In this document: in pieces, positions 1 to 64,000 of the stretch | Layout: every line of letters starts with the position of its first letter | How positions within the stretch are numbered: position 1 is the first letter of the stretch | Origin: Clostridia bacterium | GTDB taxonomy: Bacteria > Acidobacteriota > Terriglobia > Terriglobales > Acidobacteriaceae | Direction: 5' to 3' | Assembly (NCBI GenBank): GCA_035561135.1 | Contig: DATMYA010000014.1 | Location: 1-64,000 of the forward strand | DNA: 64,000 nt | The notes under the pieces: generated by a model | Seen by the model: only the letters and a program-made list of their open reading frames with translations | Databases searched by the model: none | Told to the model about the DNA's origin: nothing | Made by a program: the position numbers and the translations under genes

Positions 1-1
1 C

Positions 2-652
2 GGAGGCATGGTGGCCTTCGCTTTGCAATGCGTCTTTGTGGCTGTCGTGCTGTTGGTGCGGTCGCGATCCACAGTGCCTGCGCTGACGGTTACTTGCGCA
101 CTATTGCTGACAGTGGGCTTAGGTCTATGGCTCTCGTCAGACCAGGTGATTGGACGCCTAACGAGCATTGGCCAGGAAGCCGATTCAGTGAGCCGCCTAC
201 AGGTTTCGAAAGACAGCTTGCAAATGGTGAAGCTACACCCGGTGTTAGGCTGGGGCTTGGGAACATTCCCGACCGTCTATCCGCAATATCGGAGCTTCGC
301 GACAGATCTGTTCATGAACGAAGCGCATAACGACGTTGTGCAACTGCTGGTGGAGACAGGCGTGACGGGTCTCTCGCTGGCGCTGATGCTGATGCTGATT
401 GTCTTTCGTGAAGGCATCCGGCAGCTCAATCGGGCCGCTTTCGAAACGTGGCACACCACGGGAGTCGTCGCCGCATTAACGGCCTGCGTCGGCCTGAGCC
501 TTCACAGCCTGTTCGATTTCAATCTGCACATTCCGGCGAATGCGATGTTGTTCTACGTATTGTGCGCGCTTGCGGCATCGAACGGGCGCGAAGAAACGCC
601 AGTCGTCCGCAGGCTTCGCCGAAGCGGAGAAACTGCGATTGTTGAGGTCTAG
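2..652 (+). CDS. O-antigen ligase / polymerase family protein, C-terminal part
   Basis: Integral membrane protein of the Wzy/WaaL O-antigen ligase family, which joins or polymerises lipid-linked glycans on the periplasmic face of the inner membrane. The frame is open to the left edge. An ATG at 8 is possible but is probably internal, because only about 214 residues are present and family members usually have about 400 or more. Visible features are a hydrophobic N-terminal stretch, the typical periplasmic motif HPVLGWGLGTF followed by NEAHNDVVQLLVETG, and two or three further membrane segments ending in a basic tail. The next gene on the same strand is a nucleotide-sugar dehydratase, which supports a surface polysaccharide role. 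The substrate cannot be told. Confidence 0.85.
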   Translation, partial: GGMVAFALQCVFVAVVLLVRSRSTVPALTVTCALLLTVGLGLWLSSDQVIGRLTSIGQEADSVSRLQVSKDSLQMVKLHPVLGWGLGTFPTVYPQYRSFATDLFMNEAHNDVVQLLVETGVTGLSLALMLMLIVFREGIRQLNRAAFETWHTTGVVAALTACVGLSLHSLFDFNLHIPANAMLFYVLCALAASNGREETPVVRRLRRSGETAIVEV

Positions 653-732
653 CAGGACTGGCGTAAGTGGCGGGTGACATTTTTCATAACTGCGTTTTTG
701 TTTTGTGGGCTGAAAGTAATGGACCCAGTTAA

Positions 733-2667
733 ATGAACGGTGAGTCCGTCGTAGAAGTTGGTAGATCAGATAACACCATTTTCAAGAATTCTTTGCGACG
801 CGTTTCGCAATTCCTGAATCAATTGCCATCCGGCTTTTACTCGCGCCCGATGCAGTTGGTGATCGATCTGGTTCTTTCGTCGGTGGCAGTCTTTGTCGCA
901 TTCCACGTGCGGTTCGAGAATGGTTTAGCGCCCGGCTTCCGATTCACCATGTGGGCGATGATCGTGCTGGTTCCCATCGTGCGATGGGGGTCGATCACTG
1001 CTTTAAACGGATACGAAATTCTTTGGCGGTATTTCAGTTTCCGCGACGTGCAGTTGCTCGCATTCGCATGTCTCCCGCCCACCATGCTTCTCCTGCTCAT
1101 ACGCGCAACGCGTCCAGCGAGCTTCCCCATTTCGACGGGCGTGGTCGTGATCGAGTACGCCACATTCCTGTTCATGGCGGCCTCGGCACGGGGAATGCGC
1201 CGCCTGGTTTTTGAACTGTCTCGTGGCGACGGCTCCGACCGAAAGCGCGCACTGGTGATAGGCAGCGATGACACCCTTGCGGCTGCACTTCACGATCTGC
1301 AACAGAATCCGAACATCTCGATTCTTGGGCTGCTCGCCCCTGAACAACGGCTGCACGGAAAAGTTATCTGTGGCGTAACCGTTCTTGGCGGCCCCGAGCA
1401 ACTCGCCACGGTGCTGGTGCAACACTCGATCGCGCTGGTGCTGGTGGCGGATGCCAGCATGCCCTGCGTCGGTGAATGTGTTGCGACGGCCGCAGAATGT
1501 GGGACTGAGGTGCGGTTGCTGCCCTCGGCTAACAACGTTCTGCGCGGCGACGTGAAGGTTCACGCCAGTCCCAATCCAGAGGTTGTCCTTGCCAAAGCTG
1601 CCGGCAAGGGAGAACAGCGCACCGAAGTGATTGAAGCGTTCCGAGGACGTTCCGTGCTCATTACCGGCGCGGGTGGCTCTATCGGGTCCGAGCTGTGTAA
1701 CCAGGTTTCCGCATTTCCGGTGAAGCGCATCATCCTGCTCGATCAGGATGAGAACTCGATCTTCGAGATTCACGCGGAGTTGCGCCAGCGCAATACCAAA
1801 GCTGAATTGGTTCAGGTTGTCGGCGATATCCGAAACACAAGTCAGATGCGCCGCGTCTTCTCAACCTACTCGCCAGACATCGTGCTGCACGCCGCGGCTT
1901 ACAAGCACGTTCCTCTGATGGAAGTGAACCGTTCGCAGGCGGTGATGAACAACGTTATCGGCACGCGCGAGATCGCGGACCTGGCCATTGAGCTTGGCGT
2001 TGAGAGATTCCTGATGATTTCGACCGACAAGGCCGTGCGCCCAACCAGCATCATGGGCGCGACGAAGCGCGTTGCCGAGATACTGGTACACAACCGCGCC
2101 GTGCGTCCCGGCTGCAAGACTAAGTTTGCATGCGTGCGCTTTGGCAACGTACTCGGAAGTCGTGGCAGCGTGGTTCCTATTTTTCTTCGGCAGATCGCAG
2201 AGGGCCGCCCCGTGACCATCACGCACGAGTTGATGACGCGCTACTTCATGACCATCCCAGAAGCCGTTCAACTCGTACTGCAAGCGGTAACGCTAGCGTT
2301 GAGGGGGGAAGTTTATATGCTCGATATGGGCGATCCTGTCGAGATCATGACACTGGCGCGAAAACTGATCCAAGCGGCTGGCCTTCGGCCAGGGATCGAT
2401 ATCCCAATCAACATCACGGGAATTCGTCCCGGCGAAAAATTGCACGAGCAGCTATGGAGCGAAGGCGCCCACGTCACGCCAACCAGTTTCAAACGCGTCT
2501 TCCGCGTTGTGTCATCCGCGGTTCCTCCCAAGATCGATGGCGAGTTGGTCGCCTTGGAGCGGCTGGCTTCGGCAGGTGCCGAAGGCGAAATACTCGGCGT
2601 ACTGAAGCGACTGCCCATCGACTTCCTCCAACAGCATCACACGGCGGTAGCGAGCGCACGCAAATGA
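733..2667 (+). CDS. Membrane-bound UDP-sugar 4,6-dehydratase (CapD/WbpM/PglF family)
   Basis: Likely a nucleotide-sugar 4,6-dehydratase that starts synthesis of a modified amino sugar (for example from UDP-GlcNAc) for surface polysaccharide or glycoprotein. At 644 aa it has the full WbpM/PglF length. There are four membrane segments in roughly residues 35-150, a Rossmann-like domain at about 170-300, and a second NAD-binding domain opening with VLITGAGGSIGSEL. The segment STDKAVRPTSIMGATK shows the family's S-M-K arrangement, with Met in place of the SDR Tyr. It lies 80 bp after the O-antigen ligase and is probably co-transcribed. The exact sugar is unknown; simple epimerase activity is less likely because of the Met. 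Confidence 0.9.
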   Translation: MNGESVVEVGRSDNTIFKNSLRRVSQFLNQLPSGFYSRPMQLVIDLVLSSVAVFVAFHVRFENGLAPGFRFTMWAMIVLVPIVRWGSITALNGYEILWRYFSFRDVQLLAFACLPPTMLLLLIRATRPASFPISTGVVVIEYATFLFMAASARGMRRLVFELSRGDGSDRKRALVIGSDDTLAAALHDLQQNPNISILGLLAPEQRLHGKVICGVTVLGGPEQLATVLVQHSIALVLVADASMPCVGECVATAAECGTEVRLLPSANNVLRGDVKVHASPNPEVVLAKAAGKGEQRTEVIEAFRGRSVLITGAGGSIGSELCNQVSAFPVKRIILLDQDENSIFEIHAELRQRNTKAELVQVVGDIRNTSQMRRVFSTYSPDIVLHAAAYKHVPLMEVNRSQAVMNNVIGTREIADLAIELGVERFLMISTDKAVRPTSIMGATKRVAEILVHNRAVRPGCKTKFACVRFGNVLGSRGSVVPIFLRQIAEGRPVTITHELMTRYFMTIPEAVQLVLQAVTLALRGEVYMLDMGDPVEIMTLARKLIQAAGLRPGIDIPINITGIRPGEKLHEQLWSEGAHVTPTSFKRVFRVVSSAVPPKIDGELVALERLASAGAEGEILGVLKRLPIDFLQQHHTAVASARK

Positions 2668-2725
2668 CAGGCAACTAGCAACGAGTTTGCGTGCGCTCTG
2701 AAGTCCACTTTGACATAATGCTCGG

Positions 2726-3589
2726 GTGAATACTTCGCCGGAATCGAACTGGAATACCTTCGCGCGCGTAAATGCCAGCCAGCGCTGGCGCAAGCCCTCG
2801 GCCGCAATGGGAAAGCAAGTAACGGAGACCCTCGTCGCGGAGGCTCGCGTCGAACCAGGGATGGAAGTGCTCGATATCGCCTCGGGTACGGGCGAACCGG
2901 CAATCTCGATTGCCACCTTGCTGCAGCAATCGAGCACCCAAGGGTCGCCGGGCCGGGTCGTCGCAACAGACATCTCGCCTGACCCGCTGAAGGTGGCGGA
3001 ACAGCGTGCCCGCGATCGCGGCCTTACGAATATGGAATTCACTCCCGCCGACGTCCACCAACTGCCGTTCGAAGATGGGCGTTTTGACCGCGTCACCTGC
3101 CGACTGGGCGTAATGTTTTTCGCGGACTTGCCGCGCGCGCTTCGAGAGATCCGCCGTGTGCTCAAACCAAACGGCCGCGTTACCCTGCTTGCCTGGGGGC
3201 CGCTGGAGCAGCCTTACTTCGGCGTGACAATCGGCGCCATAGTCCGTGCCGCGCCTGGTCTTGCTGTACCCACTTCTGGCGAGAAGATGTTCAAATTCGG
3301 AGAGCCTGGAACTCTGACAAAAGCGCTGCGCGAAGCAGGTTTCGGACATGTGGACGAGGTCACGAAGGACGTCCCATGGAATTGGCCGGACACGCCCGAG
3401 GAATTCTGGGCGTACTTTCAGGAAGTTACTATTCCATTCAAACCACTCTTCCAGGCCATCCCCCCTGAGCGCCACGACGACGTTCACCGGCAAGTCCTCG
3501 CGGCGATTCGCAATGTTTATGACGGACTAGAGGTGAAGTTCAACGCCCGAGTTGTGCTGGCATCCGCGACGCCCAGCCTGCAAGGTTAA
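2726..3589 (+). CDS. Class I SAM-dependent methyltransferase (UbiE/Methyltransf_11 type)
   Basis: Soluble methyltransferase of 287 aa, GTG start. Motif I is VLDIASGTGEPA at about residue 48, followed by VVATDISPDPLKVA (the acidic residue that binds the ribose of SAM) and post-motifs LPFEDGRFDRVTCRLGVMFF and LREIRRVLKPNGRV. These place it in the UbiE-like small-molecule methyltransferase group; the substrate cannot be deduced. The C-terminal third is family-specific. It follows the polysaccharide gene by 58 bp and ends just before a bidirectional terminator, so it may be the last gene of that transcript. Confidence 0.85.
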   Translation: MNTSPESNWNTFARVNASQRWRKPSAAMGKQVTETLVAEARVEPGMEVLDIASGTGEPAISIATLLQQSSTQGSPGRVVATDISPDPLKVAEQRARDRGLTNMEFTPADVHQLPFEDGRFDRVTCRLGVMFFADLPRALREIRRVLKPNGRVTLLAWGPLEQPYFGVTIGAIVRAAPGLAVPTSGEKMFKFGEPGTLTKALREAGFGHVDEVTKDVPWNWPDTPEEFWAYFQEVTIPFKPLFQAIPPERHDDVHRQVLAAIRNVYDGLEVKFNARVVLASATPSLQG

Positions 3590-3590
3590 C

Positions 3591-3628
3591 AAAAAGATGG
3601 GGACGCCGTTCGGCGTCCCCATCTTTTT
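3591..3628. terminator. Bidirectional intrinsic terminator
   Basis: Perfect 18-bp inverted repeat (3591-3608 and 3611-3628) with a two-base loop. The stem is GC-rich (GGGGACGCCG core) and flanked by A5 on the left and T5 on the right, so it gives a hairpin plus U-run in both directions. It separates the convergent methyltransferase (stop 3589) and RND permease (stop 3650). Confidence 0.92.
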
Positions 3629-3649
3629 AGTTCTCGAGTGTTTCGCGTC

Positions 3650-6600
3650 CTAGTCTCCAGTTTGGGGCGCCGCCTGGAGCGCTGGAACCTTGAACGGCAG
3701 CCAACTCCGCACCATGACGTAAAGCACCGGAATGATGAACAGATTGAGGATTGATGACAGAATCATGCCGCCGAAAACGGACGTTCCCACCGAGTGGCGT
3801 CCGGCAGCACCGGCACCGGTTGCGAAGACCAGCGGCAGCATGCCGAGGATGAATGCAACCGAGGTCATCAAGATCGGTCGCAGACGAAGGCGGGCTGCTT
3901 CGATTGCCGACTCGACCAGTCCCATGCCCTTGGCCTGAAGCTGCTCCGCGAACTCCACAATCAAAATCGCATTCTTACTTGCCAAGCCGATTAGCATCAC
4001 GAGTCCAACCTGGCAGTAAACATCGTTTTGCAGGCCCCGCATCCATTGTGCTGCGAGAGCTCCCAGCACCGCCATCGGCACCGCCAGCAGAATAATGAAC
4101 GGCAGCACGAAGCTTTCGTACTGCGCCGAAAGTGTGAGATATACCACGACCAGTCCCAAACCGAACAGAATCATTGACTGGCCTCCCGATTGAATCTCCT
4201 CCAGCGAAAGCCCCGTCCACTCGAACGAATAACTGGCTGGCAGCGTTTCTTTTGCTACTTGTTCCATCGCCTGGAGCGCCTGACCTGAGCTGTATCCCTG
4301 TGCCGCGCTACCATTGATCTCCGCCGTGCGGAACAGGTTGTAGTGGCTGATGATGCTGGGATTAGTCGTTTCGCGAATGTTAACAACGCTATCCAGCGGC
4401 ACCATGCGACCGTCGCCCGAACGAACGTAGAATTGCCGCAGATCACGAGGCTGCGCACGAAACTGCTTGTCCGCCTGCACATATACGCGGTAAGAACGAT
4501 TATTGAAATCGAAATCGTTCACGTACTGCGAGCCCATGTAGATCTGCAGTGCTGACGTGATTTGCGTGAATGGTACGCCGAGGCTCTTCGCCTTCTCGCG
4601 ATCGATCTCAACCAGAAATTGTGGATCGTTCGCAGTGAAGCTGCTGAACAATCCTGACAGGTCCTTGCGCTGGCGTGCCTTGTTCAGGAACGTTTGCAGC
4701 ACCCCATCCAATTCTTCCGTTGTGCCGCTTCCAAGCTGTTCGAGTTGGAATTGGAAGCCACCGAAATTGCCTAGACCTTGGATTGGCGGCGGCAAGAACG
4801 GAACGACGACCGCTTCCGAAATGCCCATTAACGGGCCGCGAACGGAATCGATGATCGCCTGCGCAGAGTGACTCCTGCCTTTTCGTTCTGCTATATCACG
4901 CAAGTTGATGAAGATCAGCGCACGGTTCGGAGCTGCACCGGAAAAGCTATATCCCGGAACCGAGAAGACTCCCGTGATGTCCTTGTTTTCTGCAAGGATC
5001 TGGCTGGCACGTGTCGCGACCCGCGTCGTGTAATCCAGCGATGCACCCGGAGGAGCCTGGACCAGCGTAATGAAGTAGCCCTGATCCTCGTCGGGAACGA
5101 AGCTGGTGGGCACAGTTCTGTAGACCCAGTAAGTTGCCCCAAGCCCGGCCAGGAATACCAGCACCACCAACACACGCCGTCGCTCCAGGCGATTCAGGAT
5201 GTTGACATAGGACTGAGTTCCGCGTTCGATCATTCGGTTGATGACGCGAAAAAACGCATGTTGTGGTTTTTCCGTGTGTCGCAGCAGTATTGCCGACAAC
5301 GCAGGCGTCAGCGTGAGTGCATTAAATGCTGACAGCGCGATGGAGAATGCGATTGTCAGAGCGAACTGCTGGTACATCCTTCCGGTCGTGCCCGGGAATA
5401 ACGCCACCGGAACAAAGACAGCAATCAGCACGATCGAAGTTGCGATGACCGCGCTGGTCACCTCGCTCATGGCAACACGCGACGCTTCCGCTGCGTCGTG
5501 AATGCCTTCGTGAATATGGCGCTCAACGTTCTCAATGACGACGATCGCATCATCGACTACCAGCCCCGTAGCCAACGTGATTCCAAACAGCGTAAGCGTA
5601 TTGATCGAGAATCCGAATAGCTTGACGAATGCGAATGCGCCGATCAGTGAGACCGGAATCGTGATTGCCGGAATCACCGTGCTACGCCAGCTTTGCAGGA
5701 ACAGGAAGATGACAAGCACGACGATCACGATTGCTTCGACCAGCGTCTTCAATACCTCGTTGATCGATTCGCTCACTGCTCTCGTCGTGTCAAATGCAAC
5801 CTGGTACTTCAGTCCCGGCGGGAACTGATGTGAGAGGCGCTCGAGTTCCTGAAGCACTCCTTTATCAACGTCCAACGCGTTGGCGTTAGAGAGTTGCAAC
5901 ACGCCAAGGCCAATTGCCTCGTGGCCGTTGTACGCCAGGTTCGATCCGTAGCTCTCTGCGCCGAGTTCGGCACGGCCCACGTCGCGCAACTGAATCAACG
6001 AGCCATCCGGCGCGCGCTTGATGATGATAGCCTCAAATTGCTTCGGGTCCAGCAGTCGCCCGACAGCGCGAACGCTGATCTGGAACGCCTGTCCAGACAT
6101 GGACGGTGGTTCCCCAACTTGTCCCGCCGCGACCTGTACGTTCTGCTCGCGGAGGGCATCCACAACGTCCTGTGCCGTGAGGTCACGCTTGGCCAATCGG
6201 ACGGGGTCCAGCCAGAGGCGCATCGCGTATTTGCGTTCGCCAAAGATTAGTACATCGCCGACACCCTTCACCCGCTTAAGCGCGTCCTTCACGTAGACGT
6301 CGAGATAGTTGCTGATGAATAAGCTGTCGTACCGGTTCTCGTCCGAATAGAAGCCGGCGGCCAGAACAAACGATCCGGAGTTCTTGTTGATCGACAGCCC
6401 TGTTGTCTGCACTTCTGCAGGAAGGCGGCCGAGTGCCGTTGACGCCCTGTTTTGAACATCCACGGCTGCGATATCCAGGTTACGGCTCACATCGAACGTG
6501 GCAGTAATCGAGCTTGAGCCATCATTGCCGCTGGTTGAACTCAGGTAGTCCATACCCTCCGCGCCGTTGATGACCTGCTCGAGCACGGTAGTGACGCTGG

Positions 6601-6778
6601 TTTCGACGGCCCGCGAATTCGCGCCCGTGTAGAAGGCGTTCACCGACACCTGCGGCGGTGCGAGCACCGGGAACTGCGCAATTGGCAAAGTCGGGATCGC
6701 CAGCGCTCCGGCGAGAATGATGAGGAGCGAACAAACGGTGGCAAATACCGGGCGTCGTATAAAGAAATTTACGAACAT
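3650..6778 (-). CDS. RND multidrug efflux permease (HAE1/AcrB family)
   Basis: Inner-membrane proton-driven transporter of 1042 aa, the normal length for AcrB/MexB-type pumps. The N-terminus MFVNFFIRRPVFATV is typical. Transmembrane segment 4 carries the proton-relay Asp pair in GLVVDDAIVVIENVERH, and segment 10 carries the relay Lys in LIGLASKNAILIVEFAEQL. The periplasmic porter and docking loops are complete. The adaptor gene lies 16 bp upstream, so the two form an operon. No outer-membrane channel gene accompanies them. Substrates are likely drugs, detergents or other lipophiles, but cannot be named from sequence. Confidence 0.96.
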   Translation of the reverse strand: MFVNFFIRRPVFATVCSLLIILAGALAIPTLPIAQFPVLAPPQVSVNAFYTGANSRAVETSVTTVLEQVINGAEGMDYLSSTSGNDGSSSITATFDVSRNLDIAAVDVQNRASTALGRLPAEVQTTGLSINKNSGSFVLAAGFYSDENRYDSLFISNYLDVYVKDALKRVKGVGDVLIFGERKYAMRLWLDPVRLAKRDLTAQDVVDALREQNVQVAAGQVGEPPSMSGQAFQISVRAVGRLLDPKQFEAIIIKRAPDGSLIQLRDVGRAELGAESYGSNLAYNGHEAIGLGVLQLSNANALDVDKGVLQELERLSHQFPPGLKYQVAFDTTRAVSESINEVLKTLVEAIVIVVLVIFLFLQSWRSTVIPAITIPVSLIGAFAFVKLFGFSINTLTLFGITLATGLVVDDAIVVIENVERHIHEGIHDAAEASRVAMSEVTSAVIATSIVLIAVFVPVALFPGTTGRMYQQFALTIAFSIALSAFNALTLTPALSAILLRHTEKPQHAFFRVINRMIERGTQSYVNILNRLERRRVLVVLVFLAGLGATYWVYRTVPTSFVPDEDQGYFITLVQAPPGASLDYTTRVATRASQILAENKDITGVFSVPGYSFSGAAPNRALIFINLRDIAERKGRSHSAQAIIDSVRGPLMGISEAVVVPFLPPPIQGLGNFGGFQFQLEQLGSGTTEELDGVLQTFLNKARQRKDLSGLFSSFTANDPQFLVEIDREKAKSLGVPFTQITSALQIYMGSQYVNDFDFNNRSYRVYVQADKQFRAQPRDLRQFYVRSGDGRMVPLDSVVNIRETTNPSIISHYNLFRTAEINGSAAQGYSSGQALQAMEQVAKETLPASYSFEWTGLSLEEIQSGGQSMILFGLGLVVVYLTLSAQYESFVLPFIILLAVPMAVLGALAAQWMRGLQNDVYCQVGLVMLIGLASKNAILIVEFAEQLQAKGMGLVESAIEAARLRLRPILMTSVAFILGMLPLVFATGAGAAGRHSVGTSVFGGMILSSILNLFIIPVLYVMVRSWLPFKVPALQAAPQTGD

Positions 6779-6794
6779 TGGTTTTATATCTCGC

Positions 6795-7898
6795 TCAGGC
6801 TTGTGGCACGACAGCCATGCCGTCTTGCAGCATCTGCGTCCCGCTAATGATTACTTTGTCGCCGGACTTTATTCCGTCCAGAACCACGAAATCGTTGCCG
6901 ACGATATCGCCGACACGGATCGCCCTCTGCCGGGCGAAGAACTGATCACCCTGCTTTTCCGCTACGAATGCGAATGTCTGTCCGTTAAGCAGGGAGATGG
7001 CCGTGACAGGAATCACCGGGCGCTCGAGTTCGCTCCAAACTACCCGCACGTGTACAACCTGGTTGTTGCGGAACAAACGCTTCGCGTTCGGCACCTGGGC
7101 TTTCAGGAGAAGCAACTGCGTTTGCGGGTCCACGCGGGGAGAGACGAACGTTACCTTGCTGCGAACGACCGATGCACCGGCATCGTCCACGATATCGACA
7201 GGAGTGCCAACTCGGACCTTCGACGAGTTCTCGGACGGGATCGAGACGTAGAGTTCAAGTTCGCCGCCCTTGTCGAGCGTCGTCAGCAGTGTCGAATTCG
7301 TCACACGATCGCCAACGCGCACCGGAATATCGCCGATTGTTCCAGAGGCGGGTGCCTTGACGGTGAAATAGCGTAGCTGAACCCGCTGCTCACGCACCGT
7401 AGCTCCGAGCGCATCGACGTCGGCCACGGAGGCTTCGTACGCAGTCTGCGCCTGGTCGAGCTCCTGGCGGCTGATCACGCCAGCGGCATGGAGTTTTTTC
7501 CTTCGCTCAAGTTCATCGTGGTTGAACGCCAGCGCGGCCAACTTTGACCGCCGCGTCGCTTCCTGCGAATGAACGGTTGCCTGCTGTTTGCGGGGATCAA
7601 TCTCAAGCAGTGGCTGTCCCGCGCGCACCTCATCGCCAGCGCTGACCAATATCTCCGTGATCTGTCCTTCGACCTCCGGCTGTAGAACCGACGAATTTCG
7701 AGACTTCATCGTGCCTATGTACTCGGTGTATTCCGGAACGCGTTGCGCCTTGGCTTCCAGCACTTTAGCTGGACTTGCTGGCGGCGCGGCTTTCGCCTCC
7801 GTCGTGCCCTTCTGCGCGCATCCGCCCAACAGCAAGGCGGTCGCGATTATCGCAACCAAAGGCAAATACCCGAAGTCGTTTACGTCACGAATGCGCAT
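6795..7898 (-). CDS. RND efflux periplasmic adaptor lipoprotein (AcrA/MexA family)
   Basis: Membrane-fusion protein bridging the RND pump and an outer-membrane channel. I use the ATG at 7898, not an in-frame start at 7964, because a GGGGGAG ribosome site sits just upstream and the product then begins with a proper lipoprotein signal (LVAIIATALLLGGC, lipobox LGGC). That gives 367 aa. The lipoyl-like motif (ILVSAGDEVRAGQPLLEID), an alpha-hairpin rich in K/E/Q, and the second lipoyl half (FTVKAPASGTIGDIPVRVGD) appear in the expected order, followed by the beta-barrel domain. It is first in the operon, behind a promoter with a palindromic site at 8066-8082. Confidence 0.93.
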   Translation of the reverse strand: MRIRDVNDFGYLPLVAIIATALLLGGCAQKGTTEAKAAPPASPAKVLEAKAQRVPEYTEYIGTMKSRNSSVLQPEVEGQITEILVSAGDEVRAGQPLLEIDPRKQQATVHSQEATRRSKLAALAFNHDELERRKKLHAAGVISRQELDQAQTAYEASVADVDALGATVREQRVQLRYFTVKAPASGTIGDIPVRVGDRVTNSTLLTTLDKGGELELYVSIPSENSSKVRVGTPVDIVDDAGASVVRSKVTFVSPRVDPQTQLLLLKAQVPNAKRLFRNNQVVHVRVVWSELERPVIPVTAISLLNGQTFAFVAEKQGDQFFARQRAIRVGDIVGNDFVVLDGIKSGDKVIISGTQMLQDGMAVVPQA

Positions 7899-8055
7899 CC
7901 ACTTCTCCCCCACACTCTTTCTATACGTGAACAGTAACAGACAGAACGCACCCCACGTGCGCATGTTGATGAAGCCGGAGTCTTACGTGATGCAATGTAT
8001 TCAGATTGAAGCTGCTTACCTTCTATGGGTTAGGAGAAGGTGCCCGTCTGCGAAC

Positions 8056-8084
8056 AGTATAGTGCGAAATCCTAAGGATTTCAG
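8056..8084 (-). promoter_or_regulatory. Predicted sigma-70 promoter of the RND operon with internal palindromic operator
   Basis: On the minus strand, -35 CTGAAA (8084-8079) and -10 TATACT (8061-8056) are separated by 17 bp. A perfect inverted repeat GAAATCC-TAA-GGATTTC (8066-8082) fills the spacer and overlaps the -35, a position expected for a repressor. The inferred leader to the adaptor ATG at 7898 is about 150 nt. The regulator is not encoded next to it. Confidence 0.55.
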
Positions 8085-8149
8085 TTGAAGTGAGTCGATG
8101 CTGGCGTGAGATAACTGATCCATAACCTGTTTTCACATCAGTAACTGCA

Positions 8150-8178
8150 TTGACGTAAGTAGATCCTTGCTTCACAAT
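8150..8178 (+). promoter_or_regulatory. Predicted sigma-70 promoter of the riboswitch-protease transcript
   Basis: -35 TTGACG (5/6 match) at 8150-8155 and -10 CACAAT (4/6) at 8173-8178 with an exact 17-bp spacer. Transcription would begin near 8185, only a few bases before the aptamer stem P1 at 8192. That agreement with the riboswitch boundary supports the call. Confidence 0.6.
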
Positions 8179-8190
8179 CCCCACCGCTCA

Positions 8191-8282
8191 ACCGCACGAA
8201 AAGGCAAACCACCTGCAGGTGGGGACGCAAAGCCGCGGGTCTCTCCCTCTCCCTGAGAGACAGCCAGGCTGCCGAATGCGGA
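8191..8282 (+). ncRNA. GEMM / cyclic-di-GMP-I class riboswitch aptamer
   Basis: The hallmark GEMM blocks occur in order: GGCAAACC, a short P2 hairpin (CCACC 8209-8213 with GGTGG 8218-8222), GGACGCAAAGCC (8223-8234), a second hairpin (GTCTCTC 8239-8245 with GAGAGAC 8255-8261), then AGCCAGGCTGCCGA. The ends close as P1 (CCGCA 8192-8196 with TGCGG 8277-8281). This matches the known c-di-GMP-I aptamer layout. The base two before the C of GGCAAACC is G, as in c-di-GMP binders; variants with A there tend to bind cGAMP. It sits 41 nt before the protease ATG. I see no terminator hairpin between them, so control may be translational. Confidence 0.88.
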
Positions 8283-8322
8283 GTTCCGCTTAACTACTTC
8301 AGCAGTCAAGGATCAGGCGACC

Positions 8323-9657
8323 ATGAAAAGGCTTTCTCTTCTTCTTGCCGTAGTCCTGGTGCTTTCGCTTAGCGCATTCAGCGCACAACATATTGTCAGG
8401 TTTGCAAACGGAATTCCAACGAACTTCGCTGCTCGTGTGAATGCGCTTGGCGGCACAGTCGTAACCCAACATCCATTGCTCGCCGTCGTTGAGGGACTAA
8501 GTCCCGAAGCAGCAGCGACTCTCCGCGGCAGCTTCGGCGTCTCAGAGGTGAACACGGATGCCGAGTTCACACTCGACGCTTCAACCGGCGAAACCACTCA
8601 GGCGGACTCTACACCGACGAGTGTGTCCAACCCTGCGACCGCCTTCTTCTACCCCCGTCAGTGGCATATGCGCGCGATCGGCACGCCGTATGCCTGGGCG
8701 GCCGGACGCCTCGGCTCGCCCAACGTCACCGTCGCGATCATTGATAGCGGCATCGATTACACCTATCCGGACCTAAACGGCCTGATCGATCTCAGCCGCT
8801 CGGTATCGTTCCAGCCCGCTGAGGACGCAGTTGTCGCCGCGACCTTCCCCGGAAAGAATCCCGTCACCGACATCTATTTTCACGGCACGCATGTTGCCCA
8901 CACCGTGGCGAGCAAGGCTGCTGTCGCGGCGGGTGTCACTTCCAAAGTGACCCTGATCGGCGTGAAGGTGCTTGCTTATAAGCCCTCAACGGGTAGTGCG
9001 AGCGGTTTGCTCTCGGCAGTGCTGAACGGTATCCTCTGGGCGGCCGATCACGATGCCGACGTCGCAAACATGAGCCTTGGCGGAGGTTTCAGTAAGGTAG
9101 CCGCCGGCCCATACGTCAGCCTGATCAATTCTGTTTTTGCCTATGCATATCGTAAGGGCATGCTGATTGTCGTCTCCGCCGGCAATGAGGCGAGCGACCT
9201 CGATCACAATGGTAACTACTACTCCACATACTGCAGTTCGCCGCATGTTGTCTGCGTGGCGGCTACAGGTCCAACATCGTCTGCCGGCACCAATGGTCCA
9301 TGGGTCAACGTCGACGCGGCCGCGTACTACACGAACTTCGGCCGATCGGCAATCGACATCGCCGCTCCAGGTGGCAACACCGGCGGTTACGTATATCAGG
9401 GCTGCTCGCAAACCTCCGTCTACCTTCCCGTCTGCCGGACTGGCACATATGTGATTGGCTCGATGGGGACTTCGATGGCCTCTCCTCTCGTCTCTGGGCT
9501 TGCTGCTCTACTCGTCGAAGACATCGGCAAGGACAAGCCCTCGGAAGTGAAGGCGCGCCTGTTGCAGTCTGCCGATGATCTCGGCCAACCCGGTACCGAC
9601 CCATACTATGGCAAAGGTCGCATCAACGTGCCGCACGCCATCGGCATCTCCTACTAA
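8323..9657 (+). CDS. Secreted subtilisin-like serine protease (S8 family)
   Basis: A 444-aa pre-pro-protease. Residues 1-21 form a Sec signal peptide (MKRLSLLLAVVLVLSLSAFS). Residues about 22-85 resemble a subtilase inhibitor prodomain. The catalytic triad is visible: Asp141 in VAIIDSGID, His187 in HGTHVAH, Ser384 in GTSMASPLVSG. No C-terminal anchor or sorting domain is seen, so it is probably released to the periplasm or medium. The ATG at 8323 has a weak AAGGA ribosome site about 10 nt upstream. It is a single-gene transcript behind a c-di-GMP-type riboswitch and before a strong terminator, so its expression is probably tied to a lifestyle signal such as surface attachment or dispersal. 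Confidence 0.93.
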   Translation: MKRLSLLLAVVLVLSLSAFSAQHIVRFANGIPTNFAARVNALGGTVVTQHPLLAVVEGLSPEAAATLRGSFGVSEVNTDAEFTLDASTGETTQADSTPTSVSNPATAFFYPRQWHMRAIGTPYAWAAGRLGSPNVTVAIIDSGIDYTYPDLNGLIDLSRSVSFQPAEDAVVAATFPGKNPVTDIYFHGTHVAHTVASKAAVAAGVTSKVTLIGVKVLAYKPSTGSASGLLSAVLNGILWAADHDADVANMSLGGGFSKVAAGPYVSLINSVFAYAYRKGMLIVVSAGNEASDLDHNGNYYSTYCSSPHVVCVAATGPTSSAGTNGPWVNVDAAAYYTNFGRSAIDIAAPGGNTGGYVYQGCSQTSVYLPVCRTGTYVIGSMGTSMASPLVSGLAALLVEDIGKDKPSEVKARLLQSADDLGQPGTDPYYGKGRINVPHAIGISY

Positions 9658-9676
9658 AACGTAAGCAAGTTGAAGG

Positions 9677-9705
9677 GGAGGACAGCTTCGCTGTCCTCCT
9701 TTTTT
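9677..9705 (+). terminator. Intrinsic terminator of the subtilisin gene
   Basis: Perfect 10-bp stem GGAGGACAGC / GCTGTCCTCC (9677-9686, 9690-9699) with a TTC loop, followed by six T (9700-9705). It lies 20 bp past the protease stop codon. Confidence 0.92.
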
Positions 9706-9798
9706 CGTTTCCAAGCAGTTGAAGAGACACTGTCACTGCAACAAGTGATATCGGAACACCGAACGAACTGCGGGTGCAGCTAGAATTTGTCTTCGCGA

Positions 9799-11841
9799 AT
9801 GAAGACAACGAGTTCCCCGTTACAGACCGAGCGCAAAGCAGGCGACGGCATTGAGGTCGTCCCCGTCTTGTGCAACAACAACTGCGGCGGGCGCTGCCTG
9901 TTGAAGGCGCACGTCAAAGACGGCGTCGTACTTCGCATCACGACGGACGACTCACCCGACGTACCCGAGAGCCCGCAACTTCGTTCATGCCTGAAGGGCC
10001 GCAGCCTGCGAAACCGCCTTTATGACCCGAATCGGTTGCGCTACCCCATGAAGCGCATTGGGCCCCGCGGCGAGGGAAAGTTTCAGCGAATTTCGTGGGA
10101 TGAGGCCATCACCACAATCGCCACTCGACTGAGACGCGTGCTCGACCTGCACGGCCCGCATTCCGTTTACATACAGTACGGAACTGGTGATTGTGGCGCT
10201 GTTCGAGGTCGCGAGAGCGCACAGCGTCTCATGAATTTGTTGGGCGGCTATCTTGGCTACTACAACAATTACAGCGCCGCCTGCCTGGAGTACACCGCGC
10301 CGTTCATCACAGGTCGTCGCGACACCAATTCTTATCAAACACTGCACCACTCGAAACTGATTATCCTGAACGGCTTCAACCCGGCGGACACGGTCTTCGA
10401 GACGAATTCCAACTACTATCTCGCGCGCGCGAAAGAAGCAGGCGCAAAGATCGTGGTCATCGATCCCCGCCTGACGGAAACTGCGGCCACATTCGCCGAT
10501 GAGTGGGTGCCGCTGAAGCCGACCACGGATGCGGCACTCTTCATCGCAATGGCACATGTATTGATCGCTGAGAAACTGTTCGATCAACAGTTCCTCGACA
10601 AGTACTGCATCGGTTTCGATGAGGAGCACATGCCGGAGGGCGTGCCTCCGGGGCAGTCTTTCACGAGTTACGTCCTCGGCTTATGCGATGGCACACCAAA
10701 GACGCCGGAGTGGGCTGCTCCGATTACCGGTGTCGATGCCGACACGATTCGCAAGCTCGCGCGCGAATACGCCTCCATGAAGCCAGCGCAGTTGCTGCAA
10801 GGACTGGGACCGCAACGCCATGCTCACGGCGAGGAATCCGTGCGCGCAGGAATCGCGCTGGCCTGCATGACCGGCAATCTCGGCATACTCGGTGGAGGTT
10901 GGGGAGGCGGCGAAGGTGGCACGAGCCTTGCACTTCCCATCGGAAGTCTTCCCACCGGCACCAATCCGGTGAAAGCCACGATCCCGGTCTTCCGTTGGAC
11001 TGATGCCGTGGTGCGCGGTACCGAGATGACCGAAGAAGATGGCCTGAAAAATGGCCCGCTTCAAAGCAACATCAAATTCATATTCAACCTGGCCAGTAAC
11101 ACGCTGCTCAACCAGCACGCCGACATCAATCGCACGGCCGAGATCCTCAAAGACGAAAGCCTGCTCGAGTGCATCGTGGTGTCAGACCACTTCATGACCC
11201 CGAGCGCGAAGTTCGCCGACATCCTGCTGCCCTCCGACAATTCGCTCGAGCGCTGCGACATTGGATTTCCATGGTCCGGCGAAAAGTACATCGTCTTTGG
11301 AAACAAGGTTGTCGAACCGCCCTTCGAGTGCAAGCACGATTACTGGTGGCTTAGCCGGGTCGCGGAACGTCTGGGAGTCGGCCAGCAATTCACGGAAGGC
11401 AAAACAGAGGAAGACTGGCTCAAACAGATCATCGCCGAAGTCAGAATCGCCGACCCGGAGTTTCCATCGTATGAGGAACTGAGCCGGAGGGGCGTGTATC
11501 GCAAACCCCCTGAGGAATATGTCGCGTTCGAAAAAGAGGTTCAGCACCCCGACAAGTATCCGTTCCAGACGCCTTCCGGAAAAGTTGAGATCTTCAGCAA
11601 GACGCTGTACGACATGAACAACTCTGCGGTTCCCGGCATTCCCAAGTACATTCCAGCGTGGGACGGACCGCAGGATGATCTGGCCGGCAAATACCCTCTG
11701 CAATGCATCGGCCCGCACACCAAGAGGCGAACCCACTCGACCTACGACGAGAGCGCGTGGATGGAAGAGCGGAACCGCAACGAATGTGGATTAGCATCCG
11801 GGACGCAGCAACGCGGCGCATCGTCAGCGGCGACAAGGTGA
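9799..11841 (+). CDS. Molybdopterin oxidoreductase catalytic subunit, DMSO-reductase type, frameshifted near its C-terminus
   Basis: Catalytic A subunit of a complex iron-sulfur molybdoenzyme. ATG at 9799 is preferred over an in-frame TTG at 9787; neither has a clear ribosome site. The N-terminal cluster motif CNNNCGGRC plus LRSCLKG gives the Cys-x3-Cys-x3-Cys...Cys pattern of DmsA-type enzymes. GGYLGYYNNYSAAC holds a Ser where the Mo-ligating Ser is expected. NGFNPADT and the glycine-rich GGGWGGGEGG follow. The frame runs off after MEERNRNE near 11780, and the dinucleotide-binding domain continues in another frame (11784-12059). No twin-arginine signal is visible. It could reduce an S- or N-oxide or another oxyanion; the substrate is unknown. 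Confidence 0.85.
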   Translation: MKTTSSPLQTERKAGDGIEVVPVLCNNNCGGRCLLKAHVKDGVVLRITTDDSPDVPESPQLRSCLKGRSLRNRLYDPNRLRYPMKRIGPRGEGKFQRISWDEAITTIATRLRRVLDLHGPHSVYIQYGTGDCGAVRGRESAQRLMNLLGGYLGYYNNYSAACLEYTAPFITGRRDTNSYQTLHHSKLIILNGFNPADTVFETNSNYYLARAKEAGAKIVVIDPRLTETAATFADEWVPLKPTTDAALFIAMAHVLIAEKLFDQQFLDKYCIGFDEEHMPEGVPPGQSFTSYVLGLCDGTPKTPEWAAPITGVDADTIRKLAREYASMKPAQLLQGLGPQRHAHGEESVRAGIALACMTGNLGILGGGWGGGEGGTSLALPIGSLPTGTNPVKATIPVFRWTDAVVRGTEMTEEDGLKNGPLQSNIKFIFNLASNTLLNQHADINRTAEILKDESLLECIVVSDHFMTPSAKFADILLPSDNSLERCDIGFPWSGEKYIVFGNKVVEPPFECKHDYWWLSRVAERLGVGQQFTEGKTEEDWLKQIIAEVRIADPEFPSYEELSRRGVYRKPPEEYVAFEKEVQHPDKYPFQTPSGKVEIFSKTLYDMNNSAVPGIPKYIPAWDGPQDDLAGKYPLQCIGPHTKRRTHSTYDESAWMEERNRNECGLASGTQQRGASSAATR

Positions 11842-12059
11842 AGGTCTTCAATGATCGCGGAGCTCTTGTCATCCGCGCCCAGGTAAGTCGAAGAATCCGT
11901 CCGGGAGTCGTCTCCATTCCTCAAGGAGCGTGGTACGCACCGGACAAGAATGGCGTGTGCCAGCGAGGATGCATCAACGTCCTGACCAGCCAAAAGTCAA
12001 CGCCGCTGGCGCACGGCAATGCCCAGCACACCATCCTGGTCGAAGTTCAGAAGGCTTAG
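11784..12059 (+). pseudogene. Displaced C-terminal molybdopterin-dinucleotide-binding domain of the same A subunit
   Basis: The missing end of the catalytic subunit, in frame 3 instead of frame 1. It begins MWISIRDAATRRIVSGDKV and continues with FNDRGALVIRAQV and the RIRPGVVSIPQGAW segment, typical of the Molydop_binding domain of DmsA-like proteins. Loss of one base near 11778-11783 explains the switch; adding one base restores a continuous protein of about 754 aa. The ATG at 11784 could in principle start a separate 91-aa product, but there is no good ribosome site. Either a sequencing error or a real inactivating mutation is possible. Confidence 0.8.
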
Positions 12060-12064
12060 TGGAC

Positions 12065-12628
12065 ATGGAAGTTCGCAGACAAATCGGGTTCTACGTTGAT
12101 TCCACGAAGTGCATCAATTGCAAGACCTGCGAGGTCGCCTGCAAGGATTTCAACGATGCCCCGGTCGGCCGGAGAATCCGAAAGGTGCGGACCTTCGAGG
12201 GCGGCGAGTTTCCCAAAGTGTTTGCGTACAACATCTCAATGTCGTGCAACCACTGCGAAGACCCGCTGTGTGTCAAACACTGCCCCGCCGCGGCGTACAC
12301 CAAGCGTCCAGGTGACGGCATCGTGGTGCACGATCCTGCGCGCTGCATCGGTTGCCGCTACTGTACGTGGGTGTGTCCCTACGGCGCTCCGCAATTCGAT
12401 GCCAGCGAGGGCAGAGTTCGAAAATGTAATCTGTGCGTGGACGAGATCGACAGCGGAAACAGTCCTGTATGTGTCATATCCTGCCCGATGCGTGCGATAG
12501 AGATTGGTGAGTTGGCGGAGATCGCAACCCGGCCCGGCGCGACGATCAGAATACGGGCGCTGCCTTCTCCTGAACTGACGAGACCATCGTGCCGCTACAA
12601 GGTCAGAGCGGAGGCGGCGGATGACTAG
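12065..12628 (+). CDS. DmsB-like four-cluster ferredoxin subunit
   Basis: Electron-transfer B subunit carrying electrons between the membrane anchor and the molybdenum subunit. Four cysteine clusters are intact: CINCKTCEVAC, CNHCEDPLCVKHCP, CIGCRYCTWVCP and CNLC...CVISCP, so four [4Fe-4S] clusters are expected. I use ATG 12065; a GTG at 12059 that overlaps the upstream stop (TAGTG) is an alternative, with AGAAGG 4 bp before it. The 187-aa length is near the usual 180-205. It follows the A subunit directly, and its stop overlaps the start of the anchor gene by 8 bp. Confidence 0.92.
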   Translation: MEVRRQIGFYVDSTKCINCKTCEVACKDFNDAPVGRRIRKVRTFEGGEFPKVFAYNISMSCNHCEDPLCVKHCPAAAYTKRPGDGIVVHDPARCIGCRYCTWVCPYGAPQFDASEGRVRKCNLCVDEIDSGNSPVCVISCPMRAIEIGELAEIATRPGATIRIRALPSPELTRPSCRYKVRAEAADD

Positions 12629-13496
12629 TCACGCGAGCAAGAAGGAATGGCCGCTGGTCGTCTTTACTGTCGCGCTGCAGTTCGCCTGTGGACTCTCGAT
12701 CGCGGCAATGCTGGTGGACTGGAAAGCGAGTCCGTCGGAGGTAGCCCAGTTGCGCCCATTGGCAGTCGCAATTTTCCCCATCGTTGCATTGGGGATGTTG
12801 GCCTCATTGCTGCACCTGGGACGGCCACTTCTCGCCGGCCGTGCCCTGCTTAATCTGCGGCGCTCAAAGCTCAGCGTGGAGGTATTGCTGAGCACATTCT
12901 TCGCTTGTTCAGCATTGATCTATAGCGGGCTCTGGTTCACTGGTGCAACCCAACCGAGACTCGCAGGGGGCATCGTTACCGCCACACTCGGTCTAGGTGC
13001 TGTTGTTTCAAGTGCCATGATCTACATGCTTCCGACGCGGCCGATATGGAATTCAGGCTGGCTGCCGGCTTCGTTTCTCGGAACGACATTGCTGCTGGGT
13101 GGGTTGCCTTCTGCTGCGTTGGTTGCCGGAGCGGCAGAAGCAACGCTACTGCGTACTTTCGTGAACGCGACAGTTGCGGGCAGCGCCTTGCTGTTGCTGT
13201 CGGCATTCTGGATGCTCAAACACTCATCTCGGCTGCGGGCAGAGCAGAGTGCTTCGGCAGATATCGAAGCGCCACGACCGCTGCTGAATTCGCGGGAGTA
13301 CCTGTGGCTGGTGCTGTACATTGGTTTCGCGGGAGTCATGCCCGGTGTCATCGCTCTGATGCTCTGGCCTGTTGCGGGTGCGCCTGATCTGCCTGCAATT
13401 GCCCTCAGGTTCGCCGCATTACCGTTTGCGATGCTCGGCGTTCTCCTTGGCCGCATGCTCATGTACTCGATCGCGCCGAGGTTCTCCGGGTTTTGA
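12621..13496 (+). CDS. DmsC-like membrane anchor subunit
   Basis: Polytopic quinol-oxidising anchor of the molybdoenzyme, 291 aa, with about eight hydrophobic helices. The segment SLLHLGRPLLAGRALLNLRR, followed by SKLSVEV, is characteristic of the DmsC family. The start overlaps the ferredoxin stop by 8 bp, implying coupled translation. With the A and B subunits it forms a complete DMSO-reductase-type three-gene operon, apart from the frameshift in A. Confidence 0.9.
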   Translation: MTSHASKKEWPLVVFTVALQFACGLSIAAMLVDWKASPSEVAQLRPLAVAIFPIVALGMLASLLHLGRPLLAGRALLNLRRSKLSVEVLLSTFFACSALIYSGLWFTGATQPRLAGGIVTATLGLGAVVSSAMIYMLPTRPIWNSGWLPASFLGTTLLLGGLPSAALVAGAAEATLLRTFVNATVAGSALLLLSAFWMLKHSSRLRAEQSASADIEAPRPLLNSREYLWLVLYIGFAGVMPGVIALMLWPVAGAPDLPAIALRFAALPFAMLGVLLGRMLMYSIAPRFSGF

Positions 13497-13546
13497 AGCA
13501 CAGTACGATTGAACCCTGAGACGGCGATCTGCGCTATCCTCTACCC

Positions 13547-14176
13547 ATGCCGTTGTCCCCCGAGCTGGTGTCGCAGGATCGAGCCCTTGTTCAAATCGTA
13601 GACTCCGCTCTGGCCGACGCCGCGCGTAGAAGCCGTTCGTGGTTGGTGTGCCGTCCGGGGTGCACTCAGTGCTGCATTGGAGCTTTTGCGATCAACCAAC
13701 TCGACGCTGTCCGCTTGCGGCAAGGTCTTGCCGACCTCACGAAGCGTGATCCGGAACGCGCCGCGCGTGTCCGCTTGCGGGCTAAAGCAGCGGTGAGCCG
13801 GCTTTCGAAGGCCTTCCCCGGCAACCCCCAAACCGGCGTTTTGGCGGGGGACGAGGATTCGCAGGAAAGGTTCGCGGACTTTGCGAATGACGAACCGTGT
13901 CCCGTGCTAGATTCAGAAACAGGCACGTGCGACCTGTACGAGGCGCGCCCAATGACTTGCCGCGTATTTGGACCGCCCGTACGCTCTGGAGGCGAGGGCG
14001 GATTGGGCGTCTGCGAGTTGTGCTTTCAGGGGGCGAGCGCCGAGGAGATTGCCGCGTGCGAAATGGAAGTCGACCCGAACGACCTCGAGCCCACTCTGCT
14101 AAAGCGGGTCGAGAAGGCTACAGGTTTGAGCGGAACAACGATCGTCGCGTTCTGCCTCGGCCTCGAAACTCCATAG
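13547..14176 (+). CDS. YkgJ-family cysteine cluster protein
   Basis: A 209-aa cytoplasmic protein with the metal/Fe-S-like pattern CRPGCTQCCIG near residue 40 and further conserved cysteines in CPVLDSETGTCDLYEARPMTC and GVCELC. These define the YkgJ (CxxCxxCC) family, whose biochemical role is not established; a zinc or Fe-S cluster is inferred. It begins 50 bp after the anchor subunit on the same strand and may belong to the same transcript, where a maturation or repair role for the iron-sulfur enzyme is conceivable but unproven. Confidence 0.82.
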   Translation: MPLSPELVSQDRALVQIVDSALADAARRSRSWLVCRPGCTQCCIGAFAINQLDAVRLRQGLADLTKRDPERAARVRLRAKAAVSRLSKAFPGNPQTGVLAGDEDSQERFADFANDEPCPVLDSETGTCDLYEARPMTCRVFGPPVRSGGEGGLGVCELCFQGASAEEIAACEMEVDPNDLEPTLLKRVEKATGLSGTTIVAFCLGLETP

Positions 14177-14203
14177 CCCGCTGCCGCCGCCGATAGAATC
14201 CGA

Positions 14204-15892
14204 TCATTCCACTTTAACCAGCGAGTTGGCTGTGCCCATTCGCCCTGTGTTGTTGTCGCGAACCACGAAGCGAACCAGGTACTCTCCCGGCGCAAGCACC
14301 ATCACGTTCTTGTAATTGATGCCAGTCTTCTGGATAGTCGCGGCTGCTTCAGGGGTCATGGTACGGTCGACCTTCTGCGCAAACTGGGCTGCGACACTGC
14401 CATCCCTGGCGCGCGCAATACCCGCAAATTCCAAATTCAACTTTTTCTGCTGGATGTCTATAACGTTTGCACTCGGGTCAACGTTGATCTCGAAACGAGC
14501 GGCTCGTTTATCGCCTGAAGGTTGCGTTGTCGTCCACTGACCGCGGAACGGGATGCCTGAGTCCGAAAGAAGCGAGCTGACAGCCAGCGTAATGTCGCGG
14601 CCGCGTGTCTGGCCGGGGTCAGGAATGGGATAAAGAAAACCATCCCGTCCACGTACCGATGTGCCCTTCTCGCTCACTTTCGCCTGTAGCTTGTGCCAGC
14701 CATCCTTCGTGTTGGCTCCATCCAGATAGAAGCCGAGCATGTAGTAGTCGCGCGAATCGTCCATCGCGTCCTGGAAGCATCCAGACAGGTCCGTACGTTC
14801 GGTGCAGGCTTTGCCGCCTGTGGACCCCGCGAGACGATTGAATGTCGTAATCACATCCTGATTTTCAAACTGCAAGTGTTGCTTCTGCGCGTAACTTGGC
14901 GAGTACTTCTGGCTCGGATCCATAGCCTGGAAAGCTGTGTTCACCGTGCCACGTGCATCTACTGGATACAGCGCGATATTCGCGGAGTTGAGTAGATGTG
15001 TTGTGTAGGCGTCGAGTGAATTTGCTTCCGATACCTGACCTAAGTCAAACGGACGGCCTTCACGACCAATTGAAGAGAACGGGTACCCGGAACTGACCCA
15101 CACTACCGATTTGCGCCCCGGCAATCCTGAGAGCGAAAGTGCAACCTGCTGAAGGGCTTCGAGCGAATTGATTCGCGCAGAACGCTGCTGGAAGGCCAGC
15201 ATTGCTACCTGGCCGTTCTCGACATCCTCGATCTGCTGCAGGAAAGTCTGCAATCTTGCTGCAACATCATCGCTGTTGCCAACCTCAACATTCTCCACTA
15301 AAGTGCGCATCTCGCGAGACGTGCCCATGTCGGCATCGCCGTGGAGAGACTGCCCGGAGGGTGCATGAGAGTTCTGCAACGCAGCCGCCACAGCTTTCGG
15401 GTCAGTTGTGAAATCCTGGATCGTGCGGACACCCTGCAATTCGATTGCTACCAGGCGGATCGGTTCGCCATTGTCGGCAGCCTGAGAGAGAAACTTCATC
15501 AGGCCTTCGTGCACGCGGTTCATGTCCATCGTGCCGGTGTTGATGCGATCGATGGCAATGACGGTGTAGCGCGCGGTCTCGGCACTGCCCTGAAGCTGGT
15601 TCGTGAATTCCTTCGGGCCAACAGGAATACGCCGCAGACGCTGCGTCGTAGTACGAATCTCTTCGAACACAGCGATCTTCTGCTCCTTGCCATCCTGCAA
15701 CAGAGTGAATTTCTCTTTGCTCAAGCCCGCCACGTGTTGGCCCTTGCTCCTCACTTGCACCGGGACCAGCACGAGGTTCGTCTGGGTGCGAAACTTCGCG
15801 GCGGCATCGGACGTCTTCTCCTGAGCCACGCTCGGAGTGACCAGCCCTACGATTGCTAGTGAGGAGATGAGAATCTTCGAGACCATCTTCAT
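14204..15892 (-). CDS. Secreted VWA-domain protein (acidobacterial VWFA-related family)
   Basis: A 562-aa exported protein. The ATG at 15892 is chosen (AGAGG ribosome site, then KILISSLAIVGLVTPSVAQ as the Sec signal) over an in-frame start at 15931. After the signal comes a short beta-domain (NLVLVPVQVRSKGQHVAGL) found in the acidobacterial VWFA-related family, then a von Willebrand A-like domain at about 100-330, including SLSGLPGRKSVVWVSSGYP. The metal-ion-dependent adhesion motif is degenerate: VIAIDRINTG stands where DxSxS is usual. The family is expanded in Acidobacteriota and its function is unknown. It is convergent with the YkgJ gene, with 27 bp between. Confidence 0.88.
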   Translation of the reverse strand: MKMVSKILISSLAIVGLVTPSVAQEKTSDAAAKFRTQTNLVLVPVQVRSKGQHVAGLSKEKFTLLQDGKEQKIAVFEEIRTTTQRLRRIPVGPKEFTNQLQGSAETARYTVIAIDRINTGTMDMNRVHEGLMKFLSQAADNGEPIRLVAIELQGVRTIQDFTTDPKAVAAALQNSHAPSGQSLHGDADMGTSREMRTLVENVEVGNSDDVAARLQTFLQQIEDVENGQVAMLAFQQRSARINSLEALQQVALSLSGLPGRKSVVWVSSGYPFSSIGREGRPFDLGQVSEANSLDAYTTHLLNSANIALYPVDARGTVNTAFQAMDPSQKYSPSYAQKQHLQFENQDVITTFNRLAGSTGGKACTERTDLSGCFQDAMDDSRDYYMLGFYLDGANTKDGWHKLQAKVSEKGTSVRGRDGFLYPIPDPGQTRGRDITLAVSSLLSDSGIPFRGQWTTTQPSGDKRAARFEINVDPSANVIDIQQKKLNLEFAGIARARDGSVAAQFAQKVDRTMTPEAAATIQKTGINYKNVMVLAPGEYLVRFVVRDNNTGRMGTANSLVKVE

Positions 15893-16040
15893 GTGGTGCC
15901 TCTTTTTCTGTTCGTCAGTTGCAATTGCCACAACCGAGGCGAGTCAAGATATCAGCAGCGGCCGAACGGCGTTGGTGCAAGATTGTCGTACGAACAGAGC
16001 GTAAATACCAGCAGCAGATTGTCTCTGTGTTACGACCATC

Positions 16041-16071
16041 AAAAAAGGCCCGACCGTAGAGGCCGGGCCTT
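16041..16071 (-). terminator. Intrinsic terminator of the M16 peptidase operon
   Basis: Reading the minus strand, AAGGCCCG and CGGGCCTT (16071-16064 and 16052-16045) form the stem, with a short T-run (16046-16041) after it. It is 16 bp past the stop of the second peptidase gene. Confidence 0.85.
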
Positions 16072-16086
16072 GTGCCACGACTGCAA

Positions 16087-17601
16087 TTACTCGAACACTT
16101 GCTCGGCAGGAACGACCTTCACGTCGGCGTCTTTCGCCGGAATCGTATAGGCCTGGATCGTCTTGTCTTCCTCCAGCACACTCTGCGGCTTCGGAGAAGT
16201 GTAGGTAACCGGCGAAGGCAGGTTCGACAGAATTCCCTTCCGCAGCCCTTCGGCGTCTTCCGTGACGATGGCAATGCGCATAGCGTCTGATTTCAGGTAC
16301 TTCTTGATGGCGCGGTTCACGTCTTCCAGGGTAAGGCGCGATAGTTGTTCGCGCATGTACTGCGGGAACTCGGGTGTGCCGTAGAAATTACTGTCCAGCG
16401 CGTAGCCGAGTTGCGCGTCCTGCGTTTGCGTTAACACGTTTGCGTACTTGCCCAGAAACTCCCGCGTGCTTTCAAACGTCTCCTTCGACATGCCGTTCTT
16501 TACCAACTTGTCGTACTCGTAAAGCGCGGCTCTCAGGGTAAATAAACCGTTCTTCGGATCGACCGGACGTATCCATATCTGGAAGATTTGGCTGCGGCGT
16601 CCGAGGTTCGGCGCGGGTTCAAATCGATACATTCCCTGCGGGAAGTATTCGACATACGCATAGTCGCCGTAGTTCAGTCCACGTAGTTCTCGAAGTTGCT
16701 GATACAGGTAGCTGCTGGAAGAACGATGCTGCCCCAGGTAACTTGCGACCACGGCGAGTGCAGGCCAGTCCTTCTGGCCCCTCACCTGGTCGATTGGGAA
16801 CCCGAGCGAAATGGCCGTCGAACGCGTCTGCCGTTGCACGATCTGGATCTGCATGCCAGGTTTCTGCGCAGGCGCGGCAGCGTTCACTTTCTGCGCTTTG
16901 CCGGCGGGTAGTTTGCGGAAATCGGCGACCACGCGCTGCTCGAACCCTTTCGGGTATGCCCCCGCAAGTCCTACGACCAGTGCCGCTTGTGTGTAGTGCT
17001 GCTTGTAGAAGTTCCGCACGTCGTCGAGAGTCAACTTCTCCAGTGTGCTCACGCGGCCCGCGTTGACGTGTCCGTAAGGATGCGTTGGCGGATAGATCAT
17101 CGTGTACAACACTTCTTTGCCGAGCTCTTCGTCGTTGCTGGAGCGAAGCGTCACTTTCAGGAAATTGACAGCGTCGGTCTTGACGCGCTGAAAGTCGTCT
17201 TCACGGAAGCCCGGATCGAGCACCATGTCGCGGATGATGGTGTAGTACCTTTCGAGATTGTCACTGTGCGTGGTGCCGACAAAAACGCTCATCTCCTTGT
17301 CGACTTGCGAGTTGAACGACGTTGCCATGGGGTACATGGCCTCGTTGATCTGCGCGTAGGTCATGGTGCGCGAACCGGCATCGGAGAGCATGGCAGCCGT
17401 GAGCGATGCCAACCCTTCCTTGCCCTGCGGGTCTGACGCAGATCCCGTGTTGAACAAAAGCCTGAACGTGATCAGCGGCGAACGCGTCGGCAACAGCACT
17501 GTCGCGGGGCCTGGCGCAGGTTTGGGCTTAGGGGCAGCATCGGCGGCAAACGCCGTCAAGCAACCTGCAAGTAGTAGAGCGATGCAGTAGCGAATGCTCA
17601 T
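16087..17601 (-). CDS. M16 family peptidase-like subunit lacking the zinc motif
   Basis: A 504-aa exported protein (signal peptide MSIRYCIALLLAGCLTAFAA). The two M16 halves are present, with the pattern LLFNTGSASDPQGKEGLASL at the place where active members have HxxEH. Here it is GLASLTAAML, so the zinc ligands are missing. The R/Y motif of the second half (LRGLNYGDYAYVEY) is kept. This is the usual layout of a catalytic/non-catalytic M16B pair: the active partner is the upstream gene and the stop and start overlap (TAATG at 17601), favouring equal synthesis. A periplasmic peptide-degrading heterodimer is likely. Confidence 0.9.
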   Translation of the reverse strand: MSIRYCIALLLAGCLTAFAADAAPKPKPAPGPATVLLPTRSPLITFRLLFNTGSASDPQGKEGLASLTAAMLSDAGSRTMTYAQINEAMYPMATSFNSQVDKEMSVFVGTTHSDNLERYYTIIRDMVLDPGFREDDFQRVKTDAVNFLKVTLRSSNDEELGKEVLYTMIYPPTHPYGHVNAGRVSTLEKLTLDDVRNFYKQHYTQAALVVGLAGAYPKGFEQRVVADFRKLPAGKAQKVNAAAPAQKPGMQIQIVQRQTRSTAISLGFPIDQVRGQKDWPALAVVASYLGQHRSSSSYLYQQLRELRGLNYGDYAYVEYFPQGMYRFEPAPNLGRRSQIFQIWIRPVDPKNGLFTLRAALYEYDKLVKNGMSKETFESTREFLGKYANVLTQTQDAQLGYALDSNFYGTPEFPQYMREQLSRLTLEDVNRAIKKYLKSDAMRIAIVTEDAEGLRKGILSNLPSPVTYTSPKPQSVLEEDKTIQAYTIPAKDADVKVVPAEQVFE

Positions 17602-18977
17602 TACAGGCCTCCTTTTTCTGACGAGTTCGCTTTCGTGCTCAGCGTAACCACCGTCTGGTTGTGCTCGGTGAAGAACTTGCGAGCCGCTTCGCGAATGTCT
17701 TCCGGGCTCACCTGCTCGTAAAGCGCATAACGCCGATTGATCGTCTCCGGCGTACTGCGGAGCGCAATATAAGGAGCCAGCGCACCGGCGATTGCAGAAG
17801 AGCTGTCCATCGATAGCGCAAAATCATAGCGCATGCGCGAGCGAGTGGCCGCCAGCCTATCCGCCGGGACCAGCGTCTCGGCAAACTGCTTGTAGGTCGC
17901 GAGAATCTGATCGCGCACGTAGTTCACATCTTTCACGTCTTTGACGCGCGCCATTACGGCAAACAGCTCGGGATCGACGCGCATATCCTGCCCGCCATCC
18001 ATCGTGGCGACCTTCTGTTCCTTCAGCACGAGCTTCTGGTAAAGGTCCGAGTTCTGCCCGAACGCGAGATTCGCCAGCAGATCGAGCGCGGCGGCCTGCT
18101 TGTCCGAGTCGGAGTAAGCCGCTCCGCGATACGCGACGACGACCCAGGGGAGCGTCGGAGTCGGCCAGTCTACGTGCCGAACCTGTGGCGACGTTTGCGG
18201 AGGCTCGGCAGGTATCTGCGCGACGTAGCTTCCACGCTTCCAGTCGCCATAGTGTTTCTTGGCGAGCGCCAGCACCTGATCGCGCTGCACATCGCCCACG
18301 GCAAGCATCGTCACGTATTCCGGACGGTAGTAGCGGTTGTAAAACTCCAGGCTGTAGTCGTACAGATTCGGCATGTCTTCGATGTCTTTGATGTAGCCCA
18401 TCGTAGTATGCGAATACGTGTGCTTCGTGTACGCAGTCTCACGCAGCACTTCGTAGAGCTTGCTAATCGGATTCGCCGAGTTCTTGTTGTATTCGCCCAA
18501 TACCGCGCCGGTTTCCGTCTTGTAAGCATCGCGCGAGTACTGCAGGTGCTGGAAGGCATTAGCCTGGACATCCATCATCCTGTCCAGGTCCTCCTTCGAG
18601 AACACGGCGTGGTACACCGTACGGTCGTCGGTGGTATACGCATTGCTGGACGCACCGGCTCGCCGCAGCACTTCCTCGGCCTGCTCGGGCGTGTATTTCT
18701 TGCTGCCGCGGAACATGAGGTGCTCAAAGAGGTGCGCGAATCCGCTTTTGCCGGGTTCCACTTCGTTGCGCGAACCGGTTTTAACGACCATGTAAAGTGC
18801 GACAAGGTTAGGACTATCGGTCGGGACCGTGATGACCCTCATGCCATTCGGCAGGTCATCGATAGAGTATGCGTAGGAGAATACCTTCTTCTCCTGCGGT
18901 GCAGCAGGCGAGTCCTGTGCTGCGGCGTACAGGCACAAAACAGCGAGCGCCAGCATCAGGACGGCAAATTTCTTCAT
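17601..18977 (-). CDS. M16 family zinc metallopeptidase, catalytic subunit
   Basis: A 458-aa exported zinc peptidase. ATG 18977 is chosen because the ribosome site GGGGGAGGGA precedes it and the product starts with a signal peptide (MKKFAVLMLALAVLCLYAAA); an in-frame start at 19034 would spoil this. The inverted zinc motif HLFEH is in FAHLFEHLMFRGSKKY, with the downstream Glu in TGAVLGEYNKN. The partner half ends in a WPTPTLPWVVVAYRG strand. It is the first gene of the pair and probably degrades peptides in the periplasm. Confidence 0.92.
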   Translation of the reverse strand: MKKFAVLMLALAVLCLYAAAQDSPAAPQEKKVFSYAYSIDDLPNGMRVITVPTDSPNLVALYMVVKTGSRNEVEPGKSGFAHLFEHLMFRGSKKYTPEQAEEVLRRAGASSNAYTTDDRTVYHAVFSKEDLDRMMDVQANAFQHLQYSRDAYKTETGAVLGEYNKNSANPISKLYEVLRETAYTKHTYSHTTMGYIKDIEDMPNLYDYSLEFYNRYYRPEYVTMLAVGDVQRDQVLALAKKHYGDWKRGSYVAQIPAEPPQTSPQVRHVDWPTPTLPWVVVAYRGAAYSDSDKQAAALDLLANLAFGQNSDLYQKLVLKEQKVATMDGGQDMRVDPELFAVMARVKDVKDVNYVRDQILATYKQFAETLVPADRLAATRSRMRYDFALSMDSSSAIAGALAPYIALRSTPETINRRYALYEQVSPEDIREAARKFFTEHNQTVVTLSTKANSSEKGGL

Positions 18978-19144
18978 TCCCTCCCCCTCTGGCCGGACTG
19001 GGCAAACCCGCCCGGCATCACAAAGCAGAATCACGAAAACACCCGTGGCTCACGTGGGAATTCTACTCCAGCAGAGTACCTATAACTCGGTGCTAACGCG
19101 AACGAAGCACGTATTCTCTACATTGTGTGCGGCTAATGTTGTTG

Positions 19145-20005
19145 TTACGGCTCCCGACGTTGCGCCGCTATGATCGAGTACGTCAGTTCTCCGGACGCGT
19201 ACGCTTCTTGAATGACAGGGATTGCGCACGAGAAGTGGTTGACCTCGCTTGGCAGGAACGGCAGCAGGAAGCGAAACGCCTGCGCGCGCCTTCGGCAAAC
19301 ATCCCAGGTCCGAGCGACGCCGGCGCTCAAGTCCACGGAGCGCGTTGGCACAAGGCCAGCCTCGGTAATAAGCGAGTTGTAATCCTGGCTCGTCAGCAAG
19401 GAAGGACATACAAAGTTTTTGGCGACCGCACGCACGCGCAGGCTACACATGGAACCGGTCCAGGCCGCGACCAGAAGTCGGCCTCCCGGTCGCAGACACC
19501 GCCCGACTCTAGTGAAGAATCCGGCCTTGTCAGAGAAGTGCTCTGAGGATTCCATGACCCAAACCAGGTCGCAGGTTTCAATGCCGCAGTCGGTTCGTTC
19601 CGCATCGGCGACTCGGATTTCGACGACAGATTGCGCACCAGCATTCGTGATCTTCCGGCGTGCGAAGTGCGCCTGCTTTGGACTCAGGGTGAAGCCAGTC
19701 ACTTGGTATCCGAACCTCGACGCCAAATATAGGCAGGTGCCGCCGTGTCCACAGCCCACGTCCAGCGCAGTTCCGCCTCCAGGCTTCAGCTCGAGAATCT
19801 GCGAACAGAAGTCGAGTAACCGAAGCTGCGCCGCCGAGGCCGTCATAGCTCCATCGGCGAACAAACCGTGGTGAATGTGATCACCCCAGAACAGGCGATA
19901 GACCCAGGCCATCTGGTCATAATGTCGGCGCACCGATTCGGCATTTATCTCGATGGCTGCCTCCAACGTCTCTCGTTTAGAGGCAAGCCATCCGATTTGC
20001 GTCAC
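19145..20005 (-). CDS. SAM-dependent methyltransferase (tocopherol/sterol methyltransferase-like)
   Basis: A 286-aa class I methyltransferase with GTG start and weak ribosome site. Motif I is ALDVGCGHGGTCLYLA, followed by VTGFTLSPKQ and RPGGRLLVAAW. Before motif I it carries YDQMAWVYRLFWGDHIHHG, a signature shared by gamma-tocopherol and related C-methyltransferases and by coclaurine-type enzymes. A methylated lipid or isoprenoid substrate is therefore plausible but not proven. It is divergent from the DinB-family gene, with 100 bp between them. Confidence 0.82.
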   Translation of the reverse strand: MTQIGWLASKRETLEAAIEINAESVRRHYDQMAWVYRLFWGDHIHHGLFADGAMTASAAQLRLLDFCSQILELKPGGGTALDVGCGHGGTCLYLASRFGYQVTGFTLSPKQAHFARRKITNAGAQSVVEIRVADAERTDCGIETCDLVWVMESSEHFSDKAGFFTRVGRCLRPGGRLLVAAWTGSMCSLRVRAVAKNFVCPSLLTSQDYNSLITEAGLVPTRSVDLSAGVARTWDVCRRRAQAFRFLLPFLPSEVNHFSCAIPVIQEAYASGELTYSIIAAQRREP

Positions 20006-20105
20006 CTGCTCGACAAGGAAGATTACCGTGCCTGGTCAAAACCCGACGGTCAGGCCCAGACATCTCAGTGTCAACGTCAGGCGCTTCGACTGCGGTGGAG
20101 GACTT

Positions 20106-20591
20106 ATGTCAGCTGACATAGACCCGATTCGTAAGGAGATAGCTTTTCAACTCAGAAGCGGCAATGCACATCTCAGCTTTGAAGAGGTGATTGCGGGCTT
20201 TCCACCTAAGTTGCGTGGGACTGTGCCCAAAGGACTTCCGTACTCAGCATGGCAACTGCTCGGGCATATTCGCATAACCCAGGAAGATATTCTGAGATTC
20301 AGCAGAAATGTGGATGGCGGCTATGTAACGCCAAACTGGCCTCAAAGTTACTGGCCGGAATCGGTTGCGCCACCGAACGACAGTGCCTGGGAGGAGTCCG
20401 TCCAACAGGTAATTGCGGACCGCGAGCAGTTCATTCAACTCGTGGAAAAAGGGGATCTGTTCACGCCCTTCCCCTGGGGCGACGGTCAAACTCTTCTACG
20501 CGAAGCATTCGTGATCATCGATCACACCGCGTACCACCTGGGCGAAATTGTCGCGGTCCGGCGACTGCTGGGTGCCTGGCCTTCACAATGA
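20106..20591 (+). CDS. DinB-like (DUF1569/YfiT-type) four-helix protein
   Basis: A 161-aa protein with the DinB/YfiT four-helix-bundle pattern: PYSAWQLLGHIRITQEDIL near residue 42 and IIDHTAYHLGEIVAVRRLLG near the end supply the metal-ligand histidines. ATG 20106 has a GGAGG ribosome site 5 nt upstream, which rules out the longer in-frame start at 19953. Members are metal-dependent transferases or hydrolases using small thiols, or of unknown role. No functional clue comes from neighbours. Confidence 0.85.
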   Translation: MSADIDPIRKEIAFQLRSGNAHLSFEEVIAGFPPKLRGTVPKGLPYSAWQLLGHIRITQEDILRFSRNVDGGYVTPNWPQSYWPESVAPPNDSAWEESVQQVIADREQFIQLVEKGDLFTPFPWGDGQTLLREAFVIIDHTAYHLGEIVAVRRLLGAWPSQ

Positions 20592-20653
20592 CAAGCGGCG
20601 ATCCAAGCGTCGCCACGCGTCGAGAGCACACGCCAGTCGCAGCCATTCAGTTC

Positions 20654-21151
20654 CTAACGCGGATACGTTCCGACGATCTTCCTGATTAGTCCATGGACTA
20701 TGTGCGGAAAAGCGGTGTTTGGCAAGAACATCAACGGGCACTCGCCGGCAATAACGCTGATGCCGCGCTCACTACAGAGTGCAACCGCGGCTGGGTGTAC
20801 CGCTCCAACTCCACCACCACGGTACATCCAGATGTGAGTCACGCCAGCCGCAATGCAATCCGCCACAACCTGTTCGGTCGCGGCCGGGGACGTCAGCACC
20901 AGGGCAGCTTTGACTGCGGGCCTTATCTCCTGTACTCGTGCGAAGCACTCATGCCCGCCAAGTTCTCTGACGGCGGGATTGACTGGCACCGCTTCATAGC
21001 CCCTGGTCTCGAACTCGCGCACCAGTGTTCGAGTGAAATCCTTCGGGTCTCTGGATAGGCCCACGGCAGCGAAACGACGCTGATTTAGGAACTCCGTGAT
21101 CTGTGTACTCGTTGCGCGCGCCGGAGCGTCTTTGCTGGATGTTGCGGCCAT
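20654..21151 (-). CDS. CoA-binding domain protein (YccU-type)
   Basis: A 165-aa protein with one Rossmann CoA-binding domain: RRFAAVGLSRDPKDFTRTL near residue 27, then PVNPAVRELGG, ALVLTSPAATEQVVADC and GVTHIWMYRGGG. This matches the CoA-binding fold of succinyl-CoA synthetase alpha in stand-alone form. An AGGAGGG ribosome site 6 nt before the ATG supports the start. Function is unknown; it may sense or bind acyl-CoA. Confidence 0.85.
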   Translation of the reverse strand: MAATSSKDAPARATSTQITEFLNQRRFAAVGLSRDPKDFTRTLVREFETRGYEAVPVNPAVRELGGHECFARVQEIRPAVKAALVLTSPAATEQVVADCIAAGVTHIWMYRGGGVGAVHPAAVALCSERGISVIAGECPLMFLPNTAFPHIVHGLIRKIVGTYPR

Positions 21152-21248
21152 GAACGACCCTCCTGCTCCAAGTCTCCAACCGGGACACTAAGCACATTCT
21201 ACTTCTGAATTCACAGTCTGCTATCCCAAAAACGCTAGCGTGACCAAG

Positions 21249-21277
21249 GGATCTGCTGTATCGCTAACAGCAGATCC
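21249..21277. other. Perfect 11-bp hairpin downstream of tex
   Basis: GGATCTGCTGT (21249-21259) and ACAGCAGATCC (21267-21277) enclose a 7-nt loop. It lies about 105 bp after the tex stop codon on the minus strand. There is no U-run on either side, so it may be a processed 3' end or a Rho-linked stop rather than a classic terminator. Confidence 0.5.
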
Positions 21278-21381
21278 TTCGCAGCGCTCAGGACCACCTT
21301 GCTCTTTGGACGCTTTGGAACCGGCTTCGAGGTTTCAGCAGCCTGTAAGATACCAGCATGATTCGGCTAGAGCCTACAGTC

Positions 21382-23637
21382 TCAGCGCACCTTCCACTTC
21401 GACGACAGCGCGGCTAGTTTGTCGTCGAGCGAAGCCTTCGGTCTTTCCGGAGGCTTCTGCGGAACCCGCTGCGGAGTACCTTGCAAAGCCTTGATTGAGA
21501 GCGCAATCCGCTTCGTTTTCGTATCCGCGCTGAGCACTTTCACCTTCACGATCTGGCCGGCCTTCACCGCCTCCGAAGGATCCTTAATGTAGCGGTTTGA
21601 AAGCTCGCTGATGTGAACCAGGCCATCCTGGTGGACGCCGATGTCCACGAAGGCGCCGAACTTGGTGACATTGGTCACCACGCCTTCCAGCACCATGTCC
21701 GACTGCACATCGGAAATTTCTCGAACCTGCTCATTGAAGCTCGGCGCCACAAACTTGTCGCGCGGGTCGCGCCCCGGCTTGCGCAGTTCTTCAATGATGT
21801 CGTTCAATGTATAGCTTCCGGCGGAGAGCCCGCTGCGATCCAGTTGATCGAGCAGGTGCGGGTTCTTTACCAGGTCCTCGATAGGAACCTTCAGAGACTC
21901 GGCAATCTGCTCCACCACCTGGTAGGACTCCGGGTGTACGGCCGTGATGTCGAGCGGGTTGTCGCCATTGCGTATGCGCAGGAAGCCCGCAGCTTGTTCG
22001 AACGTCTTCGGACCGATTCCAGGTACTTCTTTCAACTGCACGCGAGAGCGAAAACGCCCGTTTCCGTCGCGGTACTTGACGATGTTGATGGCCGTCCGTT
22101 CCGTCACGCCAGCGACATAACGAAGCAGCGTCCACGAGGAGGTGTTCAGATCAACGCCAACACGGTTGACACAACTCTCGATCACCGTTTCAAGAGACTG
22201 GTGCAACTGGCGCTGGTCCACATCGTGCTGATACTGGCCGACACCGATTGACTTGGGATCAACCTTGACGAGTTCAGAAAGCGGGTCCTGCAAGCGGCGC
22301 GCGATTGAAATCGCGCCGCGAACCGTCAGGTCGAGATCCGGAAATTCCTGCCGCGCAACATCGGAAGCCGAGTACACGCTCGCTCCAGATTCGCTCACCG
22401 TCACCGAGAAAATGCCGTCGAGCCGTTGATCGCGCAGGAAATCGCGGACGAAGACATCCGTTTCACGCGAAGCCGTGCCGTTGCCGATTGCGATGGCGCG
22501 GACGTTGTGCTGCCGCAGCAGGGACTCCAAGGTCTTTGCCGCGCCCGCCGCTTCCGCCTTGGACCGGTGCAGGTAGATAACGTCGTGCGCAAGAAACTTC
22601 CCTGTCTCATCCACCACGGCGATCTTGCAGCCGGTTCTCATGCCGGGATCTATACCTAAGACAGAGATTGGCCCCGCTGGAGGCGCCAGCAGCAGGTGGT
22701 GAAGATTCTCACGGAAAACCCCGATGGCGTCTGTGTCCGAACGCTTCTTCAGTTCGAGCCGGATTTCTCCCTGGACAGAGGAGTTCAGCAGGCGTTGCCA
22801 TGAATCTTCGATGGCGGCTTCGAGGTGCGGTGTCCAGTCGCCGGGAGTGCGCACAATTCGCGCGCGCAACGCGGAAAGTGCTCGCAATGGCTCGAGTTCG
22901 ATGCCGAAGTAGAGAACGTTTTCGCCCTCACCGCGCCGGATCGCAAGCATCCGGTGCGACGGAATCGTCTTCACCGGCTCGCGATATTCGTAATACATCT
23001 TGAATTTTTCCTGCTCGTCGACGGCATCCGTCGCCTTGTGGCTGACGACCGCACCCTCCTCGAACATGATCTGGCGCAGGGCCTTACGAATATCGGCGTC
23101 CTCGCTGATCATTTCGGCAACAATGTGCCTTGCGCCTTCGAAAGCCTCTTCAATGCTGTTGACCGCCTTCTCCGCGTTAACGAAGCTCGCGGCAAAAGTC
23201 TCCAGCGGGTCGGTCGTTGGCTGCTGCGCCCACAGATAAAGAGCGAGAGGCTCCAGGCCCTTCTCGCGCGCTATTGTCGCTTTGGTACGTCGCTTGGGAC
23301 GATACGGCAGATAGAGGTCTTCCAGTTCGCTCTTGTCGAACGTGGCATCGATACGCGCCTTAAGTTCGTCCGTAAGCTTCCCTTGCTCGCCGATGGACGC
23401 AAGAATCGTCTCGCGTCGCGCAACCAGGTCTCGGAAGTAGCCTAGCTTTTCCTCGATGTCGCGAACCTGTACTTCGTCGACATTTCCGGTCGCCTCCTTG
23501 CGATAACGCGCGATAAATGGAACTGTGCCGCCGTCATCAAGCAGCTCGATGACCGCCAGCATGCCGCGCATGGGGATGTTGAGTGTCTGGGCGATATGGC
23601 CCAGAATTTCGGGAGATAGAATTTTTCGATCAGTCAT
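21382..23637 (-). CDS. tex: Tex-family transcription accessory / RNA-binding protein
   Basis: A 751-aa cytoplasmic protein, the normal length for Tex. Domains in order: helical N-terminal region with VPFIARYRKEATGNVDEVQ; YqgF-like RNase-H fold from about residue 330 (SVLGIDPGMRTGCKIAVVD); helix-hairpin-helix region with VPGIGPKTFEQAAGFLRI; C-terminal S1 RNA-binding domain at about 655-725 (VTNVTKFGAFVDIGVHQDG). Tex binds nucleic acid and is linked to transcription and stress or toxin expression in other bacteria. It lies downstream of the phosphofructokinase gene on the same strand, with a structured hairpin between. Confidence 0.95.
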   Translation of the reverse strand: MTDRKILSPEILGHIAQTLNIPMRGMLAVIELLDDGGTVPFIARYRKEATGNVDEVQVRDIEEKLGYFRDLVARRETILASIGEQGKLTDELKARIDATFDKSELEDLYLPYRPKRRTKATIAREKGLEPLALYLWAQQPTTDPLETFAASFVNAEKAVNSIEEAFEGARHIVAEMISEDADIRKALRQIMFEEGAVVSHKATDAVDEQEKFKMYYEYREPVKTIPSHRMLAIRRGEGENVLYFGIELEPLRALSALRARIVRTPGDWTPHLEAAIEDSWQRLLNSSVQGEIRLELKKRSDTDAIGVFRENLHHLLLAPPAGPISVLGIDPGMRTGCKIAVVDETGKFLAHDVIYLHRSKAEAAGAAKTLESLLRQHNVRAIAIGNGTASRETDVFVRDFLRDQRLDGIFSVTVSESGASVYSASDVARQEFPDLDLTVRGAISIARRLQDPLSELVKVDPKSIGVGQYQHDVDQRQLHQSLETVIESCVNRVGVDLNTSSWTLLRYVAGVTERTAINIVKYRDGNGRFRSRVQLKEVPGIGPKTFEQAAGFLRIRNGDNPLDITAVHPESYQVVEQIAESLKVPIEDLVKNPHLLDQLDRSGLSAGSYTLNDIIEELRKPGRDPRDKFVAPSFNEQVREISDVQSDMVLEGVVTNVTKFGAFVDIGVHQDGLVHISELSNRYIKDPSEAVKAGQIVKVKVLSADTKTKRIALSIKALQGTPQRVPQKPPERPKASLDDKLAALSSKWKVR

Positions 23638-23704
23638 GACAGCTCGTGCCCATGTTAACCGGAGTCGCTTTGCGGAATCGGACAGAATAGTGTAGGAGCA
23701 GAAA

Positions 23705-23751
23705 GCAACGCGAGGCAGGACCGATCTGTGGGATCGTCAAGCCTCGCTTGC
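23705..23751 (-). terminator. Two-tier hairpin after the phosphofructokinase gene, possible terminator
   Basis: Outer arms GCAA-c-GCGAGGC / GCCTCGCTTGC (one bulge) enclose an inner CGATC / GATCG hairpin. On the minus strand it starts about 48 bp past the pfk stop and is followed by TTTCTGC. The U-run is short, so this may be a terminator or a structured leader of tex. Confidence 0.5.
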
Positions 23752-23798
23752 ATATAACTCCTGGGCTGTTTGCTCAGGGTTTGCGCCGCGATTCCGCG

Positions 23799-25007
23799 CT
23801 ATACGAGGTCACTCGTCATGATGAAGAGCGGCTTCATTTCGAAGCTCTTGTAATGCGGTCGCAAGCGCTCGGTATTGTAGTGTTCCCTGACGTTGACCAA
23901 CTTCTTGGAGGCCGTGACAGTTTCAATCGGCAGGTTGTCATACCGGCCATTCTTCAACACCACCACGCGGCCGTGTATCTTGCTCAACACCAGGTCAAGC
24001 GCCAGGTTCCCATAGGCCATCGGGACGATCGAGTCGAGGGCATCCGGATCGCCGCCACGCACCAGGTAACCTAGCTTCTGAGTGATACACTCCACGGTCC
24101 TGCCGTTGTTGTATTTCGGCGAAAGTTCCTTGAGTTTCGCGGCCACGAGGTCACCGATGCCGCCGAGCTTCTTGTGGCCGTACGCATCCGTGGTCTGCTC
24201 GGTGAAGATCATATCGCCGCCCTTGAACATCGCGCCTTCCGAAACCAGGACAACCGAATACCGGCTTGAGTTCTGACGGCGGTCAGCCACCATCAGTTCG
24301 GTCAGCTGCTCGATGTCGAATTGGTGCTCCGGAATGACGCAGCGGTTAGCGGCTCCTGCCATCGTCGGCAGCATGGCCGTAAAGCCTGCGTACCGTCCAA
24401 ACACTTCGAGAACGAGGAAGCGCTCATGCGAACCCGCCGAGGTGCGAAGATCGTTCGCGAGCTGAATCGTGCGGCTTACGCACGTGCTGAACCCAATGCA
24501 GTAATCGGTTCCCGGCACGTCGTTGTCCATCGTCTTGGGAATCGCGACTACCTTCACGCCTTCCTGATACAGGCGCACTCCGTAACTCAGCGTGTCATCA
24601 CCGCCAATCGGAATCAGGTAATCAATCCCGAGCCAATCAAGATTCTTCAGAACCTCGGGAGTCAGGTCGTTGATTTCGGAGTTGTAAGCGCCTTTCAGGT
24701 GGTCGGGCACTCTCGACTTGCTTACCTTGCCAGGGTTCGTGCGCGAACTGTGCAGGAACGTGCCACCGGTTCGACCTGCACGGTTGACCAATTCGTCGGA
24801 AAGAATCTGGAAGTTATCGCTGTTGTCGTGATCCTTGTCGCGAACAATGTCGACCAGCCCTCCCCATCCGCGCCTGAGCCCGATCACTTGCCAGCCTTCT
24901 CGAATCGCCCTGAAGGTGACGGACCGGATTGCCGGGTTCAGCCCGGGCACATCTCCGCCCCCAGTAAGAATTCCGATTACGCCTTTCTTTGCTGTCGTAT
25001 TCGCCAT
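23799..25007 (-). CDS. 6-phosphofructokinase, PPi-dependent-type residues
   Basis: A 402-aa glycolytic enzyme converting fructose 6-phosphate to fructose 1,6-bisphosphate. ATG 25007 (AGGAC ribosome site) is used; an in-frame start at 25085 is unlikely. The nucleotide region is GGGDVPGLNPAIRSV. The two diagnostic positions are Asp in GGDDT (ATP enzymes have Gly: GGDG) and Lys in PKTMDND (ATP enzymes have Gly: PGTIDND), which together mark pyrophosphate-using enzymes. Such an enzyme works reversibly in glycolysis and gluconeogenesis. GFSTCVSRT and the C-terminal sugar-binding region are complete. Confidence 0.9.
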   Translation of the reverse strand: MANTTAKKGVIGILTGGGDVPGLNPAIRSVTFRAIREGWQVIGLRRGWGGLVDIVRDKDHDNSDNFQILSDELVNRAGRTGGTFLHSSRTNPGKVSKSRVPDHLKGAYNSEINDLTPEVLKNLDWLGIDYLIPIGGDDTLSYGVRLYQEGVKVVAIPKTMDNDVPGTDYCIGFSTCVSRTIQLANDLRTSAGSHERFLVLEVFGRYAGFTAMLPTMAGAANRCVIPEHQFDIEQLTELMVADRRQNSSRYSVVLVSEGAMFKGGDMIFTEQTTDAYGHKKLGGIGDLVAAKLKELSPKYNNGRTVECITQKLGYLVRGGDPDALDSIVPMAYGNLALDLVLSKIHGRVVVLKNGRYDNLPIETVTASKKLVNVREHYNTERLRPHYKSFEMKPLFIMTSDLV

Positions 25008-25303
25008 AAAAGTCCTGTCTATAGAGAGTTGAAAAGACACTGTTACAGAGCAGATCCACATCGGCTCCAAGCGAACGCGTGTCAAGCGATCACCAAAGCA
25101 CTATGATTTTCTTCGCAATGCCTATCTCAATTGTAAACATCAGAGTGGCTGCGGAGAATTATTTGTCGCCCGAAATTCGCCTTCTACAGCCGCTCAATAC
25201 ACCCCCTAGCCCGCCCGGAGAGACGCAGGTGGCATGTATGCAAGATATGATGGTGATTGACGAGTAGCTCAATCAAGCAGCGTTCGACTTGAGGTAGCCT
25301 GAC

Positions 25304-26653
25304 ATGCGCTCGCGATCTACTTACATCATCGCGCTCGGGTTTGGGATTCTGGTTACGCTAATCGGGATTCTTGGGATCGGTGCGGTGCGCCGTGCGAAAA
25401 CCATTTATAGAGAGATGGAGCACACCCAGAACACGTATCTGCGGACAGAATCGTTTCGCCGTGACATCGTGTCGGACATGTACCTCGCAGATATCCTGAT
25501 TCGAGATTATTTACTGGATCCGTCGCCGCAGAATGTGAGGTCGCATCGTGAGCAATTACTCGTCATTCGCGCTTCTCTGCAGGAGCGATTGGACAAACTC
25601 TCGGCTGAACGAGGCCAACCTGCAACTCCAGGACTCATGCGCCTTCAAGATGAAGTTCAGGGCTACTGGGACTCTCTCGACCCAATCTTCGACTGGACAC
25701 CGAAAGACAAGGCGGAAATGAGCTGGGGCTTTCTTCGCCACAAAGTACTTCCTCGACGGCAGGCGGTGGTCAGTCTTGCGCGCGAGATTGCCAGGGCAAA
25801 CCGGGAAAATCTGGAACACGAACAGCAACGCATCCGCGATAGCCAGCAGAACCTCCGGCAATTTCTGCTCCGCATGATGGGATTTTCTCTCTGCCTGGGA
25901 GTGATCGTGGCAGTTGTCACCACGTTCCGGGTCAGTATCCTCGAGAAGGAACACGAAAGGCAGCGCAAACAGATATTACGCACGGAGGACGATCTCAGAA
26001 GGCTGTCGCATCGACTCGTACAGGCGCAGGAGAATGAACGGAAGTCCCTATCGCGCGAGTTACATGACGAGGTTGGTCAGACTTTGACCGCATTGGGAAT
26101 GGAACTTGCGAATGTAGAGACCGCCGGTAGAACAGGGTTACCTGTCTTGCATAATCGGATCGAAGAAGCGAAACGGCTGAACAGCGAAGCGATGCGCACC
26201 GTGCGCGACCTGGCAATGGGTCTTCGTCCATCCATGCTCGACGACTTGGGCTTGGAACCCGCTCTGCAGTGGCAGGGCCGCGAGTTTGCACGACACACGG
26301 GTGTACCTGCGAGTGTTGTTGTCCAAGGCGATGTCGAGGCGCTGGATGATGCTCGGCGGACCTGCATCTATCGATTGGTACAGGAAGCACTCACGAACTG
26401 TGCTCGTCACGCGGAAGCAACGAAAGTTCGCGTCAGCATTGAACAGCGCGGGAGCGAAATCGAAGTCGAAGTCCAGGATAATGGAATCGGCTTTGCCCCG
26501 GATACTGCAGGTGTTCCGGGCGGACTAGGATTGATCGGCATGAAGGAACGGGTTCAATCCGTCGGCGGCAGGCTTAAGATTGCCTCCCGGCAGGGTGAAG
26601 GTACAAGTGTGCTCGCCACAATCCCAGTCGACGGTACGGGGGGTGTTGCTTGA
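25304..26653 (+). CDS. Membrane sensor histidine kinase (HisKA_3, NarL/DegS type)
   Basis: A 449-aa sensor. A first membrane segment at residues 8-27 and a second at about 190-212 flank a periplasmic four-helix sensor domain (about 160 aa, CHASE3-like in outline). A coiled coil then leads to SRELHDEVGQTLTALGMEL, whose His is the phosphorylation site of the HisKA_3 family, and an HATPase domain with QDNGIGF and GLGLIGMKERV. The signal is unknown. The response-regulator gene overlaps the stop by 4 bp (TTGA), so the two are coupled. Confidence 0.93.
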   Translation: MRSRSTYIIALGFGILVTLIGILGIGAVRRAKTIYREMEHTQNTYLRTESFRRDIVSDMYLADILIRDYLLDPSPQNVRSHREQLLVIRASLQERLDKLSAERGQPATPGLMRLQDEVQGYWDSLDPIFDWTPKDKAEMSWGFLRHKVLPRRQAVVSLAREIARANRENLEHEQQRIRDSQQNLRQFLLRMMGFSLCLGVIVAVVTTFRVSILEKEHERQRKQILRTEDDLRRLSHRLVQAQENERKSLSRELHDEVGQTLTALGMELANVETAGRTGLPVLHNRIEEAKRLNSEAMRTVRDLAMGLRPSMLDDLGLEPALQWQGREFARHTGVPASVVVQGDVEALDDARRTCIYRLVQEALTNCARHAEATKVRVSIEQRGSEIEVEVQDNGIGFAPDTAGVPGGLGLIGMKERVQSVGGRLKIASRQGEGTSVLATIPVDGTGGVA

Positions 26654-27303
26654 AGAAGACACGAATCTTGATCGCCGACGATCACGGGATTGTCAGAAGG
26701 GGGCTTCGCCTCCAACTCGAACAGCATGACAATTTTGAAGTGGTCGGTGAAGCGGAAGATGGACGTGAGGCGGCGCGCCTCGCTGAGGAACTCAGCCCGG
26801 ACGTTGTCATCATGGACGTGGCGATGCCTAACCTGAACGGTATCCAGGCAACGACGCAGATCACGAAGCGCAACCCCAAAACATCCGTAATCATCCTGAG
26901 CATGTATTCTGACGAAAGTTATCTAACCAGGGCTCTTGCTGCGGGTGCAAAGGGTTATCTCCTGAAAGACAATGCAGAGGTTGATTTGTACCGGGCTGTT
27001 CAGGTCGTCGCCCAAGGGAAACCATTCTTTAGTCCTGTCATCGCGAACACGTTGCTTGAGGATTACATGCGCCAGATGCAGCAGCGTGGACTCGATGACA
27101 GTTACGATCTACTCACCGATCGCGAGAAGGAAATTCTTCAGTTGCTCGCAGAGGGCAAGTCCAACAAAGATGTCGCTGTCGATCTGAACCTCAGCACCTA
27201 TACGGTAGAGACTCATCGCACACGTATCATGCAAAAGCTTGACCTCCATAGCGCAACCGATCTGGTCCTGTATGCTGTGCGAAAGAAGATAATCGTCTTC
27301 TAA
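26650..27303 (+). CDS. NarL/LuxR-family response regulator
   Basis: A 217-aa DNA-binding regulator partner of the kinase just upstream; TTG start overlapping that gene's stop. Receiver domain: acidic pocket in ILIADDH, phospho-Asp in VVIMDVAMPNLNG near residue 55, and Lys in AGAKGYLLKDN. The C-terminal helix-turn-helix is LTDREKEILQLLAEGKSNKD with STYTVETHRTRIMQKLDLH. Its targets are unknown; the adjacent otsBA genes are candidates by position only. Confidence 0.93.
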   Translation: MKKTRILIADDHGIVRRGLRLQLEQHDNFEVVGEAEDGREAARLAEELSPDVVIMDVAMPNLNGIQATTQITKRNPKTSVIILSMYSDESYLTRALAAGAKGYLLKDNAEVDLYRAVQVVAQGKPFFSPVIANTLLEDYMRQMQQRGLDDSYDLLTDREKEILQLLAEGKSNKDVAVDLNLSTYTVETHRTRIMQKLDLHSATDLVLYAVRKKIIVF

Positions 27304-27443
27304 AGGACGGTCCATCAACAACGTACGGCGTACAGTGCTTTTCCGGCGAAGATACGCCGGAGACGGTATAGCCCGAAGAATCACTCCAGTTCATAGTGAA
27401 GCCACGTCGAGGCCGACGCGAAAGCTCTGCACTGGAGATCAAC

Positions 27444-28238
27444 GTGAGTACTGCTGTCACTCGAACTAGTCAGGCGTTGCCGTTCTTCCGCTCCCCGGTT
27501 GCACCCCGTCGTGCACTTCTGCTCGACTACGATGGTACCCTCGCCCCCTTCGTCGCCGATCGTCATCAGGCTTATCCGTACCCACACATTACAGAACTGC
27601 TAGACGAAATCATGGCGCACTCTAAAACCAGGGTGATCATCGTTTCGGGCCGCCAGGCGTCTGAAATTCCACTGTTGCTCAAAACCGCCCGTCGCCCGGA
27701 GGTTTGGGGCTGCCATGGATTGGAGAGGATGCGCACGGATGGGAGCTCTTGGCGATCTCCCTTGGACGGCGCTGTAGAACGTGCGCTGGACGCTGTATTT
27801 GCCGATCTATCGAACAGGGGCTTTAGCGAGCTGACCGAAACAAAGCCGGGATGCGTGGCACTCCATTGGAGAGGTCTCAGCGCAAGTCACGCAGAGGCAG
27901 CAAAAGCGACAGCCTACAACTGCTTCTCCCGCTACGTCGCCGTTGGGGGATTGCGCATAGAGGAATTCGACCACGGAGTCGAATTGCGCGTTGGGTGCAA
28001 CAAGGCAAAGGTGGTCAAGACCATCTTGTCTGAATTGGGCGCCGATGCAGCGGTCGCGTATCTCGGTGACGATACTACGGACGAATATGCATTTCGCGCC
28101 TTGCACGGCCGAGGCCTCACGGTACTTGTTCGGCCAAGCTACAGGTTTACCGCAGCCCAGTATTGGCTACGTCCTCCGCACGAGGTTGAATGGTTTCTGC
28201 GTGACTGGATACAAGCCTGTACGGAGGTACAACCATGA
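27444..28238 (+). CDS. otsB: Trehalose-6-phosphate phosphatase
   Basis: HAD-family phosphatase removing phosphate from trehalose 6-phosphate, 264 aa. HAD motif I is LLLDYDGTLAPF; motif II Ser/Thr in VIIVSGRQ; motif IV is GDDTTDEYAF. GTG 27444 is preferred because GGAG lies 6 nt upstream; GTG 27396 is the longer alternative. Its stop overlaps the otsA start by 4 bp (ATGA), giving an otsBA operon for trehalose, an osmotic and desiccation protectant. Confidence 0.9.
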   Translation: MSTAVTRTSQALPFFRSPVAPRRALLLDYDGTLAPFVADRHQAYPYPHITELLDEIMAHSKTRVIIVSGRQASEIPLLLKTARRPEVWGCHGLERMRTDGSSWRSPLDGAVERALDAVFADLSNRGFSELTETKPGCVALHWRGLSASHAEAAKATAYNCFSRYVAVGGLRIEEFDHGVELRVGCNKAKVVKTILSELGADAAVAYLGDDTTDEYAFRALHGRGLTVLVRPSYRFTAAQYWLRPPHEVEWFLRDWIQACTEVQP

Positions 28239-29698
28239 GGGATACGTCGCGCCTGATCGTTGTCTCGAACCGCTTGCCAGTCACAGTATCGTGCTCTGGA
28301 GATTTGCGGCCAAGCTCCGGTGGACTCGTTACGGCTCTCGGCCCGCTACTGAAAACGATTCCGTCCACATGGATCGGCTGGACCGGAACAGATTATGCTC
28401 CCGGCATCGACAGCCAACTGAACGCAATGGACCACCACCAGCGCAAACTTGTGCCCGTGTATCTCACGGAATACGAAAAAGAAAAGTTCTACCTCGGATT
28501 CGCGAACCAGGTCTTATGGCCGCTGTTCCACAATATGCAGACGTTGTGCAACTTCGACGCCAGCTACTGGGACGCTTACCAGGCTGTGACTGAGAAGTTC
28601 GCTGATGCGGTGACGGCCAGCGCCATGCCGGACGACCTCGTTTGGGTACACGATTATCACCTAATGCTGCTGGGACGCTCCTTGCGACGCCGTCGCTTGG
28701 GATTGCGTCTCGCTTACTTCCATCATGTTCCCTTCCCTGGACCTGATACGTTCGCCACTCTCCCTACCGGAGAGACCATTCTTCGGGCAATGTTGTCCTT
28801 CGAACGAATCGGTTTTCAAACAAGTGGCGACCGGCATAATTTCCTTCAATGCCTTCGTAATGCTTTCGGCCGGCGGCTCAGGCTCCTGCGCCGGAGAGAG
28901 GAACTCGTGGTGCAGTTCGAGGGTACTTCGACCTCGCTGCTCACCTCCCCTATAGGGATTGACTCGCAGAAATTTGCGACTCTCGCCGGTTCCTCAGAGG
29001 TGGCCGTACAGATGCAATCGTTGGATTCGGCCTTCCGCGGCAGCAGAATGATGCTGGGCGTCGATCGGCTTGATTACACCAAGGGAGTGCCCCAGAGACT
29101 CTCTGCTTACAAAATGCTGCTCGAGCAGCATCCCGAACTACAGGGCGAACTGGTGCTCCTGCAACTGATTATCCCAAGCAGAGAGGAAGTACCTGAATAC
29201 GAATCGTTAAGACTGTCAGTCGAGCGGCAGATCAGCGAGATTAATGGCACGTTCGGACGCCCACGATGGACGCCAATCGTGTACATGCATCGGAGTATTC
29301 CGTGTGAAGAATTGGTCGCGCTCTACCGATCCGCAACGGCAATGCTGGTAACGTCGCTTAAGGATGGTATGAACTTGGTTGCAAAAGAGTTTTGTGCATC
29401 CAAGGTGGACCAATCAGGAGTGCTGGTTCTGAGTAAATTCGCAGGCGCATCGCAGGAACTTTGCAATGGCGCAGTCCTGGTAAATCCGCATGACATTGCC
29501 GGATTGGCGCAGTCTTTCTTCACTGCACTCACGATGAGCCGCTCGGAAGTAAGAACAAGAATGGCGGCCATGCAGAAAGCCGTGATGCACAATGACATCT
29601 GGCATTGGTGTTCGTCTGCACTAGGAAACAACGTCGGTGGACGCTCGCGGAACTTTACCCCGAGAGCTGCACTGGCCAGCACGGTTGCGGTCGCTTGA
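28235..29698 (+). CDS. otsA: Trehalose-6-phosphate synthase (GT20)
   Basis: Glycosyltransferase joining UDP-glucose (or ADP/GDP-glucose) to glucose 6-phosphate; 487 aa, the usual OtsA length. Visible motifs: SSGGLVTALGPLL (donor loop), WIGWTGTD, WVHDYHLMLL, GVDRLDYTKGVPQR and LKDGMNLVAKEF. Together with the upstream phosphatase it completes the OtsAB pathway. It ends convergent to dinB with 130 bp between; no hairpin terminator was recognised there. Confidence 0.95.
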   Translation: MRDTSRLIVVSNRLPVTVSCSGDLRPSSGGLVTALGPLLKTIPSTWIGWTGTDYAPGIDSQLNAMDHHQRKLVPVYLTEYEKEKFYLGFANQVLWPLFHNMQTLCNFDASYWDAYQAVTEKFADAVTASAMPDDLVWVHDYHLMLLGRSLRRRRLGLRLAYFHHVPFPGPDTFATLPTGETILRAMLSFERIGFQTSGDRHNFLQCLRNAFGRRLRLLRRREELVVQFEGTSTSLLTSPIGIDSQKFATLAGSSEVAVQMQSLDSAFRGSRMMLGVDRLDYTKGVPQRLSAYKMLLEQHPELQGELVLLQLIIPSREEVPEYESLRLSVERQISEINGTFGRPRWTPIVYMHRSIPCEELVALYRSATAMLVTSLKDGMNLVAKEFCASKVDQSGVLVLSKFAGASQELCNGAVLVNPHDIAGLAQSFFTALTMSRSEVRTRMAAMQKAVMHNDIWHWCSSALGNNVGGRSRNFTPRAALASTVAVA

Positions 29699-29828
29699 GC
29701 TTCCGGCTTGACGCGTTGCTTGATCGCCCGTAATTTTCGCTAAGAACACAAGGCTCCCAGCGCGATTCAGCGCCGTGCCGTGGTGCGAGATCGAACTCCA
29801 ACGCGGCGTGAGCAGCTGCATGATAAAG

Positions 29829-31070
29829 CTACTCTTTCTTTTTTCCGGGCAGGGACGCCGGAGTCTCCTGCGTGCGCTCGCGGAATTTCGACTTCATTCC
29901 GATGGCGAGTGACACGGCGCCATCGCCGAACCTGTCGCGCATGCGGTCGGCTACGTTCAGCGCCTTCGTCCAGCGATCATGCTGGTCATTCGCCAGCAAG
30001 TCAGGCTGCGCCTCGCCTTGTTCGAACGACGAAGTCTGCACGCCCAACAAACGTACTGTGCCGCCATTCCAGTTGCCTCGAAATAGCTCACGCACGGCCT
30101 CGAAGATTTCGGTATCGACCTGCGTAGTCCGGCGCAGCGTGTGGGCGCGCGTTATGGTCTTGAAGTCCGTATAGCGAAGCTTGAGTTGCACCGTTCGGGC
30201 ATGAAGGCCGTGTTCACGCAACCGCCGGCACACCATCTCCGACAGCTTAGCCAGCATCGATTCCAACCTGCGCTCATCCGACGTATCTTCGTCGAACGTG
30301 TGTTCATGGCTGACGGACTTCGGGTCCTCCTGTTCGCCGACTTCTCCCGCGAACCACGCGCCTGCATCGAAGCCCCGCGCCTTCTCTCCGAGCGCGACCG
30401 CCCAGTCGCCCAGAGTATCGCGCAACGTTGCGTCGCTCATCGCCGCGAGCTGCCCAATCTGCCGAATTCCGAGCGCAATCAACCTCTCCTCTGTAACCTT
30501 ACCGACACCGGGGATCTTGCGTACGTCCAGGCGCGAGAGAAAACTCGCCTCCTCGCCCCGCGGTATCCAGAGCACGCCATTCGGCTTCGCCTGGTCGGAA
30601 CACACTTTGGCAACCATGCGCGATGTGGCGATGCCTATCGAGCAGTTCAGCCCAGTGTTGCGCTTCATCGCTTCGTGCAGTTGATGCGCGGCCCGAAGCG
30701 GCGGACCGTGCAAGCGTTCCGTGCCGGTCATGTCGAGATACGCCTCGTCGATCGACGCCATCTGCAGCGCTGGCGTGAACCCATAAAGTACGTCATGAAC
30801 CTTCTCGGAGTACACGCGATAACGTTCAGGATGCCCGTCGAGAAACACGGCCTGCGGACACAGCTTTGCGGCCGTGCGCAGCGGCATCGCCGAGTGCACC
30901 CCGAATTTCCTTGCCGCATAAGACGCTGCCGCCACTACGCCGCGTTCGTTCGCCTTGCCGCCAACAACCACGGGCTTTCCTTTCAGCGAAGGATCGTAAA
31001 GCTCCTCGACCGATACGAAGAAGGCGTCCATATCGACATGGAAATACGTTTTAGCTGGAATTTCCGGCAT
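29829..31070 (-). CDS. dinB: DNA polymerase IV (Y family)
   Basis: Error-prone translesion polymerase, 413 aa. Catalytic motifs HVDMDAFFVSVEELYD near the start and SIDEAYLDMTG carry the metal-binding acids. The helix-hairpin-helix thumb (VRKIPGVGKVTEERLIALGI) and a little-finger domain follow. The tail is lysine-rich. No LexA box was identified upstream. It is transcribed alone. Confidence 0.94.
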   Translation of the reverse strand: MPEIPAKTYFHVDMDAFFVSVEELYDPSLKGKPVVVGGKANERGVVAAASYAARKFGVHSAMPLRTAAKLCPQAVFLDGHPERYRVYSEKVHDVLYGFTPALQMASIDEAYLDMTGTERLHGPPLRAAHQLHEAMKRNTGLNCSIGIATSRMVAKVCSDQAKPNGVLWIPRGEEASFLSRLDVRKIPGVGKVTEERLIALGIRQIGQLAAMSDATLRDTLGDWAVALGEKARGFDAGAWFAGEVGEQEDPKSVSHEHTFDEDTSDERRLESMLAKLSEMVCRRLREHGLHARTVQLKLRYTDFKTITRAHTLRRTTQVDTEIFEAVRELFRGNWNGGTVRLLGVQTSSFEQGEAQPDLLANDQHDRWTKALNVADRMRDRFGDGAVSLAIGMKSKFRERTQETPASLPGKKKE

Positions 31071-31141
31071 TTCGATTACTGCGATTCTAGCCCACAGGAT
31101 GTGACCTGGCGCACACGCGCTGCATCGGTCGCGAAAACGAA

Positions 31142-31169
31142 AGGCTGGAGAAGTCGCCTTCCCCAGCCT
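31142..31169 (-). terminator. Intrinsic terminator after the S46 peptidase
   Basis: On the minus strand a 12-bp stem (31169-31158 with 31153-31142, one G-U pair) closes a GCGA tetraloop and is followed by TTTCGTTTTC. The mismatch is a wobble only in the minus-strand RNA, which fits use by the peptidase gene, whose stop is 18 bp away. Confidence 0.75.
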
Positions 31170-31187
31170 CTTGCTGCGTTCGCTGCT

Positions 31188-33317
31188 TTACTTCTTTGTA
31201 GCTGCCTTCGCTTTAGCTGCCGGAACTACTTGCGAAGCCTTAGCGGTGCCGCCCGTCAGTTCGTCCGCGAGTTCGGTCGCATTGTAGATCGTCCGCAGCG
31301 ACTCGATAATTGACCGCGAATCGACGTGGACGGCGCGGCCCTGCCGGTCGTCAAAGACGTAGTTCCACGGTAGCGACTGGATGTTGCCGTCGAAGATAAT
31401 GCCGACGACTTCGCCGGCCTTGTTTACCGTTGGGGAACCGGAGTTGCCGCCAATGATGTCGGCCGTCGAAACGAAGTTGAAAGGCGTGTTGAGTTTCAGC
31501 TTTGGCTTTGCATCGATCCACGACTTCGGCAACTCGTAAGGATCCTTGTTGCCGTGCTTCGCCGCGTGTTCGTATGCTCCGCCCATTGTGGTGGCGGACG
31601 GGATATGCTTGCCATCGGCGTCATAGCCCTTCACCGCACCATAACTCAGGCGAAGCGTGAATGTCGCATCCGGGTACATACTGGTTCCCCGCTCGGCGAA
31701 AAGGGCCTTCGCAATGAGCGCATAATTCTGCCGCAGCACGGCGTCTACCTCGTCGTCCATGCGCTTGCGAATCGCGCGTGCAGCGGGATCGATCTTCCGC
31801 ATGAGAACGATCAGCGGGTCAGTGCTGGCCTCTATGGCCTTGATGCCGCCGGTGTAAAGCTGCTTGCGCACATTCACCTGGTCGAGCTTTGTATTTGCGA
31901 TGGCTTCGCTTGCAACCTGCTCCGGCGTGCGGCCGCTCAAAACGCTCTTCACGACCTCGTTGTCGGCTCCGAGACGGGCACGCATTTCGGTGAGCGAGTC
32001 GGTAAAGGTGAGCGTCTCAAGGTCCTTATGGATCGGCGCGGTAGAAAACAATTCCTGCTCGAGGGACGCCAAGTTCGACTCGCGATATTCTCGCAACCGC
32101 AGAGCATTCGGCTTCTCGCGTTCTTCGGCAACACGCACCAGGTTGCGAGCGATGCCGTTCAGTTGGCCACGGAATCCGCCGCGATTCTCCAGGAAGGTCG
32201 ACGGCAGGAAAAGCTCACGCTGCACCTTAACTGCCTGCTCGATCGCCGGCCATGCGGTGCCAAACTCCGCCTTCTTCTTGGGATCGGCTTCCACCGAGCT
32301 TCGCAGCTTCTGTTCTTCCGAGGCCTTCTTGGCCATCAACTGCTTGTCCAGCAGGCCCTTGTACTGACCGTCCTGCGCCTTAAACGAATTCTCCAGACCG
32401 AAGATGTCTTCGCGAGCGATGCGCGCATTCTCTTCCGACTTGGCCGCAAATGCGTGCAGAACGCCGATTCGCCGCTTCAGGGATTCAAGCGTGAAGGGGA
32501 GTCGCACGTCGCGCGTGTACTCCAGTTGCGCAAGCGTATTCATGCGCTCGGTCCGCCCAGGATGCCCGGAGACAAAGATTAGATCGTTTTCCTTCACGCC
32601 GGTGTTCGACCACCTTAAGTAGTTCTTCAACTGTACGGGCTTGTCGTTCTCGTATATACGGAAGAACGCGACATCCAGGTCGTAACGCGGAAACTCGAAG
32701 TTGTCCGGATCTCCGCCGAAGAACGCGATTGGGAACTCAGGCGCGAACACTACGCGAACATCTGTGTACTTCTTGTACTTGTAGAGGTGGTACATGCCGC
32801 CTGCATACAGCGTCACGACGTCACAGCGCTGGCCTGTCTTCTTTGAGCAGTCGGCCTCCAATTGCGACATTAATGCACGCTGGGCCTGCCCGGCTTCTGC
32901 CGGGGTCATGCCCTTTTTCGCGGCGCCCTGCACCTGGTCCGTTACGTCCTCGATGCCTTCCAGAACGTTCAACTCTAGATCGGGACACTTCAGCTCTTCC
33001 GCGCCGGTGCGCGCGTAGAAGCCCTGCTTCATGTAGTCCTTTTCCTTGGTCGCCACACCCTGCAGGCAATCGGCGCCAACGTGGTGGTTGGTGAAGGCAA
33101 GGCCGTTCGCGGAAACGAATGAACCCGAGCCACCATTGTTGAAGCGCACCGAACCAAGCTGCAGGTGATCCAGCCATTGCTGCGTCGGCTCAAAGCCGTA
33201 GCGCGCCTTGATCTTGTCTTTCGGCGCACGGTTGAACAACCACATACCCTCATCCGCAATGGCGCCCGTAGCCAGCAGACATAGCAGGGCCGTCAATAAC
33301 AGAAATCTTTTCCTCAT
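31188..33317 (-). CDS. S46 family dipeptidyl peptidase (DPP7/DPP11-like)
   Basis: A 709-aa exported serine exopeptidase cleaving dipeptides from N-termini. Signal peptide MRKRFLLLTALLCLLATGAI. The chymotrypsin-like catalytic parts are visible: His in LAFTNHHVGADCLQG and Ser in IIGGNSGSPTVNKAGEVVG. The S46-specific segment FGGDPDNFEFPRYDLDVAF lies between. A long helical insertion sits in the middle, and an Ala/Lys-rich tail at the end. S46 enzymes supply amino acids by peptide use in periplasm, so this gene fits with the subtilisin and M16 peptidases of the window. Confidence 0.94.
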   Translation of the reverse strand: MRKRFLLLTALLCLLATGAIADEGMWLFNRAPKDKIKARYGFEPTQQWLDHLQLGSVRFNNGGSGSFVSANGLAFTNHHVGADCLQGVATKEKDYMKQGFYARTGAEELKCPDLELNVLEGIEDVTDQVQGAAKKGMTPAEAGQAQRALMSQLEADCSKKTGQRCDVVTLYAGGMYHLYKYKKYTDVRVVFAPEFPIAFFGGDPDNFEFPRYDLDVAFFRIYENDKPVQLKNYLRWSNTGVKENDLIFVSGHPGRTERMNTLAQLEYTRDVRLPFTLESLKRRIGVLHAFAAKSEENARIAREDIFGLENSFKAQDGQYKGLLDKQLMAKKASEEQKLRSSVEADPKKKAEFGTAWPAIEQAVKVQRELFLPSTFLENRGGFRGQLNGIARNLVRVAEEREKPNALRLREYRESNLASLEQELFSTAPIHKDLETLTFTDSLTEMRARLGADNEVVKSVLSGRTPEQVASEAIANTKLDQVNVRKQLYTGGIKAIEASTDPLIVLMRKIDPAARAIRKRMDDEVDAVLRQNYALIAKALFAERGTSMYPDATFTLRLSYGAVKGYDADGKHIPSATTMGGAYEHAAKHGNKDPYELPKSWIDAKPKLKLNTPFNFVSTADIIGGNSGSPTVNKAGEVVGIIFDGNIQSLPWNYVFDDRQGRAVHVDSRSIIESLRTIYNATELADELTGGTAKASQVVPAAKAKAATKK

Positions 33318-33532
33318 CGTGATTGCGCTCCACGGAGCGGAAGGAAATGCTCCCTCTACGCTCCACCGGTCAGTCCGGGCGAAACATCATATTCTCTTAG
33401 ACGACAGGAAGCCAAATCCGATAGGAGCCACAAGCGGATCAACCCCCGAATCGGTCGCGCGAGTAGCTGTCGTGAAAGTCCAACGACTGGCTGGCATCGA
33501 CACGTGTGCGGCTTGCATCCTCTAAGAAAGAG

Positions 33533-33563
33533 GCTGCTGAAACAAAGTCAACGTTTCAGCAGC
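33533..33563. other. Perfect 11-bp hairpin in the leader of the SDR gene
   Basis: GCTGCTGAAAC (33533-33543) and GTTTCAGCAGC (33553-33563) enclose a 9-nt loop. It lies 36 bp before the SDR start codon. No U-run follows, so it is not an obvious terminator; it could be a leader structure or dispersed repeat. The rest of 33318-33598 shows no gene. Confidence 0.5.
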
Positions 33564-33598
33564 ACAGCATGAAGGATAATTCGCTAAACGGAGCCGCC

Positions 33599-34624
33599 AT
33601 GAGCGCATCGGAGATCGTCGTTATTACCGGTGCTTCCGCTGGAGTGGGACGCGCAACCGCCCAGGCATTCGCTCGCCGTAAGGCTAACGTCGCCCTTATA
33701 GCCCGCGGCAGCGAGGGACTCGAGGGCGCTCGCCGCGATGTCGAGTCCCTGGGTGGACGTGCGCTGGTGCTGCCGGCCGACGTTGCCAACGCAGATCAGG
33801 TCGAAGCCGCAGCCGAGCGCGTGCAGCGCGAGTGGGGACGCATCGACATCTGGGTGAATAACGCCATGGCCTCCGTCTTCTCAGCGGTGAAAGAAATGAC
33901 AGCGGCCGAGTTCCGGCGCGTGACCGAGGTCACGTATCTTGGATACGTGCACGGCACGCTTGCGGCGCTTAAGCGAATGCTGCCGCGTAATCGCGGAACC
34001 ATCGTGCAGGTCGGCAGCGCCCTCGCATATCGCAGCATCCCGCTGCAGTCAGCATATTGTGCCGCCAAGCACGCTATTATCGGCTTCACGGACTCTTTGC
34101 GCTGCGAACTCATCCACGACCACAGCGACCTGCATCTGACAGTCGTGCACTTGCCGGCCCTCAACACGCCACAGTTTAACTGGGTGAAGAGCCGGTTACC
34201 TCGAAAGCCGCAGCCGGTGCCGCCCATCTATCAACCCGAAGTCGCGGCCGAAGCTATCTATTTCGCCGCACATCACAAGCGTCGTGAAATGTACGTCAGT
34301 CTGCCAACATTCATGGCGATCTGGGGACAGAAGTTTATCCCCGGTCTGCTCGATCACTACCTTGGCAGAACCGGCTACGAGTCGCAGCAATACGACGGAG
34401 CGGCCGACCCGAACCGGCTCGACAATCTTTGGGAGCCTGTACCTCGCGATTATGGCGCGCACGGCGACTTCGATGCGCGAGCATCGTATAGCAGTTATGA
34501 ACTGTTGTTGAGCAGAAATCGTTGGCTGGCGGCACTAGCGATACTTGGAACGGCTGCGGCTGCCTTCAAGGCTTTGCGACGCCCTGAGCCGAGCATAGCC
34601 GATATCATGCGCAAGGCCGCGTGA
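33599..34624 (+). CDS. Short-chain dehydrogenase/reductase
   Basis: NAD(P)-dependent oxidoreductase, 341 aa. ATG 33599 is chosen: GGAG is 5-6 nt upstream and the Rossmann motif VVITGASAGVGRATAQ follows immediately. The catalytic Ser-Tyr-Lys set is in VGSALAY and SAYCAAKHA. NNAM (a variant of NNAG) marks the classical SDR fold. The C-terminal extension of about 90 residues, ending in a hydrophobic helix (LAALAILGTAAAAF), suggests membrane association. Substrate unknown. Confidence 0.88.
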   Translation: MSASEIVVITGASAGVGRATAQAFARRKANVALIARGSEGLEGARRDVESLGGRALVLPADVANADQVEAAAERVQREWGRIDIWVNNAMASVFSAVKEMTAAEFRRVTEVTYLGYVHGTLAALKRMLPRNRGTIVQVGSALAYRSIPLQSAYCAAKHAIIGFTDSLRCELIHDHSDLHLTVVHLPALNTPQFNWVKSRLPRKPQPVPPIYQPEVAAEAIYFAAHHKRREMYVSLPTFMAIWGQKFIPGLLDHYLGRTGYESQQYDGAADPNRLDNLWEPVPRDYGAHGDFDARASYSSYELLLSRNRWLAALAILGTAAAAFKALRRPEPSIADIMRKAA

Positions 34625-34660
34625 TTCGCGACTGGTCTGTTGCTGAGTTTGTCCGGAAAG

Positions 34661-34692
34661 GAAAATTGGAGCGAGCCGGGAGACTCGCTCCA
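34661..34692 (-). terminator. Intrinsic terminator of the nifJ-DHOD operon
   Basis: TGGAGCGAG (34667-34675) and CTCGCTCCA (34684-34692) form a 9-bp stem. In minus-strand RNA the tail reads ATTTTCC, giving a short U-run about 60 bp after the flavoprotein stop. The plus strand lacks a U-run. Confidence 0.65.
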
Positions 34693-34750
34693 TTGAAAGG
34701 TCCTGGTTCACGCTTCGCACAGCCGACCCTTCGTTGTCGGCGGCACGAAG

Positions 34751-35761
34751 CTATCGAACCGGAAGACCTGCAGAATAACTGCTGAGTACCTTCATGTAGT
34801 TCGCGCGCTCAAACGCAGCCGGATGCGCGACGTTCTTCTGGCTCATGCTTCCCTGCATCTGCGCTATGGAGTCGTACTCGTGTTCTTCGAGCCAGCCTCC
34901 CAGGTTCGTTCGCAGCGTGGACACGTACTCGATGCCGTGCTCCAACAGCGCTGAGGTCGTCATCGCCACCTTGGCGCCCGCCATGATCGACTTCACGATG
35001 TCTTCCGCCGTATGTACACCGCCCGTGATCGCCATATCAGCCTTGATCTTGCCGAACAGAATGGCTACCCAGTGCAAGCGCAGCTTCAACTCGTTGGACC
35101 GGCTGAGCACTAGATTCGGAACGACCTCTAACGCGTCTAGATCGAAATCAGGCTGATAGAAGCGGTTGAACAGTACCAGCGCATCCGCACCAGCTTTGTC
35201 GAATCTCTGAGCCATGTTGCCCATCGCGCTGAAGAACGGCCCGATCTTAACCGCGACCGGAATCTTCAGCGTGGACTTAACCGCCGCTACGAGTTCGACG
35301 TACATGTTCTCTACGTCGGCACTCGCCATGGCGGGGTCAGTCGGCAGGAAGTAAATGTTCAGTTCGACGGCATCGGCGCCCGCCTGCTCCATGTCTTTGG
35401 CGTAGCGAACCCATCCGCCCTTGGAGACACCGTTCAGGCTGGCGATGACCGGAATCTTCACCGCCGACTTCGCCTTACGGATGTGCTCGAGGTAGGCGTC
35501 TGGACCGAGGTTGTACGTCTGCATATCCGGGAAGTAGCTTTGCGACTCCGCGGAGACATCGGCACTGTTCCACAGAAACCGGTCGAGTTCGTTGCTCTCG
35601 ATGTTGATCTGTTCTTCGAAGAGCGAGTGCAGCACGACGGCGCCCGCACCCGCATCTTCCATTTTCCGAATGTTCGCTACGTCCTTGCACAGAGGGCCGG
35701 CCGAAACGACGATCGGGTTATTCAGTTGCAATCCGAGGTACTTCGTTCTCAGGTCGGTCAT
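34751..35761 (-). CDS. Dihydroorotate dehydrogenase-like flavoprotein
   Basis: FMN-binding TIM-barrel protein, 336 aa, of the dihydroorotate dehydrogenase family. ATG 35761 overlaps the nifJ stop by 4 bp (ATGA); longer in-frame starts run into nifJ. N-terminus YLGLQLNNPIVVSAGPL, then VIASLNGVSKGGWVRYA, PVAVKIGPFFS and ITGGVHTAEDIVKSIMAGA resemble the FMN-phosphate-binding region. Members next to nifJ are not classical PyrD; electron transfer to or from ferredoxin is a plausible role. No other pyrimidine genes are nearby, so a role in pyruvate or redox metabolism is inferred. Confidence 0.87.
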   Translation of the reverse strand: MTDLRTKYLGLQLNNPIVVSAGPLCKDVANIRKMEDAGAGAVVLHSLFEEQINIESNELDRFLWNSADVSAESQSYFPDMQTYNLGPDAYLEHIRKAKSAVKIPVIASLNGVSKGGWVRYAKDMEQAGADAVELNIYFLPTDPAMASADVENMYVELVAAVKSTLKIPVAVKIGPFFSAMGNMAQRFDKAGADALVLFNRFYQPDFDLDALEVVPNLVLSRSNELKLRLHWVAILFGKIKADMAITGGVHTAEDIVKSIMAGAKVAMTTSALLEHGIEYVSTLRTNLGGWLEEHEYDSIAQMQGSMSQKNVAHPAAFERANYMKVLSSYSAGLPVR

Positions 35762-38700
35762 TTTGCCGCTCCCTTGCTCAGCGAGGCCGCAGTTTCCTGC
35801 TTGGCTTCGGTTGTTTCCGTAGTGGCTCCGTCGAACTTCTGCGTCGCCAGGTACTCGTACTGCTTCCAACGACTCTTCACATCCTGTTGCGCTTCCTTCA
35901 GTAGCTCAGCGGCTCCTTCAGGATTGCTCTGGCGCAACATCGTGTAGCGAGTTTCGTTGTAGATGTACTTGTCAAGTTCGATGCTTGGAGCCTTCGAATC
36001 AAGCTGGAATGGGTTCTTGCCCTGTTCCGCGAGTGCCGGGTTGTAACGGAACATCGGCCAGTGACCGGACTGAACTGCAAGCTTCTGCTGGTCGAGTCCG
36101 TGCACGAGGTCGTATCCGTGAGCGATGCAGTGGCTGTACGCGATGATGAGCGACGGCCCGTCGTACGCCTCGGCTTCAAGGAAAGCCTTCAGCGTCTGCA
36201 TATCGCTGGAGCCCATCGCGACCCGTGCTACGTACGCCGGATAGTTCATCGCGATCATTGCCAGGTCCTTCTTCGGACGCGGCTTGCCGCCAGCAGCGAA
36301 CTTTGCGACTGCGCCACGCGGTGTGGACTTCGACATCTGGCCACCGGTGTTCGAGTAAACCTCGGTATCCAGCACCAGGATGTTCACGTTCCGGCCGCTG
36401 GCCAGCACGTGATCCAAGCCGCCGTAACCGATGTCGTACGCCCAACCGTCGCCGCCGACGATCCACACGGCTTTCTTGACCAGTGCGTCGGCCAAGCTGA
36501 GCAGGTCGCGGCCTTCCGCCGTCTTGACGCCGGCCAGCTTCTTCTTCAGTTCAGCAACACGTTCACGCTGCGCCTTGATGCCAGTCTCGTTCGACTGGTC
36601 GGCCGCAAGGATCGCCTTGACGAGTTCTTCGCCAAGTTGCGCGGCCATGCGGACCACCAGTTCGCGCGCGTACTCGGTCTGCTTGTCGAGTGACAGGCGG
36701 ATTCCAAGACCGAACTCGGCGTTGTCTTCAAACAGCGAGTTCGACCACGCGATGCCACGTCCGTCATTGTTGGCCGTGTAGGGTGTGGTCGGCAGATTCG
36801 CGCCGTAAATCGACGAACAGCCAGTCGCATTCGCGACCACCGTGCGATCTCCGAACAATTGCGTCATCAGCTTGATGTACGGCGTTTCGCCGCAACCAGA
36901 GCAGGCGCCGGAGAACTCGAATAGCGGCTGCAGGAGTTGAACGTCCTTGATCTGGCTCATGCTGATCTGGCGACGGTCAATCTCGGGGATATTGAGGAAG
37001 AATTCCCAGTTTCGCGCTTCGTCTTCGCGGATCGGAGGCTGCGCGGCCATGTTGATGGCCTTGTGCTTCGTCTCCGTCTTGGACTTCGCCGGGCACGCTT
37101 CAATGCAGAGTGCGCAACCGGTGCAATCTTCCGGCGCGACTTGCAGCGTGTACTTCGATTCCGCAAAGTTCTTCCACTTCGCGGGAACCGACTTGAAGCC
37201 TTCGGGAGCATCCTTCAGCACGTCGCTCTCGTACACCTTTGCACGGATGACCGCGTGCGGGCATACCAGGACGCACTTGCCGCACTGAATGCAGAGCGTT
37301 TCATCCCACACCGGAATCTCCAGTGCGATGTTGCGCTTCTCCCACTGCGCCGTCCCCGTCGGGTACGTGCCGTCGATCGGCATCGCGCTTACCGGAAGTA
37401 GATCGCCGTCACCGCTGATAATCGGCGCAAGCACCTTCTGCACAAATTCTGGCGCCGCTGCCGGCACCGCCGGACGCACCTCAAAGGTGCTGCTAACCGT
37501 TGCCGGAATCTTTACTTCAAACAGGTTTTCGAGCGTGGAGTCAACGGCCGCAAAATTCTTCTGCACCACGGATTCGCCGCGCTTGCCGTAAGTCTTCTTA
37601 ATGGCCTTCTTGATTGCGTCGATTGCTTCGTCGCGAGGCAACACGCCGCTGATGGCGAAGAAGCAGGTCTGCATGATGGTGTTGATGCGTCCACCCATGC
37701 CGGTTTCGCGCGCGACCTTGTAGCCATCGATCACGAAGAGCTTTAGCTTCTTTCCGATAATCTGCTGCTGGACGGTGCGCGGCAGCTTGTCCCAAACCTC
37801 ATCCGGCCCGTAGGGGGAATTGAGAAGGAACGTAGCTCCATCTTCGGCCGGCTTCAGCATGTCAACGCGCTCAAGGAACGTGAACTGGTGGCAAGCCAGG
37901 AAGTTCGCACGCGTGATGAGATAGCTGGAGCGAATCGGACGAGGTCCGAAGCGCAAGTGCGAAGTCGTCAGCGAACCGGACTTCTTCGAGTCATAGACGA
38001 AGTAGCCCTGCGCGTAATTGTCCGTATCTTCGCCGATGATCTTGATCGAGTTCTTGTTCGCGCCGACCGTGCCGTCTGCACCAAGTCCGTAGAACAGCGC
38101 GCGGACCGTACCCGGGTCCTCGGTCGAGAAGTTCGGATCGTAGTCGATGCTGGTGTGCGTGACGTCGTCCACGATGCCAACAGTGAAGTGGTTCTTGCTC
38201 TGCTTCGCCGCAAGCTGGTCAAACACGCCCTTCACCATTGCCGGAGTGAATTCCTTCGAGGACAGGCCGTAGCGGCCGCCAATGATCTTCGGCATAGCCT
38301 TCATCGGCAGAGTGCCGGAACTGAACGCTTCGCTCAGGGCCGTCACCACGTCCATATAAAGAGGCTCGCCCGTGGAGCCCGGCTCCTTGGTGCGATCCAG
38401 CACGGCAATCGATTTCACCGTGGCCGGCAGCGCCTTCAGGAAGTGCTCAATCGAGAACGGACGATACAGGCGGACCTTCAACAGGCCGATTTTCTCGCCC
38501 TTGCTGACCAGGTACTCCACTGCTTCCTGCGCCACTTCGGCGCCGGAGCCCATGATAATGATGACTCGCTCGGCATCGGGTGCGCCCATGTAATCGAACA
38601 GCCTGTACTGGCGGCCGGTGATGGCGGCGAACTTGTCCATCGCGTTCTGCACGATGGTCGGGATAGCGAGATAAAAGGGATTTACGGTCTCGCGCGCCTG

Positions 38701-39378
38701 GAAATACACGTCAGGATTCTGCGCAGTGCCGCGAATGAACGGACGATCCGGCGAGAGCGCGCGGGCACGATGCGCCTGCACCAGTTCATCGCTGATCATC
38801 GCTTTCAGATCGTCAATCTTGAGTTGCTCCACCTTCGCAACTTCGTGCGAGGTGCGGAAGCCGTCAAAGAAATGCAGGAACGGAATGCGCGATTCGAGCG
38901 TCGCGGCTTGCGCGATCAGCGCTGTATCCATCACTTCCTGTACGGAATTCGAGGCGAGCAGCGCCCAGCCAGTCTGGCGAACAGCCATCACATCCTGATG
39001 GTCGCCGAAGATCGAGAGCGCCTGTGCGGCCAGGGAGCGCGCGGCCACATGCATCACCGTTGGGGTGAGTTCGCCTGCGATCTTGTACATGTTGGGGATC
39101 ATGAGCAGCAGGCCCTGTGCCGACGTGAACGTCGTCGCGAGTGAACCGGCTTGCAGCGCTCCGTGCAATGCGCCCGACGCTCCGCCCTCGCTCTGCATTT
39201 CAACTACGCTGGGGATGGTGCCCCAGATATTTGGCTGGCCGTCTGAGGACCACTGGTCTGACCACTCGCCCATCGGCGACGAAGGAGTGATCGGATAAAT
39301 TGCAATGACTTCGTTGACCTTATGCGCAACGTAAGCCGCTGCTTCATTTCCGTCGATTGTGACCTTTGTTCTATTCAT
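35758..39378 (-). CDS. nifJ: Pyruvate:ferredoxin (flavodoxin) oxidoreductase
   Basis: Single-chain PFOR of 1206 aa, full length. It oxidatively decarboxylates pyruvate to acetyl-CoA and CO2 with reduction of ferredoxin or flavodoxin, using thiamine diphosphate and three [4Fe-4S] clusters. Visible: VIAIYPITPSSPMGEW in the first domain; two ferredoxin-like motifs CIQCGKCVLVCPHAV and CTGCALCIEACP near residues 700-760; ACSGCGETPYIK and GDGWAYDIGYGGLDHVLASG in the TPP domain; TEVYSNTGGQMSKSTPRG near the TPP site. No strong ribosome site was seen. A CRP-like site (39657) and a structured hairpin (39529-39580) lie in the leader. Presence suggests anaerobic or facultative metabolism. Confidence 0.96.
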   Translation of the reverse strand: MNRTKVTIDGNEAAAYVAHKVNEVIAIYPITPSSPMGEWSDQWSSDGQPNIWGTIPSVVEMQSEGGASGALHGALQAGSLATTFTSAQGLLLMIPNMYKIAGELTPTVMHVAARSLAAQALSIFGDHQDVMAVRQTGWALLASNSVQEVMDTALIAQAATLESRIPFLHFFDGFRTSHEVAKVEQLKIDDLKAMISDELVQAHRARALSPDRPFIRGTAQNPDVYFQARETVNPFYLAIPTIVQNAMDKFAAITGRQYRLFDYMGAPDAERVIIIMGSGAEVAQEAVEYLVSKGEKIGLLKVRLYRPFSIEHFLKALPATVKSIAVLDRTKEPGSTGEPLYMDVVTALSEAFSSGTLPMKAMPKIIGGRYGLSSKEFTPAMVKGVFDQLAAKQSKNHFTVGIVDDVTHTSIDYDPNFSTEDPGTVRALFYGLGADGTVGANKNSIKIIGEDTDNYAQGYFVYDSKKSGSLTTSHLRFGPRPIRSSYLITRANFLACHQFTFLERVDMLKPAEDGATFLLNSPYGPDEVWDKLPRTVQQQIIGKKLKLFVIDGYKVARETGMGGRINTIMQTCFFAISGVLPRDEAIDAIKKAIKKTYGKRGESVVQKNFAAVDSTLENLFEVKIPATVSSTFEVRPAVPAAAPEFVQKVLAPIISGDGDLLPVSAMPIDGTYPTGTAQWEKRNIALEIPVWDETLCIQCGKCVLVCPHAVIRAKVYESDVLKDAPEGFKSVPAKWKNFAESKYTLQVAPEDCTGCALCIEACPAKSKTETKHKAINMAAQPPIREDEARNWEFFLNIPEIDRRQISMSQIKDVQLLQPLFEFSGACSGCGETPYIKLMTQLFGDRTVVANATGCSSIYGANLPTTPYTANNDGRGIAWSNSLFEDNAEFGLGIRLSLDKQTEYARELVVRMAAQLGEELVKAILAADQSNETGIKAQRERVAELKKKLAGVKTAEGRDLLSLADALVKKAVWIVGGDGWAYDIGYGGLDHVLASGRNVNILVLDTEVYSNTGGQMSKSTPRGAVAKFAAGGKPRPKKDLAMIAMNYPAYVARVAMGSSDMQTLKAFLEAEAYDGPSLIIAYSHCIAHGYDLVHGLDQQKLAVQSGHWPMFRYNPALAEQGKNPFQLDSKAPSIELDKYIYNETRYTMLRQSNPEGAAELLKEAQQDVKSRWKQYEYLATQKFDGATTETTEAKQETAASLSKGAAK

Positions 39379-39528
39379 TGGATGAGTCCATTCTCTCTAG
39401 CATACGAAAACGGTTCTAGTCGCTGTACCGCCAAGCGTGCCACGGCTTGGGGTTAAGATCGGTTTTCAATCTTTCCCTAACCTCAACTTGGCGGCAACCT
39501 TCTCCCGGAAAAGTCTCTTCTGCTACGG

Positions 39529-39580
39529 CTGCCCGTCCGGAGTCCCCGGCAGGCTTGGCTGCCGGGGTGGTCGTGGGCAG
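39529..39580 (-). promoter_or_regulatory. Two-stem structured element in the nifJ leader
   Basis: Perfect inner stem CCCCGGCAG / CTGCCGGGG (39544-39552, 39559-39567; 6-nt loop) inside an outer pair CTGCCC / GGGCAG (39529-39534, 39575-39580) with an asymmetric internal loop. It lies about 150 bp upstream of the nifJ start codon. I could not match it to a known riboswitch class. Confidence 0.5.
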
Positions 39581-39656
39581 GGTGAAACTGCGCAAATCAC
39601 ACGACCGCAAGCAGATAGAGCATGTTCTGATTAGACTTCCCGGCATCTCAAATCGC

Positions 39657-39672
39657 TGTGATTGACGTCACA
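39657..39672. promoter_or_regulatory. CRP/FNR-family-like binding site
   Basis: TGTGATTGACGTCACA matches the CRP consensus TGTGA-N6-TCACA at all ten fixed positions. It is 279 bp upstream of the nifJ start codon, on the far side of the structured leader. Confidence 0.5.
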
Positions 39673-39725
39673 ACCGAAGGTGACCCATGACAGCGCGTCA
39701 CCAGGTTTTGTGCGGTTTCACAGGC

Positions 39726-40853
39726 TTAGGCGAGAGTCTTGCGGAAGCGCGCCGCCGCGAGCGCGAAGGTAGCGACACCCATAATCGCCAGCGCCATGAA
39801 CTGCGGCCACAACACCGCCAGTCCCGTCCCCTTCAGGAACAGCGCGCGGATCACAACCAGATAATAGCGGAGCGGATTGATGTAGGTGAGCCACTGCACC
39901 GGATCGGGCATGTTGGCGATGGGGAACATGAACCCCGATAACAGGACTGCCGGGAAGTAGAACAGGAAGGTGCTCATCATCGCCTGTTGCTGTGTCTGGC
40001 TCACGGTCGAGATCAACAGCCCGATTCCAAGTGTCGTCGTAAGATACAGCAGAGTCGCCACGAGCAGCAGGAGCAGGCTTCCGCGCAGAGGAATCTGGAA
40101 CCAGAGCACGCCTGCTATTGCTACGAGCGCCGCATCCACAAGACTGATGATCGCAAAAGGCGCGGTTTTTCCGAGAATAAACTCCATCGGGCGAATGGGC
40201 GTCACGATGATCTGCTCCATCGTGCCGATCTCCTTTTCGCGCACGATAGCCAGGCTGGTCAGCAGGAACGTGATGAGCATCACGATGATGGCGATCACGC
40301 CGGGTACATAGAAATTGCGGCTCTCCAGGTTCTCATTGAACCAGGCTCTCCGCGCCACCTCCACGCGCCCCGGCGTCTTGCGCTGTCCGGCCAGTTGCAT
40401 CCGCTTCAGCAGCACGCGTTGAGAAAACTGGTCCGCAATCGCGCCCGAATAGTTCAGGACGATGTTCGCGGTGTTCGAATCCGTGCCATCCACCAGGAGT
40501 TGCAGGTCGGCGGTCTTCCCCGCGCGCACGTCTGCCCCAAGTCCTTTGTTCATCCGGAGCACAACTTGCGCCTGTCCACGGTCCAGCATCTCCAAGGCGT
40601 CCGCGTCGCGCGAGACGGTCGCCACCTGCTCAAAGTAACCGGACTGCATGAAGCGGCTCGCAATCTCTCGACTCTCCACACTGTTGTCCAGGTCGAAAAG
40701 CGCGACCGAGATGTGGCGAACGTCGGTCGTCACCGCATACCCGATTATCAGCACCTGCATCAACGGAAGAATGAAGATAATGCGCAGCATTTTCGGATCG
40801 CGAAATGCCTGCAGGAACTCCTTGATCAGCATGTGCTTGATACGTTCCAGCAT
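39726..40853 (-). CDS. ABC-2 type transporter permease (YbhR-like)
   Basis: A 375-aa membrane permease. One N-terminal helix (IIFILPLMQVLIIGYAV), an extracytoplasmic domain of about 150 residues, then five helices. The motif EKEIGTMEQIIVTPI is typical of ABC-2 permeases of drug exporters. It is the last of six genes (regulator, HlyD, two ATPases, two permeases) in the order of E. coli ybhGFSR, separated by 2 bp from the preceding permease. Probably the second half of a permease heterodimer. Confidence 0.9.
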   Translation of the reverse strand: MLERIKHMLIKEFLQAFRDPKMLRIIFILPLMQVLIIGYAVTTDVRHISVALFDLDNSVESREIASRFMQSGYFEQVATVSRDADALEMLDRGQAQVVLRMNKGLGADVRAGKTADLQLLVDGTDSNTANIVLNYSGAIADQFSQRVLLKRMQLAGQRKTPGRVEVARRAWFNENLESRNFYVPGVIAIIVMLITFLLTSLAIVREKEIGTMEQIIVTPIRPMEFILGKTAPFAIISLVDAALVAIAGVLWFQIPLRGSLLLLLVATLLYLTTTLGIGLLISTVSQTQQQAMMSTFLFYFPAVLLSGFMFPIANMPDPVQWLTYINPLRYYLVVIRALFLKGTGLAVLWPQFMALAIMGVATFALAAARFRKTLA

Positions 40854-40855
40854 GG

Positions 40856-41989
40856 CTAGACCAACCTCTTCCTGAACTTCACATTTGCCAGCGCAAACAT
40901 CACGACGGCGAACGCACCCAGCAGCGCTATCTCCGCGGCCAACACCTGCACCCCAACACCCTTCAGGTAAATGCCTTTGATGATCGACACGAAATATCGC
41001 GCCGGAATGAGATGGGTGAGCACCTGGATTGGCACCGGCATGTTGGCGATAGAGAACATGAAACCAGAGAGCAGGAACGACGGCACGAATGTCACCACCA
41101 TTGCCGTCTGGCTTGCCAGCAATTGTTTCTTTGCGGCAATCGAAATCAACATGCCCAGCGAGAGCACTCCAACAAGAAACACGGCCGACACCGAAAACAG
41201 CAGTAAGACGCTGCCGCGCAGCGGCACGTGGAAGAGCACCTCACCCATGCCTACAGCCAGGACCACGTCCAACATGCCAAGCGCAAAGTAGGGCAGTAGC
41301 TTGCCGGTAATAAGTTCCACGCCGCGTATAGGGGTCGCGATCAGTTGTTCCATCGTGCCCGTCTCCCACTCGCGCGCAACCGTCAGGGACGTGAGCAATG
41401 CGGCAATCACCATCATGATCACCGCTATCAGGCCGGGGATGATGTAGTTCTTCGATTCCAGATCGGTGTTGAACCAGACGCGAGGCCGCACATCCAGCGG
41501 CGCGCGCGGAGGAGTCAGTCCCGCTCGTTTCAGCTTCTGCACGGTTGCTTGCCGCGAGAATGCCTGCGTTGCCATCTCTGCGTACCCGAGCGCAAGCACT
41601 GCCGTATTCGAGTCAGTTGCGTCTGTTATCACTTGCACCTGCACCGTACGCCCGGCTTCGAACTGCTGAGAGAAATCGCGAGGAATGACCAGACCGGCCA
41701 GGGCCTCTCCGGAATCGATTGCCGCTTCAACGTCGCGAGCGGTGTCCGCGTATCCGAGCAGCGAGAAATATCGCGAGCCGGTGAAGTTGCTGACCAGTTC
41801 GCGGCTCTGAGAAGTCTGGCTCTGGTCCCACACGATCAGCGGCACGTTATCCACGTCGAGGGTAAGCGCGTACCCGAATAGCAGGAGCATTAACATCGGA
41901 ATCGCGATAGCCACCGCCAGGCTTCGCGGATCTCTCCGTATGTGCAGGAATTCCTTTCTCGACACCGCCAGCACGCGTTGCAGCTTCAT
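40856..41989 (-). CDS. ABC-2 type transporter permease (YbhS-like)
   Basis: A 377-aa permease with one N-terminal helix (VAIAIPMLMLLLFGYAL), a periplasmic domain, and five C-terminal helices. The AREWETGTMEQLIATPI segment matches ABC-2 permeases. Its start overlaps the upstream ATPase stop by 4 bp. It is similar in plan to the next permease, so a heterodimeric channel is likely. The substrate would be drugs or other lipophilic compounds; unknown. Confidence 0.9.
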   Translation of the reverse strand: MKLQRVLAVSRKEFLHIRRDPRSLAVAIAIPMLMLLLFGYALTLDVDNVPLIVWDQSQTSQSRELVSNFTGSRYFSLLGYADTARDVEAAIDSGEALAGLVIPRDFSQQFEAGRTVQVQVITDATDSNTAVLALGYAEMATQAFSRQATVQKLKRAGLTPPRAPLDVRPRVWFNTDLESKNYIIPGLIAVIMMVIAALLTSLTVAREWETGTMEQLIATPIRGVELITGKLLPYFALGMLDVVLAVGMGEVLFHVPLRGSVLLLFSVSAVFLVGVLSLGMLISIAAKKQLLASQTAMVVTFVPSFLLSGFMFSIANMPVPIQVLTHLIPARYFVSIIKGIYLKGVGVQVLAAEIALLGAFAVVMFALANVKFRKRLV

Positions 41990-42951
41990 CGCCCAACCTC
42001 CTGCTGCGTACTTTCTGCCCTGTCTCGCGCTTCGATCAGCGACACGAAAACGTCTTCGAGCGATGGAACGATCGGTTCCACACGCGAGGGGCGGTACTCG
42101 TGCGCCTCAAGGTACGCGCGAACCGCCTCCGCCGCGCCAGCCGATGCCGCCACTACGTGCAGCGCGTTCCCGAACATCGCGACTTCACGCACTTCGGGCA
42201 GCCGTTCGAGCTCGAACATCGCATCCTGCGCCCGATCACAGCTCACCTCCAGGACGGTGTCGCTCATCATGTCTGTCTTGAGTGCGTGCGGCGCGCCGCT
42301 CGCAATCAGCTCGCCGCGGTAGATGAGCCCTATGCGATCGCAGTATTCAGCTTCTTCCATGTAATGCGTGGTAACGAAAACCGTTACGCCCTGCCCGGAA
42401 AGTTGATAGATAAGCTCCCAGAACTGACGCCGGCTGATGGGGTCTACTCCTGAGGTCGGCTCGTCGAGAAAGACAATCGGCGGTTCGTGGATGATCGCGC
42501 AGCCCAGTGCGAGCCGTTGTTTCCATCCGCCAGATAGGATGCCGGTGCGCGAATCCCTATGCTGCTGGAGCCCGGCCATCTCGATCACCCACTCTTTACG
42601 CTGGGCGCGCCGGTCTTTCGGAATTCGATAAATCCCGGCATAGAAGTCAATGTTCTCCTCCACCGTCAGATCCTCGTAGAGCGAGAACTTCTGGCTCATG
42701 TAGCCGATATGCCGCTTGATATCCTCCGACTGTTTGCGAATGTCGAAGCCGGCCACGGTGCCTTCCCCCGCCGTTGGGGCGAGAATCCCGCAGAGCATAC
42801 GGATTGTCGTCGATTTCCCCGCGCCATTCGGACCGAGGAATCCGAAGATCTCTCCGCGACTAACCTCAAAGCTGACACGGTTCACCGCGACGAAGTTTCC
42901 AAAGCGTCGCTCCAGCCCTCGCACGACTACGGCTTGTTCGTTTGCACTCAT
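41986..42951 (-). CDS. ABC transporter ATPase (second half of YbhF-like pair)
   Basis: A 321-aa cytoplasmic ATPase. Walker A GFLGPNGAGKSTTIRML; Q-loop YMSQKFSLYEDLTVEEN; signature LSGGWKQRLALGCA; Walker B IVFLDEPTSGVD. The signature reads LSGGW. C-terminus carries the PSLEDVFVSLIEARD motif of drug-export ATPases. It lies 4 bp after the other ATPase and overlaps the permease start by 4 bp. Confidence 0.93.
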   Translation of the reverse strand: MSANEQAVVVRGLERRFGNFVAVNRVSFEVSRGEIFGFLGPNGAGKSTTIRMLCGILAPTAGEGTVAGFDIRKQSEDIKRHIGYMSQKFSLYEDLTVEENIDFYAGIYRIPKDRRAQRKEWVIEMAGLQQHRDSRTGILSGGWKQRLALGCAIIHEPPIVFLDEPTSGVDPISRRQFWELIYQLSGQGVTVFVTTHYMEEAEYCDRIGLIYRGELIASGAPHALKTDMMSDTVLEVSCDRAQDAMFELERLPEVREVAMFGNALHVVAASAGAAEAVRAYLEAHEYRPSRVEPIVPSLEDVFVSLIEARDRAESTQQEVGR

Positions 42952-42955
42952 CGCT

Positions 42956-43867
42956 TCAACTCAGTACCGAAATGAATACGTCTTCCAGGCTCGGCTCGAT
43001 CGGCCGCACATCGATATCCGCGTAGCCCGCACCCCCAAGTAGGTTTGAAGCGGCCACGGTCGTTGAGTCAGGCTGCCGCGTGAGCAGGTGTATGCGATTC
43101 CCGAAGAGGCCGACGGAGATATCCGGAATCTGTTCGCGCAGCAGCTTCGCCGCCGCACGCACATTCGTCGTCCGCACTTGCAGAATTGTTCCCTTCAGCA
43201 GCCCTTTGACTTCCGCAGGCGTGCCGCACGCCAGCAGCTTGCCCTGGTGCACCATGGCTATTCGGTGGCAGCGTTCGGCCTCGTCCAGATACGCCGTGGA
43301 GACGAAGATCGTCACGCGTTCGCGCAACAGTTGATACAGGATTCGCCAGAAGTCTCTCCTGGATACCGGATCGACGCCGTTCGTCGGCTCATCCAGCAGC
43401 AGAACCTTCGGCGTGTGAATCAGCGCGCAAGCCAGGCCAAGTTTCTGCTTCATGCCTCCAGACAGATTCCCTGCCTGTCGTTTTCGGAACGGCGTGAGAT
43501 TGCTGAACGCCAGCAGTTGCGAGACCCTCTCCTCGCGTCCGCGCCGCGGAACCGAAAACAGGTCAGCATAGAAATGTATGTTCTCTTCCACCGTCAAGTC
43601 AGCGTACAGACCGAACTTCTGGCTCATGTAGCTGATCTGTTCTTTGAGAGCTTCGTTGTTGCGCACGATGTGCTTGTCCATCACCCAGGCATCGCCTGAG
43701 GTTGGCTCGAGAATTCCAGCCAACAGCCGCATCGTCGTCGTTTTGCCTGCGCCGTCGGGACCGACCAGTCCGAAGATCTCGCCCTCCGCCACATCGAGCG
43801 TCAGCGAATCCACGGCCGTGACCTTCTCGAAGCATCGCGTCAGCGAGTCGAGCCGGATTGCCTGCAT
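42956..43867 (-). CDS. ABC transporter ATPase (first half of YbhF-like pair)
   Basis: A 303-aa ATPase, start ATG 43867; the longer in-frame start at 44143 lies inside the HlyD gene. Walker A GLVGPDGAGKTTTMRLLA (Asp in the variable place); Q-loop SYMSQKFGLYADLTVEEN; signature LSGGMKQKLGLACALI; Walker B VLLLDEPTNGVD. The tail again has PSLEDVFISVL. Its start overlaps the HlyD stop by 28 bp. In E. coli these two ATPases are fused in YbhF. Confidence 0.92.
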   Translation of the reverse strand: MQAIRLDSLTRCFEKVTAVDSLTLDVAEGEIFGLVGPDGAGKTTTMRLLAGILEPTSGDAWVMDKHIVRNNEALKEQISYMSQKFGLYADLTVEENIHFYADLFSVPRRGREERVSQLLAFSNLTPFRKRQAGNLSGGMKQKLGLACALIHTPKVLLLDEPTNGVDPVSRRDFWRILYQLLRERVTIFVSTAYLDEAERCHRIAMVHQGKLLACGTPAEVKGLLKGTILQVRTTNVRAAAKLLREQIPDISVGLFGNRIHLLTRQPDSTTVAASNLLGGAGYADIDVRPIEPSLEDVFISVLS

Positions 43868-44871
43868 GGCTCCTGTCCTCCACCGACCTGCACGACCGCA
43901 TCGGCCGGCATACCGGGCTTCAACTCCAACTCCGGATTGGCAATGTCCACCTTGATCCGATAGACAAGCTTTACACGCTCCTTCTGTGTCTGCACCATCT
44001 TCGGAGTGAACTCCGCCTGCGAAGAAATGAACGTCACGCGCCCTGAGTACTGCTTTCCGAGAAACGTATCGCTCGTTACACAGACTGGCTGTCCAAGCTT
44101 CACCCGTCCCAGGTCCGTCTCCGGAACATATCCGCGCATCCACACGTCGCTAAGTTGCGCCGTCGTTACGATCGGCGTACCCGGCGAAACGTATTCGCCC
44201 GGCTCGATGTTCTCCGACAGCACTATGCCGTTCACCGGAGAAATCAGCTTCGCGTAGCCCAGGCGCGTATCCGCCATGGCCAACGACTGTCGGGCACGCT
44301 CCAAACGAGATCGTGCTTGCGCAATCTTCTCGCGACGAGGCCCCTGCCGCAGCAACTCCAAACGCTCCTGTGCCTCGCGGACTCTTGCGGTCGCCACTTC
44401 GTGAGCAGTCACCGCCGCGTCCCACTGCTGGTGCGAGATCAGATCCTTTTCGTGCAACTTGCGAAGGCGCTCGCGATCCGTGCGCAGGCGTAGCTCTTCG
44501 GCCTGCACCAGACCCAGGTTCGCCTCCCCCTGCTTGATTTCTTCCGGACGCGATCCCGCCTCCAACTCCGCCAGTTCTTCGCGTGCGGTTTGCACATCGG
44601 CACGCCTCGCCGCCGCCTCTTCACTCAGCTCGGCGCTGTCCAGCACGGCCACTAGCTGGCCCTCGCGCACCGCATCGCCTTCGCGAACCAGCCGTTGCTC
44701 GACGCGTCCCGGAATTTTGAAGCTCAGTTCCGCGTCGCGTACCTCGATGTTGCCGGACAGGTGCAGGACGTTCGCTTGATCGGTCCGAGCCGCCCGGCCC
44801 CACACGCGATACGCAACACTCGCGGCCGCCGCGATAACCACAACGACGATGACTACGATTCGTTTTTTCAT
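43840..44871 (-). CDS. HlyD-family membrane fusion protein (YbhG-like)
   Basis: Single-helix periplasmic adaptor of 343 aa for the ABC exporter. N-terminal anchor IVVIVVVVIAAAASVAYRVW, then two lipoyl halves (VEQRLVREGDAVREGQLVAVLD near residue 55, and YAKLISPVNGIVLSENIEPG near 205) flanking a long alpha-hairpin. Its ATG overlaps the TetR stop by 4 bp, so it is coupled to the regulator. Confidence 0.93.
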   Translation of the reverse strand: MKKRIVVIVVVVIAAAASVAYRVWGRAARTDQANVLHLSGNIEVRDAELSFKIPGRVEQRLVREGDAVREGQLVAVLDSAELSEEAAARRADVQTAREELAELEAGSRPEEIKQGEANLGLVQAEELRLRTDRERLRKLHEKDLISHQQWDAAVTAHEVATARVREAQERLELLRQGPRREKIAQARSRLERARQSLAMADTRLGYAKLISPVNGIVLSENIEPGEYVSPGTPIVTTAQLSDVWMRGYVPETDLGRVKLGQPVCVTSDTFLGKQYSGRVTFISSQAEFTPKMVQTQKERVKLVYRIKVDIANPELELKPGMPADAVVQVGGGQEPCRQSGSTR

Positions 44872-45560
44872 TTCGTGCTCCTTGCGACGTTGCGCTTGCG
44901 GGCACTCGGCTTCCCACTCTTGACGGGAGCAGCCGCTCCCTCCCAGAACAGGTGAAATGCATCATCTAGACGTTGCTGGAAGCTGGCATCGGGTGTCAGG
45001 CTCCACAGCAGCAGCGTTCCGAAGAAGACCTGCTGCACCATCCGCGCCATCTCCAGGGCATCGACGTCGGGGCGCAGTTCGCCGCGTTCCTTCGCGATCG
45101 CCAACAACTCGGCGAGTCGTTCACGCCCTCGTGCCAATCTATCCAGCATTACGTCCCGGACCGCTGGCGAGGAGAGCAGCGAAGTAATCAGGCTACGCGC
45201 CAGGTCGGGACTATGCGCTGGCTGCTCGGCCAATTCATGCAAGAGATGTCGTCCGATGTCGCGCACAGGAGTCTTGACCGACGCTCTCGCAAGCGCGACC
45301 GCCGCCTCCACCTTTCCGCGCTGCGCGTCGGCGAAGAAGGTCAAGATGTGCTCTTTGCTGGGAAAGTAGTTGAAGAATGTTCCCTTGCCGACGTCCGCGG
45401 CCTCCGTGATATCTTCCACCGTAGTGCCGTTGAAGCCTCGTTCCGAAAAGAGTTGAATCGCCTCACGGAACAGGCGATCGCGCGTCTCGGCCCGGCGGCG
45501 CTCGCGCCTTCCCCCAAGTTCAACACCTTCGCTGACGTGTTTAACTTTCATGCTTCGCAT
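44868..45560 (-). CDS. TetR-family transcriptional regulator of the export operon
   Basis: A 230-aa repressor. The N-terminal helix-turn-helix is FSERGFNGTTVEDITEAADV with GKGTFFNYFPSKEHIL. First gene of the TetR-HlyD-ATPase-ATPase-permease-permease operon and likely autoregulated: a perfect 12-bp inverted repeat lies at 45570-45596, just before its start. ATG 45560 and ATG 45551 are both possible; the only ribosome-like site (AGAGG) is 2 or 11 nt away. The ligand is probably a substrate of the exporter. Confidence 0.92.
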   Translation of the reverse strand: MRSMKVKHVSEGVELGGRRERRRAETRDRLFREAIQLFSERGFNGTTVEDITEAADVGKGTFFNYFPSKEHILTFFADAQRGKVEAAVALARASVKTPVRDIGRHLLHELAEQPAHSPDLARSLITSLLSSPAVRDVMLDRLARGRERLAELLAIAKERGELRPDVDALEMARMVQQVFFGTLLLWSLTPDASFQQRLDDAFHLFWEGAAAPVKSGKPSARKRNVARSTK

Positions 45561-45569
45561 GACCTCTAC

Positions 45570-45596
45570 TCACTTATGACTTTGAGTCATAAGTGA
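45570..45596. promoter_or_regulatory. TetR operator palindrome
   Basis: TCACTTATGACT (45570-45581) and AGTCATAAGTGA (45585-45596) form a perfect 12-bp inverted repeat with a 3-bp spacer, 10 bp from the regulator's start codon. Size, symmetry and position are typical of TetR self-repression. Confidence 0.8.
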
Positions 45597-45605
45597 ACCA
45601 CAGTC

Positions 45606-45621
45606 TGTGATAGAAGTCACG
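45606..45621. promoter_or_regulatory. CRP/FNR-family-like site before the TetR operon
   Basis: TGTGATAGAAGTCACG matches TGTGA-N6-TCACA at nine of ten fixed positions. It is 9 bp from the TetR operator on the distal side. Confidence 0.4.
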
Positions 45622-45685
45622 CTGTGACAAGGGTATTTCAATGAAGGCCATTGCAGGGCCGATTGGAAGCGGGTGCGGGACAGAA

Positions 45686-46249
45686 CTAAGCCATGCGTAT
45701 AGGGTCGGCATGCTGCAAGTGGACGTTGGGCTCATCCTCTTCGGCGACAACGCCCTTGGGTAGCACGCCACCGTTGTACTCCAGGAGCCTGTTCTTCCAT
45801 TTCAGGAAGTCGGTAATGCGCTGCGGCTCGATTCGGACTTCCACGCGCCGCAGGCTGGCGAGCAACAGGTTCATCTCATTCATCAGCCCAGCCGGTTCCC
45901 GCAGATTCTTCCTGGACTTTTTCACCACGCTGACTTTGCGCGCATGGCATTCGAGCAGTCCCCATCCCTGCGGGAGTTCGCCGGGCGACAGCAGTCCGCG
46001 GGGCGCCAGGTAGAACCGCTCGCAGCCGACGGCCGTTCCCGAATCCGTGCGGAACGGCTTGTTGCGGTCGGCAAGGAAGTCGGCGCGGGAAACCTTGCAC
46101 TCGATCATCACCGAGTGGCTCTTCCCTTTCCATCCGATGGCGTCCGGCACCTCGCCGCTTGAGCAAGCCTGCTCGGAGAGTACGATCCCGCAACGGTAGC
46201 TGCCGCGCAGCCACTCCACCGCCTTTTCAACCAACTGCTCATGAGTCAT
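45686..46249 (-). CDS. PD-(D/E)XK nuclease-like protein of unknown function
   Basis: A 187-aa protein. The segment EVPDAIGW followed about ten residues later by MIECKVSRADF gives the D...ExK core of restriction-endonuclease-like folds (Asp in PDAIGW; Glu and Lys in IECK). An initial helix (EQLVEKAVEWL) precedes it, as in MmcB-like DNA repair proteins. ATG 46249 is preferred; a GTG at 46279 gives ten more residues. It does not resemble a specific restriction enzyme, and no methylase is near. DNA repair or unknown function. Confidence 0.7.
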   Translation of the reverse strand: MTHEQLVEKAVEWLRGSYRCGIVLSEQACSSGEVPDAIGWKGKSHSVMIECKVSRADFLADRNKPFRTDSGTAVGCERFYLAPRGLLSPGELPQGWGLLECHARKVSVVKKSRKNLREPAGLMNEMNLLLASLRRVEVRIEPQRITDFLKWKNRLLEYNGGVLPKGVVAEEDEPNVHLQHADPIRMA

Positions 46250-46354
46250 AACAGGTCCGCTGCTTCGGTTGTATCGCACTTCGCAAGCAGGGCGCTAGTT
46301 ACATTCGAGAGACGGCTCAATGAGCGGGAGGGTCAAAACCATGTGGCGGGGTGA

Positions 46355-48811
46355 TTACTCTCCGGCCGTGGCACGCCGGAACCGGTCCTGACATTCTTTG
46401 CCTGCCGTAAGCAGCGCTTCGTATTCAGGCCGGTTGCGCAGACCTCGAAGCGCAGGATCCTTCTCAAGCGCCTGGGCCGAGCAATAGTTCTGCTGGATAG
46501 CGCTCTTCAACAGCCTGACGGCAACATCCATCTGGCCGCAGTAGGCCATGATGGCGCCCTGGTGATAGCGGAACTCGGCGTCCCGTTGCGCCATCAGCGC
46601 CGTCTCGGAGTCCAGCACAAGCTTGTTCATCTCAGATGCAGGACGGTCTTCCAGGCACGCGAGCAGAATCCGCCCAAACCAGGTTGCGTGATTGCTCATG
46701 TTGCGAGCGGCCTCACGCGCCGCGTCCGTCTGGCCGTCCCGCAGCAATACCGCCGGCTTCACGTTGCTGGACCACTCGGACCCCGCGTCCAGGTTCAGGT
46801 AGTCGAGGGCGCGTTCGTTCTGGCCCAATTCGAAAAATGCAAAAGCGCACGACCGCAACAGGTAGCTGCCCGGATCCAGTTGCAGCGAGCGATCGCATTC
46901 GCGCGTTGCCTCATCCAGCAGGCCTGCGTAGCGCAGGACGTAAGCCAGCGTGAAGTGCGCCTGCGAATTATCGGGACGCCGCTTCACCAACTCGTGAGCG
47001 TGCTTATATGCTTCGGCGACCTCGCCTCGCTCGGCGCGTGCGCGAGCCAGGTGCCCGGACGCGACCACGTAGTTCGGGTCCAGCGTCACCGCGCGCGCAT
47101 ATGCGGCGCTGGCACGGTCAAAGGCGCGCTCGCCACCACCTCCGTACTGCGAGTCGTAGTAATACCGCAACCCGAGTGCATCCCAGGTAGGCGCATAACC
47201 AGGGTCAAGACCGACGGAGCGTTCCAGCATGGCGATGGCTTCCCGGTTCGGCTCCGGATCGTGCGGCACGGCGGCACTCCGCAGGTAAAGATCGTAGGCC
47301 TCAGAATTCTTGGGTTTGGTCGCGGTCTCAATGCTGCTTGCGCGACCAGCCAGCACAGGGATCAGTCCTTGCCGCAGGTCCATGGCAAGTTGTTTCTGCA
47401 TGAGAATCAGGTCATTTGCCGGAGCTGTCATACTGCCCTGCCACAGCAAACGATTCGTCCGCACGTCGATAGCCTCCACCGTGATCGTCAACTTCGCGCC
47501 CTGGCGCACGTAATGGCCTGTAACGATGGTGCTGACGCGCAACTCCTTCCCTGCCTGTTGCGGGTCGGTGATGCCGATATACCTTCGGGTGGAAGACACG
47601 GGACGTACTTCGAGCGACGGCGTGTACGTCAGGATTGTCGAAATCTCATCCGCGAGCGCCACGCGCAGGTAGTCGCTGGAAATGTCCCCCGGGGCCATGC
47701 TCTGGAATGGCAACACCGCCACGCTCGGGCTGACGGAAGTGAACGGCAGCCGTCCATGCTTCGCCCACCACACGGCCGTGACCGTCAGGAGCATAACCAT
47801 CACGGCGGCAATCGCGAGTGCGATGTACGTGGTTCTAGCGCTTGCCCGCCGAAACACGCGCGCATGTTCCGCCAGTTTGGAGAGGCGTCCAACAGGCGCG
47901 CTCTGGGCGGCATACGCGTGTCGCTTCAACTCCTGTAAATCATGCTCGAGGTCGATTGCACTCTGGTAGCGCTTGTCACGATCCTTCTCAAGCGCCTTGC
48001 CGGTTACGGCTTCGAACTCCGGTGGTAGCGCGGAGTTCAGTGTGAGAGGCGATACGGGCTTCTTCTCCAGGATAGCCGCCAGCGTGAGGACGTTGTTGTT
48101 CTCTGTGAACGGACGCTTTCCCGTGGCCATCTCGTAAAGCACCACACCGCAGGAGAACAGGTCTGAGCGCGGGTCGAGTTCCTCGTTGCGCACCTGTTCA
48201 GGCGACATGTAGGACGATGTCCCGGCAATGACGCCCATCGACGTGAGTCCTTCTTCGTTGGCGTCGTTCGAATCACTCGATACTGGCTCGCCGGAGGGGC
48301 CGACGGGCTCTCGCACAAATTGCGGCGCCGAAACCTGTGGTGCCGCGAGTTTTGCCAAGCCGAAGTCGAGGATCTTTGCTTGTCCGCGTTGGGTTACGAA
48401 GATGTTTCCTGGCTTAATATCGCGATGGATAATGCCCTGCGCGTGCGCTGCCTGTAGCGCACCAGCGATCTGGATGCCGAGTTCAATCAGTTCGTCATTC
48501 GGTAGCGGCTCGCCATGGATATGCTGGGTCAAGCTCTCGCCTTCCAGCAACTCCATTACCAGGTAAGGACGCCCTTTGTGCTCGGCAATGTCGTAGATGG
48601 CACAGATGTTCGGATGGCTAAGCAGCGAGGTGGTGCGAGCTTCGCGCTGGAAACGTTCCAGCGCACGCGCGTCGCTGGCCAACGACTCAGGCAGGAATTT
48701 CAGCGCGACGCGGCGTCCAAGGCGGGAGTCTTCAGCCTCATACACGACTCCCATGCCACCGCCTCCCAGCTTCTTCAGGATGCGATAGTGGGAAACCGAT
48801 TGGCCTATCAA
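46355..48811 (-). CDS. Membrane Ser/Thr protein kinase with TolB-like and TPR domains
   Basis: An 818-aa protein. Kinase domain at about 1-270: glycine loop KLGGGGMGVVYEAED, Lys in ALKFL, catalytic loop IIHRDIKPGN, DFGLAKL, and APE-like MSPEQ. One transmembrane helix (IALAIAAVMVMLLTVTAVWW) near 335. The outer part starts with a TolB-N-like fold (SVAVLPFQSMAPGDISSDYL), then several TPR-like repeats (for example YARAVTLDPNYVVASGHLAR). This architecture is abundant in Acidobacteriota. Role: probably signal transduction with an extracytoplasmic protein-binding sensor; targets unknown. Confidence 0.92.
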   Translation of the reverse strand: MIGQSVSHYRILKKLGGGGMGVVYEAEDSRLGRRVALKFLPESLASDARALERFQREARTTSLLSHPNICAIYDIAEHKGRPYLVMELLEGESLTQHIHGEPLPNDELIELGIQIAGALQAAHAQGIIHRDIKPGNIFVTQRGQAKILDFGLAKLAAPQVSAPQFVREPVGPSGEPVSSDSNDANEEGLTSMGVIAGTSSYMSPEQVRNEELDPRSDLFSCGVVLYEMATGKRPFTENNNVLTLAAILEKKPVSPLTLNSALPPEFEAVTGKALEKDRDKRYQSAIDLEHDLQELKRHAYAAQSAPVGRLSKLAEHARVFRRASARTTYIALAIAAVMVMLLTVTAVWWAKHGRLPFTSVSPSVAVLPFQSMAPGDISSDYLRVALADEISTILTYTPSLEVRPVSSTRRYIGITDPQQAGKELRVSTIVTGHYVRQGAKLTITVEAIDVRTNRLLWQGSMTAPANDLILMQKQLAMDLRQGLIPVLAGRASSIETATKPKNSEAYDLYLRSAAVPHDPEPNREAIAMLERSVGLDPGYAPTWDALGLRYYYDSQYGGGGERAFDRASAAYARAVTLDPNYVVASGHLARARAERGEVAEAYKHAHELVKRRPDNSQAHFTLAYVLRYAGLLDEATRECDRSLQLDPGSYLLRSCAFAFFELGQNERALDYLNLDAGSEWSSNVKPAVLLRDGQTDAAREAARNMSNHATWFGRILLACLEDRPASEMNKLVLDSETALMAQRDAEFRYHQGAIMAYCGQMDVAVRLLKSAIQQNYCSAQALEKDPALRGLRNRPEYEALLTAGKECQDRFRRATAGE

Positions 48812-48922
48812 TGTAGAGGCCCCCTTGTCCCGTAGGGCGTATGTTAGGCCTCAGCGTCCGACGCGGTCAAACGTTCTCCCTTTTGCCTGCCTGATTACGC
48901 CAGCCGTGCGCTGGGCCAATCT

Positions 48923-51900
48923 TCATACTGAGGGCTCCCAGTCGAGCCAGGCATTCATGAGTGGGAAATACAGCCCGACCCTTACGGCGCGACCATCCAG
49001 CTTCTTCAGGAATACGGCATATTGCTGCAACTGCGCCTCGTAGCGCACGCGCTCATTCGCCAGGAAGGCGTCCCGCGTGCTCTCGTCGTGCCAGCCGGTT
49101 TTGTAATCGATGATCCAGCGCACGCCGTGCTCGTCAACAAAGGTGCGGTCCAGTTTCAGGTGGTACACCTTGCTTCCGTCCGTGCCAATGAGCGCAAACT
49201 CATTTTCCGCTGCGAGGTGCTTGTCGAGAATCCAGCGCCCGCGCTTGTCGGTGATGGCGTTCGCCAGCGCGCGCTCGGCGCGCTGCACGCATTCTTCCAG
49301 ATACTCAGCAGGAACACCGCGGTTCGCCAGCGCGGAACGCAGCACAGAATTGTGCGAAGCGAGTCGCGCCTGTGTCCAGGCTTCCAGCCCGTCCTCTGCG
49401 ATGCGCTGCAACATCGCGTGGACCACGGTGCCTACGTGACGCATGCGGTCGCTGACCCAGTCGTACGAAATCTCTTCTCCGCCGGTCGCCGTCTCCCACT
49501 CGGCGCCTTGCTGCCAGTCGAGGCCAGCCGGCGCGGTCGGCAGGCTCCATCCATCGGCCAGGCGGCGGAACGCCCCGCCAGTCTCTTCGCTGCCTGCCTG
49601 CAAGGTCGCAACCACCTGCGAATCTTCTTTATAGGCCAGGAATGCCGGCCGCGCCGCGTCCCAAAGAACGTGCAGCAAGGAACCTGCGATCGGCCCTTGA
49701 TCTGGATCGGTTCTTAGTTCGCTCGCAGTGCAGGGCAGATGTCCTAACAGGTGCAACTCGCTCCGGGCGCGTGTCGCTGCCACATAGAGCAGCCGTCGAA
49801 CTTCGTTGTTTTCTCGCTCCGCTTCGCGCTTTTGTAGGAATTCGTAAATTCGATCCTTCTTCTCATTCGCCTTGGGCGTGATCGGCGCGACGAACAACTC
49901 CGGCCCCTTCGGCCCAGCGCTCTCTTCCCACAGCAACAACTGGGTGTCCTGCTTGTGCGGTCCCCGCCCAAGTTGCGGCAGGATGACGACATCGAATTCC
50001 AGGCCCTTTGCCTTGTGGATGGTCATCAGTTGCACAGAGCCGTCCGACTTCACGTCCGGCTGCGCATACAGTTCCCGCACGCTTGACGCGAGAAGGCCGA
50101 AATCCACATCTCCGCCGCAATCAAGCTTTTCGAGCAACGCAAAATACTGGCTGGCGTCTTCCAGTTCCGTTTCGTTCGCGCACATCGCTCCGCCGAGCGA
50201 TATCCAGGTAGCCTCGACCCAGCGCCGCAACGGCATCCGCCCGCGCTGCTCCAGCGCAGTTGCGAGAATTGCACGCACGCGAGCAACACGATCGCGTCCG
50301 GAAACACTGACGTCATCGCAATTCCCCTGCATCAACTGCCACACCGTTGCGTACGGTTGCCCATTACAAAGGGCGTAGAGGTCGTTCAGGTCGAGTCCGC
50401 ACCAGGGCGCGCGAAGGACGCTAAGCCACGCCACACGATCAGCAAGATGCAGCAGTGCACGCGTCAGCGACAGCAGATCCGTGATCGTTGGACGCTCAGA
50501 CAGACGGTCGATCTCCACTGCACGAAAGCGCACTCCGCGCCTTTGCAATGCCGGAACGATGTACCGCAGGTGTTCTCTCGCCCGTACCAACACGGCGACT
50601 CTGCCCGGTTTGCCTGAACCCGTCGACGCCAACGATTGCTCGACCAACTCTGCCACGTGTTCCGCTTCGCGCTTGCCGGAATCTTTCCCAAAGAACGGAT
50701 GGACGACTACCGCAGGATCAGCGCCCTTTGCGAGCACGGCGTGAGAGGCTCTGTACGTCACCGCTCCGGCCTCGATATTTTCCGCGCCCGCAAGCAGCTT
50801 CGAGAATGTCTCATTCACCCACTCGACGACGCCCTTTTGCGAGCGGAAGTTCGCTTCCAGTTGCGCGCGCTCCAACGGCACGGTCGAGATCTGCGCGTTC
50901 TGCGCACGCAGGAATAGCCCTACGTCCGCCTGTCTGAACCGGTAGATCGACTGCATCGGATCGCCGACGAGGAACAACGTCCGCGTTCCATCCTGCGGCC
51001 AATCGCGCGTTAATGCCTCCAGCAGTTTCACCTGGGTGACGTTCGTATCCTGGAACTCATCGACCAGCAGATGTTCGATCGTGTAACCAAGAGCAATTTC
51101 CGGAGAGTGCTGCTCCAGGGCTCCTAAAGCCGCCTGTCCAACTTCGGCGAAGTCCACCGTCTGCTCGCGTTCGAAGATGGCGCGTAACTGCTGCACCGCC
51201 TCCGGCAGTAATACGAAGATCGTCTTCAGCATCTCCCACTGAGAGTCTTCGAATTTGCACGGCGGCAGCATCCGCACCGCATATAGCTTTTCGTCCAGAC
51301 CCGGAACGGCTTGCAGCACAGAAATGATCTGCTTGCCCAATAGCTGCTCCGCGGTTTTTGCCGGCAGCCCAACACTCGCGTTGACCTCCCGCCAATGAAA
51401 GTCCTTCCCCGCGGTCACGAATACGTTCGCCATCGCCAGCCAGAACTCGTATTGATCCGCGCTGCATCCGGGCAATGTCTTCAGCGTGCGACACGCCGCT
51501 ATGGCGTGCCCCGGCTTCTTCTCATGCATGTATCGCGCTGCCGAACGCAGCACGCTGACAAGGTCTTCGCGAACCTCCGCCGGAATCATGGATTGCAACT
51601 CCGCCAGGTGCTGGCAGATTACGCGCGACAGGTTCGCTTCCACTTCCTCCCGCAGAGTGTCCACATTGAAGTCGCGCATGTGGCGCATCCACTGATCGCG
51701 GCGCTTCAGCATGTTCGCAATCAGCAACTCCAACTGGCGCACGTCATTGTCGAGATGCATGAGCGCATCCCGCACCGCATGACCCACATCGTCGGTGCCG
51801 CCCAACCGGACTACCGTCGCATGTGCCGCGCGCGCATACAGGTCGCGAGCGTCTTCCGTTATGCCGGAGAGCGCACCCAGCTTCGCCGTCCATGGCATCC

Positions 51901-52306
51901 GCTGCACCAGCCCGTGGCAGAGCGAATCGATGGTTACGATGCGCAGGCGCTCCGGGTTCTCCAGCACTCCCCAGCCCAGCTCCGCGCCCTGCGCCAACAC
52001 CTTCTCCGCAAGCTCCCTGGTGGCGCGCTCGTGCTCCTTGCGAGTGGGTGCGTTCGCGGCCGCGTCGCGTAGCGCCTTCAGCACGCGTGCGCGCATTTCG
52101 CCCGCCGCCTTCTTGGTGAACGTAATCGCGACGACGCTCTCCGGCGATGCCACCTGCGCCAGCAGCACAAGGTAACGCTGAATCAGCAACTCGGTTTTGC
52201 CGGAGCCTGCCGGAGCCTGCACAATGAATGAGTACGCGGCATTGAGCACGCGCTCGCGAACCAGTGCGTCTGGCGCAACGAAGGACGGCATTGTGCTACT
52301 GGCCAT
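48923..52306 (-). CDS. UvrD/RecB-type helicase with C-terminal nuclease (AddA-like)
   Basis: A 1127-aa helicase-nuclease. Walker A QAPAGSGKTELLIQRYL near residue 33; helicase motif II is LLVDEFQDTN; motif III GDPMQSIYRFRQADV; later TIHKAKGLEFDVVILPQL (motif V) and LLYVAATRAR (motif VI). The C-terminal nuclease shows HLKLDRTF and WIIDYKTG with QLQQYA, the RecB-like core. ATG 52306 is used (GGGAG ribosome site 9 nt upstream); ATG 52315 has no spacing. It overlaps the end of the upstream partner gene by 11 bp. The pair would process double-strand DNA ends for recombination, like AddAB. Confidence 0.9.
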   Translation of the reverse strand: MASSTMPSFVAPDALVRERVLNAAYSFIVQAPAGSGKTELLIQRYLVLLAQVASPESVVAITFTKKAAGEMRARVLKALRDAAANAPTRKEHERATRELAEKVLAQGAELGWGVLENPERLRIVTIDSLCHGLVQRMPWTAKLGALSGITEDARDLYARAAHATVVRLGGTDDVGHAVRDALMHLDNDVRQLELLIANMLKRRDQWMRHMRDFNVDTLREEVEANLSRVICQHLAELQSMIPAEVREDLVSVLRSAARYMHEKKPGHAIAACRTLKTLPGCSADQYEFWLAMANVFVTAGKDFHWREVNASVGLPAKTAEQLLGKQIISVLQAVPGLDEKLYAVRMLPPCKFEDSQWEMLKTIFVLLPEAVQQLRAIFEREQTVDFAEVGQAALGALEQHSPEIALGYTIEHLLVDEFQDTNVTQVKLLEALTRDWPQDGTRTLFLVGDPMQSIYRFRQADVGLFLRAQNAQISTVPLERAQLEANFRSQKGVVEWVNETFSKLLAGAENIEAGAVTYRASHAVLAKGADPAVVVHPFFGKDSGKREAEHVAELVEQSLASTGSGKPGRVAVLVRAREHLRYIVPALQRRGVRFRAVEIDRLSERPTITDLLSLTRALLHLADRVAWLSVLRAPWCGLDLNDLYALCNGQPYATVWQLMQGNCDDVSVSGRDRVARVRAILATALEQRGRMPLRRWVEATWISLGGAMCANETELEDASQYFALLEKLDCGGDVDFGLLASSVRELYAQPDVKSDGSVQLMTIHKAKGLEFDVVILPQLGRGPHKQDTQLLLWEESAGPKGPELFVAPITPKANEKKDRIYEFLQKREAERENNEVRRLLYVAATRARSELHLLGHLPCTASELRTDPDQGPIAGSLLHVLWDAARPAFLAYKEDSQVVATLQAGSEETGGAFRRLADGWSLPTAPAGLDWQQGAEWETATGGEEISYDWVSDRMRHVGTVVHAMLQRIAEDGLEAWTQARLASHNSVLRSALANRGVPAEYLEECVQRAERALANAITDKRGRWILDKHLAAENEFALIGTDGSKVYHLKLDRTFVDEHGVRWIIDYKTGWHDESTRDAFLANERVRYEAQLQQYAVFLKKLDGRAVRVGLYFPLMNAWLDWEPSV

Positions 52307-55007
52307 CGTCGTCATCTCCCGGCTGCCCGGCGTCTTGACCTTCGAGTTGGCTTACGCGGCAGAGCGCATCCAGTTGGCAGTTGCGACAGGTCTGCTCACC
52401 TTTTTTCGGAGCAACAACGGCGCGCCCGTCTCTGAACTCCTGCCCCAGCCCTTCCAGCGCCTGCTTCCATTGCACGAGCAGCGCTTCCAGACTGTAGGTT
52501 TCGCCGCTCGCCTTCGACTTATAAGCGACATTCACGCTTGGCAGCACACCGTCTTGCGCGGCGATTCCTTTGAAGCGCACCTTCTTGCTTTGCACTTCCA
52601 CGAACGCCACGGCTGCCGGCTCGCCCTCCATATGAGTCGCGTAGATCGGCAACTGCGGCTCGTCCAGGCGCTCGCCTATCCATGACGACGGACCGGCGCT
52701 ACCTGTCTTGTAATCAAGCAGGACTCGTCCAAATCCTTTCACGTGATCGATGCGATCGATTTTGACGTCGAACGTTACGCCGCCGACCGTGACCGTGTTC
52801 TTCCACTCCGTTTGCTCGACCTTGAATTCTGGCCGCAGCCTCTCGACGGCAAGTAGCTTGGCGATGATCGCGCACACGCGCTGATGTTCCAACTCCGCGA
52901 CGTTACGCTCCCATTCGCTACCCGTGCCCACATGGGATTCGCGCAGTGCTTCCGTGACGCACTCCGCAAGCAGCGCCTGTTCACCTTCCGCGCTAAGCTG
53001 AAGTAACGCTTCTCTGTCGCGCAATCGCTTCCACACTTTTTCCAGCGCTATGTGCAACACCTTCCCGCGCGCGCGCGGATCGAGTCCCGGCTGCGGTGAC
53101 TCCAGCGGTTCGGCCGCAAGCCTGAACTGTGCAAACGCACGGAACGGGCACGCCGCCTGCGTTGCGAAAATAGCCGTGCCGCCGCGTATCGATCCATCTT
53201 GCAGCGGCGGACCTTGCGTATCGCTCATCTCATCCAGCTCTGCCGAGGAGGCGGCCATGGCGCCAATCCACGTTTCGCCGCGGCGTGTGAGCAGTGTTCC
53301 AATATCCACTGCCGGAAAACTCGACAACAACGCGCTTGCCCGCAGTTCATTCTCGCCATCGGTCATCGCGTGGCTGAAGACTACGTGCTCCGCCGAAGTG
53401 CGGAAGCGCTCCGTCGCTCGCGCCGCAAACTGTAACTGCTCATCGGCGGAAGCTCCGGGTATCGACAACTTGCGCTGTACTGCAAGTGGCAGGAACGGGT
53501 TGGGGTGCGACGCCGGGGGCCACGCGCCCTCGTCCAGTCCGGTCACCCACAATCGGTCGAAGGTAGATCCTGCGGCTTCCAGCGTTCCCATCACCTGGAT
53601 GGGAGCGCCTCTGTTTTCAGGTTGGAAGATTTGGTCAGCTACCATCACTTGCAGGCGTTGCAGCAGATCGACTCGCGAGAGCTGCCGCTCAACAACATCG
53701 AGCGACGCGAACTCGGACAGCAACTCCACCCACGCTCTCATCGCCTGGTGCTCCGCGCTGCTCAGGGAGCGGTCTCCCGGCCAGCCAGCGGCCTTCAATA
53801 AGCCCGGCACATGACGACTGAACTGGCTGGGGGCGAGCGATGGCGAAAGCGAATTTGCGGCAGCTTTCAAGGCACTCAACTGCGCCCGCAACGCCGGAGA
53901 GTCCGACGGCTTGCCAATCGCGTTGGTGGCGCAACGAAGCACGCCATCCAGCGAAACCTCGAAGCGCCCCTCGGCGCGCAATCTCGCATCCAGCAATGCG
54001 CGAGAGTGGCACTCGCTGAGGCCGCCTCGCAGAAACTGCGAGCGCAATAATCGGCTCACCTCTTCCACCGGCAACGCACCTAGCGCGAAGCGCAGGATCG
54101 CCAGCGCGGTTGAGACCAGAGGAGTCTTCGCCAGCGAATCGCCCAGGGAAATGTCGAAGACGGGGCGCGACTGGCCATGCGTGATGGCCAGCGCCGCAGG
54201 CTGAAGCGTCTCCAGTAAAATTCGCTCAACCCTGGCTCTGCGATCTGTCAGGTCCGGAACTACGATCCCTATGCTTTGTACGCCTGCCTCGACCGACTCG
54301 CGCGCCCACATCGCGGCCGCCGAGAACTCCTCGTCGCCGTCACTCACCGACGTACACACTGCCAACTTTGTTCCCGCAACCAGATCGTTAAATTGCCATC
54401 GCGCACCGTTGCCAACGCAGGCGGCAAGCACTCGCTCCTGTTGCGGCGTAAGGCGATCGAAGCCGACCAGAAGAATTTCTCGCGGAACCTGCAACTCGCC
54501 GTTCTTCGCCGCCTCGCAAAGCGCATCCGGAAGTCGCGCCGTGTCCTGCCACCGGTTGCGGTGACAGCGCTTCGCGAACTCCGCCATCCACTGCCAGAAC
54601 GCGGACGTATCCACGCTCGTCGCAAATAGCGCCCGCTCGCGCGGCACATCGAAAGCATGGACGTAGGTCCACGCCTGCTTCGCGGCCTTCGCGGTGGCAC
54701 GCAATTGCGTACCCTTCACATCGCGTTCGCAGGCTCGAATTGCCTGTTCCCACAGCAGCAGTTCCTGCGCTTCACTCAGCAGCGCCGGCGCACCTTCCGC
54801 AGCGGACAGCACATGCCCGTTCCACAACTGGTGCAGCCATCCAGTCCACGGCACAATCACCGGACTCTTCCACACTTCGGAGGTTCGCCGATGCCGATTG
54901 TCATACGCGACGCGAAGATTGCGGCTCGCGCGAGTATTCCCCGTCAGAATGAGCACGCCACGTTCAGCGGCGGCCAAAAGCTCGTCTTGTGTTATCGCAA
55001 TTTTCAT
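52296..55007 (-). CDS. AddB-like PD-(D/E)XK nuclease subunit (probable DNA repair protein)
   Basis: A 903-aa protein of the family annotated as probable DNA repair protein, partner of the AddA-like helicase. The N-terminus (VLILTGNTRASRNLRVAYDN) has no Walker A, and helicase motifs are degenerate. The C-terminal nuclease core is FDVKIDRIDHVKGFGRVLLD then YKTG. Four cysteines (QAACPFRAF, and CRNCQLDALC) are placed as in the AddB [4Fe-4S] cluster that flanks the nuclease. ATG 55007 is used; weak ribosome site. The two genes overlap and are translated together. Confidence 0.85.
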   Translation of the reverse strand: MKIAITQDELLAAAERGVLILTGNTRASRNLRVAYDNRHRRTSEVWKSPVIVPWTGWLHQLWNGHVLSAAEGAPALLSEAQELLLWEQAIRACERDVKGTQLRATAKAAKQAWTYVHAFDVPRERALFATSVDTSAFWQWMAEFAKRCHRNRWQDTARLPDALCEAAKNGELQVPREILLVGFDRLTPQQERVLAACVGNGARWQFNDLVAGTKLAVCTSVSDGDEEFSAAAMWARESVEAGVQSIGIVVPDLTDRRARVERILLETLQPAALAITHGQSRPVFDISLGDSLAKTPLVSTALAILRFALGALPVEEVSRLLRSQFLRGGLSECHSRALLDARLRAEGRFEVSLDGVLRCATNAIGKPSDSPALRAQLSALKAAANSLSPSLAPSQFSRHVPGLLKAAGWPGDRSLSSAEHQAMRAWVELLSEFASLDVVERQLSRVDLLQRLQVMVADQIFQPENRGAPIQVMGTLEAAGSTFDRLWVTGLDEGAWPPASHPNPFLPLAVQRKLSIPGASADEQLQFAARATERFRTSAEHVVFSHAMTDGENELRASALLSSFPAVDIGTLLTRRGETWIGAMAASSAELDEMSDTQGPPLQDGSIRGGTAIFATQAACPFRAFAQFRLAAEPLESPQPGLDPRARGKVLHIALEKVWKRLRDREALLQLSAEGEQALLAECVTEALRESHVGTGSEWERNVAELEHQRVCAIIAKLLAVERLRPEFKVEQTEWKNTVTVGGVTFDVKIDRIDHVKGFGRVLLDYKTGSAGPSSWIGERLDEPQLPIYATHMEGEPAAVAFVEVQSKKVRFKGIAAQDGVLPSVNVAYKSKASGETYSLEALLVQWKQALEGLGQEFRDGRAVVAPKKGEQTCRNCQLDALCRVSQLEGQDAGQPGDDDDGQ

Positions 55008-55261
55008 GTGGCGTGAACAGAGCTGGTCATCATAGCGCGAAACAGCGAAGCTAATACCGCCCGCGCACACTGCCTGCGCAATATTTCATTGACACCCGGC
55101 TCATTCGCACGACTCTCGGGACGGCTGAAGGCTGGCATCAACATCGATTTGTCGTGTAAGGAGGAACGGACAGGGATCGGAGCACGCTGCAGCATGACTG
55201 CGGCCATCGCGGCTTCAGCGCGCTCCCTTGTATCTATCATCGGAAAAGTACGTGTGCCACG

Positions 55262-55708
55262 CTACGCATTCGTATGGATGAAAACTGGTTCCAGCTTCGA
55301 ATCCACTGACACATCAATGTTCAACGCACGCGAAATCGGGCACTTCTCCGTTGCTGCTGCAATCGCTTTATTGAACTGACCTGGATCGACTTCTGGTACC
55401 TGCACGCTCAATTTCACGTGCGCCTTGGTTATCGTCCAGCGCTGGTCCACTTCGTTCAGCGTGAGCGTTGCTTCCGCCCTTACACTTTCGGAACGCAGAC
55501 CAAGTCGCGCCAATTCCTGCGACACCATCATGGTGATGCACGACGACAGCGCAGCCGCCAGCATCTCCGAAGGGCTCGTGCACGGCTCACTTCCGAAACT
55601 CGATCCGAATGCGTAGAGTGCCTTTTGTATGACTCCGCTCGACGTAGTTACCTGGCCTTCGCCGGCACCTGGTCCACCGCGCCAGATTGCAGTTGCAGTA
55701 CGTTCCAT
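55262..55708 (-). CDS. OsmC/Ohr-family peroxiredoxin-like protein
   Basis: A 148-aa protein, full length for OsmC. The two redox cysteines lie in ALSSCITMMVSQEL (near residue 57) and ATEKCPISRAL (near 124), with the aspartate-rich and valine-strand patterns of the fold. Members reduce organic hydroperoxides with thiol donors. TSPSEMLAAALSSC is typical of OsmC rather than Ohr. It is transcribed alone. Confidence 0.9.
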   Translation of the reverse strand: MERTATAIWRGGPGAGEGQVTTSSGVIQKALYAFGSSFGSEPCTSPSEMLAAALSSCITMMVSQELARLGLRSESVRAEATLTLNEVDQRWTITKAHVKLSVQVPEVDPGQFNKAIAAATEKCPISRALNIDVSVDSKLEPVFIHTNA

Positions 55709-55810
55709 AAGTCCTCCTCATTATGAGGTCACTCAGGTCTGGTTAGAAAAGAGCGATACTTAGCCACTGAAGTATGGACGCGGGCGTTCAGACCCGGCCC
55801 TAATGTGAAT

Positions 55811-55852
55811 GGCTGCGTAAGTACATGCCACAAAACATGTACTTACACAGCC
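55811..55852 (-). other. Long hairpin downstream of gatD
   Basis: A 17-bp stem (55811-55827 with 55836-55852) has one mismatch that becomes a G-U pair only in minus-strand RNA, plus an 8-nt loop. It starts about 100 bp past the gatD stop. No U-run follows. It may be a 3' stabilising structure or repeat of the gatED transcript. Confidence 0.55.
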
Positions 55853-55954
55853 ACGTGATTCTATGCTCGTTCCCGTTCGAAGCGGCACAAATTTAGTCAG
55901 GAGTCCGCGCTCACGATTTCAGCAATTCGAACGTTCGAACTGGGACCATCCGCT

Positions 55955-57379
55955 CTACTTCCAATGCTTACGCGTGAATGCTTCCACTTCCGGCAACCCA
56001 CCCTGCAAGATCAGGTAGCCGTTATGGGGCTCACGCGACGTGATTTCATGATTCACCGGCGTGAGCATCAACTCCCGAATACGCTTTTTATCGTCCGTCT
56101 GCCCCAGCACCCAGCCCAGCTTCATGTAAGCCGTTTCCGGAAGCATGTTGTCCATGGGAATAATGCCAAGGTCGAGCAGATCGCGGCCGGTGTCATACAC
56201 ATACATCTGCGCGAATCCCCACAAGGTCTGCACGGTCATCACCACCGTCATTCCCCGCTCAATCGCTCGGCGGACCGCCGGGTAAAGGGGCTTGTTGATG
56301 TGGCCAAGTCCCGTGCCTGCGATTACAAGTCCTCGATACCCCAGATCCGTCAGTCCCTCGATGATGTCGGGATTGAAGTTGGGATAGTAGTACTGGATCG
56401 TCACCTTGTCTTCGAAGACCGGATTGATGATCGGCACGCGAGTCTTGTCGCGGCGCAGGAAATCCTGCGTGATGTACTTGAAGTACTCGCCTTCTTCGTT
56501 CTTCGCCGTGTGTACCATGGCAAGCGGAGTGTCGCCAACCGTCCGAAACGTTGAGCGATAGCTGGAGTGCATTTTGCGGCAGCGTGTTCCACGATGCAGC
56601 AGGTCATAGTTGTCGGACGTCGGTCCGAACATGCACAACATCACTTCCGCGATTTCGCACTCGGCTGCCGTACGGACAGCGTTCATCAAGTTCAGCGCCG
56701 CATCGCTCGATGGTCTATCCGAGCTGCGTTGGCTGCCGACGATTACGATCGGCACCGGCGAGTTCTGCACCATGAAGCTCAGGATTGCTCCCGTGTGCGC
56801 CATTGTGTCCGTGCCGTGGCCCACGACGATTCCATCCGCGCCGTTCACGATCTCCTCACCGATGGCCTTGGCCAGGGGAATGTACTGCTCTGGGCCCATG
56901 TTCTCGCTGAAGACGCCGAACAACTTCTTCGTCGTCAGGTTTGCAATGTCCGCCAGTTCAGGAACCGCGCCGTACAACTCGCCCGGCGTGAATGCCGGAA
57001 TCACCGCACCCGTCCGGTAGTCCAACCGGCTCGCGATGGTTCCGCCGGTACCGAGAAGCACCACGTTCTTTTTTCGCGCGTCATAGGGGAAGGCCTTCTC
57101 TGGAATCTTGTAAGTCGCCTTCTTGTAGCCAATCTCCCGCGCTTCCGTAATGCGGTTCACAGCCAGACCAACGTTGTACCCGGTGAAGAGCTTGATGACG
57201 ATGTGCTTGTCGTCGCAGGTTTCGCTGCGGGGCAGAATTACTCCGCGGAAATCCGATCCTGCGTCGTTCTTCACATCGACTTCGCTCCACACTCCAATTT
57301 CGAATTTCTCCAGCAGCAGCTTTGCCGCTCCGCGATAACCCTGGAAGCGATCTGTGCGTTCATTCAGAGGAATACTCAC
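55955..57379 (-). CDS. gatD: Glutamyl-tRNA(Gln) amidotransferase subunit D
   Basis: Asparaginase-like subunit (474 aa) that releases ammonia from glutamine or asparagine for conversion of Glu-tRNA(Gln) to Gln-tRNA(Gln). N-terminal GatD extension, then the asparaginase fold with LGTGGTIASRLDYRTGA, the second nucleophile region VVGHGTDTMAHT, and the Lys segment RGTRCRKMHSSY. The GTG start overlaps the gatE stop (GTGA), with a near-perfect ribosome site GGAGGTGAT before it. The extension and the gatE neighbour exclude a plain asparaginase. GatDE is regarded as archaeal. Confidence 0.92.
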   Translation of the reverse strand: MSIPLNERTDRFQGYRGAAKLLLEKFEIGVWSEVDVKNDAGSDFRGVILPRSETCDDKHIVIKLFTGYNVGLAVNRITEAREIGYKKATYKIPEKAFPYDARKKNVVLLGTGGTIASRLDYRTGAVIPAFTPGELYGAVPELADIANLTTKKLFGVFSENMGPEQYIPLAKAIGEEIVNGADGIVVGHGTDTMAHTGAILSFMVQNSPVPIVIVGSQRSSDRPSSDAALNLMNAVRTAAECEIAEVMLCMFGPTSDNYDLLHRGTRCRKMHSSYRSTFRTVGDTPLAMVHTAKNEEGEYFKYITQDFLRRDKTRVPIINPVFEDKVTIQYYYPNFNPDIIEGLTDLGYRGLVIAGTGLGHINKPLYPAVRRAIERGMTVVMTVQTLWGFAQMYVYDTGRDLLDLGIIPMDNMLPETAYMKLGWVLGQTDDKKRIRELMLTPVNHEITSREPHNGYLILQGGLPEVEAFTRKHWK

Positions 57380-59295
57380 AGCATCACCTCCTCAACCTGC
57401 TGGCGAAGGAACTGTGCCACATCCTTTGCTGGCGCTTTTCCGTTGACCATACGCATCGCGCGCCCGGCCAGGAAACGCAAGCGCTTCGCAGCCGAGTCAT
57501 CGCCGTTCGCCGTGAACCCTTCCATCGTCAGCGGCTCCAGCATCTTCGTCCATTCGTCCTCACCGCGCAGATTTATGCCCGCTGCCTCGCAGGCTCGTGA
57601 TGCGTCCAGCCCGGGTTCCAGCGCCATCTTCGCCGCCACGTTCCTGATTGCCTCTCGCGGTATCCTGCCATCGGTGTACAGGTCGAAGATTTCGACCCAC
57701 TCGTGTGTCCCTAACTTCTGCACCGGAACGCCTGCGCGGCGTAACGCCTTCCCTCTCTGGCCAATTTCGATTGCCGCAACCAGTCCGTCGACTCCGGTCT
57801 TCTCCACCACAGCGTCCACCACTTCGGCCCCGCCGCGACGAATCAGGTACTCCGTCGTCTCCTGCGGAACCCGCCAAGCCGAGTAGCGGTCGATCCGCTC
57901 CCAAGGTTTCGGACGCAGCCTGCGCCGCAACTCTTCCACGCGCGCGCCCGTAATCGTCGTCGGCGGTGAGTCCGTGTCTGGATACATGCGGTCCGGTCCG
58001 GGAAGAATGCGCTCGAACGTCGTGAACCCGCCCGGCAGCGACTGGCGTGTCTCTTTCGGAACGCCCTGCGTAGCGTCGCCAAAGCGCAGCTTGATTTCCT
58101 GGATAGCAGTCCGGCAGTCCTCTTCCGGGCCCCAGACCAGGAAGTAATCGTCATGAGCGCCGACTTGAAGACGCTTGCGCAACCGGTCGTCGGTTCGGCG
58201 ACCGTTCGGGAACTGCGGCAGGTTGCCGCCACCGATCACGATCGGCATCTCATCGAGACATGCGATCACGCGGATGCGTCCCGCCAATTCATCCAGGAAC
58301 ATCGTGTTCGGCTGCGTCATGTGTTGGGCGATGCCACGCACGCCCGCAACGCGAACGCCCATCACGCGTCCGCCCTTGTCGATGGCCCGCCGAATAAAGC
58401 CAAGATCAACATCGCTGAAGACGTCCGTAACATCCATCGGATTGACTTGGACGTCATCCGGCGTCTTGATACCGCGCGCATGTAGCTCATCGCGAATCTT
58501 CAGCAGGTTCACCTGCCGCACGCCTTCGTTGTGAACGAGCTTCACCGCATAACCTGCGCGGGCGACGCCCTTGATTTCCACTCGGCTGCCGCCGCGCACG
58601 CTGACATTTACATCCTGACGCCCGGCGCCGATGCCGGTTCGCACGCGCCCCGTCGAACGCGAAACAAGCGAGCACAGCCGGATCGCGTCGCGCACTTCTT
58701 CCGGTGTGCGCAACTCGGCTCCTGTCACCGTTTCCGTAAGCGGCATTCCCAGCCGGTCGGTACGGAAGACGATGCGATGTCCCTTGTCGCTGACTTCGCG
58801 GCACGAGTCCTCTTCCAGCGAAACATGGGTGACCGTCAGCTTCCGCCCCTTGAACGGAATCCAACCGTTTACGCCGATGATCGCCGTGCGCTGGAATCCT
58901 GTCGGAATACTTCCGTCGAGATATTGCTTGCGCGCGATGTGGACTTCGTCGATCACGTCCATGTTCATCGACAGGCACAACTCGATGGCGACATCGATAG
59001 CTTCCTGGTTCACCAGGAAAGGCGGCGTGTCGTCCATCTCGTAGGTGCATACGTTGAGCTGGTTCAGCAGGTAGACGATCTCTTTCTTTGTCTTGAACTC
59101 CATCAGCGCCGTGCCGTCATACTCGCCAAGTTCGCTCAGCGTGGGACGCATATGGCGCAGGACTTCCCCATCGTGCTTGTCCACGTACAATCCGGCGGGA
59201 CAGCGGCAGAACAACTTCTCGCGCGTCAATAGCTGCTGGTGCACTTCGAGGCCGGAAATCAGCCCGACCGATTCGTAATCCACTCTCTCGAGCAT
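57376..59295 (-). CDS. gatE: Glutamyl-tRNA(Gln) amidotransferase subunit E
   Basis: A 639-aa GatB/E-family kinase-amidase subunit. Start ATG 59295 with AAAGGA 8 nt upstream. N-terminal cradle with SGLEVHQQLLTREKLFCRCP; later EEDSCREVSDKG and GVARAGYAVKLVHNEG. A GAD-like insertion (about residues 270-420) sets GatE apart from the shorter bacterial GatB (about 480 aa), and a YqeY-like helical tail ends the protein. Together with GatD it forms the GatDE enzyme. Its length and insertion match archaeal GatE, which makes it unusual in a bacterium. Confidence 0.92.
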   Translation of the reverse strand: MLERVDYESVGLISGLEVHQQLLTREKLFCRCPAGLYVDKHDGEVLRHMRPTLSELGEYDGTALMEFKTKKEIVYLLNQLNVCTYEMDDTPPFLVNQEAIDVAIELCLSMNMDVIDEVHIARKQYLDGSIPTGFQRTAIIGVNGWIPFKGRKLTVTHVSLEEDSCREVSDKGHRIVFRTDRLGMPLTETVTGAELRTPEEVRDAIRLCSLVSRSTGRVRTGIGAGRQDVNVSVRGGSRVEIKGVARAGYAVKLVHNEGVRQVNLLKIRDELHARGIKTPDDVQVNPMDVTDVFSDVDLGFIRRAIDKGGRVMGVRVAGVRGIAQHMTQPNTMFLDELAGRIRVIACLDEMPIVIGGGNLPQFPNGRRTDDRLRKRLQVGAHDDYFLVWGPEEDCRTAIQEIKLRFGDATQGVPKETRQSLPGGFTTFERILPGPDRMYPDTDSPPTTITGARVEELRRRLRPKPWERIDRYSAWRVPQETTEYLIRRGGAEVVDAVVEKTGVDGLVAAIEIGQRGKALRRAGVPVQKLGTHEWVEIFDLYTDGRIPREAIRNVAAKMALEPGLDASRACEAAGINLRGEDEWTKMLEPLTMEGFTANGDDSAAKRLRFLAGRAMRMVNGKAPAKDVAQFLRQQVEEVML

Positions 59296-59555
59296 CTATG
59301 GTCCTTTAAAGACTCCAAGACATTAAACGAAGGCCCCAGACAGAACGTCTGTGACCTGCAACACACTTCAGGGGCAACCTTCACTTCATAATACTTCTTC
59401 ACTGCCCCAGAGCGTCAGAGCCTATGCTACATTCCTGCTCGCCACTGAAACCGTCCGCCAGCTTTCAGGAACGAATATTTTCATTTTCCGGCGCTTTCCG
59501 GAGCAAACCAGGGGCGTGACAGCTTATAGTACGAGGGTCTCAGCTGATTTTCACC

Positions 59556-61379
59556 ATGGCAAAAAGTCGTCAAAACTTTGTTCTTTCGATCCTGGTACTG
59601 CTCGCCGCCGTCGTCTCGGTGGGCATCTGGTTTTCGGCCACACCCGAAGAAGCAGCCAATCCCTCGCAGCGCAGGCGCTCGGGAACTCCTCGGCGCGTTG
59701 TCGATCAACAAGTGCTGCAATCGGCCCAGCAACTGGAGAAGCTGGCGACTTCCAGAGAAGAGCTCCGTTTCGAGCGCGATGCGATTCGGCTCGCCGACCA
59801 CGAAGTCGATCTCGCCTTTGCCTCGGCATTGCGCGATGCCAGGCAACATCCGCCGGCCGAGACTCCCGAAACAACGGCGCTCCATGCTCGCCTCAGGGAA
59901 TTTGAAGTACGAATCAGGAACGATCAAGAGCTGGTTGCCAAGCTCGTGTCTGCTATCGCCGTCAGCAAGAGTTCGAAACTGGAAAGTCTGCAGGATGACC
60001 TGCATCTTGCGCAGGCAGAACTCGTACTGCATGAACGTGAACTCGAGAACACGAAGTTCGATCTACTCCGCGCCGGCGGCGATCCCGAAACACGCATCCA
60101 GAGACTCTTTAAACAGCACGAAGCAGCACAGCACAATGACCAGGGCCAGACGCTCATCTCTCTGGGCAAGGCCGAACCGTTCCAGATTCCCCGAAACGTC
60201 GCGGCGCAGGTGCGCCTCTGGCAAGAGTTACGCGAAAAGCGGCAGCGACTGAGAGAAGCCCAGGGGCAAGTCACGAACGCCTCCACGCTACTCGTCTCGA
60301 AGCAGGGCGAGCTGGAGAAGCACATCCAGCAGCTCTCCACGACCACGGCTCAACCTGCGATGGGCGCAGTCGCGGTTAGCCAGAAAGTTGCCGCTGCCAG
60401 CGCTCTTGAGCACCTGGCCGAAGATCGCAAGACACTGACAGAGTATGACGAACGTATCCAGGATCAGCAGCAGCTGGCGCAGATCTACGGCGACTGGGCC
60501 AGCCTCATCCGAGTACGCATGCGCGCCTGCCTGCACGCCTTATTGCAGTGCCTGCTTGCAATCCTCTTCATCGTAGCGTTCGTCGTCGCCGGTAACGGCG
60601 TTGTGGGGAAGCTCAGTGCCAGGATTGCTGTCGATCGGCGGCGACTGGCGACCATGCGACTGTTGGGCCGGTTTGTTGTGCAGGCCACCGGAGTGCTATT
60701 GGTCTTGTTGATCGTCCTTGGCTCGCCTAGCCAGCTATCCACCATCATCGCCTTCGCAGGCGCCGGACTCACCGTCGCGCTCAAGGACTTTATCGTCGCG
60801 TTCTTCGGATGGTTCATTCTGATGGGCAAGCACGGTATTCGTGTCGGCGACTGGGTGGAAATCAATGGCATCAGCGGCGAGGTCGTCGAGATAGGACTGT
60901 TGCGCACCGTTCTTCTAGAAACCGGCAATTGGGCCGACTCAGGCTATCCAACAGGACGCAGGGTCACGTTTGTAAACAGCTTCGCAATCGAGGGACATTA
61001 CTTCAACTTCTCGACGACAGGCCAGTGGCTCTGGGACAACCTGGAGGTTCTCATTCCCGATGGTCAGGATCCACATACAGTCACCGATGCGATCCTGCAA
61101 CTTGCCATTCAGCAGACGGAAGCCAGCGCGAAAATCGCGGAGCACGAGTGGAAGCGCGCTGGAAAAGAGTATGGCAAGCAATCGTTCTCGGCCGCACCCG
61201 CCGTCAATGTTCGCCCAACAACCCAGGGCATCAACCTGAACGTGCGCTACATTACCCGCGCACACGAACGCCACGAAACGCGGGCGCGACTCTACCAATC
61301 CATCGTTGACTTGCTCCACAAGAGGAGTTCCGCTACCGACTCTCTCGTGGCTCAATCCGATGGAAAGCAAATCGACTAG
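59556..61379 (+). CDS. MscS-family mechanosensitive channel with long periplasmic coiled-coil domain
   Basis: A 607-aa inner-membrane protein. Signal-like helix at 8-26, then about 300 residues rich in Q/E/L/R forming coiled coils (for example LWQELREKRQRLREAQGQV), then transmembrane helices at about 325-410 and an MscS core: FAGAGLTVALKDFIVAFFGW (pore helix) and IRVGDWVEINGISGEVVEIG (beta domain). The usual function is release of solutes on hypo-osmotic stress. The long N-terminus resembles MscK/YbdG-type members. Ribosome site not convincing. Confidence 0.88.
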   Translation: MAKSRQNFVLSILVLLAAVVSVGIWFSATPEEAANPSQRRRSGTPRRVVDQQVLQSAQQLEKLATSREELRFERDAIRLADHEVDLAFASALRDARQHPPAETPETTALHARLREFEVRIRNDQELVAKLVSAIAVSKSSKLESLQDDLHLAQAELVLHERELENTKFDLLRAGGDPETRIQRLFKQHEAAQHNDQGQTLISLGKAEPFQIPRNVAAQVRLWQELREKRQRLREAQGQVTNASTLLVSKQGELEKHIQQLSTTTAQPAMGAVAVSQKVAAASALEHLAEDRKTLTEYDERIQDQQQLAQIYGDWASLIRVRMRACLHALLQCLLAILFIVAFVVAGNGVVGKLSARIAVDRRRLATMRLLGRFVVQATGVLLVLLIVLGSPSQLSTIIAFAGAGLTVALKDFIVAFFGWFILMGKHGIRVGDWVEINGISGEVVEIGLLRTVLLETGNWADSGYPTGRRVTFVNSFAIEGHYFNFSTTGQWLWDNLEVLIPDGQDPHTVTDAILQLAIQQTEASAKIAEHEWKRAGKEYGKQSFSAAPAVNVRPTTQGINLNVRYITRAHERHETRARLYQSIVDLLHKRSSATDSLVAQSDGKQID

Positions 61380-61458
61380 CGAGGGATTGTACGGCGATTG
61401 CGGCAGTGTGCCTCTCCGTGTGTATCACGTACCACCTAACGACTTAGGAGCGATTTAC

Positions 61459-61779
61459 ATGGGCGGAAAGGTCATTCTCCACCTCTGTGTCGAAGTCACC
61501 GGCGAGAAACGCCAGGAGTTCATCAAGTTTCTTCGGCGCGCAGTTCCGTTCTACGAGCAACCGGGCGGAATATTAGTCCGCCTCCTTGCGGATCAATCAA
61601 ATCCGAATCGTCTTATAGAAGAGATCGAGTATGACGATCACGAGACGTATGAGCGGGATCAACAGCGAGTCGAGTCCGACCAGGCGATGATCGAGTACTT
61701 GAAGGAGTGGCGCGGTCTACTGTCGAAACCGCCGGTCGTTATGGTATATCGGGATTTTTCGGACAGGGTTCGGAAGTAG
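61459..61779 (+). CDS. Small dimeric alpha/beta-barrel protein (ABM-like)
   Basis: A 106-aa protein; ATG 61459 has AGGAG 8 nt before it, which fixes the start. The layout MGGKVILHLCVEVTGEKRQEF, PGGILVRLLADQSNPNRLIEE, EYDDHETYERDQQRVESDQ resembles the antibiotic-biosynthesis-monooxygenase/NIPSNAP fold: strand, helix, strand, strand, acid-rich helix. Such proteins dimerise; function cannot be given. It lies 80 bp after the MscS gene. Confidence 0.72.
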   Translation: MGGKVILHLCVEVTGEKRQEFIKFLRRAVPFYEQPGGILVRLLADQSNPNRLIEEIEYDDHETYERDQQRVESDQAMIEYLKEWRGLLSKPPVVMVYRDFSDRVRK

Positions 61780-61855
61780 GCGCTTACGCAAACGCAAACG
61801 CAGCGAGCCACGCGCTGCTCTGCAGGGTCCTTGCTGAGTCCACGCGCCACACTTG

Positions 61856-62593
61856 CTACTGCTTGCTCAGCATCAGCGGAGTTGGCTTGCCATTCTGTGT
61901 GAAAGTTCCTCTGATGGTGCTTGCGAAACCATCAATCGTGCCTTCGAACTTCGCGTTGATCTCCGGGATTGAGAAGCGAAAGGCCTTCTCGGTATTGGAC
62001 AGCTCTGGGACGGCAATGCCGAACGTGTCCTGATCGGGACTGTCGGCCGTCGCGCGCGTACCACCTGCCCCGCGACGCACGTGCAGGACGAAGCGTAGTT
62101 TGCGCTGGCCAATGTCGAGCAGGCCTTCCCAGTCGCCCAGGAACTCGCCGGTCACAACAGGCACATCGGGCGAAGCGCCCGCATCTGCCGGGCTGCCGAG
62201 TTTGAATAGCGTCAGCGATGCGCTGTCTGAGCCCTGGGAGAAGATGCCTTCCATACGGGTCGGCCCCCAGGGGATGCGGCCCTCATAGATGGCGCCGAGC
62301 TTGGGCATGTCGAAGCGCAGCCTTGCGTTGTAGTAAGCGAAACGCATTCCTTCCACGCCATACTGGCTCTGGTCAGGACTGTCGACGGTGACGCGCACGG
62401 AGTCCTTGTCTCGGACAATGTGCAGCACGACTTTCATGCGTTCGCCGTGCAGCTTCATGCTGCCTTCCCAGTCGCCGAGAACCTCGTCGATCGAGTTGCC
62501 GGGTTTATCTTTCCTCTTCTTGTCCTTATCGCTCGCGAGCACGACGCCGCAGCAAAGCAGCAGTGTCAGCGCGATCGCAACCGCTCGTTTCAT
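61856..62593 (-). CDS. Secreted protein with two tandem repeats of unknown function
   Basis: A 245-aa exported protein (signal peptide AVAIALTLLLCCGVVLA) with two repeated domains of about 95 residues: LGDWEGSMKLHGERMKVVLH in the first and LGDWEGLLDIGQRKLRFVLH in the second, both followed by DSPDQ and a FxGxxxxxxxxxxGxFxQ ending. Similar single units occur attached to secreted hydrolases. No enzyme signature is visible. ATG 62593 is used, with GGAG about 7 nt upstream. Confidence 0.82.
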   Translation of the reverse strand: MKRAVAIALTLLLCCGVVLASDKDKKRKDKPGNSIDEVLGDWEGSMKLHGERMKVVLHIVRDKDSVRVTVDSPDQSQYGVEGMRFAYYNARLRFDMPKLGAIYEGRIPWGPTRMEGIFSQGSDSASLTLFKLGSPADAGASPDVPVVTGEFLGDWEGLLDIGQRKLRFVLHVRRGAGGTRATADSPDQDTFGIAVPELSNTEKAFRFSIPEINAKFEGTIDGFASTIRGTFTQNGKPTPLMLSKQ

Positions 62594-62626
62594 CTTCAGT
62601 CTCCGCAACTCGCAAACAGTTTACGA

Positions 62627-63730
62627 CTATGTCCAGCGGAACCAGCGCAAGGCCAGGAAGAAGGATATTCCGCCCCAGAGTAGGAGCACCAGCAGTTCCC
62701 TGCTCTGTGAAAGCAAAGGCGCGCCTTCCAAAATGATCGCGCGCAAGGCATCATTGGCGGCCGTGAGAGGCAGGGCCTTGATGAATGGCTGCGCAGCCGC
62801 CGGGAAACGCTCGTAAGAAAAGAACACGCCGGAGAATATCCACATCGGCATCATGACAAGGTTGATCAATCCGCTGACGCTCTCGATCTTCTGTGCGCGG
62901 CTCGCGGTGAGCAACCCGAGTCCGGCGAATGAGAGCGCGCCGATGGTGCCGAGAACGAGTACGCTCAGCAGCGACCCAAGCATGCGCATTTGGAAGAACA
63001 GGATGCCGAAGCCTAGCAGCAAGCCCACTTCGACAAGCATGAGGACAAGGCGACTGCTGGTCAGCGCGAGCAGGAAGTCGCTGCGCCGCATTGGCGTGGC
63101 AAGATAACGCTTTAGCAGCTTGCGCTGGCGCATCTCGACCAAGGCGAAACCGATGCCCCACATGCCGGAATTCATGAGATTCATGCCGAGCAGGCCCGGA
63201 ATCAGGAAGTCAATATATCTCGCTCCGGGCTCGCTGCTCTCGGTAGCGATAGTTCGCAAGGGGTTGGCGCGTCCCGCGCCGCTCTGTATGGCATTTTCCA
63301 CCTGCACCCGCGCCAACACGCTCTCCGGACGACCGGGATCGTAAAGATACTGGAAGCTTCCGTCCGCATTTGCCGTGATGACGAGTGCGTACTTGCCAAG
63401 CCGGAAGCGCTTTCGCGCCTCGGACTCGTTCAGCACGTCCGCATGAATCGGCGTGCCCGACCGCTGGATAAGCTCTACCGCGTGCTGCGATGTCGCGCCA
63501 TTGACGATGGCGACTGCAGGAACGTCGGCGGGCTTGTTGCGGAACGCGACCCCCAGACCAAAAGCAAGTAGCAGAGGAAAAACGAAGACCCAGAAGATCA
63601 CTTCCGGTTCGCGCTTCAGCTCCTTCATGCGCGCAACCAGCAGATGGTTGAAGCCGGAGAAGCGCCCGTTGCGCCGCACAGGGTAAGTGGTCTCTTCGAT
63701 TTTCTTGTGTTCAGTCGTCGCTATCGGCAT
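62627..63730 (-). CDS. ABC-2 type transporter permease
   Basis: A 367-aa permease. N-terminal helix (VIFWVFVFPLLLAFGLGVAF), periplasmic loop of about 140 residues, then five helices, including SGMWGIGFALVEMRQRKLLK, which is typical. ATG 63730 overlaps the upstream ATPase stop (TGATG), so the two are coupled. Substrate unknown. Confidence 0.9.
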   Translation of the reverse strand: MPIATTEHKKIEETTYPVRRNGRFSGFNHLLVARMKELKREPEVIFWVFVFPLLLAFGLGVAFRNKPADVPAVAIVNGATSQHAVELIQRSGTPIHADVLNESEARKRFRLGKYALVITANADGSFQYLYDPGRPESVLARVQVENAIQSGAGRANPLRTIATESSEPGARYIDFLIPGLLGMNLMNSGMWGIGFALVEMRQRKLLKRYLATPMRRSDFLLALTSSRLVLMLVEVGLLLGFGILFFQMRMLGSLLSVLVLGTIGALSFAGLGLLTASRAQKIESVSGLINLVMMPMWIFSGVFFSYERFPAAAQPFIKALPLTAANDALRAIILEGAPLLSQSRELLVLLLWGGISFFLALRWFRWT

Positions 63731-64000
63731 CACGCTTCCCGCAAATGTCGTCCCGTGAGGTTAACGAACACGTCCTCCAGGCTTGCTTGCCTGGTCGTGA
63801 GGTGCTCAAGCTTCCAGCCATGCGACTGAACGGCGGCGAGCAGCGCAGGAATGGTCTCGTGGGGTTCTCGGACATTCAGGAACATGCGTCCGTCCTCTTC
63901 GTGCGCGTCGTTTACGCCCGGCAACTTTCGCCAGAACTCCGGAGCAACACCGTCGCCCGCCGCCGCCACCTCGATGACGTGGTGTCCGCTGAGCCGTGCA
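63730..64000 (-). CDS. ABC transporter ATPase, C-terminal fragment cut by the window end
   Basis: Open to the right edge; only the last 89 residues or so are seen. The tail EHLTTRQASLEDVFVNLTGR is the C-terminus of ABC-2-type exporter ATPases. Walker motifs lie outside the window. The gene is the partner of the permease that follows it. Confidence 0.85.
   Translation of the reverse strand, partial: ARLSGHHVIEVAAAGDGVAPEFWRKLPGVNDAHEEDGRMFLNVREPHETIPALLAAVQSHGWKLEHLTTRQASLEDVFVNLTGRHLREA

Follow-up and report, generated by a model that had tools for sequence, protein, structure and literature searches.

A c-di-GMP class I (GEMM-I) riboswitch located in a monocistronic 5' leader probably sets the output of the only subtilase encoded in the analysed genome; we assign this reading a probability of roughly 0.8. 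Across the phylum, probably Acidobacteriota judging by its gene content, GEMM-I aptamers have probably become linked to genes for secreted subtilases on several independent occasions. One of them is the case described here, whose nearest (Gemmatimonadota) relatives have no riboswitch, so extracellular proteolysis controlled by c-di-GMP directly at the RNA level seems to be a repeated solution. If this is true, a second messenger of the sessile/motile switch is tied directly, without a protein regulator, to the secretion of a degradative enzyme. The features of the locus, which lies in a stretch of 64,000 nucleotides (the window), are collected in Table 1.

Table 1. Features of the riboswitch-subtilase locus (positions within the window)
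Feature	Position	Strand	Basis or detail
Promoter-like site TTGACG-17 nt-CACAAT, predicted start near 8185	8150..8178	+	consensus scan, 9/12
GATCCTTG, perfect complement of Shine-Dalgarno segment 8307-8314	8162..8169	+	8-nt match in 1.6% of shuffles
c-di-GMP-I aptamer	8193..8276	+	RF01051; specificity base G8203 (Vc2 G20), core GCAAA 8227-8231, CCG 8272-8274
P1b hairpin CCACC-UGCA-GGUGG, loop not GNRA	8209..8222	+	sequence
P2 hairpin GUCUCUC...GAGAGAC, without tetraloop receptor	8239..8261	+	sequence
Candidate expression platform hairpin GGCUGC.GAA.GCGG/CCGC.UUC.GCAGUC, reusing P1 3' strand	8267..8307	+	RNAfold
Shine-Dalgarno-like AAGGA	8308..8312	+	sequence
Secreted subtilase (Peptidase_S8), 444 aa: signal peptide, propeptide-length segment, catalytic domain	8323..9657	+	PF00082, 142.7 bits
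Intrinsic terminator 3' of the subtilase gene, hairpin and T run	9672..9706	+	hairpin energy, -23.3 kcal/mol

The aptamer and the gene it precedes

Infernal cmscan matched the c-di-GMP-I family (GEMM-I, RF01051) over the full model length with 52.1 bits, against a gathering cut-off of 35 (E 2.7e-7 for the 64-kb window searched with the 4227 families of Rfam 15). It is the sole gathering-level Rfam match in the window and the single GEMM-I in the whole genome (4.19 Mb in 95 contigs). The blocks AAAAGGCAAACC, GACGCAAAGCC and CUGCCGAA, which form the ligand pocket, agree with the RF01051 consensus in the cmscan alignment; we take the conserved pocket blocks of GEMM-I to be those containing G20, A47 and C92 of Vc2. 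The initial annotation of this DNA, which proposed a GEMM-type riboswitch at this place, is therefore borne out, although it went too far in listing every GEMM block and stem as present. The aptamer shares with RF01051 the core sequence, the P1/P1b/P2 order, the G at position 20 and the location upstream of a secreted-protein gene, but it has a UGCA loop instead of GNRA in P1b, it lacks the CUAA-type receptor looked for in P2, and one pair of P1 is broken by a C8236.A8266 mismatch. The P1 mismatch together with the missing tetraloop docking, a trait frequent but not universal in the class, could make ligand binding weak.

The same deviations, i.e. the P1 mismatch and the missing GNRA/receptor pair, along with a score below that of many relatives, might suggest a decaying relic that has lost its regulatory role. 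We consider this very improbable, as every core block forming the ligand pocket is intact at 52 bits and the spacing to a real gene is correct. Moreover, the receptor is also missing in most of the relative aptamers linked to S8 peptidases, and a crude string test found no CTAA at the receptor place in 50 of the 70 surveyed GEMM-I matches above the cut-off.

The ATG of the subtilase gene is situated 46 nt past the aptamer end, on the same strand. Its product opens with a Sec-type signal-peptide-like sequence (MKRLSLLLAVVLVLSLSAFSA) and contains the Asp, His and Ser motifs IIDSGID, HGTHVA and GTSMASP; among solved structures the nearest chain is 9rk9_B, and the best matches are subtilisin-like proteases. 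The PF00082 match, the signal-like start and the strong hairpin behind the gene agree with the earlier description of one downstream Sec-exported protease gene with its own terminator. This is the one S8 peptidase gene of the whole genome, and it adjoins the sole GEMM-I. The upstream neighbours, an RND adaptor and a permease, both divergently oriented, and the downstream neighbour, a DMSO-reductase-type molybdoenzyme, complete the locus.

Transcript start and sign of control

The sigma-70-like site listed in Table 1 is the only promoter candidate on the forward strand, and it is a weak one, little above chance, with 2 sites of this quality in 2 kb versus 0.8 expected. A sigma-54 promoter was rejected for the window, where the best site scored 6/10 and lacked the GG. 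In eight leaders of another family, f19 (L059, L083, L084, L085, L086, L087, L089, L092), a common sigma-54-like TGGCAC-N5-TTGC ends 12-16 nt before the aptamer, which puts the predicted transcript start at the aptamer.

A start upstream of 8160 would create a different switch. The 8-nt GATCCTTG complements CAAGGATC (8307-8314) across the Shine-Dalgarno sequence and is included in the transcript only if transcription begins upstream of the predicted start; in such a leader GAUCCUUG would pair with CAAGGAUC in an additional P0 helix, and the closed aptamer would hide the Shine-Dalgarno sequence, giving a translational OFF switch. Such a perfect 8-bp complement is reached in 1.6% of shuffles, and the Shine-Dalgarno sequence is only 2-8% unpaired when the aptamer fold is forced on RNA 8150-8345. 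However, the consensus promoter places the complement within its own spacer, and in the longer RNA CCCCACC pairs with P1b, after which the aptamer costs about 8 kcal/mol. We therefore regard the longer leader as unlikely.

The preferred reading is a riboswitch transcribed from the predicted start. As no intrinsic terminator was found between the aptamer and the start codon, control is most likely translational (or acts through RNA stability or Rho). Binding of c-di-GMP would keep the P1 3' strand inside the aptamer and prevent formation of the downstream hairpin that reuses this strand; loss of the hairpin would in turn alter the accessibility of the ribosome-binding site, which lies about 30 nt further 3', and the amount of subtilase made and exported would follow. 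RNAfold predictions for RNA starting at 8185 allow GGCUGC (8267-8272) to be released from the aptamer and to form a helix with GCAGUC (8302-8307), immediately upstream of AAGGA. Folding the aptamer costs about 1 kcal/mol for RNA ending at 8276-8283 and 3.6 once the RNA reaches 8345, and this rise during transcription of the hairpin counts in favour of riboswitch control.

Other results count against the model. The complementarity of the anti-aptamer helix is no stronger than in shuffles (p 0.58), and the Shine-Dalgarno sequence is nearly equally accessible in both predicted folds, so the folds themselves set no sign. The anti-aptamer test extended over 77 leaders gave a mean z of -0.67, with nothing for the window. 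Furthermore, the genus is represented by one genome only. The eight f19 relatives have a hairpin between the aptamer 3' end and the Shine-Dalgarno sequence, in the same layout as the window; since compensatory (both-sided) changes at some of its pairs occur alongside several broken cells, the support drawn from this hairpin is moderate.

As regards the direction of control, we lean slightly, and mainly by analogy, towards repression at high c-di-GMP. The analogy is with zmpI of Clostridioides difficile (PPEP-1, CD630_28300), which encodes a secreted protease and has a class I c-di-GMP riboswitch in its leader, as in the window (PMC6366702). On the other hand, zmpI encodes a metalloprotease of a Gram-positive bacterium and is repressed by c-di-GMP, whereas the window contains an S8 serine protease gene whose leader has no terminator.

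Ligand

At the base corresponding to Vc2 position 20 the window has a G, which, together with the canonical GGDEF proteins of the genome, predicts c-di-GMP rather than cGAMP as the ligand. Vc2 position 20 was mapped to model position 11, because two pilM-linked aptamers (L054, L058) have an A there, as Geobacter pilM leaders do, and because the following position shows the pattern of a paired base (G-C, or C-G in f19). At this specificity position all 13 of the 13 S8-linked aptamers have G, while both pilM-linked ones have A. This is in line with the A20G substitution in a Geobacter GEMM-Ib riboswitch, which switched the ligand to c-di-GMP (PMC6456294). The Geobacter GEMM-Ib riboswitches have the same fold and likewise control extracytoplasmic proteins, but they carry A at position 20 and bind cGAMP (PMC6456294); the window aptamer, having no A at this position, would fall outside that subclass.

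Six GGDEF domains were found in the genome, four of them with GHxxGD, one (L114) with GHLVGS and GGDEF, i.e. the Hypr (cGAMP synthase) signature, and one (L116) giving no match in the motif search. A domain search of the genome found no EAL domain; it contains five HD_5 domains, candidates for HD-GYP-type phosphodiesterases, which along with the six GGDEF domains make c-di-GMP turnover plausible.

The Hypr-type protein, combined with the occurrence of A20-type aptamers (L010, L012) in kin genomes of the same family, raises the alternative that the aptamer senses cGAMP instead of, or besides, c-di-GMP. We find this improbable given the G at 8203 and the effect of A20G in Geobacter (PMC6456294), even though position 20 has been described as a selectivity factor and no hard filter (PMC9262584). 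By eye, the two A20-type (cGAMP-like) aptamers precede genes for a papain-like protein (L010, 277-1320, reverse strand) and a small exported aspartyl-protease-like protein (L012, 945-1433, reverse strand).

Recurrence of the pairing in the phylum

Neither the riboswitch class nor its association with a secreted protease is new; of more interest is the recurrence of the pairing between riboswitch and subtilase. A literature search covering mainly open-access papers returned none of relevance on GEMM-I or c-di-GMP riboswitches combined with subtilisin, subtilase or peptidase.

At E up to 0.001, GEMM-I was detected in 14 of the 200 genomes sampled from the family, 18 of the 298 from the order and 42 of the 297 from the phylum; these samples overlap. 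The likely downstream protein of each match was picked mechanically, a choice that failed in a few cases at contig edges. Of these proteins, 65 were scanned against Pfam. The commonest domain was Peptidase_S8 (13/65), followed by CAP (7) and PilM (4), and many of the others looked secreted. At a generous gene share of 0.5%, about 0.3 S8 proteins would be expected among 65; the corresponding binomial value of 1.6e-17 ignores kinship and is no true probability. The S8-linked aptamers come from five families (f1, f10, f19, f38 and f51), so the pairing also occurs in four families of the phylum besides that of the window, and 8 of the 13 belong to f19. The 11 genomes concerned have from 1 to 24 S8 matches each, with exactly one in the window genome.

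The f19 loci resemble the window in having GEMM-I 26-45 nt before the gene of an exported S8 peptidase, with a hairpin between the aptamer and the Shine-Dalgarno sequence, but differ in the S8 clade, in the sigma-54-like promoter and in the inner core pair, which is C-G there and G-C in the window. A tree built from 69 S8 domains places the window protein, with full support, as sister to Gemmatimonadota proteins and far from the riboswitch-linked group of f19, f51 and f10; the riboswitch label needs four changes on this tree. No close homologue of the subtilase (E up to 1e-40) was found in 99 other genomes of the family. Rfam scanning of six subtilase-homologue loci (L016-L019, L021, L025) returned nothing, the three Gemmatimonadota loci have no GEMM-I (L017 is cut at the contig start), and a GEMM-I search of the genomes of the phylum homologues (L064-L080) found no match beside any of them. 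The separate S8 branch and the riboswitch-free homologues suggest that the link in the window probably arose independently. Recurrence across families makes the on/off effect of c-di-GMP on extracellular proteolysis testable, with several independent leaders to compare.

Other arrangements were also observed. Several same-family genomes have a high-scoring GEMM-I flanked by TonB/ExbD-like genes on one side and by a gene for a large exported protein on the other (L002-L005), and in family f22 GEMM-I precedes the gene of a secreted CAP-domain protein, in most cases with an ispE-like gene behind it (L061, L062, L096-L098, L101, L105). One GEMM-I (L007, G023:C19) comes from a G+C-rich contig of 3 kb that appears to be a contaminant of its assembly. 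At four loci (L053, L055, L060, L039) tandem GEMM-I aptamers are located upstream of one gene.
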